From positions 1 to 39,293 of the forward strand of contig CAISJD010000002.1 of the NCBI GenBank assembly GCA_903885605.1: a stretch of DNA of 39,293 nucleotides, read 5' to 3'. Below are positions 1 to 39,293 of the stretch, piece by piece. Each line of letters begins with the position of its first letter. The stretch's first letter is position 1. This DNA is from an uncultured Chthonomonas sp. Lineage in GTDB: Bacteria; Armatimonadota; Chthonomonadetes; Chthonomonadales; CAJBBX01. Under the pieces are notes generated by a model that made no database searches, was not told the DNA's origin, and saw nothing but the letters and a program-made list of their open reading frames with translations. Both the position numbers and the translations under genes were made by a program.

Positions 1-100
1 AACGAACGGCACGAAGTGCCCCTTCGGGCACTCGAACCGGCCCGGCCACCGCACCTACCCGCCGTTGGAGTCGCCGAAGGGCGACTTCCCGCCGTTCGTT
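1..100. repeat. Inverted pair of REP-like palindromes
   Basis: Bases 1-40 and the reverse complement of 61-100 match at 31 of 40 positions by my count, so the two arms form an inverted pair about 20 bp apart. Each arm has its own perfect 7-bp hairpin with a tetraloop: 15-21 with 26-32 (loop CTTC) and 69-75 with 80-86 (loop GAAG). Two base pairs in the stem differ between the arms and both swaps keep the pairing. The left edge may be cut by the window start. The layout resembles a bacterial interspersed mosaic element. An alternative is the 3' end of an unseen gene, because one forward frame is open here. Confidence 0.5.
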
Positions 101-164
101 GCCGCGGTTTCAACCGCCGGGCCCAACCCCTCGGCCCTCCCCCCTCCGCCGGTGCCGCAGCGCC

Positions 165-193
165 TTGCATACTCCTCGCCCTTGTGTTACACT
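165..193 (+). promoter_or_regulatory. Possible sigma70-type promoter of the HEAT-like gene
   Basis: TTGCAT at 165-170 and TACACT at 188-193 are separated by 17 bp. The expected start of transcription is near 200, giving a leader of about 35 nt that carries the GGGGAGGG ribosome binding site at 223-230. The -35 box matches consensus only moderately. Confidence 0.4.
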
Positions 194-235
194 TCGCCAC
201 TGGTGCAGCCGCAGCGACTCTTGGGGAGGGCGCCG

Positions 236-1225
236 ATGCTCTGGTGGGGCCGCAAGGACGGTGAGGGAGCCGCGCGAAGCGGCCGCGGGCTGGACCATCT
301 GGTGCAGGCCGTCACGGAACGGTTCGATGGGGTGGCTGCCGGGGAGCTGCAGCGCCGGGGCTGGCGGCCGTTGACGCCGCACCAGCGGATCGGCTGGGCC
401 ATCGCCACGGGCGACTACGCCGACCTGACGCACTACCCCGAGGACGCCGTAGAGGCTATGCAGCGCTCGGAGCATATGCACGAGTGGTGTACGCCCGTGT
501 TGCACGCCCTCGATGCCATGAACACCGTCCATGCCCGCGCCCTGCTGGTGCAGGCCGTGCGGACACGGTGGCGCGCCGGTGACTGGGACGCCTTCTGCGG
601 CCAGTCGCTTCGCGACGCGGACGTGGCCGCAGGCATGGCCGAAGAGCTGGCGGAGGGGTTCGACGGCCGCGTCGCCCGCGCGCTGGCCGAGGTAGGCTGG
701 GCGCCCGCCACCATGGACCAGTATGTGGCCCTGGCCATCGCCAACCGCGACCTGGCGAGGGCGGCCGCCTGCGGCTCCGAGGCCGTGCCGGCCCTGGTGC
801 GCGCCATGGGATGCCTCTCCGACACGCACGATATCGTCGAGGCCCTGGCCTCCATCCGCACTCCGGAGGCCGCCGCCGCCGTGGTATCGGCCCTGCGGGA
901 AAGCTGGGCCAAGGGCCGCGCCCGCTGGACCGACTTCGACACCGTCACCGGGTGCGGAGCCGCCGCCGTTCCACCGCTCATCGACCTCATGGTCAACGAC
1001 CCCACGCACACGACCATCGCCATGGAGATGCTCTCGGCGCTGGCCGGCCAACCCCAATGCCTGGACGAGGCCGCGTTGCAGGCCCTCGCCGCCATGCCCG
1101 ACGTCCACCACATCCACTACATGCCCGAAGACCCGCGCGGCTACGACGAGGTGCTGGACTGCTCCGGCCTCCGAGCCGCCGCCCAGGCGGAGATGGAGAG
1201 GCGGCAAGGGCAGGCGCCGGGCTGA
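236..1225 (+). CDS. Uncharacterised HEAT-like alpha-helical repeat protein
   Basis: A 329-residue protein of unknown function. It is rich in alanine and leucine and looks all-helical. A segment with the pattern GW-x-P-x-T-x-x-Q followed by AIA-x-x-D occurs near residue 40 and again near residue 145, which suggests duplicated HEAT-like units; stretches such as AAAVPPLIDLM also fit HEAT repeats. There is no signal peptide, membrane segment or catalytic motif that I recognise. The frame stays open upstream to the window edge, but ATG 236 is preceded at 5 nt by GGGGAGGG and by a plausible promoter, so I chose that start. A scaffold or protein-binding role is a guess from the fold class only. The next gene starts 130 bp downstream and may be separately transcribed. 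Confidence 0.75.
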   Translation: MLWWGRKDGEGAARSGRGLDHLVQAVTERFDGVAAGELQRRGWRPLTPHQRIGWAIATGDYADLTHYPEDAVEAMQRSEHMHEWCTPVLHALDAMNTVHARALLVQAVRTRWRAGDWDAFCGQSLRDADVAAGMAEELAEGFDGRVARALAEVGWAPATMDQYVALAIANRDLARAAACGSEAVPALVRAMGCLSDTHDIVEALASIRTPEAAAAVVSALRESWAKGRARWTDFDTVTGCGAAAVPPLIDLMVNDPTHTTIAMEMLSALAGQPQCLDEAALQALAAMPDVHHIHYMPEDPRGYDEVLDCSGLRAAAQAEMERRQGQAPG

Positions 1226-1248
1226 CATCGCCCAAACCACGGTAAGAT
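1222..1248 (+). promoter_or_regulatory. Weak promoter candidate before the methyltransferase
   Basis: CTGACA at 1222-1227 overlaps the stop codon of the upstream gene and TAAGAT follows at 1243-1248. The spacer is only 15 bp, shorter than usual, so this is a weak call. The remaining gap to 1355 shows nothing else clear. Confidence 0.2.
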
Positions 1249-1355
1249 GATGCCGGTCCGCGCACCTCTTCGCGGGCAGGGCGCCCATTGCACTTCACCG
1301 GATCGAGCAAGCCCGGCGACCGGTTCCCATCTCGATGATGTGGTGAGGGACTGAT

Positions 1356-2111
1356 ATGGCATCTGGACTGCGGGAAATGCTCGCGGTGGCGCGGACCGTG
1401 CGGCGGGACCTCGGAACGGGGCGCGCCGTGGCCGTCCTGGCGCACAAGTGGTGGCGCAAGCTCCGGCGCCAGAAGCCGCCGAACACCTTGGAGGCCAACC
1501 TCGAGGTCTGGGAAACGCACGACTGGTCGGAGGCCGGCGACGAGTGGACGCCTTCGCCCGAGTGGAAGCAGGCCGTCCTCTACGAGTTCCTCTATGAGTA
1601 CATGCCGCGCCAGGGCGCGCTGCTGGAGATCGGGCCCGGCGGCGGACGCTGGACCGAGCACCTCGCGCCGCTTGCCCGAGCACTGACGCTCGTGGACCTG
1701 ACGCCGGCCTGCATCGGCCTCTGCCGAGCGCGCTTCGCCGATCACAAGCATATCGAGTACCACGTCAACGACGGCCGCTCACTGCCCTTCGTGCCCGACG
1801 CGAGCATTGACGGCATCTGGTCGTTCGACACGTTCGTCCATATCGCGCCGCCGGATATCCACAGCTATGTCAAGGAGTTCGCGCGCATCCTGAAGCCACA
1901 CGGCGTGGCCGTGATCCACCACGCCCGAGCCGGAGCCTACAGCCGTAGCTGGCGCAGCGACATGACGGCCGAGCATATGCAGGAGTTCTGCCGCGACTTC
2001 CGGCTCCAGGTGGCGCTTCAGCAAGACAGCCTGGCTGGAGGAACCATCCCGCTCTACCAGATGGCCACCCAGACCAAGCCCGACGTGGTCACGGTCATCC
2101 GGAAGGCATAG
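1356..2111 (+). CDS. Class I SAM-dependent methyltransferase
   Basis: A 251-residue cytosolic protein with a Rossmann-type methyltransferase domain from about residue 85. Motif I reads LLEIGPGGG at residues 89-97, the acidic residue that would hold the SAM ribose is D114 at the end of the next strand, and a post-I segment with D-G-R-S-L-P-F follows near residues 129-135. The segment ILKPHGVAVIHHA near 168-180 fits the motif III strand. The first 80 residues are basic and helical and may bind the acceptor. The acceptor cannot be named; related proteins act on sugars, lipids or small metabolites. ATG 1356 has GAGGG about 7 nt upstream. It stands alone between two long intergenic stretches. Confidence 0.85.
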   Translation: MASGLREMLAVARTVRRDLGTGRAVAVLAHKWWRKLRRQKPPNTLEANLEVWETHDWSEAGDEWTPSPEWKQAVLYEFLYEYMPRQGALLEIGPGGGRWTEHLAPLARALTLVDLTPACIGLCRARFADHKHIEYHVNDGRSLPFVPDASIDGIWSFDTFVHIAPPDIHSYVKEFARILKPHGVAVIHHARAGAYSRSWRSDMTAEHMQEFCRDFRLQVALQQDSLAGGTIPLYQMATQTKPDVVTVIRKA

Positions 2112-2498
2112 GCCCCCGCACGCAGTTCCCCGGCAGGCGCAGCGGGACCACGGCGTCGCGAGCCGTTGGTTCGTGCGGGCCGGCCGCGTGGCCTCTCGCC
2201 TTCGGGGTTCAGTTCAGCGACCGGTTGGACTGACGCGCCGCCGCGGGCGCGAGGCACCGCGGCGGCTCGTGGAGGTCTTGCCGCGTTAGCGGCGCCCGAC
2301 CTCCGGGGCGTGAACCCAGACCTTCATTACGCTTGGCCCTCCCTTCCGTAGCGCGTTGGGCCGCGCCACCACAGCCCTATCGCGCCGGGACGGGCCCCTG
2401 GTAAGCGCCTCCGGCGGCGCGCGCCTTCCACGGGAACCCTTAAGCCGCCGTTCCCATACATTGCTATTGAGGCAATCCTGGGGCCATGGAGGGGCGAG
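2112..2498. other. Gene-free stretch with three adjacent hairpins
   Basis: No convincing gene lies in these 387 bp. Three strong inverted repeats follow one another. The first is 2209-2216 with 2226-2233 (8 bp, one G-T pair). The second is 2237-2245 with 2258-2266 (9 bp, perfect). The third is nested: 2271-2277 with 2298-2304 outside and 2280-2284 with 2289-2293 inside, around a GTTA loop. Together they could be a structured RNA, a leader of the protease gene or a repeat element. The strand is unknown. The downstream part to 2498 holds a weak TACATT (2457-2462) and the GAGGGG ribosome binding site of the next gene. Confidence 0.5.
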
Positions 2499-3593
2499 AT
2501 GAAGTGGGACTGGAATGTGGGGTCATACGCCGGCATTGCGGTGCGCGTGCATGCCACTTTCGTTCTGCTGCTTGCCTGGGTCGGTGGAAGCCACCTGCTG
2601 GGCGGGCGGGGAGTGACCGGCGCGGCGGCAGCGGTGGGCTTCATCACGGCGCTGTTCGCGTGCGTGGTGCTGCATGAGTTCGGCCACGCGCTGATGGCCC
2701 GCCGCTTCGGCATCCGAACGCGCGACATCACTCTCTACCCCATCGGCGGCGTGGCGCGGCTGGAGAGGATGCCCGATGACCCGAAGCAGGAGCTGTGGGT
2801 GGCGCTGGCCGGGCCGGCCGTGAACGTCGTGATCGCGGCGGCGCTCTTCATCTGGCTGCAGGCCACCCAGGCCATGCTACCCGTGGCCGAGCTGACCGTG
2901 GCCAAGGGTCCGTTCCTCGAGCGGCTCATGGGCGTGAACGTGGCTCTGGTGGCGTTCAACATGATCCCGGCCTTCCCCATGGACGGCGGCCGCGTGGTGC
3001 GCGCCCTGCTGGCCATGCGCATGGAGTACACCCGAGCCACCCAGGTCGCCGCCACGCTGGGGCAGGGCATGGCCATGCTCCTCGGCCTCTTCGGCGTGCT
3101 CGGCAACCCGATGCTGCTCTTCATCGCCTTCTTCGTCTGGATCGGCGCCGGGCAGGAGGCAGGCATGGTGCAGGTGAAGTCGGCGCTGGGCGGCATTCCC
3201 GTGCAGCGGGCCATGATCACCGACTTCGAGACCGTGACGCCGCACGACCCGCTCTCGCGTCCGGTGCAGATCCTCCTCACGCGGAGCCAGACCGACTTCC
3301 CGGTGGTCGACCCCTTCGGCATCGTGGGCATCCTCACCCGGGCGGACCTGATCGCCGGCCTGGCGCGCAACGGCGAGGCCATGACCGTGCGCGACGTGAT
3401 GCGCACCGACTTCACGGCTGTCGATGAGCGCGTCATGCTGGAAATCGCCTTCGCGCGGCTGCAGGAGTGCCAGTGCCGCACCATCGCCGTCCTGCGCGGG
3501 ACCGAGGTGGTGGGCATGGTGACCATGGACAACATGGGCGAGTTCCTGGCCGTGCAGGCTGCCCTCAAGCAGGCCGGGGCGAGGCAGGCATAG
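2499..3593 (+). CDS. Site-2 protease family zinc metalloprotease (M50) with CBS domains
   Basis: A 364-residue integral membrane protease. The zinc site HEFGH is at residues 59-63 and the second conserved motif NMIPAFPMDGGR spans about 154-165, supplying the aspartate ligand D162. At least four hydrophobic membrane segments surround these motifs. Residues from about 232 to 355 form two CBS repeats, with a DFPVV core in the first and GMVTMDN in the second, which usually sense adenine nucleotides. This M50-plus-CBS layout is the Rip3/SpoIVFB-like subgroup that cuts membrane proteins within the bilayer; its substrate here is unknown. ATG 2499 follows GAGGGGCGAG. No sigma or anti-sigma gene sits next to it, so its target must lie elsewhere. 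Confidence 0.93.
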   Translation: MKWDWNVGSYAGIAVRVHATFVLLLAWVGGSHLLGGRGVTGAAAAVGFITALFACVVLHEFGHALMARRFGIRTRDITLYPIGGVARLERMPDDPKQELWVALAGPAVNVVIAAALFIWLQATQAMLPVAELTVAKGPFLERLMGVNVALVAFNMIPAFPMDGGRVVRALLAMRMEYTRATQVAATLGQGMAMLLGLFGVLGNPMLLFIAFFVWIGAGQEAGMVQVKSALGGIPVQRAMITDFETVTPHDPLSRPVQILLTRSQTDFPVVDPFGIVGILTRADLIAGLARNGEAMTVRDVMRTDFTAVDERVMLEIAFARLQECQCRTIAVLRGTEVVGMVTMDNMGEFLAVQAALKQAGARQA

Positions 3594-3655
3594 GCGCGCG
3601 ACGCCGCGGGGGCCGCCGGTAAGCGCTTTCGGCGTTGCGGGTATGCTGCCCACGT

Positions 3656-3679
3656 CGCCGGGCCGCTACGGCCCCGGCG
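3656..3679 (+). other. Hairpin just upstream of the glycosidase-like gene
   Basis: CGCCGGG at 3656-3662 pairs with CCCGGCG at 3673-3679. It ends a few bases before the GGAGGGG ribosome binding site of the gene at 3696. It could be a terminator for the protease gene without a U-tract or a leader structure that controls translation. A TATGCT box lies at 3642-3647, without a good -35 box. Confidence 0.35.
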
Positions 3680-3695
3680 GGAGCGGAGGGGCACC

Positions 3696-5636
3696 ATGGG
3701 CGATAGGGCATCCGAGGCGCGCTGGGAACTGGGCGAGGGGCGGGGCATCGAGTGGCGGCCCGTGCGCGGGCGCGAGCTGCCGCACGAGGACCACGTGGAG
3801 ATGAGCGGCCGCAAGGTGAGCCTCATCGCCCGGTACGGCGTGGACCGCGGCCGCCGGCTTTCCCTCAGCCGCCACGTGGTCTGGCCCATGCTCCGGCTGA
3901 CGCGGGACGACGTGCGCGGCTACCTGGTGCGCGACTTCGGCGCCGAGGTGGAGCCCCGCATCACCATGAACGGCCGACGGTGGGAGCCGGGACGGGTGGC
4001 GCTGATCCGGTTCGACGGCATCCTGCAGATCGCCCACGAACCCGCCGACGGCATCACGCTGACGCGGAGCCTCTTCGCCTCACCGGACGACGAGGCCGTG
4101 GTGGAGATGTGGACGCTGGAGCTGCCCGAGAACGACAGCGACGGCGTGGCCGCTGCCCTGCCCGCGCTGGAACCCACGGAGACGCAGGGCATCTACGGCG
4201 CCTACCGCGTGGAAGCCTGGATGGAGACCGACGAACGCCGGGAGGCGGGCCGGCCCGACCGGATGCAGATCAGCTTCGGGGTGCGCGCGCAGGTCGTCGG
4301 CTCGCCTGTTCGGCGCCGCACCGCCGACGCACGCCTGGCGCGCCGGACCAAGCTGTTGCGCACGCTCTCCGAGACGCTGACGCTGGAGACGCCCGAGCCC
4401 GCGCTGGACCGGATGTTCGAGATGGCCAAGGTGCGCACCGCCGAGAGCGTCTTCGAGACCCGCATGGGGCTGGTCCACTCTCCCGGCGGGGGACGCTACT
4501 ACGGCGGCATCTGGGCCAACGACCAGGCCGAGTACTCCGGTCCCCTCTTCGCCTTCCTGGGCGAGCCCGGCGCCCGAGAGGCCGCGCTGCAGGCCTACCG
4601 CATCTACGCCACGCGCATGACGCCCGACTACGAGATGCTGCCCAGCTCCTTCGAGGTGGAGGGCGACGTGCTCTACCACGCCGGCGGCGACCGGGGCGAC
4701 GCGGCCATGGTGGCCTACGGCGCCTCCCGGTTCGCGCTGGCCGGCGGCGACCGGGCGGTGGCGCGCGAGCTGTGGCCCTCCATCCGCTGGTGCCTGGAGT
4801 ACTGCCGCCGCAAGACCAACGCCGCCGGGGTGGTCGAATCCGACACCGACGAGCTGGAGGGCCGCTTCCCCACGGGCACGGCCAACCTCTCCACCTCCTC
4901 GCTGGCCTACGGCGCCCTGCGCAGCGCGTCCTTCCTCGCCGCCGACCTGGGCCTTTCCGGCGAGGCCGCCGATTGCCGCCGCCGCGCTACAGACCTGCGC
5001 GAGGCCATCGAGCGCCACTTCGGCGCCGAGGTGGAGGGATACGCCACCTACCGCTACTTCGAGGGGTGCGAGGTGCTCCGCGCCTGGATCTGCCTGCCGT
5101 TGGTGATGGGCATCGACGAGCGGGCGCATGGCACCGTCGACGCCCTCTTCTCGCCTCGCCTCTGGACGCCCGACGGCCTGGCCACGCAGGCGGGCGATAC
5201 CACCTTCTGGGACCGATCCACGCTCTACGCCCTGCGCGGCGTGCTGGCCGCCGGCGAGACCGAGACCGCCCTCGCCCACCTGCTCGCCTACACCGAGCGG
5301 CGCCTGCTGGGCGACCACGTGCCCTATGCCGTGGAGGCGTGGCCCGAAGGCGGCCAGGCGCACCTCTCCGCCGAGAGCGCGCTCTACTGCCGCATCTTCA
5401 CCGAGGGCCTCTTCGGCATCGAGCCCACAGGGCTGCGGGCCTTCCGTTGCCGCCCGCGCCTGCCCGAGGAGTGGGACGGCATGGCCCTGCGCCACGCCCA
5501 GGCCTTCGGCGGCGACCTCGATGTCATCGTGGAGCGGACCGACGACGGCCTCTGCCTCACCGTAGAGCGCGACGGCCGCAGGGTCGTCCGCCGCGACCTG
5601 GCCCACGGCGACGGGGCCGAGGTCCGGATCAGGTAG
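3696..5636 (+). CDS. Six-hairpin glycosidase-like (alpha/alpha toroid) protein
   Basis: A 646-residue protein without a signal peptide. The first 220 residues look like a beta-sandwich, and from about residue 230 a helical (alpha/alpha)6 toroid follows. The segment GRYYGGIWANDQAEYSGPLFAFLG near residues 266-290 resembles the active-site rim of glucoamylase, trehalase and debranching-type glycosidases. The acidic cluster ESDTDELEG near 382-390 and the stretch AVEAWPEGGQAHLSAESALYCRIF near 545-568 fit later hairpins of the same fold. A role as a cytosolic exo-glycosidase is likely, but the family and substrate cannot be named from reading alone. ATG 3696 has GGAGGGG at the right distance. mnmG starts 15 bp after the stop, so the two may be cotranscribed. 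Confidence 0.7.
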   Translation: MGDRASEARWELGEGRGIEWRPVRGRELPHEDHVEMSGRKVSLIARYGVDRGRRLSLSRHVVWPMLRLTRDDVRGYLVRDFGAEVEPRITMNGRRWEPGRVALIRFDGILQIAHEPADGITLTRSLFASPDDEAVVEMWTLELPENDSDGVAAALPALEPTETQGIYGAYRVEAWMETDERREAGRPDRMQISFGVRAQVVGSPVRRRTADARLARRTKLLRTLSETLTLETPEPALDRMFEMAKVRTAESVFETRMGLVHSPGGGRYYGGIWANDQAEYSGPLFAFLGEPGAREAALQAYRIYATRMTPDYEMLPSSFEVEGDVLYHAGGDRGDAAMVAYGASRFALAGGDRAVARELWPSIRWCLEYCRRKTNAAGVVESDTDELEGRFPTGTANLSTSSLAYGALRSASFLAADLGLSGEAADCRRRATDLREAIERHFGAEVEGYATYRYFEGCEVLRAWICLPLVMGIDERAHGTVDALFSPRLWTPDGLATQAGDTTFWDRSTLYALRGVLAAGETETALAHLLAYTERRLLGDHVPYAVEAWPEGGQAHLSAESALYCRIFTEGLFGIEPTGLRAFRCRPRLPEEWDGMALRHAQAFGGDLDVIVERTDDGLCLTVERDGRRVVRRDLAHGDGAEVRIR

Positions 5637-5651
5637 GGGGCAGCAACCAGG

Positions 5652-7547
<1,896 letters not shown>

Positions 7548-7573
7548 CGGTACGCCATCTGTGCGCCGCCGTG

Positions 7574-7602
7574 TTGACAACTCCAATACCACGTCTTATA
7601 CT
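7574..7602 (+). promoter_or_regulatory. Strong sigma70-type promoter of the prepilin gene
   Basis: A perfect TTGACA at 7574-7579 and TATACT at 7597-7602 are separated by exactly 17 bp. Transcription should start near 7609, leaving a leader of about 97 nt. It is the best-matching promoter in the window and fits the high output expected of a pseudopilin gene. Confidence 0.85.
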
Positions 7603-7613
7603 GTAGATACGCC

Positions 7614-7633
7614 TGAGCGGCATGAGCCGCTCA
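7614..7633 (+). promoter_or_regulatory. Hairpin at the start of the prepilin leader
   Basis: TGAGCGG at 7614-7620 pairs perfectly with CCGCTCA at 7627-7633 around a 6-nt loop. It begins within a few bases of the predicted transcription start. It could protect the 5' end of the mRNA or be an operator site. Confidence 0.5.
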
Positions 7634-7705
7634 TGACGAGGTCAATGGGTTGCCCGTCCGGGCCGGGGCCGTTTCCGGCGGCCGTCCGTAGGAGAAAGGA
7701 TCACC

Positions 7706-8458
7706 ATGACACGACGTCGTGGCTTCACCCTCATTGAACTGCTCGTCGTCATCGCTATCATCGCCATTCTGGCGGCGATCCTCTTCCCGGTCTTCGCCAA
7801 AGCCAGGGAGAAGGCCCGCGGCGCCAGCTGCATCAGCAACCTGAAGCAGCTCTGCCTCGCCGCCCAGATGTACTCCCAGGACTATGACCAGATGAACTTC
7901 TGGTTCCGGGGCCGCCCCAGCACCACGGTCTACGCGGACAACGCCAAGACCCTCGTGGTTCCTCCCGCCGCCATGGGCGCCCCGAACTACAACTGGTTCA
8001 TGATTCGCGTCTTTCAGCCCTATATCAAGAACTTCGCCTGCTTCTACTGCCCGTCTGACAAGTACAAGACCCAGCACACCTTCACCTACCCGACACCCCC
8101 GGAGACCGGCTACGGCAGCGGCGTGACGCTGAACGCCGGCGTCCAGGACGACGCCTTCGTGCAGTGGCGGAGCCAGATGGCCTACGACCACTACTACAAC
8201 AGCTACCGCTTCTACAAGAGGCAGAGCGGCGACCCCTCCTGTGACCAGGACGACGCCCCGCCACCCTCCTTCTGGGACACGGAGTTCGTGAAGATCATCA
8301 ACGGCGTGACATATGATGTGACCCCGTACCGCTACCTGCTCTGGCTGGAGGAGCACGCCGTCCACGCGTCGGCCCAGAACGGGGGCATGTACGGCCGCAA
8401 CAGCGGCTTCCGAGACGGCCATGCCAAGTGGATGGTCGGCAACGAGAACGTCTTCTAG
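7706..8458 (+). CDS. Type II secretion/type IV pilin-like prepilin (pseudopilin with H..DG C-terminus)
   Basis: A 250-residue exported pilin-like protein. The class III leader is MTRRRG, followed by [24 protein letters not shown], so prepilin peptidase should cut after G6 and methylate F7; the glutamate E11 at position +5 of the mature protein is kept. The segment [20 protein letters not shown] continues the helix and is characteristic of the large Armatimonadota family. The rest is a globular domain, and the C-terminus has the H...[10 protein letters not shown] pattern of the H-x9-DG type of pseudopilin. Likely role: a surface or envelope assembly, with function unknown. ATG 7706 follows TAGGAGAAAGGA. 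It has its own strong promoter and a terminator-like hairpin after it, so it is probably monocistronic. Confidence 0.93.
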
Positions 8459-8480
8459 CCGGTGGTGAACGCATCGCCCG

Positions 8481-8502
8481 GGTCGGGGCCCGGAACCCGA
8501 CC
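8481..8502 (+). terminator. Terminator-like hairpin after the prepilin gene
   Basis: GGTCGGG at 8481-8487 pairs with CCCGACC at 8496-8502 around an 8-nt loop, 22 bp after the stop codon. There is no U-tract. A second small hairpin (CCGCAA 8533-8538 with TTGCGG 8541-8546) follows before the next gene. Confidence 0.5.
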
Positions 8503-8598
8503 TGAGCGACCCCTGACGCCCTGCCTGCCTGCCCGCAACCTTGCGGTTGGGCCGGCGGGGCGTCGGCCATTCCGGTTCTTGCCAATGGAGGCCTTCCC

Positions 8599-10995
8599 AT
8601 GCTGCATACCCACGCCTTACCGGCCCTCGTGTCGCTTGCGTTGAGCGCCGCCTGCGCACCCGCCGCCGACGCCGCCGGGCTGAACCTGAACGGCGGCGTG
8701 ATCGTTACCCCGGCCTCGGCCTCGCCCATGGTGAAGCTGGCGGCCCGCATGATCTCAGAGGAGGTCGCCAAGCGCTCCGGCGTGAAGCTGCCCGTGGCGG
8801 CTGAGGAGCCGAAGGCCGGGCCGGTCATCGTGCTCCGAACCGGCTCCGGCGGGGCCAATCCCGAGGGATACCACATCGTCTCCCATGCGGTGGCCGGAAG
8901 GGCCAGGATCGTCGTCACCGGCGCCTCGGACCGGGGCGTCATGTTCGGCGCCGGGCGGCTCCTGCGCCTCCTGGCCTGCGGCACGGACAAGGTCGAGGCG
9001 CCCGCCATTGGGCTCAGTTCGGCCCCGGCCAAGGCCATCCGGGGACACCAGTTGGGTTGGCGGCCCACGGCCAACAGCTATGATCGATGGGGCCTGAAGG
9101 AGTTCGAGCAGTACCTGCGCGACCTGGTGGTCTGGGGCGTGAACGCCATCGAGCTGATCCCGTTCGACACCCAGTACGACCGGGCCAGGAACCTCGACTT
9201 CACCTGCAAGCTGGCCGACCTGGTCCACTCCTACGGCATGCAGGTCTGGCTCTGGTACGGGCTGGACGACGTCTGGCCCAGGGAGATGGCCGCACAGGGC
9301 GTCACGCCGGGCGAGCCGGTCTGCCCCTCGAAGCCCCTCGGCCGCAAGTACATACTGAGCCGCCGCTCCGAGCTCTTCAAGGCCATGCGCCACCTGGACG
9401 CGGTCTTCGTGCCCGGCGGCGACCCGGCCGGATGCCCCTGCGGCCAGTGCAAGCCGTGGGTCCGCACCATGCTGCCCGTCTGCGCCGAGATCACCGCCAT
9501 CATGAAGCGGTACCACCCGAACGCGCAGATGTGGGTCTCGAACCAGGGCTTCAAGGGACCCGACAACGACTGGTTCTACGAGTACCTGAACAAGGAGCAG
9601 CCCCGGTGGCTGGCCGGGCTGGCCGCCGGGCCATGGGCCGAGGAGACCCTCCCGGCCATGCGCGCCCGGACGCCGAAGCGCTACCCGATCCGCCTCTACC
9701 CCGACATCTGCCACACCGTCCGGTGCCAGTACCCCGCCCGCGAGTGGGATCAGGCCTGGGCGCTGACGCTCAACCGCGAGCCTCCCATGTTCCGGCCCGA
9801 CGAGCACGCCCGGATCGCCAGGCTGTACCTGCCCTTCTCGGTGGGAGCCGGGACCTACTCCGACGGCGTCACGGACGACCTGAACAAGGCGGTCTGGAGC
9901 GCCGTCCTGTGGGACGCCGAAGCGACCACGGATGACATCCTGCGCGACTACGCACGCTGGTACTTCGGCGAGGCCGCGGCGCCCCGCGTGGTGCAGGGGC
10001 TTCGCGGGCTGGAGGCGGCCTGGCGCGGATCCGTGGCCGCCAACGAGGGCATCGAGGCGACGCTGGCCCTCTGGCGCTCCATCGGCGAAGAGCAGCCCTC
10101 GCTCCAGGCCAACTGGCGATACCAGATGGCCCTGACCACCGCCACCTACCACGCCTACGTGCGCCGCCGCCTGCTGGCGGGCAAGGCCACCGAGGCGAAG
10201 GTCTACGCCGCCCTCCGCGCCGGAGTGGCCGACAGCGCCGAGGCAGGCGTCCCTGTAGCCATCGGCAAGGCCCTGGACATCATCGAAGCCTCCGACGCCG
10301 TGCCGGTGGAGCCCGAGATGAAGCAGGAACTCCTCAGACTGGGCGGCAGGATGTTCAAGAGCATCGGGATGCAGATGAGCGTGCCGCTCTGGGGCGCCAG
10401 CGGGACCGAGCGCGGGGCCATCATGGACGCGCTGGACCAGGCGCTATGGGACCGCGACTGGATCAAGGCGGAGCTGACCAAGCTCCTGCCCATATCGGCC
10501 ACGCCGACGCTCCTGGCGGGCGTCCAGCACATCCTGAACTGGGAGGACCCGGGCCCCGGCGGCTTCTACGACAACCTGGGCGACGCCGGCCGCCAGCCGC
10601 ACCTGGTCCACCAGAAGGCCTGGGCCGACGATCCCGGCTACGTGGAGAGCCCCCGGTGCGACTTCCGCCACACGCAGCCCGGCGACAAGCTGAGCTGGGC
10701 CAAGTACGCCGAGACCCTCTACGGCAGCCCGCTCATCATGCGCTACACGGGCCTCGACCCGAACGCGTCGTACAAGGTCCGCGCCGTCTACAGCGGGCGC
10801 TACAAGCCCACCATGACGCTCACCGCCAACGGCCGCATCAAGGTCCACGGACCGGTAGCCACCCCGGCCGCGCCCGTCCCGCAGGAGTGGCCCATACCCC
10901 GCGAAGCCACCGCAAGCGGCACGCTGGAGCTGCGCTGGGACCGCACCGTAGGCCGAGGAGCCCAGGTCAGCGAGGTCTGGCTGATCAAGGAGTAG
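8599..10995 (+). CDS. Secreted GH20/GH67-like glycoside hydrolase
   Basis: A 798-residue exported protein. A signal peptide covers about residues 1-26, with an AADA-type cleavage region. Residues 27-135 resemble the small alpha/beta domain that precedes the catalytic barrel in hexosaminidases (GH20) and alpha-glucuronidases (GH67): the segment ARIVVTGASDRGVMFGAGRLLRLL is typical. A TIM barrel follows with RGHQLGWRP near 151, GVNAIELIPFDTQYD near 179-193 and a CPCGQC pair of cysteines near 278-283. A helical region and a C-terminal beta-sandwich end the protein. The catalytic acids cannot be fixed by eye, so activity and substrate are open. Shine-Dalgarno ATGGAGG lies upstream of ATG 8599. Confidence 0.75.
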   Translation: MLHTHALPALVSLALSAACAPAADAAGLNLNGGVIVTPASASPMVKLAARMISEEVAKRSGVKLPVAAEEPKAGPVIVLRTGSGGANPEGYHIVSHAVAGRARIVVTGASDRGVMFGAGRLLRLLACGTDKVEAPAIGLSSAPAKAIRGHQLGWRPTANSYDRWGLKEFEQYLRDLVVWGVNAIELIPFDTQYDRARNLDFTCKLADLVHSYGMQVWLWYGLDDVWPREMAAQGVTPGEPVCPSKPLGRKYILSRRSELFKAMRHLDAVFVPGGDPAGCPCGQCKPWVRTMLPVCAEITAIMKRYHPNAQMWVSNQGFKGPDNDWFYEYLNKEQPRWLAGLAAGPWAEETLPAMRARTPKRYPIRLYPDICHTVRCQYPAREWDQAWALTLNREPPMFRPDEHARIARLYLPFSVGAGTYSDGVTDDLNKAVWSAVLWDAEATTDDILRDYARWYFGEAAAPRVVQGLRGLEAAWRGSVAANEGIEATLALWRSIGEEQPSLQANWRYQMALTTATYHAYVRRRLLAGKATEAKVYAALRAGVADSAEAGVPVAIGKALDIIEASDAVPVEPEMKQELLRLGGRMFKSIGMQMSVPLWGASGTERGAIMDALDQALWDRDWIKAELTKLLPISATPTLLAGVQHILNWEDPGPGGFYDNLGDAGRQPHLVHQKAWADDPGYVESPRCDFRHTQPGDKLSWAKYAETLYGSPLIMRYTGLDPNASYKVRAVYSGRYKPTMTLTANGRIKVHGPVATPAAPVPQEWPIPREATASGTLELRWDRTVGRGAQVSEVWLIKE

Positions 10996-11261
10996 ATGCG
11001 CGGCAGCTTGGAAGAGCCGTCGCACCGGTCCGGCAGGACTTCTGGCCGCGTTCTGTGCGACAAGAGCGATCGCCCTGCCGACTAGCTCTCCGGTTCCCAG
11101 CGCCTTGCGCGAGTAGGGGAAGTGACAGCGCCACCAGGGTGACACAGCGGGCGACGCGAAAGGGGATAGCCGTTGGCATCGGGACGCAGGAGAGGGGAAC
11201 ACGGCACGAAGGGGCTCATCCAGCCGCGCTTTTGTCGCGCAGACCACGAGCGTCCAGCACG
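10996..11261. other. Gene-free stretch upstream of darT
   Basis: These 266 bp hold no convincing gene. The darT frame stays open across the whole stretch, but the translation is low-complexity and unlike DarT. I see no clear -35/-10 pair. The motif TGACA occurs twice (11122-11126 and 11139-11143), without a matching -10 box. Confidence 0.5.
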
Positions 11262-11909
11262 TTGAGCGCGCCACTTGTCCTTACGCCTCAGGCCGCATGG
11301 CTATTCCGCATCACACACATCGACAACGTGCCCTGGCTTCTGCGGCACGGGCTGCGCTGTCGGACCTCGCCGGTGACGGATCCGGGCTACGTGCCGATCG
11401 GTGATCAGGAGATCATCTGCAAGCGAAATGCCCGGACCGTGCCCGTGCCGCCACACGGCATGCTGAGCGACTATGTACCGTTCTACTTCACGCCGTGGTC
11501 CCCCATGCTGTATAACATCGTCACCGGGTACAGGGGCATATCGCGGCAGTCCAGGACCGACATCGTAATCATTGCATCGTCGCTGGCCAGAGTCGCCGAG
11601 CTGGGGCTTCCGTTCGTCATCACGGATGGCCACGCCCTGATGCATACGTCCAGCTTCTTCCGGGATGCATCGGACCTGGACCGCATAGACTGGGACCTGT
11701 TGAACCGCAAGGACTTCCGGCGAGACCCGGAGGATCCGGGCAAACTTGATCGCTACCAAGCCGAAGCGCTCGTGTTGAGCTATGTTCCGGTGACGGCTAT
11801 ACTGGGGATCGCGTGCTACGATCGGGATACCGACCAGCGCCTTGAGGCGATGTTGACTGACGCCGACCAGCGCGTGCCGGTCCGCACGCGGCCGGACTGG
11901 TACCTGTGA
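11262..11909 (+). CDS. darT: DarT DNA ADP-ribosyltransferase toxin
   Basis: A 215-residue toxin if started at TTG 11262. DarT uses NAD+ to attach ADP-ribose to thymidine in single-stranded DNA and blocks replication; several DarTG pairs stop phages. The N-terminal FRITHIDNVPWLLRHGL segment (residues 15-31) is the family's NAD-binding start, with H19. The loop VPFYFTPWSPMLYNI is at 72-86, and the catalytic glutamate is E168 in YQAEALV, so the toxin looks active. The start is uncertain: the frame is open far upstream, there is no ATG or GTG near the conserved region, and TTG 11262 gives the usual family length without a good ribosome binding site. darG follows with overlapping codons. Base composition is slightly less GC-rich than in the neighbours, fitting an acquired defence module. 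Confidence 0.92.
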   Translation: MSAPLVLTPQAAWLFRITHIDNVPWLLRHGLRCRTSPVTDPGYVPIGDQEIICKRNARTVPVPPHGMLSDYVPFYFTPWSPMLYNIVTGYRGISRQSRTDIVIIASSLARVAELGLPFVITDGHALMHTSSFFRDASDLDRIDWDLLNRKDFRRDPEDPGKLDRYQAEALVLSYVPVTAILGIACYDRDTDQRLEAMLTDADQRVPVRTRPDWYL

Positions 11910-12994
11910 TGATCCAATACACAACCGGAAACATACTGGACGCCCAGACCGAAGCTCTCGTGAACACCGTGAACGAGGTCGGCGTGATGGGTAAGGGCGT
12001 CGCGCTGATGTTCAGGGAGGCGTTTCCCGCCAACACGAAAGCCTACGAGGCGGCGTGCGAGCGCGGTGAAGTCCGGGTCGGCAGCATGTTCGTAACCGCC
12101 AACCCCGCCCTCTTTGGGCCGCGCTGGATCATAAACTTCCCGACCAAGAGGCACTGGCGCCGGCCGTCGCAGATGGAGTGGGTCCGGGACGGCCTGACCG
12201 ATCTGGTGCGCGTCATACGCAAGCACGGCATCGCATCGGTGGCGCTCCCGCCGCTCGGGTGCGGCAACGGCGGCCTCATCTGGGAACACGTCCGGCGCGA
12301 AATCGAGATCGCCGCCTCGGAGCTTCCCACCGTCGAGTTTGTGGCCTATGAGCCGGCTTCCACTTACCAGAACGCTCCAAAGGCCGCCGGCGTCATGGAG
12401 CTATCACCAGCCCGCGCCCTGATCGCCGAGATGGTCCGCAGGTACTGCGCCTCGGGTATGGATTGCTCGGTGCTTGAGGTGCAGAAGCTGGCGTGGTTCC
12501 TGCAGCGGGCATTGGCGAAGCGCTCTCTTGACGACCCGCTGCACCTGAAGTTCGTTCCCGATCGGTACGGCCCGTATGCTGACGGCCTGCGCCATCTCCT
12601 GGACGCGCTGGACGGCAGCTACCTGCATTGCGAACGACGGCTGGGAGATGCGCGCCCGTTCGACGCGGTGTGGTTTGAGAACGCCCGGGCCGAAGCCGTC
12701 GACAGGTACCTGTCTGATGCGTCCGTCGTGCAGTTCCGCGAAGCGCTTGAACAGACGGCCGCCGTGGTGGCGGGCTTCGAGTCGCCGCTCGGCTTGGAGC
12801 TGCTGGCCACCGTAGACTATCTTCTGGCCCAAGGCGGCTGTGAGCCGACGGTGGCGGGCCTTAGACGCGGAATAGTCTCGTGGCCCGGCGGCAGTGGCGC
12901 TGCCCCACGCAAGGCGCGCCTCTTCGACGACAGGCTCATCGGCCTTGCCTTGAAGCGTCTGATTCCCGAGAACCGCAGGCAAGCAGCCACATAG
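11909..12994 (+). CDS. darG: DarG antitoxin: macrodomain DNA ADP-ribosylglycohydrolase
   Basis: A 361-residue antitoxin that removes ADP-ribose from DNA and also binds DarT. Residues 1-150 are a macrodomain: TTGNILDAQTEALVNTVN at the start, GVMGKGVAL at 25-33, and the catalytic lysine K80 in NFPTK, at the same number as in the studied DarG proteins when ATG 11909 is used. PPLGCGNGGL near 113-122 is the second ligand loop. Residues 160-361 match the DarG C-terminal domain that masks the toxin, with EVQKLAWFLQ and RYGPYADGL. ATG 11909 overlaps the darT stop in TGATG, so the two are translationally coupled; GTG 11906 is a possible alternative. The full-length antitoxin and intact toxin suggest a working system. 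Confidence 0.95.
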   Translation: MIQYTTGNILDAQTEALVNTVNEVGVMGKGVALMFREAFPANTKAYEAACERGEVRVGSMFVTANPALFGPRWIINFPTKRHWRRPSQMEWVRDGLTDLVRVIRKHGIASVALPPLGCGNGGLIWEHVRREIEIAASELPTVEFVAYEPASTYQNAPKAAGVMELSPARALIAEMVRRYCASGMDCSVLEVQKLAWFLQRALAKRSLDDPLHLKFVPDRYGPYADGLRHLLDALDGSYLHCERRLGDARPFDAVWFENARAEAVDRYLSDASVVQFREALEQTAAVVAGFESPLGLELLATVDYLLAQGGCEPTVAGLRRGIVSWPGGSGAAPRKARLFDDRLIGLALKRLIPENRRQAAT

Positions 12995-13084
12995 TGCGGG
13001 CCGCGGCGGCAGGACTCACGGCGCCGGGCGGCTAACCTAGAGATGCGGCGCAGTGCGCCGGACTAAGCAGTGAGGTAAGGTCAC

Positions 13085-13882
13085 GTGAAGCTAGGCGCGA
13101 ATTCGGTTCTCTTCGGCGGCCATGACATGGAAGCCGCCTTCAAGTATCTGGCCATGGCCGGGTACGACGGCATCGAGCTGTCGGCCATCGACGGCATGAG
13201 CGACCACCTGACGCTCTCCCGTTGGCGCGAGGTGGCGCCCGAGATCAAGCGCCTGGCCGAGGTCTACAGCCTCGAGCTGCTGGGCATGGAGCAGCCCTCG
13301 CAGGATCTCGCCACCATGGAGGCCGCCTTCCAGGCCGCCGTGGAGATCGGCATCCCCATCGTCAACTGCGGCCCCGGCGGCAAGAGCGACGACGAGGAGA
13401 GCCTGCAGGCCAGCATCGACTCGCTGGGCCGCCTGGCCGACATGGCGCAGGGCTACGGCGTGACGCTCTGCGTGAAGGCGCACGTCGGCGCCGCCATCTA
13501 CAACACGCCCACGACGCTGAAGGCCATGGCCGCGATCAGCTCGCCGGCGTTCGGCATCGACATGGACCCGTCGCACATCCACCGCGCCGGCGAGAACCCC
13601 GTGGAGGCCATCGCGGCGGTCGTCTCCCGCGTGAAGCACGTCCACATCCGCGACTGCAAGGGCCTGCAGCAGAACCCCGGCAAGCCCGAGATGCAGGCCA
13701 ACGGGCGCGGCGACATCGACCTGCTCGGCTACATCAGCGTGCTGCACCAGCATGGCTACACCGGCCCGGTGGACCTCGAGGTCATCGGCGCCAGGGAGTA
13801 CAGCCTGGAGCAGTGCTGCGTCATCGCAGCCGAGTCCCGCGGGCATATGCAGGCCTGCCTGCAGGCGTGTGGGGCCCGATGA
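13085..13882 (+). CDS. Sugar phosphate isomerase/epimerase family TIM-barrel protein
   Basis: A 265-residue protein of the xylose isomerase-like (AP endonuclease family 2) TIM-barrel fold. These enzymes bind a divalent metal and isomerise or epimerise sugars, inositols or keto acids. Likely metal ligands are visible in order: E in MAGYDGIELSAID and in GMEQ, D-P-S-H-I-H near 159-164, HVHIRD near 181-186 and E in DLEVIG near the end. The substrate cannot be told from the sequence. The start is GTG 13085, preceded by GAGGTAAGG. Its stop overlaps the next start as ATGA (13879-13882), so the following exported protein is translationally coupled. A weak TAACCT box lies about 50 bp upstream. Confidence 0.88.
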   Translation: MKLGANSVLFGGHDMEAAFKYLAMAGYDGIELSAIDGMSDHLTLSRWREVAPEIKRLAEVYSLELLGMEQPSQDLATMEAAFQAAVEIGIPIVNCGPGGKSDDEESLQASIDSLGRLADMAQGYGVTLCVKAHVGAAIYNTPTTLKAMAAISSPAFGIDMDPSHIHRAGENPVEAIAAVVSRVKHVHIRDCKGLQQNPGKPEMQANGRGDIDLLGYISVLHQHGYTGPVDLEVIGAREYSLEQCCVIAAESRGHMQACLQACGAR

Positions 13883-14673
13883 TGCGTCGGCTCGCGTGGC
13901 TTCCCGCCGCGGCGGCCCTGCTCGGCGCGGCCCTGCATCCCGCCGTCGCCGACGCGCCGGGCTTTGACCTCGGCCGCCTCGTCATCGTGGATACGCCCTA
14001 CGTGCCCGCCCAGGGCCAGTTGCGGCTCTCGGCCGACCTCCGCTCGTTCGGCGGGCGCGAGGACAACCTCTACGGCGGCCTCAGCGCCCTCTACGGGCTG
14101 GGCGGCCCCTGGGCCGGCCTGCTCCGGGGAACCGTGGGCAACAAGGAGACCGGCACGACCGCCGGCGGCGTCAGCTACCCCTACGGCGGGCGTGACGTCG
14201 AGGCCATGGTCCGCTGGCAGAACCCCCGCAAGTCGACGCACGCCGTCGAGCTGGGCGTCTGCACGCCGGGCGGGTCCCAGTACAACGGCACCTACCTCAC
14301 CACGCAGGTGATGGTTGCCCATGAGATGCCCACGCACACCACGCTCTACTTCAACCCGAAGGCGGTCTTCTTCCCCAACTTCCTGGCCACCTTCAGCGGC
14401 GGCATCTGCGCCCGCGCCACGGATCGGCTCACCTTCTCCGGCGAGGCCGGCGGCGTCATCTACGGCGACAACATCTACAGCCGCCTGAGCGGCACAGCCA
14501 CCCGCACCGAGACCTGGGCCGTCCGGGCCTGCTACCAGCCGCACGCCAAGGACGACAGCATGGCCCTGGACCTTGCATGGACCAACGCGCTCGGGCCCAC
14601 CACCGCCACCAGCATCCTTGCGGGCCGGGGCGGCGCCTCGGCGGTGATGCTGGGAATCCACCTCAAGCGGTAG
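13879..14673 (+). CDS. Exported beta-rich, outer-membrane-barrel-like protein
   Basis: A 264-residue exported protein of unknown function. A signal peptide with RR at the start and a hydrophobic core covers about residues 1-25, ending in AVADA. The mature part has no long helix and alternates polar and hydrophobic residues in many short strands, for example LSADLRSFGG, YLTTQVMVAHEMP and LTFSGEAGGVIYGD. It ends in AVMLGIHLKR, a strand-like C-terminus. This pattern fits a small beta-barrel of the cell envelope, but not a family I can name. ATG 13879 overlaps the upstream stop codon. Hairpins right after the stop separate it from the convergent purB. Confidence 0.75.
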   Translation: MMRRLAWLPAAAALLGAALHPAVADAPGFDLGRLVIVDTPYVPAQGQLRLSADLRSFGGREDNLYGGLSALYGLGGPWAGLLRGTVGNKETGTTAGGVSYPYGGRDVEAMVRWQNPRKSTHAVELGVCTPGGSQYNGTYLTTQVMVAHEMPTHTTLYFNPKAVFFPNFLATFSGGICARATDRLTFSGEAGGVIYGDNIYSRLSGTATRTETWAVRACYQPHAKDDSMALDLAWTNALGPTTATSILAGRGGASAVMLGIHLKR

Positions 14674-14731
14674 GCTCCCGAGCCTACCCGCACGCAGCGA
14701 CGGCCGGCCCCGCATGGTGGAGCCGGCCGTC
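14671..14731. terminator. Double hairpin between convergent genes
   Basis: The first hairpin, 14671-14676 with 14681-14686 (6 bp, loop CCCG), begins in the stop codon of the barrel gene. The second, 14699-14708 with 14722-14731 (10 bp, 13-nt loop), lies 24 bp before the end of purB. As the region is palindromic it could stop transcription from both sides. There are no U-tracts. Confidence 0.6.
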
Positions 14732-14755
14732 TGCTCGTGTGGCGCGTCGGGCGCG

Positions 14756-16045
14756 TCAGATGCCCAGCTGCTCCCAGGTGTGCGCCAGGTTGGCCAGGTG
14801 GTGGTTCACGTCGAAGCACCGGGAGACTTCGTCCTCCGTGAGCAGGGCCTGCACGTCGGGATCGGCGGCGATGCAGTCGCGGAACGCCTGCCCCTCCCAC
14901 GCCTTGGCCGCGTTGCGCTGCACGGTGGTGTAGGCGTCCTCGCGCGACTGGCCCCGGGCGATCAGGGCCAGCATGATCTGCTCGGAGAAGACCAGCCCGC
15001 CCATCTGCTCCAGGTTGCGCTTCATGTTGGCCGGATGGACGATGAGGCCCGAGAGGATGTCGTTGAACTTCCAGAGCATCCAATCGACGAGGGTGCAGGT
15101 GTCGGGCAGGATGATCCGCTCCATGGAAGAGTTGGCCAGGTCGCGCTCGTGCCAGGTGGTGACGCTCTCCAGCATGGGGATGACGTTGCCGCGCACGACC
15201 CGCGCCAGGCCGGTGACGGTCTCGCAGTTCCAGGGGTTGCGCTTGTGCGGCATGGCCGACGAGCCCTTCTGGCCCTGCGCGAAGAACTCCTGGACCTCGA
15301 GGATCTCCGTCCGCTGGAGGTTGCGCACCTCGGTGGCGTAGCGCTCCAGCGAGGAGGCGACGATGGCAAGGGTGCAGACCAGCTCGGCGTGGCGGTCGCG
15401 GGAGATGATCTGGGTGGAGACCGGCGCGGGCTCCAGCCCCAGCGAGCGGCAGACATGGGCCTCGATCTCGGCGTTGATGTTGGCGTGGGTGCCCACGGCG
15501 CCGGAGATCTTGCCCACGGCGATGCCGTCGCGGGCGGCGCGGAGGCGGTCGACGTTGTGGTTCATCTCGTCGAGCCAGTTCGCCAGCTTGAAGCCGAAGG
15601 TGATGGGCTCGGCGTGGATGCCGTGGGTCCGGCCGATCTGCAGCGTGTCCTTGTGCTCACGGGCGCGGCGGAGGATGGTCTCCCGCAGCGTCTCGGCGCG
15701 GCCGATGATCATGTCCGCGGCGTCGCGCAGGGCCATGCAGAGGGCGGTATCGACTACATCATAGGAGGTGATGCCGTAGTGGACGAAGCGGCCCTCCTCG
15801 CCCAGGTGCTCCTGCACGTTCTTGACGAAGGCCATGACGTCGTGGCGGGTGACCTTCTCCAGCTCCAACATGCGGCCCAGTTCAAAGCGAGCGCCGGCGC
15901 GTATCTTGTCCGTGACCCCGGCGGGGATCTTGCCGAAGCGCTCAAGGGCGGCGCAGACTGCTATCTCCACGTCCAGCCAGCGCTGGGTTCGGGCGTTCAG
16001 GTCCCACAGGGCGCCCATCTCGGGCATGGTGTACCGATCGATCAT
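14756..16045 (-). CDS. purB: Adenylosuccinate lyase
   Basis: A 429-residue cytosolic enzyme of purine synthesis, the usual length. It splits SAICAR to AICAR and adenylosuccinate to AMP, releasing fumarate both times. The superfamily signature GSSAMPHKRNP lies near residues 263-273 and carries the flexible catalytic serine loop. TSYDVVDTA near 92-100 and the histidine-bearing GRTHGIHAEP near 138-147 complete the active site, which is formed between subunits of the homotetramer. The start at 16045 has GGAGG upstream on the minus strand, and a TATAAT box lies 33 bp upstream. It is one of three minus-strand genes here. Long open frames on the other strand across it are shadows. Confidence 0.97.
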   Translation of the reverse strand: MIDRYTMPEMGALWDLNARTQRWLDVEIAVCAALERFGKIPAGVTDKIRAGARFELGRMLELEKVTRHDVMAFVKNVQEHLGEEGRFVHYGITSYDVVDTALCMALRDAADMIIGRAETLRETILRRAREHKDTLQIGRTHGIHAEPITFGFKLANWLDEMNHNVDRLRAARDGIAVGKISGAVGTHANINAEIEAHVCRSLGLEPAPVSTQIISRDRHAELVCTLAIVASSLERYATEVRNLQRTEILEVQEFFAQGQKGSSAMPHKRNPWNCETVTGLARVVRGNVIPMLESVTTWHERDLANSSMERIILPDTCTLVDWMLWKFNDILSGLIVHPANMKRNLEQMGGLVFSEQIMLALIARGQSREDAYTTVQRNAAKAWEGQAFRDCIAADPDVQALLTEDEVSRCFDVNHHLANLAHTWEQLGI

Positions 16046-16479
16046 GGTGTGCGGCCTCCGGAAGTAGGTGCAGGCCGATTATACACCTGCGCTCGGCTGG
16101 ATGCGCGCTACCGGCGCCTGGGAGCGGGCACAAGGTCGAAGGCGCCGCGCCCGTGGAACCGGAACGCGCAGAACCTGATGCCCCGCCAGAGGACCAGGGA
16201 TGCCACTGACCTGTACCACGGAAGTGGCACTCTTGAACGGCCTGTCCCCAGACTGAGGTACCGGCCGGCGCACGCTCGCCACGGAACGGCTCACTGCCTC
16301 CCTGATCGGCTTGTGGGCAGCCGCCAGTGCCGCGGCCTCGCGATTGGCCGACGCCCGCACGTCAGCGCGGAAGGCCAGGCTGCCAACCGCTGGTGGGCGG
16401 TCCTGCGCGACACAGCATCGAGGGAGCATGTGCAGTAGCGCCACGCCTCACATCCATCGGCGGGCGCCACCCATCGTTT
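16046..16479. other. Gene-free stretch between purB and the VapB-like gene
   Basis: No convincing gene is seen. The stretch contains the purB -10 box, a perfect 7-bp inverted repeat (16201-16207 with 16223-16229) and the left copy of a 16-bp direct repeat (16301-16316). The CGCGCCCGTGGAAC string near 16147 also occurs near 37397, which may be chance. Confidence 0.45.
16078..16083 (-). promoter_or_regulatory. -10 box of purB
   Basis: Read on the minus strand this is a perfect TATAAT, 33 bp upstream of the purB start. No good -35 hexamer is visible 16-18 bp further upstream, so an activator or another feature may replace it. Confidence 0.5.
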
Positions 16480-16513
16480 TCCATGGAGCATGGGCGCTTC
16501 CATGGAGTACAAT
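16480..16513 (+). promoter_or_regulatory. Double-palindrome operator and -10 box of the VapB-like gene
   Basis: The perfect palindrome TCCATGGA occurs at 16480-16487 and 16499-16506, 19 bp apart. TACAAT follows at 16508-16513. Transcription would start about at A16520, the first base of the start codon, so the mRNA is probably leaderless; no ribosome binding site is present. Paired palindromes over the promoter are the usual layout for autoregulation by antitoxins of this fold. Confidence 0.6.
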
Positions 16514-16519
16514 GCAGCC

Positions 16520-16762
16520 ATGACAACCACCGTCACACGCAAGAGCATGGTCACCATCCCGGCTGAGATCGCCCGGCTCTACGACATCAAGCCCGGCTAC
16601 CGCCTGGACTGGCTCCCGAGCCCCGGCGCCGACGAGATCATTGTTCGGGTCGTGCCGGATCGCGCTGAGCTCGGGCGGCGCCTCAAGGGATCGCTCCGGG
16701 CGTTCTCACCCGGACGCGACGCCGTGGCCGAGTTGTTGGCCGAGCGCGATCTGGATGGCTGA
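16520..16762 (+). CDS. AbrB/SpoVT-fold antitoxin (VapB-like)
   Basis: An 80-residue DNA-binding antitoxin. The swapped-hairpin domain reads TVTRKSMVTIPAEIARLYDIKPGYRLDWL at residues 4-32, the classic AbrB/MazE pattern. The acidic C-terminal part, AVAELLAERDLDG, fits the segment that binds and blocks a VapC toxin. It should repress its own promoter through the two palindromes just upstream. ATG 16520 is preferred over upstream ATG codons, because the domain starts there and the -10 box lies 7 bp before it. The stop overlaps the next start by 8 bp, the normal arrangement for vapBC. Its toxin partner is broken, so it is an orphan or a decaying gene. Confidence 0.85.
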   Translation: MTTTVTRKSMVTIPAEIARLYDIKPGYRLDWLPSPGADEIIVRVVPDRAELGRRLKGSLRAFSPGRDAVAELLAERDLDG

Positions 16763-16904
16763 TCGCGGCCGGTACCTCCTGGACACGTCCGCGATCCTCG
16801 CCCATATGCGAGACGAGCCCGAGCCCCGGCGCCTCGGCCCTTGCTGCGTGCGGCGGCGCACCTGCGGGGGGGGTCCTTCAGCCCCTGGCGGGGCCTCAGG
16901 ATGA
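16755..16904 (+). pseudogene. VapC-like PIN-domain toxin, broken
   Basis: Only the first strand and helix of a PIN domain remain: RYLLDTSAILAHMRDEPE, with the first catalytic aspartate in LLDTS. The frame then runs into unrelated sequence and stops after 49 residues, while VapC proteins are about 130 residues. Downstream, another frame reads LLRAAAHLRGG, which would fit the next PIN helix, so at least one frameshift is likely. By about 16900 the similarity ends at the symmetrical repeat. The other catalytic acids are absent. It cannot work as an endoribonuclease as it stands. Confidence 0.75.
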
Positions 16905-16916
16905 CGTCAAGGCCGT

Positions 16917-17005
16917 GTCCGTGTTCGTCGGTGTCCGTCCGTGTGGGTCCGTGTGGCTTTTGCGGCGGCACGGACGAGCACGGACGAGCACGGACATCCA
17001 CGGAC
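16917..17005. repeat. Symmetrical repeat: four plus four heptamers at 10-bp period
   Basis: GTCCGTG-type heptamers start at 16917, 16927 (one change), 16937 and 16947. After a 15-bp centre (16954-16968) the reverse complement CACGGAC starts at 16969, 16979, 16989 and 16999. The two arms face each other and could form a long imperfect hairpin or a cruciform. It sits just after the broken VapC and looks like an inserted repeat element. Confidence 0.75.
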
Positions 17006-17149
17006 GCCGCCCAGCGCCGGCGCCTCCTGGGGCTCGGGCCCTCCTGATCGGCTTGTGGTCCGCCCCACGCGCCGAGAGGCACTCCCGGCGGGAAGGAGTG
17101 CGGGGCCTCCACATCGAACCTACCGGCACACGCTTCGGAGGGGACGCCC

Positions 17150-18208
17150 ATGATGACCTCGCACGAACGCTTCTCGCGCATGTTCGCCCACAAGGAGGCG
17201 GACCGCGTGCCGATCATCGACGGGCCGTGGGGCGATACCGTGGCCCGGTGGCAGCGCGAGGGCATGCCGACCGATGTCAGCTACGTCGACTACTTCGGGC
17301 TGGACAAGGTCGTCGGCATCGGGGTCGATAACGGCCCGCGCTGGGAGGGCAAGCGGCTGGAGGAGACCGACACCTACGTCGTCGACCTCACCTCCTGGGG
17401 CGTCACGCTGAAGAACCTGAAGACCACCTCCGTGCCGCAGTACCTCGACTTCCGCATCAAGGACCCGGACACCTGGCGCGAGGCCCGAGAGCGGATGATG
17501 CCCACCCGCGACCGCGTGGACTGGGCGCACCTGAAGCAGCACTACGCCTCGTGGCGCGAGCAGGGGTGCTGGATTCAGGGCCACCCCTGGTTCGGCTTCG
17601 ACGCCGCGCACTCCTTCGTGGACATGGAGGTGCTGCTGGAGGCCATGGTCGAGAAGCCCGAGTGGTGCGCCGAGATGTACAACCACTGCCTCGACGTGAG
17701 CCTGGCCCTGCTCGACATGGTCTGGGACGAGGGTTACACCTTCGACTCGCTCTTCTGGTGCGACGACATGGGCTACCGCAACACCCAGTTCTTCTCGGTG
17801 CGGTCCTACCGTGAGCTGCTCCTGCCGGCCCAGAAGCGCGCCGTGGAGTGGGCACACCGCAAGGGCATCGTGGCGCACCTCCACTCCTGCGGCAACATCA
17901 TGCGCTTCGTGCCGGAGCTGGTGGGCATCGGCATGGACGGCCTGAACCCGCTTGAGGTTAAGGCGGGGATGGACGCCGTCGGCATCAAGCAGCAGTTCGG
18001 AGACCGCCTGCTGCTCCACGGCGGCATCAACGCGGTGCTGTGGGACAAGCCCGACGAGATCGAGGCCGAGATGCGCAAGGTGGTACCCGCCCTGAAGCAG
18101 AACGGTGGCTACATCTTCTCCTCCGACCACTCCGTGCCCAGCAGCGTGAGCCTGGAGGACTTCCGGCGCATCGTGGAGCTGGCCAAGGAGCTGGGTAGCT
18201 ACGAGTAG
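17150..18208 (+). CDS. UroD/MtaA superfamily protein 1
   Basis: A 352-residue cytosolic TIM-barrel protein of the uroporphyrinogen decarboxylase superfamily. The N-terminal HKEADRVPIID (about 14-24) is the family's opening motif. H245 and C247 in HLHSCGN match the HxC zinc ligands of the MtaA/CmuA corrinoid methyltransferases and are absent from haem-type UroD. In place of the C-terminal cysteine ligand it has SSDHS near 324-328, so a histidine may be the third ligand. It is unlikely to make haem. A role in methyl transfer or in modifying the compound imported by the coupled transporter is an inference. ATG 17150 has GGAGGGG upstream. It is the first gene of a five-gene unit. Confidence 0.88.
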   Translation: MMTSHERFSRMFAHKEADRVPIIDGPWGDTVARWQREGMPTDVSYVDYFGLDKVVGIGVDNGPRWEGKRLEETDTYVVDLTSWGVTLKNLKTTSVPQYLDFRIKDPDTWREARERMMPTRDRVDWAHLKQHYASWREQGCWIQGHPWFGFDAAHSFVDMEVLLEAMVEKPEWCAEMYNHCLDVSLALLDMVWDEGYTFDSLFWCDDMGYRNTQFFSVRSYRELLLPAQKRAVEWAHRKGIVAHLHSCGNIMRFVPELVGIGMDGLNPLEVKAGMDAVGIKQQFGDRLLLHGGINAVLWDKPDEIEAEMRKVVPALKQNGGYIFSSDHSVPSSVSLEDFRRIVELAKELGSYE

Positions 18209-18229
18209 GGCCTCGGGAGGAACCGCACC

Positions 18230-19360
18230 ATGGACATCGCGCAGGGAAAGATCGACCGGCTTCGGCTGGCGCTGGCACACAGGGAGCCGGACCGCGTGCC
18301 GGTGGGCGAGTTCTTCTGGACCGGCTTCCTGAAGCGCTGCAAGGCGGCCTGGGGCGATGACTTCGACCCCTATCGCCGGTTCGACCTGGACTACATCGTC
18401 GTCGGCCCGAATATGGACCCGGTCATCCGGCCCTTCGAGGTGGTGGCGCAGTCCGGCGACGACATCACCGTGCGGACCGGCTTCGGCGCGACGATCCGGC
18501 GGTCCGGCGACCTGCCCATGCCCAGCTTCGAGGCCTTCTCCGTGACGCGGCCCGAGGAGATGGCCGACTTCGCCTTCGACGCGCCGGACGACCCGCGCCG
18601 CTTCCGGCAGGGCGGCGACGACCAGCTCAACTGCGTGGGCGACGCGCTGGCCCGCGACATCCCCAGCTTCCTGGATCGGATGGCGCCCTACACCGCGGAT
18701 ATGGCGGTCTTCGGCGGCATCTGCGAGCCCTTTGAGTACCTCTGGCGCATCATCGGCACCGAGAACGCACTGGAGTGGATGGCCACGGCGCCGGACGAGC
18801 TGGGCGCCTTCGTGGAGCGCATCGGAGCGCACATGCTGGCGATGTGCCGGGCGCAGATCGACGCCGCCGAGGGCAAGCTGGCCGGCATGGTCATCTGGGG
18901 CGACGTGGCCTACCGCCGGGGGATGCTCTTCGGCGCGCGGCGCTGGCGGAGCCTCCTCAAGCCCCACGTACGGGCGCTCATCGACCTCTGCCACGAGCGC
19001 GGCCTCATGGTGATCTACCACGGTTGCGGGAACGCATCGGATATCTTTGAGGATATGGTCGAGATCGGCCTGGACGCCTACAACCCGCTGGAGGCCAAGG
19101 CCGACCTGGACGTGGTGAAGCTGAAGGAGCGCTACGGCGGACGCCTGGCCTTCTGCGGCAACATCGACGTGCGGGTGCTGGAAGCCGGCGATCCTGCGGC
19201 CATCCGCGCCGAGGTCCTCTACAAGCTGCAGGCGGCGCGGGGCGGCGGCTATATCTTCCAATCCGACCATTCGGTGAGCAGCGGCGTGGCGCCCGAGAGC
19301 TACGAGCTGGCCCTCCGCACGCTCCGCGAATGCGGCGACTACCCCTTGAGGCTGCCATGA
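18230..19360 (+). CDS. UroD/MtaA superfamily protein 2
   Basis: A 376-residue paralogue of its neighbours. HREPDRVPVGEFFW lies near residues 19-32. The HxC pair is H264 and C266 in YHGCGN, and SDHSVSSG near 345 again places a histidine where MtaA-type enzymes have cysteine. AFCGNIDVRVLEAGDPAAI near 306 matches the end of the barrel. It is clearly diverged from protein 1, so the three copies probably have separate substrates or form a mixed complex. The start ATG 18230 follows GGGAGGAA, 21 bp after the previous stop, and its own stop overlaps the next gene as ATGA. Zinc-dependent methyl transfer is the best family-level guess; the substrate is unknown. Confidence 0.88.
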   Translation: MDIAQGKIDRLRLALAHREPDRVPVGEFFWTGFLKRCKAAWGDDFDPYRRFDLDYIVVGPNMDPVIRPFEVVAQSGDDITVRTGFGATIRRSGDLPMPSFEAFSVTRPEEMADFAFDAPDDPRRFRQGGDDQLNCVGDALARDIPSFLDRMAPYTADMAVFGGICEPFEYLWRIIGTENALEWMATAPDELGAFVERIGAHMLAMCRAQIDAAEGKLAGMVIWGDVAYRRGMLFGARRWRSLLKPHVRALIDLCHERGLMVIYHGCGNASDIFEDMVEIGLDAYNPLEAKADLDVVKLKERYGGRLAFCGNIDVRVLEAGDPAAIRAEVLYKLQAARGGGYIFQSDHSVSSGVAPESYELALRTLRECGDYPLRLP

Positions 19361-20403
19361 TGACACCCAGAGAGCGCGTCCTGACCACCTTCGACCACCG
19401 CGAGCCTGACCGCGTGCCGGTCTGGTGCGGCGCTTCGGCCGAGTTCATGCAGAAGGTGCAGGACGAGCTGGGCCTGGACGAAGAGGCCTGGCTCCTCCGC
19501 ATCCGCGACGACTTCCGCCGGGTGCGCGCCGGCGACTGCGGGCCGGAGTTCGCCCTCTCGCCGGGGGCTACCTGCCGCACGGTCTTCGGCGTGGAGCGGC
19601 ACGGATTGGGCTACGGCCAGCCCTTGAGCCACCCGCTGGCCGACGCATGCCTGGCCGAAGTGGATGCCTACGCATGGCCGGATCCCGGCTGGGTCGACGT
19701 CTCGCGCATCCGCGAGGAGGCGCTGTGCCGGGACCGCCGGTACGCCATCCTCGGCGGCGACTGGTCGCCCTTCTTCCACGACGCCATCGACCTGCTGGGC
19801 ATGGAGCGGCTCTACTTCGCCATGGCCGATGAGCCGGAGCTGGTGCAGAGCCTCATGCGGCACATGGTGGACTACTACCACGAGTCGAGCCGGCGCGTCT
19901 TCGAGGCGGCCGCCGGGGCCATCGACATCTTCTTCATCGGCAACGACTTCGGGAGCCAGCGGGGGCCGCTCCTCTCGGCGCGCCACTTCCGCACCTTCGT
20001 GCTGCCCCACCTGGCGCGGCTCATCGACCTGGGCCACAGTTACGGCCTCAAGGTGATGCTCCACTGCTGCGGCGGCATCCGCCCGTTGATCCCGGACATG
20101 ATCGACGCGGGCCTCGACGCCCTCCACGCCGTGCAGCCCAGCTGCCTGGGCATGGACCTGGCGGGCCTCAAGGCCGAATTCGGCGACCGCATCGTCTTCA
20201 ACGGGGCCATCGACTCGCACCACGTGCTCATCAAGGGCACGCCCGAGACGGTGCGCGAGGGGACCCGCGAGGCCCTGCGCGCCATGATGCCCGGAGGCGG
20301 CTACATCGCCGGTGCGAGCCACGACAGCATCCTGGAGGAGACGCCGGTAGAGAACGTCGTGGCCATGTTCGACGCGGTCCACGAGTTCGGCGTCTATGCC
20401 TGA
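19357..20403 (+). CDS. UroD/MtaA superfamily protein 3
   Basis: A 348-residue third member of the set. It opens with MMTPRERVLTTFDHREPDRVPVW, which fits the family start, so I take ATG 19357 rather than the ORF extension 27 bp upstream. H236 and C238 in LHCCGG give the HxC ligand pair, and ASHDS near 314-318 holds the later histidine. LHAVQPSCLGMDLAGLKAEFGDRIVFNGAID near 256-288 is the usual barrel segment. The gene overlaps the previous stop by 4 bp and its own stop overlaps the transporter ATPase start by 8 bp. That coupling ties the enzyme directly to transport. Confidence 0.88.
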   Translation: MMTPRERVLTTFDHREPDRVPVWCGASAEFMQKVQDELGLDEEAWLLRIRDDFRRVRAGDCGPEFALSPGATCRTVFGVERHGLGYGQPLSHPLADACLAEVDAYAWPDPGWVDVSRIREEALCRDRRYAILGGDWSPFFHDAIDLLGMERLYFAMADEPELVQSLMRHMVDYYHESSRRVFEAAAGAIDIFFIGNDFGSQRGPLLSARHFRTFVLPHLARLIDLGHSYGLKVMLHCCGGIRPLIPDMIDAGLDALHAVQPSCLGMDLAGLKAEFGDRIVFNGAIDSHHVLIKGTPETVREGTREALRAMMPGGGYIAGASHDSILEETPVENVVAMFDAVHEFGVYA

Positions 20404-23020
20404 GGCGGCCGAGATCGGCCTGGCCCTGAGCCTGCGGGGCGTCAGCAAGCGCTACCCCGGCACGCTGGCCGTCGACAACGTGGACTTCAGCCTCCGCTCC
20501 GGCGAGATCCACGCGCTGGTGGGCGAGAACGGCGCGGGCAAGTCGACGCTGGTGAAGATCATCGCCGGGGGTTTCAGCGACTACATGGGCTCCATCGCCA
20601 TCAACGGCAAGGAGGTGGCCCTCCGGTCGCCCGCCGCCGCCAAGGCGCAGGGCATCGAGCTGATCCACCAGGAGCTGAGCCTCGCCCTGCCGCGTAGCGT
20701 GGCCGAGAACGTCCTGTCCGGCCGCCTTCCGGTGAGGGCCGGCTTCTGGGTGGATGACCGCCGCCTGGAGGCCGACGCCCGCATCTGGCTGGAGGCCGTG
20801 GGGCTCGACATCGACCCCGCCGGCACGGTGGAAGACCTGAGCCGCCACGAGGCCCAACTGGTAGAGATCGCCCGGGCGCTGGCCAACATGCCCTGCATCC
20901 TGGTGCTGGACGAGCCCACCTCTTCGCTGAGCCGCGAGGAGGCCGACCGGCTCTTCGAGCTGCTCCGCCGCCTGCGGTCCAAGGGCCTGGCCATCGTCTA
21001 CATCTCGCACCACCTGCCGGAGATCTTTGCCATCGCCGACCGCGTGACGGTGATGCGCGACGGCCGCAAGGTGGCCGAGGAGAACCTGCGCGACGTGAGC
21101 CCCGAGCGGCTGGTGGGCCTCATGGTGGGCGGCGTCGGCCCCGACCCTGGTGGCTCGGGCCTCCGTGCCCGGGTCCGACCGGGCATGAGCCTCTCGGACG
21201 GCGACGCGCCGGCCACCGACAGCCGTCCGGTGCGGCTGGAGGTGAGCGGCGCCGGGCGCAAGGGCTTCTTCTCCGACGTCTCCTTCCAGGTTCGCGCCGG
21301 CGAGGTGCTGGGCATCGGCGGGCTCAGCGGCTCCGGGCGCACCGAGCTGGCGCGCAGCCTCTGCCGCATCGACCCGCTCCATAGCGGCACGGTGACGCTG
21401 GACGGCGCGCCCGTGGCCCGGGGCGGCCCCTCAGCCGCCATCCGGAGCGGGCTGGCCTACCTGACCGAGGACCGCAAGGGCGACGGCCTGGCCCTGCGCC
21501 TGACCGTCTCCGACAACGTGCTGGCGGCCGCCACGCCGGGCCGCACGCAGAAGGGCTGGCTGGCGCCCCGCTCCGGAGGCGTCGCCGCCCTGCTGGACCA
21601 ACTGGCCGTGCAGCCCCGCGACCCGCGCCGCCAGGCCGCAGGGCTCAGCGGCGGTAATCAGCAGAAGGCGCTCCTGGCCCGCTGGCTGGCCGTCAACCCC
21701 GAGGTCCTCTTCCTGGACGAGCCCACGCGCGGCGTAGACGTGGCGGCCAAGGCTGCCATCCACGAGGCCATCGTCCGGCTGGCCGAGGCGGGCAAGTGCA
21801 TCGTGCTCGTCTCCAGCGACCTGCCGGAGCTGGTGGCACTCTCCGACCGCGTGCTTGTGATGCGCCAGGGCCGCGTGGCCGCCGAGCTGGACCGGGAGCA
21901 GTGCAGCGAGGAGGCGGTGTTGCTGGCGGCCAACGGCAGGCCGGTGCCGGCGGGGGTGCGGGAGACACGGGCAGGGACGCCCGTGCCACCCGATATGCCC
22001 GAGCCACACGATGTGCCCGAGCCAACGGAGAGGGCCGAGCCCGTCGCTCGCGGTCCCAGGCATGAGGCGGCCGGCCGACGTTGGCTTGCACCCGCCGCGG
22101 CCGTGGTGGTGCTTGCCGTTGTGGCCATGCTTGCGCCGCGGGCCCTGTTCAGCCCGGCCAACCTGCTCTCCGTGGTGCAGGCCGTGGCGATCCTCGGCGT
22201 TGTGGCTTGCGGGGTCTGCTTCACTACCTACACGGGGCACTACGCCGACCTGTCGGTCCCCTCGGCCATGGCCTTCTCGGGCATCGTCACCATCTGGGCC
22301 CTGCCGCATGGGCTGGGACCGGCGCTGGCGGCGGGATTGGGCGTGGGACTGGCCGTGGGCCTGGTGAACGGCGCCGCCATCGGCTGGCTCCGCGTGAACC
22401 CCATCATCTGGACGCTGGCCACGGGCGCCGCCGTGGGCGGGCTCATCCGGTGGGTCTTCAGCGGCGAGCAGGTCTACCCCGACGAGGCGCTGGCGGCAGG
22501 GCGCACGTTCCTCGATCTCTATGGCGGCAAGGTGTGGGGTCCCGTGACGCTGGCGGTGGCGGCCATGGCCGCGGCGGCCGTGGCGGCTGCGGCGCTGTTG
22601 CGCGGCACGCTCTTCGGCTTCCAGGCCAGGCTCACCGGCGCCAGCTACGAGGCCGCCCGGCTCAGCGGCGCTCCCGTGGGCGGCGTGGTGGCGGGCGCCT
22701 TCGCTCTCTCCGGGCTGGCGGCGGCGGTGGGCGGCATCCTGCTCGCCTCACTCAACAAGGTGGGCGCGCCCTACATCGGCAAAGGGTACGACTTCCTGGC
22801 GGTCACCGCCATCGTGCTGGGCGGCATGAGCCTGGCGGGCGGGCGAGGAGGCGCCGGCGGGGTGCTGGGCGGCGTGCTCGTCATCGGGCTGCTGCGGAGC
22901 GCCATGAATCTCATCGGGCTCAACAGCTTCCTGCAGGAGATCGCGCAGGGCATGGTCTTCATCGCGGTGGTGGGCGCCCACGCCATGCTCCTCCGGCGGC
23001 AGGGGCTCGACGATGCATAG
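20396..23020 (+). CDS. Fused ribose-type ABC transporter: double ATPase plus permease
   Basis: An 874-residue fusion. Residues 1-500 are an RbsA/MglA-type double ATPase: Walker A GENGAGKST at 43-51, signature LSRHEAQ and Walker B ILVLDEPTSSLS in the first half; a degenerate Walker A (GLSGSGRTE), signature LSGGNQQKALLARWL and VLFLDEPTRGVD in the second. That asymmetry is normal for the family. A proline-rich linker of about 45 residues follows, then an RbsC-like permease of about 320 residues with many membrane segments. ATPase and permease are normally separate genes. The linker DNA contains a palindrome at 21966-21985 that may be a repeat insertion. No periplasmic binding protein is encoded nearby. 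The substrate is unknown. Confidence 0.93.
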   Translation: MPEAAEIGLALSLRGVSKRYPGTLAVDNVDFSLRSGEIHALVGENGAGKSTLVKIIAGGFSDYMGSIAINGKEVALRSPAAAKAQGIELIHQELSLALPRSVAENVLSGRLPVRAGFWVDDRRLEADARIWLEAVGLDIDPAGTVEDLSRHEAQLVEIARALANMPCILVLDEPTSSLSREEADRLFELLRRLRSKGLAIVYISHHLPEIFAIADRVTVMRDGRKVAEENLRDVSPERLVGLMVGGVGPDPGGSGLRARVRPGMSLSDGDAPATDSRPVRLEVSGAGRKGFFSDVSFQVRAGEVLGIGGLSGSGRTELARSLCRIDPLHSGTVTLDGAPVARGGPSAAIRSGLAYLTEDRKGDGLALRLTVSDNVLAAATPGRTQKGWLAPRSGGVAALLDQLAVQPRDPRRQAAGLSGGNQQKALLARWLAVNPEVLFLDEPTRGVDVAAKAAIHEAIVRLAEAGKCIVLVSSDLPELVALSDRVLVMRQGRVAAELDREQCSEEAVLLAANGRPVPAGVRETRAGTPVPPDMPEPHDVPEPTERAEPVARGPRHEAAGRRWLAPAAAVVVLAVVAMLAPRALFSPANLLSVVQAVAILGVVACGVCFTTYTGHYADLSVPSAMAFSGIVTIWALPHGLGPALAAGLGVGLAVGLVNGAAIGWLRVNPIIWTLATGAAVGGLIRWVFSGEQVYPDEALAAGRTFLDLYGGKVWGPVTLAVAAMAAAAVAAAALLRGTLFGFQARLTGASYEAARLSGAPVGGVVAGAFALSGLAAAVGGILLASLNKVGAPYIGKGYDFLAVTAIVLGGMSLAGGRGGAGGVLGGVLVIGLLRSAMNLIGLNSFLQEIAQGMVFIAVVGAHAMLLRRQGLDDA
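21966..21985 (+). repeat. Palindrome inside the ATPase-permease linker
   Basis: CACGGGC at 21966-21972 pairs with GCCCGTG at 21979-21985 around a 6-nt loop. It is in frame and encodes part of the linker. The string TGCCCGAGCCA then occurs twice, 18 bp apart, near 21996 and 22014. Confidence 0.5.
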
Positions 23021-23996
23021 CCCGGCATGGCGCACCGTGGCCGGGTTTGCCGCCCGTCGGAGGATCTGGCTGCTCCTGCTGGCGGTCTGGGGGGTGATGG
23101 CGGCTTGCGCGCCCCACTTCGCCACGGGGCCAAACACCGCCTCCATCCTGAAGGCGGCCGCCACACACCTCCCCGCAGCCATCGGCCTCACGCTGGTGAT
23201 GGTGGCAGGGCAGCTGGACCTTTCCTTCGGATCGGCCATGAGCCTCGCCGGCATGGTGACCGTGACGCTGCAGCCGAAGCTGGGCTGGTCGGGAGCCATG
23301 GGCGTGGCGCTGGCCTGCGGAGCACTGCTGGGCGCTGTGAACGGACTGCTGGTGGCCCGGGCGCGGGTGAACTCCTTCATTGCCACGCTGGGCACCATGA
23401 CCATCGTGCAGGGATTGGTGAACATCCTCTCCAGGGGCGGCACTCTGGCTGTGGAGGAGTTCGCCGCCGGCGACTGGCTGGAGGGTCCGTGGCTATCGGT
23501 CCTCTGCCCCCGGGCCGCGCTGGCCGCCCTGCTCGTGGTCGCCTTCGAACTGCTGCTGCAGCGGACCCGCTGGGGGCGAAACCTGCTGCTGGTGGGCGCC
23601 AACGCCACCACGGCACGGTACGCAGGCCTGAACGCGCCGGGTTACCTGCAGACGGCGTTCACGCTCTCGGGGCTGCTGGCGGCCTTCGGCGGCGCGCTCT
23701 TCGCCGTGAGCGTCAGCTCGGCCAACCCGCTCATGGGCGAGAGCTCGCTCATGGTGGTGATCGCCGCGGTCATCATCGGCGGCACCTCCATGCAGGGCGG
23801 CCGGGGTAGCGTGGTGGCCTCGGCGGCGGCGGTCCTGGCGCTGGTCTCGCTGAGCAGCGGACTCAGCTGCATGGGCGCCCGGCCTGAGGCGCAGATGCTG
23901 GCCAGCGGCCTGGTGCTGGGCGCCAGCGTGCTGTACGACGCCTGGATGGCCAGGGCCGCGCGGCTACGGAAGGGTAGCCGCGACGCGCGGGGCTGA
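23013..23996 (+). CDS. Ribose-type ABC transporter permease
   Basis: A 327-residue membrane protein of the RbsC/XylH family with about eight to ten hydrophobic segments. The segment GLTLVMVAGQLDLSFGSAMSLAGMV near residues 57-81 is the conserved early membrane motif, and GGTSMQGGRGSVVAS near 251-265 is the C-terminal family motif. It should pair with the permease half of the upstream fusion to form the membrane channel. ATG 23013 overlaps the upstream stop by 8 bp. It closes the coupled unit; hairpins follow the stop. Confidence 0.93.
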   Translation: MHSPAWRTVAGFAARRRIWLLLLAVWGVMAACAPHFATGPNTASILKAAATHLPAAIGLTLVMVAGQLDLSFGSAMSLAGMVTVTLQPKLGWSGAMGVALACGALLGAVNGLLVARARVNSFIATLGTMTIVQGLVNILSRGGTLAVEEFAAGDWLEGPWLSVLCPRAALAALLVVAFELLLQRTRWGRNLLLVGANATTARYAGLNAPGYLQTAFTLSGLLAAFGGALFAVSVSSANPLMGESSLMVVIAAVIIGGTSMQGGRGSVVASAAAVLALVSLSSGLSCMGARPEAQMLASGLVLGASVLYDAWMARAARLRKGSRDARG

Positions 23997-23997
23997 A

Positions 23998-24140
23998 GGG
24001 ACGCGGTCCCGCGGTGGGTCCGGAGTAGCTCGCCAGAGCAGAGCTACGCGGCGAAGCGGAGTTCCGGTAGTCCCCGCCTGGGCCCCGGCGCCCTGCCCTC
24101 ACCGACCCCTGTTGCACATGGCTCCCGTAAGCAGGAGCCA
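23998..24140 (+). terminator. Three hairpins after the transporter unit
   Basis: GGGAC/GTCCC (23998-24002 with 24006-24010) directly follows the stop codon. GTAGCTC/GAGCTAC (24025-24031 with 24041-24047) is next, and TGGCTCC/GGAGCCA (24119-24125 with 24134-24140) precedes the next gene. None has a U-tract. They may end the operon or be dispersed repeats. Confidence 0.5.
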
Positions 24141-24189
24141 CGCCCCTGCGCGCCGAATGTGAGGCCATGACGGGAAGGAGAACACCGCC

Positions 24190-25920
24190 GTGTTGACCGC
24201 CCTTTGCATTGCCGCAGGCCTGGCCTGCTCAGGAGCCCCTACTATGGAAGCGCCCGCACCACTCATGACCTACACCCTGGCCCACGACGGCACCGCCGCA
24301 TCCTACGACGAGGCGGTGGCTGCGGCCTGTATCCAGGGCATCGTGAACCGCAAGGCGCCCGCGCTGGCGCTCTTCTCGCCCAAAGACAAGAAGTCCCGCT
24401 TCTGGATCGACACCATGAAGCAGCCCGGCCGCTGGCTTGCGGGCCGCGAAGAGCAGCCCATCGAGGGGCTCGACGCCCTGCGCCGGTGGGCGGGCAGCCG
24501 CCTGAAGGGCGCCGTGATCTGGGACCCGGCCGTGCCCGCCACGCTCAACGTAGCCACAACGCTGGCCGGCATCCGCGACGCCGTGGTGCTGAGCCCCGAA
24601 CTGGCCGAGAAGGCGCTGCCCGGCTGGGGCCTCCCGGTGCTGGAGGACTTCCGGGGCCGCTTCACCGGCGCCGAGACCGGCAGCGCCAAGAACGACGCCT
24701 ACCGGTGGGCCATCCGCGAGTTCCTGGCCAAGGGCCTCTGCTCGGGCCACTGGCTCTGCCTCTACGAGGATGCCTACAGCACCCGGGCGCGCGGCGACAT
24801 CGGCTACGTGGACACACGCGATTGGGCCGTGCGCAGCCGCTCGTTCGTCTACGACCTCTCGCCCTGGGGCGACGAGGTCCCGCAGGATGACCCCAAGCAG
24901 AAGCTGGGAACCGACCTGGAGACCTACCACCTGCTCCTGGCGGAGCTGATGAAGCAGACCGGCGGCAAGCAGATGACGGAGGTCGCGGGCTTCTTCGCCT
25001 TCTCGAAGTACAGCAACATGCCGGACCACGCCAGCCGCCACGAACCCGTGCCCACCGAGTGGGAGACCGTCTACCTCATCTCGCCGTACAACTGCTACCA
25101 GAACACCGTGGCCTCCGACTGCTACAACCAGTCGCTCCATGCCCACGCACCGCGCAAGCCCCTGAAGCAGAAGGCGAAGCCCGCGGGCGTGAAGCTGGCC
25201 GACAAGACCTACGTCTGCGTCCTCATGGCCGACTACGACAGCATGACGCCGCTCTACCAGTTCCTGCCCGACCACTGGCTCGATCCGAAGCGCGGCACGC
25301 TGCCGCTGGCCTGGGGCCTCAATCCCAACCTCGTGGAGACCTACCCGGACATCTTCCAGTACCTCTACGAGACCGCGTCGCCCAACGATCAATTCGGAGC
25401 CGACGCCAGCGCCGCGGGCTACATGAACCCCAACCGGATCGCGCCGGAGCACATGCCGCTCTTCATCCGCCACAACCAGAAGTTCTTCAAAGAGTGCGAC
25501 ATGACCATGGCCCCCATGGTGCTGGACTGGGACGAGCCCACACCCGCCGTGAAGGACGCCTTCACGAAGTTCGCGCCGGAGGGCTTCGCCACCATCGTCA
25601 TGGACCTCCACGGGAAGGGCGGCAAGCTGCCGGAGCCGCAGGTCTGGAAGGGCATGCCGGTGCTGGAGCTGATCAACGACGGCTGCAACTTCACGGACGT
25701 GGAGACGCATGCCGGCATCCTCTCCAGCGCCATCTCGGCCCGGACGCAGGGCAAGCCGGCCTTCCACTTCTTCCGCATCGTCTGGACCGGCCCCGGCAAC
25801 GTGGCCGCCACACTGGAGCGGCTCAAGGCCAAGCGGCCGGAGCTGGACATTGAGGTCGTGGGCCCCGCCGACTTCTTCCGGCTGTTCAAGGAGTCGAAGG
25901 GCAAGGCGCCCGGCGCCTGA
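24190..25920 (+). CDS. GxGYxYP-family protein, putative exported glycosidase
   Basis: A 576-residue protein of the GxGYxYP family, seen near polysaccharide-use genes and thought to act on glycans, though no member's activity is known to me. The motif lies near residue 405 as the variant GADASAAGYMNP, where asparagine replaces tyrosine. The conserved FVYDLSPWGDE lies near 218 and DYDSMTPLYQFLPDHW near 350. The N-terminus MLTALCIAAGLACSGAP looks like a short signal peptide, possibly lipoprotein-like. Start GTG 24190 has GGAAGGAG upstream; ATG 24244 is a leaderless alternative. The PHP gene follows 28 bp after the stop, so they probably share an mRNA. Confidence 0.83.
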   Translation: MLTALCIAAGLACSGAPTMEAPAPLMTYTLAHDGTAASYDEAVAAACIQGIVNRKAPALALFSPKDKKSRFWIDTMKQPGRWLAGREEQPIEGLDALRRWAGSRLKGAVIWDPAVPATLNVATTLAGIRDAVVLSPELAEKALPGWGLPVLEDFRGRFTGAETGSAKNDAYRWAIREFLAKGLCSGHWLCLYEDAYSTRARGDIGYVDTRDWAVRSRSFVYDLSPWGDEVPQDDPKQKLGTDLETYHLLLAELMKQTGGKQMTEVAGFFAFSKYSNMPDHASRHEPVPTEWETVYLISPYNCYQNTVASDCYNQSLHAHAPRKPLKQKAKPAGVKLADKTYVCVLMADYDSMTPLYQFLPDHWLDPKRGTLPLAWGLNPNLVETYPDIFQYLYETASPNDQFGADASAAGYMNPNRIAPEHMPLFIRHNQKFFKECDMTMAPMVLDWDEPTPAVKDAFTKFAPEGFATIVMDLHGKGGKLPEPQVWKGMPVLELINDGCNFTDVETHAGILSSAISARTQGKPAFHFFRIVWTGPGNVAATLERLKAKRPELDIEVVGPADFFRLFKESKGKAPGA

Positions 25921-25948
25921 CGCCCGCACCATCAGGAGAAGCAGAACC

Positions 25949-27244
25949 ATGCAACCGTCGCATCGCCACTTCCGCGTACGCCCGATCATGGTCCCGGCCG
26001 ACGCCGTGACGGAGGTCATCATCGAGCCGCTCCACGGCCACGTGCGCCTGGACCCGACTGCCGCCTACGAGGTACGGGCCTACCCCTGCGAGGAGTTCGC
26101 CCAGCGGAGCGGGTGGCCGGGGAAGCAGCCGGCCTCCGCGTGCGTGGTCGACGGCTCCCTGCGCGTTCACTGCTGGTTCGAGGGCGAGCAGGAGCATGTG
26201 CTGCTGGTGGAGCGGATCGAGGGCGAGCGCCGAGTGACGGTGGCCGATATCCGGGTCTACTCGCTGGAGCCTGACCTGCTGGCGCGGCGCCCATTCAAGG
26301 GTGACCTGCATATCCATACCAACCGATCCGACGGCCGCGAGTCGCCGGCCTACGTGGCGGGCCGGGCGCGGGAGATCGGCCTCGACTTCCAGGCGATCAC
26401 CGACCACCGCCGCTACGAGCCCTCGCTGGAGGCCATCGCCGCCTACGAGGGCGTGCCGATCGATCTGCGGCTCTTCCCCGGCGAAGAGGTCCACCCGCCT
26501 CGGAACCCGATCCACATCATCAACTTCGGCGGCTCGTTCAGCGTGAACGCCCTCTTCCAGGACGCCGGCAACTACGCCGCCGCGGTGCAGGCCGTGGCCG
26601 GAGAGCTGCCCGAGCCGCCGCCGGGCGTCGACCCGTACCAGAACGCCTCGGCGGTCTGGTGCTTCCGCAAGATCCGCGAGGCGGGCGGGCTGGGCATCTT
26701 CTGCCACCCCTACTGGTTCACCGACCACCGGTACACGCCCTCCGGCGCCCTGACGAGCCACCTCTTCCGCGAGCGGCCCTTCGACGCCTACGAGGTCATC
26801 GGCGGCTACCACCTGCACGAGGCCGACAGCAACACGTTGCAGGTGGCCCGCTACCACGATGAGAGGGCCGAGGGGCGCACGCATCCCATCGTCGGCGTTT
26901 CGGACGCCCACGGCTGCGACCGCCATGAGCTATTCGGCTGGTACTACACCCTCGTCTTCGCCGAGGATGGCGGCCTCCAGGGGCTGATCGACGCCGTCAA
27001 GGGGCTCTACTCCACGGCCGTCGAGGCGCTGCCCGGCCAGGTGGCGCGGGCTTTCGGGCCGTTCCGGCTGGTGAAGTACTCGCTCTTCCTCATGCGCGAG
27101 TACTTCCCACGGCTCGACGAGCTCTGCGCCGAGGAGGGGCGGCTCATGCTGGCCCATGCCGCCGGCGACCCGGATGCGGCCGAGGCGCTGGCCCGCCTGA
27201 GCGGCCGCACGGCACGCCTGTCCGCTGAGCTCATACACCGCTAG
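25949..27244 (+). CDS. PHP-domain metallohydrolase (CehA/McbA-like)
   Basis: A 431-residue protein with a N-terminal beta-domain of about 110 residues and then a PHP phosphoesterase-like domain. The metal ligands are visible in order: DLHIHT (D119, H121, H123), ITDHR near 140-144, the E of FPGEEVH near 165, FCHPYWF near 250, and GVSDAHG near 317. This set is complete, so it should bind two or three metals and hydrolyse a phosphate ester, carbamate or similar bond. The CehA/McbA subgroup is often found with sugar-use genes. I chose ATG 25949, with AGGAGAAG upstream, over an ORF extension into the previous gene. No signal peptide. Confidence 0.87.
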   Translation: MQPSHRHFRVRPIMVPADAVTEVIIEPLHGHVRLDPTAAYEVRAYPCEEFAQRSGWPGKQPASACVVDGSLRVHCWFEGEQEHVLLVERIEGERRVTVADIRVYSLEPDLLARRPFKGDLHIHTNRSDGRESPAYVAGRAREIGLDFQAITDHRRYEPSLEAIAAYEGVPIDLRLFPGEEVHPPRNPIHIINFGGSFSVNALFQDAGNYAAAVQAVAGELPEPPPGVDPYQNASAVWCFRKIREAGGLGIFCHPYWFTDHRYTPSGALTSHLFRERPFDAYEVIGGYHLHEADSNTLQVARYHDERAEGRTHPIVGVSDAHGCDRHELFGWYYTLVFAEDGGLQGLIDAVKGLYSTAVEALPGQVARAFGPFRLVKYSLFLMREYFPRLDELCAEEGRLMLAHAAGDPDAAEALARLSGRTARLSAELIHR

Positions 27245-27265
27245 CGCCGTCCTGAGGAGGCTCAC

Positions 27266-28645
27266 ATGCACGCTACGCTACTCGCCGCCGTCGTCCTTGC
27301 CGCCGCTCCGCGCATCCACTGCGTCAGCGATATCTCGCACGAGTTCACCTTCTACATGGACGGCCGCTTCTTCAACCAGTACGTGGGCGAGGCCGGCGGC
27401 GCCGACGTGCGGAACTGGGGCACGCTCTGGAAGCTGGACCTGGCCAACGCCAACCTGCTGGCACTGAGCAGCGGCTCCGGACCGGTGGCCTATGACCCGC
27501 GCACGGTGGCCCATGTGCGGAAGTTCGCGGAGGGCGGCGGCGCGGCGCTCATCATGGCCGACCGCTCCGGCCTGCCCGCCGCCACGAAGCTGCCCATCGC
27601 CGACGTAGCCGCCGCCTTCGGAGCGGGCTTCGCCGCCGAGAAGGCCGAGCCGCCCCTCCGCGCCGAGGCGAAGCTGGGCGCCGAGAAGGTGGAGTTCTAC
27701 GGCGGCGGTACGCTGGAGCTGAAGCCCGGCTGGGAGCCGCTGGTGACCGACGCCCGCGGCAAGCCGGTCCTGGCGCGGCGCGGCGTGGGCAAGGGATGCG
27801 TGCTGGTAGGCATCCGCGGCCTCTTCGGCAACCGGCCCGACGCGTCGGACCCCATCAACTCCCAGTGGGTGCGACCCCTGCTGCAGGATGCGGTGAAGGG
27901 GAAGGCCGTCGATGCCGGCAAGCCCTTCCAGGGCCAGTCGGCCGAGCTGACCAAGAAGCTGGGCGCCCTCACCGTGGAGTACCACGAGGGCACCAAGCAG
28001 TTCGCCGACGCCATCGCGAAGGAGTACTTCATCGTCCGCGAACACCTGGTGAAGATCACCGGAGTGCCGCCCTCGCCGGGGACCCTCACCAACCTCCTCA
28101 TGCTCCCCACCGGCGGCGGAGGCTTCTCCAGCGGCGACCGCATCGGCATCGGGGCCTGGTGGGGCGACTTCCCCAAGAACCGCTACCCGATGATCGAGCT
28201 GATCGGCCACGAGGCGGCCCACTCGTGGGTGCTGCCCTACGCCGAGCCGGTCTGGAACGAGCCCATCGCTACCTACCTAGGCATCCAGGTAGGGAAGGCC
28301 ATGGGCATGCCCGAGGCCCAGAAGACGCTGGAAGGCGCCGTCGAGCGGGCGCGGCGCGACGACCCGGAGATGCGCAAGGTCGACATCGGCGCACCCGGCG
28401 CGCCCAATGCGGCGGTCTGGGGCAAGACCTTCTGGATCTTCGAGCAGATACGCGCCAAGCACGGCGACGACGCCATGGCGAAGTACTTCCAGGCCAAGCG
28501 CCGCCTCCTGAAGCCCGGCCGCAAGGGATACTCGCTCGACGACTGCGTGGCCGTCTGGAGCGCGGCGGTAGGCGAAGACCTCTTCCCCTGGTTCCGGTCC
28601 CTGGGCATCTCGGTGGACCGGACGAAGGCCGACGTGGGCGGGTAG
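27266..28645 (+). CDS. Exported gluzincin-like zinc peptidase with GATase-like N-terminal part
   Basis: A 459-residue protein with a short signal-like N-terminus (MHATLLAAVVLAAAP). Residues 50-195 contain alternating strands and helices resembling the class I amidotransferase-like fold found next to M60-like peptidases. The zinc motif HEAAH is at 315-319, followed by E332 in NEPIATY, the spacing of a gluzincin. The segment that follows reads GKTFWIFEQI. This fits a metallopeptidase of the M60/enhancin type, which can cut mucin-type glycoproteins, but that specificity is an inference. ATG 27266 has GAGGAGG. It lies 21 bp after the PHP gene in the same run. Confidence 0.78.
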   Translation: MHATLLAAVVLAAAPRIHCVSDISHEFTFYMDGRFFNQYVGEAGGADVRNWGTLWKLDLANANLLALSSGSGPVAYDPRTVAHVRKFAEGGGAALIMADRSGLPAATKLPIADVAAAFGAGFAAEKAEPPLRAEAKLGAEKVEFYGGGTLELKPGWEPLVTDARGKPVLARRGVGKGCVLVGIRGLFGNRPDASDPINSQWVRPLLQDAVKGKAVDAGKPFQGQSAELTKKLGALTVEYHEGTKQFADAIAKEYFIVREHLVKITGVPPSPGTLTNLLMLPTGGGGFSSGDRIGIGAWWGDFPKNRYPMIELIGHEAAHSWVLPYAEPVWNEPIATYLGIQVGKAMGMPEAQKTLEGAVERARRDDPEMRKVDIGAPGAPNAAVWGKTFWIFEQIRAKHGDDAMAKYFQAKRRLLKPGRKGYSLDDCVAVWSAAVGEDLFPWFRSLGISVDRTKADVGG

Positions 28646-28830
28646 GGGGGCACAGTGGCAGGTCTGCGGGCGAAGCAACCGCATGTAGGTCTGCCCGATG
28701 TGTCAGGTTGCTCGCAGGTGCTTGGGCGCCATGCGTGTGTGCTCATTCGCCTGGGTTCTGCTGCAGGAACCCGGGCCCGACACGGCGAATGGTGTGCGGG
28801 GCGCTGAGCGCCGCATCCGGGAGGCCCGCC
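28646..28830 (+). other. Intergenic stretch with hairpins
   Basis: An inverted repeat AGCAACC/GGTTGCT (28674-28680 with 28706-28712) and the hairpin GGGTTC/GAACCC (28753-28758 with 28767-28772, loop of 8) lie here. AGGTCTGC occurs twice, near 28660 and 28686. They probably separate the peptidase from the Tat-protein gene. No clear promoter is seen. Confidence 0.45.
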
Positions 28831-29799
28831 ATGGATTCGCTTAACCACCTCACTCGCCGCCAGTTCATCGGTGCTGCTGCCGCCGTGCCTGCCGCCTCGG
28901 CCGCGCTGGCGTCGGGCGCCGACGCGGCGCAACAGGAGCCCGCACCGGAGCCGATCCCGCTCGGGACCATCGGCAAGGTGAAGATCAGCCGAATGCTGCT
29001 GGGCGGCAACCTCATCGGCGGCTGGATGCACTCCCGCGACCTCCAGTACGTCGGGCGCCTCTTCCGCGCCTACGTCACCGAGCAGAAGATTATGGAGACG
29101 ATCGCGCTGGCCGAGAAGCACGGCATCAACACCGTCTTCGAGACCGGCGGCGACTTCGTGCTGCGCCACAACAAAGAGAACCGCGGGAAGATGCAGTTCA
29201 TCCCGCACATCGAGGTCACCGCGGGCCAGTCGGAGCAGGCCCTGAAGGACCACATCAAGGCCCAGGCCGAGAGCGGCGCCTGCGCGCTCTACGTCTGGGG
29301 CGTCTCGTCGGACACGCTGATGATGAACGGGCAGGCCGGCAAGCTGGCCCGAGCCGTGGAGCTGGCCAAGGTGCACGGGCTTCCCATCGGCGTCGGCTCC
29401 CACTCGCTGCTGGTCCCGAAGGAGATGGAGAAGCTGGGCGCGCCGGTGGACTTCTACGTCAAGACGCTCCACAAGGACGACTACCCCAGCGCCACCCCAA
29501 AGGAGAAGCGCAAGGAGTTCATGTGGGTCACGGGCGAGAACGGTTATTACGATAATATGTGGTGCATTAATCCTGAAGAAACCGTTCAGTTCATGAAATC
29601 TGTGGCCAAGCCGTGGATCGCCTTCAAGATTCTCGCCGCCGGGGCCTACCATCCTCGCGACGCCTTCAAGTACGCCTTCAGCAGCGGCGCCGACTTCGTG
29701 GCCGTGGGTATGTTCGACTTCCAGATCCGGGAGAACTGCGAGATCCTGAGCCGCACCGTGCGCGACACCAAGGTCCGCGACCGGGAGTGGCGCGGCTAG
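28831..29799 (+). CDS. Tat-exported, aldo/keto reductase-like TIM-barrel protein
   Basis: A 322-residue protein with a twin-arginine signal, TRRQFIGAAAAVPAASAALASGADA at residues 8-32. It should therefore fold in the cytosol, perhaps with a cofactor, and be exported. The mature part starts like an aldo/keto reductase (LGTIGKVKISRMLLGGNLIGGWMHSRD) and has AEKHGINTVFETGGDF near 90, but I cannot find a complete Asp-Tyr-Lys-His set, so the activity is unclear. The segment YYDNMWCINPEETVQFMKS near 239-257 is encoded by unusually AT-rich codons. ATG 28831 follows GGGAGG. The glycyl-radical activase gene starts 53 bp downstream. Confidence 0.8.
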   Translation: MDSLNHLTRRQFIGAAAAVPAASAALASGADAAQQEPAPEPIPLGTIGKVKISRMLLGGNLIGGWMHSRDLQYVGRLFRAYVTEQKIMETIALAEKHGINTVFETGGDFVLRHNKENRGKMQFIPHIEVTAGQSEQALKDHIKAQAESGACALYVWGVSSDTLMMNGQAGKLARAVELAKVHGLPIGVGSHSLLVPKEMEKLGAPVDFYVKTLHKDDYPSATPKEKRKEFMWVTGENGYYDNMWCINPEETVQFMKSVAKPWIAFKILAAGAYHPRDAFKYAFSSGADFVAVGMFDFQIRENCEILSRTVRDTKVRDREWRG

Positions 29800-29852
29800 C
29801 CGCCCCGGCGTCTGCGGTATCCTCTCGGCACCCTACGCATACGGAGTGGCGC

Positions 29853-30761
29853 ATGCCCGAAGCCGGTTGGGTCTTCAACATCCAGAGGTTCTCCCTGCAC
29901 GATGGGCCGGGCATCCGCACCACCGTCTTCATGAAGGGCTGCCCCCTGCGCTGCCTCTGGTGCCACAACCCGGAGGGGCTGGAGAGCCGGCCCCAGGTGC
30001 GGCTCACATCGAGCCTCTGCACCCACTGCGGCCGGTGCGCCGAAGCCTGTGAGCATGGCGGCCACACGGTGACGCCGGATAGCCACGACCTCCATCTGGA
30101 GGACTGCGTGCGCTGCGGCCAGTGCGTGGAGGCCTGCTACGCCGGCGCGGTGGAGATGGTGGGATCGCGCATGACCACCGAGGAGGCCATGGCCGTGGTG
30201 CGCCGCGACGTGCCCTTCTACGACCAGTCCAAGGGCGGCATGACCCTCAGCGGCGGCGAGCCCATGGCGCAGTTCGCCTTCACCCGCGAGATGCTGCAGA
30301 CCGCCCGCGCCGAGGCCATCGGCACCGCCATGGAGACGTCCGCGTTCTGCCCCTGGGAGCGTCTGGAGGAGCTGCTGCCCCTCCTGGACCTGCTGATGGT
30401 GGACCTGAAGCACACCGACGACGCCCGCCACCGTGAGCTCACCGGCGTCTCCAACGTGCCGATCCTCGCCAATCTCGTCCGCCTCTCGGAGGTCGGCATC
30501 CCGCTGATCCTCCGGACGCCCTGGATCCCCGGCCGCAACGCCGAGGAGCCGTTCCTGGAGGGGCTCATCGACTTCGTCAGCGGCCTGCCGAAGAAGCCGC
30601 CCATCGAGTTCATGCCCTACCACCGCCTGGGCCTGAGCAAGTGGGAGTCGCTGGGCTCCGACGCCACCATGGACCACGAGACGCCCGCCGCCACCAAGGC
30701 CGACGTGCAGCCGTGGATCGACCGGTGCGCCCGGGCCGGGCTGGAAGCCACCATCCGCTGA
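29853..30761 (+). CDS. Glycyl-radical enzyme activating protein (radical SAM)
   Basis: A 302-residue activase of the PflA type with a ferredoxin insert. The radical SAM cluster motif is C30, C34, C37 in GCPLRCLWCHNPEG. Two extra 4Fe-4S clusters use C56, C59, C62, C66 and C85, C88, C91, C95. TLSGGEP near 131-137 is the SAM-binding motif. Such enzymes put the radical on the glycine of a partner. No glycyl-radical enzyme is encoded in the window, which is odd because the partners are usually neighbours. The gene is followed at 11 bp by an alpha/alpha-toroid protein with no sign of a glycyl loop. It implies an oxygen-sensitive step. A TATCCT box precedes ATG 29853. Confidence 0.93.
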   Translation: MPEAGWVFNIQRFSLHDGPGIRTTVFMKGCPLRCLWCHNPEGLESRPQVRLTSSLCTHCGRCAEACEHGGHTVTPDSHDLHLEDCVRCGQCVEACYAGAVEMVGSRMTTEEAMAVVRRDVPFYDQSKGGMTLSGGEPMAQFAFTREMLQTARAEAIGTAMETSAFCPWERLEELLPLLDLLMVDLKHTDDARHRELTGVSNVPILANLVRLSEVGIPLILRTPWIPGRNAEEPFLEGLIDFVSGLPKKPPIEFMPYHRLGLSKWESLGSDATMDHETPAATKADVQPWIDRCARAGLEATIR

Positions 30762-30772
30762 GGAGGCCGCCC

Positions 30773-32440
30773 ATGAACGCCATCCGCCTGGCCGATGCCG
30801 TCGGCCCCCTCTTCGCCGGCGCCCAGGCCTGCATGGACCGGCAGATCGACGACCCGGGCTCGCCGGACCACGGCGGGCCTGTGAATGCCGCGTGGGGCAT
30901 CCCGGACCCTAGCTCCGCCATCGGCGTCACGGCCACGCTGGCCCTGGCGCTGGTGGTCCGCCGCCTGCGCCCCGACCTGGCGCCCCAACAGCCCGACGAC
31001 GGCCTGCTCCTGCGCCGCGCCGTGGAGGCGGCCGACTTCCTCCTGCGGCAGCAACGGCCCTCCGGCCTCACCGACCTGCTGGACTGCAACTACGACTCGT
31101 CGCCCGACGCCGGTTTCGCCGTGCAGGCCATGTGCCCCGTGCTGGAACTGGGACGCACCGTGCTGGAGCGCTGCCCGGAACTGGCGCCGGTGCTGGAGCG
31201 CGTGGAGCGCTTCACCCGAGCCGCGACGGTGGGCATGATCACCGGCGGCTTCCATACGCCCAACCACCGCTGGGTCATCGCCGGGGCCCTGGCGCGGGCG
31301 GGCAAGCTCTACCCGGAGATCGAGGTGCGGCCCGTCATCGACGCCTACCTCGCAGAAGGGATCGACGCCGACGACGAGGGCTTCTTCATTGAGCGGAGCG
31401 CAGGCGTCTATGACCCCATCTGCGACCGGTCGCTGCTGATGGTCTGGCGGGCCATCGGCCACGAGCCCTCGCGCGACGCGGCCCTGCGGAACCTCGACCT
31501 GAACCTTCTCATGCTCAACGCCGACGGAACCGCCGAGACCGGCCTCTCCCGTCGGCAGGACTACGGCCAGCGTAGCGTGCCCGGCTCCATGGCTCTGGCC
31601 TATCTGCTGGGCTACGAGGCCCGGCCCGATCCCCGCTACCTGGCGGCGGCCCACCTGCTCTGGCAGGGCGGCCGGGGCGACGCCTCAGGCGTGGCGGGCT
31701 ACCTTCTCTCGGCCGGGATCGAGGCCATCGAGACGCCGGAGGGCGCCTTCCCCTTCGACTTCCAGCAGTTGCTGCCCGCCAACGGCATCTGGCGCATGCG
31801 ACGCGGCAGGCTCAGCGTCAGCGCCTTCCGCGGCGCCACGCGGCTGCTGACGCTCTCCAGCGGGCAGGCCGAGTTGGCGGCGGTCAAGGTGAACCAGAGC
31901 TACTTCGGCGTGGGCGCCTTCAAGGCCGAGACGCTGGAAGAGCGCGACGGCAGCGTGGTCCTCACCTCCAGCGGCGTCCAGTTGCCCAACCGGCCCGGCT
32001 ACGACATGCCCGCCGGCAAGCCCATGCCGCGAGAGAGCTTCTACGAAGACCGAGCCTCGCGGGTCTGCCGCGCACTCCCGCCCTGCCGGTCCGAACTGCT
32101 GATCGAGCCCTGCGGCGACGGCGTGATCCTCTCGCTGGCGACGCTCGACGGCATGGACGGGGTCACCGCACAGATGGCCTTCGACTTCGCGCCGGGCGGC
32201 GAGTGGGAGACCGACGATACCTGCCTGAAGCCCGTGCCGGGGCAGGCGCTCTTCCTCAAGCGCGGCGCGGGCCGGATGCGCTACGGCAACGATGTCATCG
32301 AGGTGGAGGGCGGCGCCTTCGCGCACCGCATGTGGGCCATGCGCGACGCCGAACAGGCGCCGGGCCACGTGCGCGTCCTGCTTACATTCCGCACGCCCAT
32401 CCGGCACCAGGTGCGACTGAGGGTCTACCGGGCGCCCTAG
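30773..32440 (+). CDS. Alpha/alpha-toroid, glycosidase- or lyase-like protein
   Basis: A 555-residue protein with no signal peptide. The first 330 residues are a helical repeat fold of the six-hairpin type, with segments such as FHTPNHRWVIAGALARAGKLYPEIE near 158-182 and EGFFIERSAGVYDPICDRSLLMVWRAIG near 200-230. The last 200 residues look like a beta-sandwich (RLSVSAFRGATRLLTLSSGQAEL and after). This order of toroid then sandwich is common in polysaccharide lyases and heparinase-like enzymes. The substrate is unknown and the catalytic residues are not assigned. ATG 30773 has GAGGAGG overlapping the end of the activase gene. Confidence 0.7.
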   Translation: MNAIRLADAVGPLFAGAQACMDRQIDDPGSPDHGGPVNAAWGIPDPSSAIGVTATLALALVVRRLRPDLAPQQPDDGLLLRRAVEAADFLLRQQRPSGLTDLLDCNYDSSPDAGFAVQAMCPVLELGRTVLERCPELAPVLERVERFTRAATVGMITGGFHTPNHRWVIAGALARAGKLYPEIEVRPVIDAYLAEGIDADDEGFFIERSAGVYDPICDRSLLMVWRAIGHEPSRDAALRNLDLNLLMLNADGTAETGLSRRQDYGQRSVPGSMALAYLLGYEARPDPRYLAAAHLLWQGGRGDASGVAGYLLSAGIEAIETPEGAFPFDFQQLLPANGIWRMRRGRLSVSAFRGATRLLTLSSGQAELAAVKVNQSYFGVGAFKAETLEERDGSVVLTSSGVQLPNRPGYDMPAGKPMPRESFYEDRASRVCRALPPCRSELLIEPCGDGVILSLATLDGMDGVTAQMAFDFAPGGEWETDDTCLKPVPGQALFLKRGAGRMRYGNDVIEVEGGAFAHRMWAMRDAEQAPGHVRVLLTFRTPIRHQVRLRVYRAP

Positions 32441-32528
32441 GCGCGGGCGCAATGAAGGGTCGTATGCTGCGTATGATGCAATGGCCCGGCGCCTGAGCGT
32501 CACGGCCGCCACACGGGAGGGGATCACC

Positions 32529-33482
32529 ATGCAGTATCGCCATCTGGGCTCCAGCGGCCTTCGCGTCAGCGAGGTCTGCCTCGGGTCCTGGCTCACCTAC
32601 GGAAACGCCACCGACGATAGCACTGCCGAGGCCATCGTCGACAAAGCCTTCGAACTCGGCATCAACTTCTTCGACTGCGCCAACGTCTACGCCGGCGGCG
32701 AGGCGGAGAAGGTCTGGGGACGCGTCTTCAGCAAGTTCGACCGCGACGACTACGTCATCGCCACCAAGGTCTACTTCCCCATGGGTTCCGGCCCCAACGA
32801 CCGCGGCCTGAGCCGCAAGCACATCCGGGAGCAGTGCGAGCGGAGCCTGAAGCGGCTGAACCTCGACTACGTGGACCTCTACCAGTGCCATCGGTACGAC
32901 ACCGAGACGCCGCTGGAGGAGACGCTGCGGGCCATGGACGACCTGGTCACCGCCGGCAAGGCGCTCTACGTCGGGTTCAGCGAGTGGCCAGCCAGCCGTA
33001 TCGCCGAGGCCGTTGGGATGCAGCAGCGGATGAACCTGGACCCATTTGTCTCCAGCCAGCCCTACTACAACATGACCGGCCGCGGCATTGAGCGCGAGGT
33101 GATGCCGACGTGCAAACGCGAGGGCATCGGGCAGATCGTCTTCTCGCCGCTGGCCCAGGGCGTGCTCACCGGCAAGTACCTGCCGGGGCAACCCGTCCCC
33201 GCCGACAGCCGGGCCGCCGACCCCAAGCAGAACATGTTCCTCAACCAGGGCCGGCTGGACGATGGGCTCCTCGAGAAGGTGCAGCAGCTGAAGCCCATCG
33301 CCGAGCGCGAGGGCCTGAGCCTGGCGCAACTGGCCCTGGCGTGGATCCTGCGGAACGACAACGTCAGCTCCGTCATCGTCGGCGCCACCAAGCCCGACCA
33401 GCTCGCCGACAACGCGGGCGCATCGGGCAAGGTCCTGAGCCCCGAAACGCTGGCCGAGATCGACGCGCTCTTCCCGCTGTAG
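32529..33482 (+). CDS. Aldo/keto reductase (Kv-beta-like family)
   Basis: A 317-residue NADPH-dependent oxidoreductase. It opens with MQYRHLGSSGLRVSEVCLGSW, and the catalytic set is D49, Y54, K80 and H121 (in FFDCANVY, IATK and QCH). FSPLAQGVLTGKYLPG near 213-228 and SSVIVGATKPDQL near 279-291 complete the cofactor site. It resembles the group related to the potassium-channel beta subunit, which reduces sugars and aldehydes. ATG 32529 follows GGGAGGGGATC. It ends the co-directional run and is followed by a hairpin between convergent genes. Confidence 0.95.
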   Translation: MQYRHLGSSGLRVSEVCLGSWLTYGNATDDSTAEAIVDKAFELGINFFDCANVYAGGEAEKVWGRVFSKFDRDDYVIATKVYFPMGSGPNDRGLSRKHIREQCERSLKRLNLDYVDLYQCHRYDTETPLEETLRAMDDLVTAGKALYVGFSEWPASRIAEAVGMQQRMNLDPFVSSQPYYNMTGRGIEREVMPTCKREGIGQIVFSPLAQGVLTGKYLPGQPVPADSRAADPKQNMFLNQGRLDDGLLEKVQQLKPIAEREGLSLAQLALAWILRNDNVSSVIVGATKPDQLADNAGASGKVLSPETLAEIDALFPL

Positions 33483-33497
33483 TGGGCGCACGCTGAC

Positions 33498-33530
33498 CCC
33501 TGGGGCCTCCCGAGCCGGGTGGTCCCAGGG
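33498..33530. terminator. Hairpin between convergent aldo/keto reductase and Rpn-like genes
   Basis: CCCTGGG at 33498-33504 pairs with CCCAGGG at 33524-33530 around a 19-nt loop. It lies 15 bp after one stop and 8 bp before the other. It probably works both ways. No U-tract. Confidence 0.6.
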
Positions 33531-33538
33531 CGGCGAGC

Positions 33539-34540
33539 CTACCCGCGTCCCGCCGGCGTGCCGGAGTAGAGGGTGCGGAGGTCGGCGGCTGAGGAGGCTC
33601 CGGCGATGGCGTCCTTGATGCGCTTCAGCGTGTCGGGGCTGTCAATGCGCCGGATCTCGGCCATCTGCTCCAGAGCTGCAGGCCCAAACCGAAGCTGTAG
33701 GCCCAGTTCGATAGCCTGCTGCAGGCCCGAGACGAGCCCTTCCTGACGGCCTTCGCTCCTGCCCAGCGAAACGCCCTCCTGACGGCCACGCTCCATGGCT
33801 TTCTGCTCAAACCTGGTTACATACTGCATCGCCGTGTCACCCTCTTCCTCGCGCACCTCGCTCCAGAAGCGGTCGTCAAGCTCCTCCGGGAGCTCGAGGA
33901 CCCAATCCATGAACACCATGAGCGCCGACGCCTTGTCTTGTGATACCCCCATCCGGCGCATGCTGCGATAGAGCGCCTTGCGCTCGTCGAACCGCGAGCC
34001 CGGCCGCCGGCCGGTAGCCAACGCTGCAAGGTGCGCGGCAACCGCGATGCCGAACGGATTGTCGCCGTGCAGCAGCTCGCCCTGACGCCCCTCCCAGTCG
34101 GTGAGCTTCACCGTCAGGAAGTCGAGCCTCGCCGAGCACCTCCAGCGCGTGTAGCCGAAGCCCTGGGGCCGCCACGAGGGCTCGGGATCGGCCAACAGGG
34201 CGATGCTCACAGGCTCACGGTCGAAGTGGTCGAAGATTCGCAGGTGGTACCTGTACATACGGCGAGCGAACAGAGCGTCGCGTTGCGCCTGAATCTCGAT
34301 ATGGACCAGCACCCAGCTCGCGGAGCCGTCCCGCAGCGTCACCTCGGCGAGTTGGTCCACCGCCCGAGAGCCGACCCGGGCGCCCCGGGTTGCCTGCCGG
34401 AACTCCTTGTCAAGGAACCTCGGCGCTACACTCCAGTCGATGTCGGCGTGGGCATCCGGCACAAAGAGCTGTAGGAACTCCGCGAAGAGCGCCTCGAGGA
34501 CTGTTTTCCACGGGCTGTCGAACCGGCGTCGGCCTGCCAT
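33539..34540 (-). CDS. Rpn-family PD-(D/E)XK nuclease-like protein
   Basis: A 333-residue protein of the Rpn (recombination-promoting nuclease, transposase_31-like) family. The N-terminus FLDKEFRQATRG near 42-53 is typical. The nuclease core appears as D62 in AVDQLAEV, then E82 and Q84 in VHIEIQAQ, followed by the FARRMYRYHLRIFDH helix. Known members cut DNA and act in recombination or phage defence. Near the end, about residues 240-285, repeated EG and GR residues form a charged helix, as in many relatives. I use the start at 34540, with AGGAGGTCG just upstream on the minus strand; the frame continues further without a better start. It is an accessory gene among conserved ones. Confidence 0.85.
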   Translation of the reverse strand: MAGRRRFDSPWKTVLEALFAEFLQLFVPDAHADIDWSVAPRFLDKEFRQATRGARVGSRAVDQLAEVTLRDGSASWVLVHIEIQAQRDALFARRMYRYHLRIFDHFDREPVSIALLADPEPSWRPQGFGYTRWRCSARLDFLTVKLTDWEGRQGELLHGDNPFGIAVAAHLAALATGRRPGSRFDERKALYRSMRRMGVSQDKASALMVFMDWVLELPEELDDRFWSEVREEEGDTAMQYVTRFEQKAMERGRQEGVSLGRSEGRQEGLVSGLQQAIELGLQLRFGPAALEQMAEIRRIDSPDTLKRIKDAIAGASSAADLRTLYSGTPAGRG

Positions 34541-34645
34541 CAGCGACCTCCTGCGTTGGGCCGCGCCATGGCCGCGCGGCCCATGGAGACAAGGTAGCAT
34601 AGAGACCGCCATGCGGCGATCACAGGCTTCTGCCACAATGACGGC

Positions 34646-35443
34646 GTGAACGCCCGCGCCTTGACTGCCGCCTGCCGGCGCACTTCGGCCCTGTCGGCCG
34701 GCGCCATGCTGGGTGAGAACCCGCTCTTCCTGCTCACCTACCTGCTGCGCCTGCTGCGGCTGGCGGCGTTGCTGGCTGTCTGGCGGGCGGTCTTCGCCGC
34801 ACGGGGGCAGGCGGGCGGCCTGGATGTGGAGCAGGTGCTCACCTACACGCTCCTTGCGGGCATCCTGGCTGAGCCCCTGAACTGCCGCACGGGCCTGGAC
34901 CGCTCGCTCTGGGAGGGCGCCATCGTCACCCGGATGCTGCAGCCCATAGGCCTCGTGGCCTCGTTTGTCTCGGAGATGGCCGGACGGTGGGTGGTGGGCT
35001 TCGCGTTCTGCTCGCTGCCCATGCTGCTGCTGGCCCCGTGGCTGGGAGTGGACCCCTGGCCCGCCTCGGGCGCGGCGGCAGCGTGGTTCGGGCTGAGCCT
35101 GGCTCTTGCCGTCGTGGTGGGCGTTGCGCTGGACTTCCTCTACGGCGCCGCCATCGCGGTCCTGAAAACCGACATCTGGATGCTGGACGGCATGCGCAGC
35201 GCCGTGGCGCTGCTCCTCTCGGGCGCCGTGGTGCCGCTGGCCCTGATGCCCTGGGGCATGGGCCGATGGATGCAGTGGCTGCCCTTCGGCGCTCTGGCCT
35301 CGGCTCCGCTGCAGATCTACACCGGCGCGGGCGACGCCCCGACGCTGCTGGCGCTCCAGGCCTTCTGGGCCACCGCCCTCTGCCTCTTCGGCCGCCGCGT
35401 CTGGCGGGTCACGCGGGAGAGGATGGTCAGCTATGGCGGCTAG
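34646..35443 (+). CDS. ABC-2 family transporter permease 1
   Basis: A 265-residue membrane protein with six hydrophobic segments, of the DUF990-like ABC-2 group. It starts with GTG 34646 and overlaps the next permease by 11 bp. The segment FAARGQAGGLDVEQVLTYTLLAGILAEPLN is conserved in this family. Together with the next two genes it forms an exporter with two different permeases and one ATPase. The cargo is unknown; relatives have been linked to drug or antibiotic export. The 105 bp upstream, shared with the divergent Rpn-like gene, show no clear -35/-10 pair. Confidence 0.88.
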   Translation: MNARALTAACRRTSALSAGAMLGENPLFLLTYLLRLLRLAALLAVWRAVFAARGQAGGLDVEQVLTYTLLAGILAEPLNCRTGLDRSLWEGAIVTRMLQPIGLVASFVSEMAGRWVVGFAFCSLPMLLLAPWLGVDPWPASGAAAAWFGLSLALAVVVGVALDFLYGAAIAVLKTDIWMLDGMRSAVALLLSGAVVPLALMPWGMGRWMQWLPFGALASAPLQIYTGAGDAPTLLALQAFWATALCLFGRRVWRVTRERMVSYGG

Positions 35444-36266
35444 GCTCCTGCGGCTCTGGGCGCTCTATGCCTACCTCGACGGCATGTGGATCGCACGGGA
35501 CTTCCGCAGCTTCATCTTCTACTACCTGGCCGATGCCGTCACGGCTGTGGCGTCGGTGGCGGGCGTGCTGCTGCTGGCCCAGCGGTTCGACGGCATCCCG
35601 CCGTGGACGCGCGACCAGGTGCTCTTCCTGCTGGGGTTCGGCATGGTGGCCCGGTTCGTGCCGGACATGATGGGAAACTACAACGTGCTGCACATCAGCC
35701 GCCGGATCGGGCGCGGGCAACTCGACCACATCCTGGTGCAGCCGCAGCCGGTCTGGATGGCCCTGCTGACCGAGGGGTTCGCGCCCTTCTGGGGCCTGCT
35801 GAGCCTGGCGCCCGGTGTGGGCCTCATGGTCTGGGCCGGGCAGCGCATGGGTCTCGAGGCGACGCCGTCCTGGCTGCTGGCGTTCGCCCTAAACCTGGCA
35901 GGCGCCTCGGCGGCCCTCATGGCCTACGCAGCGCTCTGGGGCTTCGCGGCCTTCTTCCAGCCGAGGGCGGCCGAGGAGATCAGCGGCAGCGCCGTCGATC
36001 TGCTCACCGACCTGAAGGGCTTCCCGCTGGACGCGCTGGGGCCGGGCCTCCGCACGGCGCTGCTCACCGTGATACCGGCCGGGCTGATGGCCTGGTATCC
36101 GTGCCGGGCGCTGCTGGGGCTGGACCACGGGATCGCCGCGCTGTGGGTCACGCCCGCCGCCGCCGTCGCGCTCTGCTGCGCGGCGTGCCTGATGTTTCGC
36201 ATGGGAATGAGGCGCTATGCACAGGTCGGATCGAGCCGATATACCAGCTTCGGGCATCGTCGTTGA
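35433..36266 (+). CDS. ABC-2 family transporter permease 2
   Basis: A 277-residue permease of the same group, diverged from the first. It has six predicted membrane segments. The segment ISRRIGRGQLDHILVQPQPVWMALL near residues 89-113 is the family's cytosolic loop. ATG 35433 lies within the end of the first permease gene. Its own last 50 bp overlap the ATPase gene, an unusually long overlap, since the ATPase has no later start codon before its conserved domain. Confidence 0.88.
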   Translation: MAARLLRLWALYAYLDGMWIARDFRSFIFYYLADAVTAVASVAGVLLLAQRFDGIPPWTRDQVLFLLGFGMVARFVPDMMGNYNVLHISRRIGRGQLDHILVQPQPVWMALLTEGFAPFWGLLSLAPGVGLMVWAGQRMGLEATPSWLLAFALNLAGASAALMAYAALWGFAAFFQPRAAEEISGSAVDLLTDLKGFPLDALGPGLRTALLTVIPAGLMAWYPCRALLGLDHGIAALWVTPAAAVALCCAACLMFRMGMRRYAQVGSSRYTSFGHRR

Positions 36267-37254
36267 GTGCCGCGCGGTCTGCAAGACGTTCCGGCAGCGG
36301 CAGCCCTCCGAGCGTCCCCGCGACGTGCTGCGGAACCTGCTCCACCCCCGCTTCCGCACCGTCGAGGCCCTCCGCGATGTGAGCTTCACGGTGAACCGAG
36401 GCGAGGTGGTGGCCTACGCGGGCCCCAACGGCGCCGGGAAGAGCACCACCATCAAGTTGCTCTCGGGGATGCTGGCGCCCACGTCGGGCAGTGTGCGCGT
36501 GCTGGGCATCGATCCCGTGGCCGAGCGTACACGCTATGTCGGGCGCATCGGCGTCGTCTTCGGGCAGCGCACGGAGCTATGGTGGGACCACCCGGTGGCT
36601 GCCAGCTACGAGTGGAAGCGCGTGGTGTGGGACATCCCCCGTGAGCGCTTCGAACGAATGTGCGGCGTGGCGCGGGAGATCCTGGGCGTGGGTGAGACAT
36701 GGAACACCCTGGCGCGCGAACTGAGCCTCGGCCAGCGCATGCGGGCCGACCTCGGCATGGCGATGCTCCACGAGCCGGAAATCCTCTTCCTCGACGAGCC
36801 GACGCTGGGCCTCGACGTGCTGGCCAAGCGGAGCATGACGCGGCTGGTGCGGCAGCTCAGCGCCACGGGTTCCGTGACCGTGATGGTCACCAGCCATGAC
36901 ATGAACGAGCTGGAGCAGCTGGCCGGCCGCGTCATCTTCATCGAGTCCGGGAGCCTGGCCTACGACGGCGACTTTGCCGGCCTGCGCCGCGAGTTCGGCG
37001 ACCTGCGGCGGCTGGTGCTGGAGACCGACGACGCCACGGCGCCCACGCTGCCCGGCGCGGAGTTGGTCGGCTCGCAGGGCATGCGCCACGAGTACCGACT
37101 GCGCGGGGCAGGCGCCGATGTTGCCGCGCTCTCGGCCGGCGCCGGGGAGCAGTGCCGGGTGCTGGATGTGGAGACGCACCGGGCGCCCATTGACGAGGTG
37201 ATCGCCGGCATCTACGAGCACTGGGGGCGGCAAAGGCCAACGGGTACCGCATGA
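36217..37254 (+). CDS. ABC transporter ATP-binding protein (ABC-2 exporter)
   Basis: A 345-residue ATPase. Walker A is GPNGAGKST at 69-77, the Q-loop lies in VFGQRTELWWDHPV, the signature is LSLGQRMRADL near 169-179, Walker B is ILFLDEPTLGLD near 189-200 and the switch histidine is in TSHD near 227. It powers the two permeases just upstream. The C-terminal 90 residues are the usual regulatory extension of DrrA-like ATPases. ATG 36217 is the only start before the domain, so the 50-bp overlap with the permease gene appears real. The following TetR gene has its own promoter and may control this exporter. Confidence 0.95.
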   Translation: MHRSDRADIPASGIVVECRAVCKTFRQRQPSERPRDVLRNLLHPRFRTVEALRDVSFTVNRGEVVAYAGPNGAGKSTTIKLLSGMLAPTSGSVRVLGIDPVAERTRYVGRIGVVFGQRTELWWDHPVAASYEWKRVVWDIPRERFERMCGVAREILGVGETWNTLARELSLGQRMRADLGMAMLHEPEILFLDEPTLGLDVLAKRSMTRLVRQLSATGSVTVMVTSHDMNELEQLAGRVIFIESGSLAYDGDFAGLRREFGDLRRLVLETDDATAPTLPGAELVGSQGMRHEYRLRGAGADVAALSAGAGEQCRVLDVETHRAPIDEVIAGIYEHWGRQRPTGTA

Positions 37255-37295
37255 CTACGGCCCGGATCAAGTCCTGAACTCACCAGTACTGCACG

Positions 37296-37325
37296 TGGAC
37301 ACGGCGGCCGATGCATGGGTATAAT
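37296..37325 (+). promoter_or_regulatory. Promoter of the TetR-family gene
   Basis: TGGACA at 37296-37301 and a perfect TATAAT at 37320-37325 are separated by 18 bp. Transcription should start near 37332, leaving a leader of about 147 nt. No palindromic operator is obvious on the promoter. The rest of the 224-bp gap shows no gene. Confidence 0.7.
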
Positions 37326-37478
37326 CGGGCTGTGCATGGTTGGGCCTCCTGGGCCCTTCGGGCTCGTATCTTCTGAGCCCCGGCGCGACTGCCGCTCCGC
37401 GCCCGTGGAACGCCGATGGCCCTCGGTGAGCCCGGGTGCGGAGAACGGCGGACGCCGCAAGGTATGTTCGGAGCGCCG

Positions 37479-38093
37479 ATGGACTCCTTACCCCTGAAGG
37501 AGCGGCTGCGCCAGGTTCGGTTGGACGCGATCCTGGAAGCCGCCCAAGAGCTGTTGGCCGAAAAGGGATACTCCGCTGCCACGATGGATGATCTGGCGGC
37601 CCGCGTCGGCGTCTCCAAGGCGACCCTCTACCAGTGCTACCACACCAAGGAGGAGCTGGCCGTTCAGGTCGTCCTACGCCACGTCCAGTGCCTCGAGGAG
37701 TACATCGACGCCCTGCCCCCGGACCTGCCTCCGCTGACCCGCCTTGAGCAGGTGGCCGATATGATGATCTCCAGCCGCCTCAACCGGGCGAAGAGCCTCT
37801 GGCGTCCCGGCACCTACGGCCTCATGCCCGCCATCCTGGCCGACGACGGCTTTCGGCAGGCGCAGTCGAAGATGGTGGCCAAGCTCTGCGGCCTGGTCCG
37901 CGAGGCACAGCAGGCAGGCGAGGCCCACCCGGACCTGGAGCCCGTGGCGGTGGTGCAGATGCTCATCAGCATCATGCGTGACCCCGGCTACGAGAGCATG
38001 GTGAGCGAGGACCCCGCCTCGGTTGACCGGCTCCGCACCACGCTGGTCACGGTCTTCATCCACGGGGTTCGGGCCAAGCGCCGCAAGCACTGA
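37479..38093 (+). CDS. TetR-family transcriptional regulator
   Basis: A 204-residue repressor-type regulator. The helix-turn-helix domain covers about residues 10-57: ILEAAQELLAEKGYSAATMDDLAARVGVSKATLYQCYHTKEEL. The remaining helical domain should bind a ligand and form the dimer. I chose ATG 37479 because GGAG lies 5 nt upstream; ATG 37464 is an alternative that adds 5 residues. Its position after an ABC-2 exporter suggests it controls that exporter, but the two are not cotranscribed because it has its own promoter. It converges with birA, only 12 bp away. Confidence 0.93.
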   Translation: MDSLPLKERLRQVRLDAILEAAQELLAEKGYSAATMDDLAARVGVSKATLYQCYHTKEELAVQVVLRHVQCLEEYIDALPPDLPPLTRLEQVADMMISSRLNRAKSLWRPGTYGLMPAILADDGFRQAQSKMVAKLCGLVREAQQAGEAHPDLEPVAVVQMLISIMRDPGYESMVSEDPASVDRLRTTLVTVFIHGVRAKRRKH

Positions 38094-38105
38094 CCCCCCA
38101 CAGCC

Positions 38106-38828
38106 TCACTCCATGGCGGAAGTCGCCGCGGCGGTCTCCACCAGCCGGCCGTCGGGCAGGCGCAGCAGCAGCAGGCCCTCATCGCTGATCCCGGCCGCCA
38201 CCCCGCACACGGTTCCCTTGTCGGTCTGCGCCCGGTAGCGCGTTCCCGCCGTCCGGTCTCGGAGCCGCCAAGCCGCCACCAGCCGGTCCCACTGTCCCTG
38301 AGCCGGCAGCGCGCGCCATGCGTCGATCCGCTCGCGGAGGGCCTCCTCAAGGCGGTCGCAGGCGTCCTCGTCGGCCTCGGCGAGTAGCGCGCCGGCGACC
38401 GGGAGCCCGGCCATGCCGCCGCCGCACACGTTGATGCCCACGCCCAGCAGCGCCGCGTCGCCCGCAGGGGACTCCAGCAGGAGGCCACCCACCTTGCGGC
38501 TGCCCAGTAGCAGGTCGTTGGGCCACTTCAGCCCGCAGGTCACCCCGCAGGAGGCCTCACACGCCTCGGCGGCCGCAAGGCCCGCCATCAGGGCCAGACG
38601 ATGACGCACGTCCGGGGCGCAATCCGGCCCGCGGAGGATGTAGGTCACCAGCAGGCGACGGCCGGGCCAGTCCAGCCAGGGCGAACCGCGTCGCCCCCGC
38701 CCCTGCGTCTGCCGGTCGGCCCGTACCCCGACGAGGCGCGGGTCGGCCATGGCGCCGCGGGCCTCATCCATGGTGGACGCGACGTCCGGCAGGCGGAGGA
38801 CCAGACCGGCTGTGAGTGGATGGGTCAT
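38106..38828 (-). CDS. birA: Biotin--[acetyl-CoA-carboxylase] ligase
   Basis: A 240-residue monofunctional biotin ligase with no DNA-binding domain. It activates biotin with ATP and attaches it to the carrier lysine of acetyl-CoA carboxylase. QGRGRRGSPW lies at 42-51 and holds the biotin and ATP loop. KWPNDLLLGSRKVGG spans 101-115 with the catalytic lysine K112, and GVGINV is at 129-134. The short C-terminal domain follows. The start at 38828 has GGAG upstream on the minus strand; the frame runs further, but that extension reads into repeat sequence. It lacks the repressor part of the E. coli type, so it should not regulate biotin genes. Confidence 0.93.
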   Translation of the reverse strand: MTHPLTAGLVLRLPDVASTMDEARGAMADPRLVGVRADRQTQGRGRRGSPWLDWPGRRLLVTYILRGPDCAPDVRHRLALMAGLAAAEACEASCGVTCGLKWPNDLLLGSRKVGGLLLESPAGDAALLGVGINVCGGGMAGLPVAGALLAEADEDACDRLEEALRERIDAWRALPAQGQWDRLVAAWRLRDRTAGTRYRAQTDKGTVCGVAAGISDEGLLLLRLPDGRLVETAAATSAME

Positions 38829-39293
38829 GGGCGGCTCCGCGGGCGGGCGTGTTCGCGTGGGGGCTGCACAGTCCGCGTGAGGCATGTGTGCATCGGCCGG
38901 TACTGCCGGTTGACGGTCGTGCTGAACGCAGTGCAGCACCCCGATCCCAGCGGTGCAGTGGCTTGCGTTGGTGGACCGGAGGCAGGCGCTGCGTTGCGCT
39001 CCGCGCCGATGCACGACGGTGCGGTGCCGGAGTCGGGGCCCTTCGCTTCGCTCAGGGCGACGGCGAGGGCGAACGGCGGCGCCGTTACCGTCGTGCTGGA
39101 CGCAGTGAAGCACCCCGACGCCTGAGCTACGGTGGCTTGAGTTGGTGGGCCGGAGGCAGGCGCCACGTTGCGCTCCGCGCCGATGCACGACCGCGCAGTG
39201 CCGGAGTCGGGGCCCTTCGCTTCGCTCAGGGCGACGTCAAGGTCAGGCGTTCCCTGCCCACGCTCCAGCCCCATGCCCTCACCGCCTGCCCGT
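38829..39293. other. Gene-free end of the window
   Basis: Open frames on both strands here are translations of repeated DNA and have no family features. The stretch contains the tandem repeat at 38916-39236. The last 57 bp hold nothing that I can identify. Confidence 0.5.
38916..39236. repeat. Two 147-bp direct repeats at a 174-bp period
   Basis: Copy 1 is 38916-39062 and copy 2 is 39090-39236, separated by 27 bp. The ends are highly alike, such as GTCGTGCTG at the start and the run CTTCGCTTCGCTCAGGGCGA at the end of each; the middle has more differences. The unit probably belongs to a dispersed intergenic repeat. It lies directly upstream of birA and could carry its promoter, but no promoter is clear. 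Confidence 0.8.

Follow-up and report, generated by a model that had tools for sequence, protein, structure and literature searches.

The array at positions 16917–17005 of the window (the whole stretch of 39,293 nucleotides analysed here) raises the question of what a mirrored set of short words, repeated at a fixed 10-bp pitch, might represent; a multi-protein binding site, a cruciform and a mobile repeat had all been suggested in a first-pass annotation of this DNA. On the basis of sequence comparisons within the genus and across the bacterial phyla, we regard the array, with moderate confidence, as a copy of a dispersed intergenic REP-like DNA element, whose unit would be a putative protein-binding heptamer, CACGGAC, presented at a 10-bp pitch on one face of the helix.

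Anatomy of the array and its surroundings

The window corresponds to contig C2 of its own genome (G000), an Armatimonadota MAG of 5.6 Mb. The mirrored arrangement of 4 + 4 heptamers that the first-pass annotation had described was confirmed in its coordinates: four GTCCGTG-type heptamers with 3-bp spacers are followed by a 15-bp centre and by four CACGGAC heptamers with 3-bp spacers, and a single heptamer among the eight is inexact. In the left arm (16917–16953), where CACGGAC is read on the minus strand, the units start at 16917, 16927, 16937, and 16947 and read GTCCGTG, GTCGGTG, GTCCGTG, and GTCCGTG, the second of them carrying the single mismatch. The right arm (16969–17005; plus strand) has the same 10-bp pitch and exact CACGGAC in all four units (starting at 16969, 16979, 16989, and 16999), separated by the spacers GAG, GAG, and ATC. 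The centre (16954–16968) is TGGCTTTTGCGGCGG in the window and mostly TGGGCCTTACGGCGG in the sister copies of a nine-copy alignment. With up to one mismatch allowed, 6 heptamer pairs at a 10-bp pitch were found in the window versus 0.03 expected, and 6 or more were found in none of 100 shuffled sequences; all 6 pair matches fall at this one place, which is the sole such array in the window.

The array is directly adjoined by a second dispersed repeat, which is palindromic (CCTTCAGCCCC...CTCAGGATGAC / CCTTCAGCCCC...TCAGGATGAC; 16850–16915) and separate from the array, and which occurs elsewhere in the same genome without it (e.g. on contigs C16 and C14). Of the 77 array clusters described below, 6 have the core of this second repeat within 80 bp, versus about 0.4 expected. 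Further upstream are an ORF for a MazE-type antitoxin (16502–16762) and a truncated VapC-like frame (VapC having been read by eye); this toxin frame (16757–16880) stops prematurely, immediately ahead of the repeats, as though its end had been replaced by the repeat cluster. The context downstream is a uroporphyrinogen decarboxylase-like (UroD-like) gene on the plus strand (17150–18208), which starts 144 bp from the array and whose name is derived from PF01208, matched in 5 of 104 flank genes from the genus, and from the start of the translation read by eye. A tandem repeat with a period of 174 bp and 1.8 copies is present near the end of the window (38916–39236).

Copies of the array in the genome and the genus

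A genome search for CACGGAC at a 10-bp period, as the first-pass annotation had proposed, identified 105 exact matches of CACGGAC-N3-CACGGAC-N3-CACGGAC in G000, and a further 33 and 83 in the congeners G001 and G002, respectively, while the reversed triplet used as a control had no matches. The triplet is thus carried by all three genomes of the genus, and it is absent from all 58 other relatives that were searched at the family, order and phylum levels. A sample of 557,116 bases from the genus, made up of the window and 58 stretches from the three genomes, yielded 77 clusters of at least three heptamers. Neither a single copy nor a decaying period, the outcome named beforehand as one that would speak against the array, was observed: same-orientation neighbours are spaced by 10 bp in 291 of 308 steps. 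A pitch of 8 bp (1-nt spacer) occurs in 9 of the 308 steps, so that strict helical phasing is not absolute; at L202, L241, L236:5069, and L247:6238 it is the outermost unit of some arrays that lies 8 bp from its neighbour (CACGGAC-A-CACGGAC). Tandem runs of an 8-bp GGTGAGGG type directly adjoin several arrays (viz. in the upstream flanks of L195, L200:5231, L211, L227, and L242).

The clusters are almost equally divided between those with a single arm (39/77) and those with both orientations (38/77), and where the orientation changes, the order seen in the window, GTCCGTG followed by CACGGAC, prevails (28 versus 10 transitions). Within the sampled part of G000, runs of two, three, four, five and six units number 6, 10, 37, 5, and 1, respectively; these 59 runs account for all but a few of the 65 runs of at least two units that G000 contains, a total obtained by subtracting the 105 triplets from 170 pairs. 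We also scanned the 557,116 genus bases and 17 orthologue stretches for other words repeated three times at pitches of 7–15 with differing spacers; when shifted readings of CACGGAC arrays were set aside, no other word was found at more than 6 places, in comparison to 88–89 places for CACGGAC and its sub-words.

Conservation of the heptamers and turnover of the spacers

Among nine copies of the window's subfamily (full-length, in-register matches of the window element, one-armed and out-of-register copies being left out), the letters that differ from the consensus number 3/504 in the heptamers, 28/162 in the spacers and 5/135 in the centre (heptamer versus centre, p = 0.013; spacer versus centre, p = 0.00016). 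A similar pattern is seen in nine arms at seven orthologous sites, where the heptamers differ at 5/231 positions, a conservation that is partly built in by the use of exact heptamers to find these arms, and the spacers differ at 34/72, in flanks that are mostly 80–97% identical. The spacers thus change faster than their surroundings, which indicates that units are exchanged, gained and lost while the heptamers are kept. A mismatch-tolerant scan of G000, which avoids the bias of exact heptamers, recovered 75 four-unit windows, of which 51 are perfect, 9 (including the left arm of the window's own array) have one mismatch and 15 have two or three mismatches; nine of these last 15 are intact arrays read one unit too far.

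The spacers are not entirely random in composition. Their third base is A in 55–61% of cases and rarely T (1% in the genus and, among the listed loci, 10% elsewhere), which suggests that the recognition word may extend past seven letters, to ACACGGAC. Adjacent spacers are identical more often than expected by chance, both in the genus (26/168 versus 10.9 expected) and elsewhere (51/188 versus 7.6, listed loci), and this excess indicates that some units arise by 10-bp duplication.

Occurrence in other phyla, viruses and plasmids

A scan of the GTDB species genomes identified at least 116 stretches carrying an array, from at least about 65 assemblies (counted by hand from their titles), and outside its own phylum the array is present in at least about 13 other phyla or classes. 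The matches listed include Lentisphaerae, Hydrogenedentota, Aminicenantes, Acidobacteriota, Sumerlaeota, Planctomycetota, Verrucomicrobia, Spirochaetota, Omnitrophota, alpha-, gamma- and delta-proteobacteria, Bacteroidota, Myxococcota, and WOR-3, and cultured Marinobacter strains (M. guineae and M. halophilus; loci L140 and L084) are among the carriers. The following counts are based on the 106 listed loci that were left once four loci from the same genus and six from actinobacteria, the latter including plain tandem repeats with identical spacers, had been dropped. At these 106 loci, 367 of the 428 steps between same-orientation neighbours measure 10 bp, three units prevail among the runs of at least three (78/129), and the mirrored clusters, among 125 clusters in total, have the order CACGGAC followed by GTCCGTG in 43 of 43 cases. 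In 20 genomes picked because they already held CACGGAC arrays, a relaxed triplet search (CACNGAN) gave at least 6 matches in 18, with a maximum of 269 in a Lentisphaerae MAG and 0 to 4 in the reversed controls. A search of 2.9 million viral contigs yielded 27 stretches, and no similar DNA was found in plasmids or phages.

Position relative to genes and neighbouring proteins

Most of the clusters in the genus (72/77) are intergenic according to gene calls made with our own codon-usage caller. They are placed mostly beside 3′ ends, the nearest gene end being a 3′ end for 52 of the 72 intergenic clusters versus 40% of random intergenic positions (p = 4e-8, a value that counts orthologous sites separately and is thus not fully independent).

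No recurrent family of neighbouring genes was found. Pfam and NCBIfam searches of 133 ORFs from other phyla (part of the 167 listed nearest ORFs, those left out including likely plain tandem loci and same-genus loci) and Pfam searches of 104 genus flank genes gave a maximum of 2/133 and 5/104 proteins, respectively, for any one family; hence, the gene neighbourhoods do not link the arrays to any binding protein. One candidate, the four-helix-bundle 23S rRNA IVP protein (PF05635), was rejected as a general partner, as IVP genes are present in many array-free relatives and as 20 other IVP loci, together with 10 Y1-transposase loci, have no 10-bp hexamer array. This candidate had been suggested by an IVP-like gene in G000 (L202:5317–5946) that is ringed by four arrays, arrays being also present at the orthologous site in G002 (L241). 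At L209:4417–5552, two arrays flank a pair of short frames that were missed by the codon-usage caller and that, judged by eye, resemble a toxin-antitoxin pair of the DUF433/DUF5615 type.

Mobility, empty sites and alternative explanations

The suggestion that the array is a mobile or dispersed repeat is supported by the many copies described above. As regards mobility and REARRANGEMENT, most full copies have both of their boundaries at most a few bases away from the outer heptamers, and near-identical copies are found in unrelated flanks. Two sites that are occupied in G000 (L210:4979 and L200:12121) are array-free in both congeners. In the counterparts of the first (L289 and L288), the same convergent gap is filled by a different short-period array with words like GTCCCATAG, and convergent gaps seem to be shared by several short-array families; in the counterparts of the second, the gap is without a larger repeat-rich stretch. 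At three sites (the window, L200:5231, and L236:13409), the sequences to the left and right of the array have their counterparts on different contigs, or at different places, in the relatives, and these breaks in synteny fall at or near the arrays, in genomes that are MAGs with several arrays near contig ends, so that mis-joins are possible.

An alternative is a selfish miniature transposon of the MITE or REPIN type, in which the arrays would be the ends used by a transposase encoded elsewhere, and in which the apparent constraint would arise because only intact copies are copied. We treat this explanation as a tentative possibility. The near-identical 89-bp copies that end at their outer heptamers in unrelated flanks, the two sites that are empty in both congeners, the avoidance of gene 5′ ends and an outer end (TTAGC|CACGGAC) common to copies from Aminicenantes and Acidobacteriota all agree with it. 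However, dead copies of such an element should accumulate, whereas few decayed old copies are observed; half of the clusters are one-armed and equally perfect; no target-site duplication was established; the genes for Y1 transposase (PF01797) and IVP are present in many array-free relatives; and no family recurs among the 133 + 104 flank proteins. Of the hallmarks of a MITE, inverted arms are present in about half of the clusters and empty sites exist, in which no clean duplication was read, and no parent transposon was found.

That the arrays act as a DNA or RNA hairpin behind genes, viz. as a bidirectional terminator, an mRNA stabiliser or a cruciform, we consider improbable. The window copy does fold strongly (z = –5.3 as DNA, and –3.9 as RNA over a longer stretch), 3′ ends are favoured, and among the 58 intergenic clusters that were typed, 16 lie between convergent genes. 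The cruciform of the first-pass annotation is possible for mirrored copies, but it is not the common feature, given the 39 of 77 genus clusters with a single orientation. The facing spacers give no sign of pairing (16/117 paired versus 39 in shuffled sequences), a difference that we do not claim as avoidance of pairing because half of the mirrors (7/14) derive from a single founder. A search of Rfam with positions 16400–17400 gave 6 sub-threshold matches and no family at the gathering score. Furthermore, where a one-armed array lies no more than 150 bp from a 3′ end, its word in the direction of the gene is CACGGAC in 12 cases and GTCCGTG in 11, and this unbiased orientation makes a directional RNA signal unlikely; together with the one-armed state of half of the clusters, it indicates that the arrays need not act as hairpins or at the RNA level. 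A plain, functionless tandem repeat grown by slippage, which would account for the excess of identical adjacent spacers in the genus and elsewhere, is very improbable, as the spacers vary and the heptamers do not, the run length in G000 peaks at four units instead of following the falling curve expected of slippage, and many phyla have the same word and pitch.

Comparison with known repeat systems

CRISPR arrays have repeats of 23–50 bp, unique spacers of similar length and cas genes, and they were ruled out by the 7-bp repeats and 3-bp spacers of the present arrays. The STRR heptanucleotide repeats are similar to the present arrays in being heptamer tandem units in intergenic DNA, but their units are contiguous and are known only from cyanobacteria.

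REP and REPIN sequences are dispersed, extragenic and lineage-restricted, occur in tens to hundreds of copies with predicted hairpins, and frequently form inverted pairs about a short centre (PMC3116915, PMC3733652). Our arrays resemble them in their dispersal, high copy number and intergenic location. The REP/REPIN unit is one palindrome of 20–40 bp with a GTAG or CGTC tag at one end, whereas that of our arrays is a 7-bp word repeated every 10 bp. No conserved GTAG/CGTC tag was found beside the outer heptamers in 93 genus runs and 127 runs from other phyla; a TTAGC end is present in 12 runs from Aminicenantes and Acidobacteriota. REP/REPIN pairs are better conserved than singles, whereas one-armed copies of our arrays are as intact as mirrored ones, and among the 9 four-unit windows of G000 that have one mismatch, 8 belong to clusters with both orientations (sorted by eye, the ninth, C160, being left out). 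No link to a RAYT (Y1) gene was detected, the two PF01797 matches of G000 (C201:65231 and C178:4214) both being distant from the listed arrays and the search in other phyla covering the nearest ORFs.

The closest published analogue found is the TAACTGA heptamer direct repeat of Beggiatoaceae, cyanobacteria and Bacteroidetes, which usually sits in a single orientation immediately ahead of a start codon (PMC4679880). This report describes short intergenic runs of an unvarying heptamer, present in distant phyla as if moved horizontally and associated with no known enzyme, as in our arrays. The anatomy and position differ: TAACTGA repeats apparently lack free spacers, whereas our arrays have free 3-bp spacers, mirrored forms, a location in 3′ flanks and an unbiased orientation.

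Lastly, ParR/parC (10-bp repeats), the omega heptads of pSM19035 and the 10-bp half-sites of the OmpR family are described as sites where one protein is bound side by side, and in iteron-type arrays the affinity depends on the number of units (PMC5016525, PMC7380067). These descriptions match ours in short words at about one helical turn, a geometry that known proteins use; none of these proteins is proposed as the reader here. The iteron-type arrays in these sources are found at one or a few sites beside their own operon or promoters, whereas dozens of dispersed sites are found here, and, unlike a ParR/parC-like centromere, which lies beside the gene of its binder, the arrays had no recurrent flank family among the 133 + 104 proteins.

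Functional and evolutionary significance

Binding by several protein molecules, the first of the functions suggested for this locus, is the one that we prefer as a plausible candidate, because the heptamers are kept while the spacers drift and because the pitch is 10 bp. In such a mechanism, one protein would read the heptamer, the 10-bp pitch would set the units on one face of the helix so that three or four monomers could stack, and mirrored copies could hold eight. Copying or recombination would carry intact arrays to tolerant sites behind genes, and the turnover of units within an array would scramble the spacers. More speculatively, the CACGGAC-N3 arrays may constitute the cis half of a new, horizontally spread system that organises or copies DNA, in which one protein family in some ten phyla would read the same 7-bp word at a one-turn pitch, three or four units would be kept per array, fast rewriting of the spacers would be tolerated or caused, and the arrays would provide dispersed sites for anchoring or recombination behind genes; this wider proposal is possible rather than probable.

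No published description of CACGGAC arrays was found in the open-licence literature searched. That one word recurs at one pitch in unrelated phyla, while the letters between its copies are free, is hard to explain without a reader protein. If the arrays are selfish instead, they would represent miniature mobile DNA outside the REP classes compared here. The arrays are natural probes, four heptamers fitting on a 37-bp oligonucleotide, and if a reader exists, it would represent a widespread family of DNA-binding proteins discovered from its site rather than from its gene.
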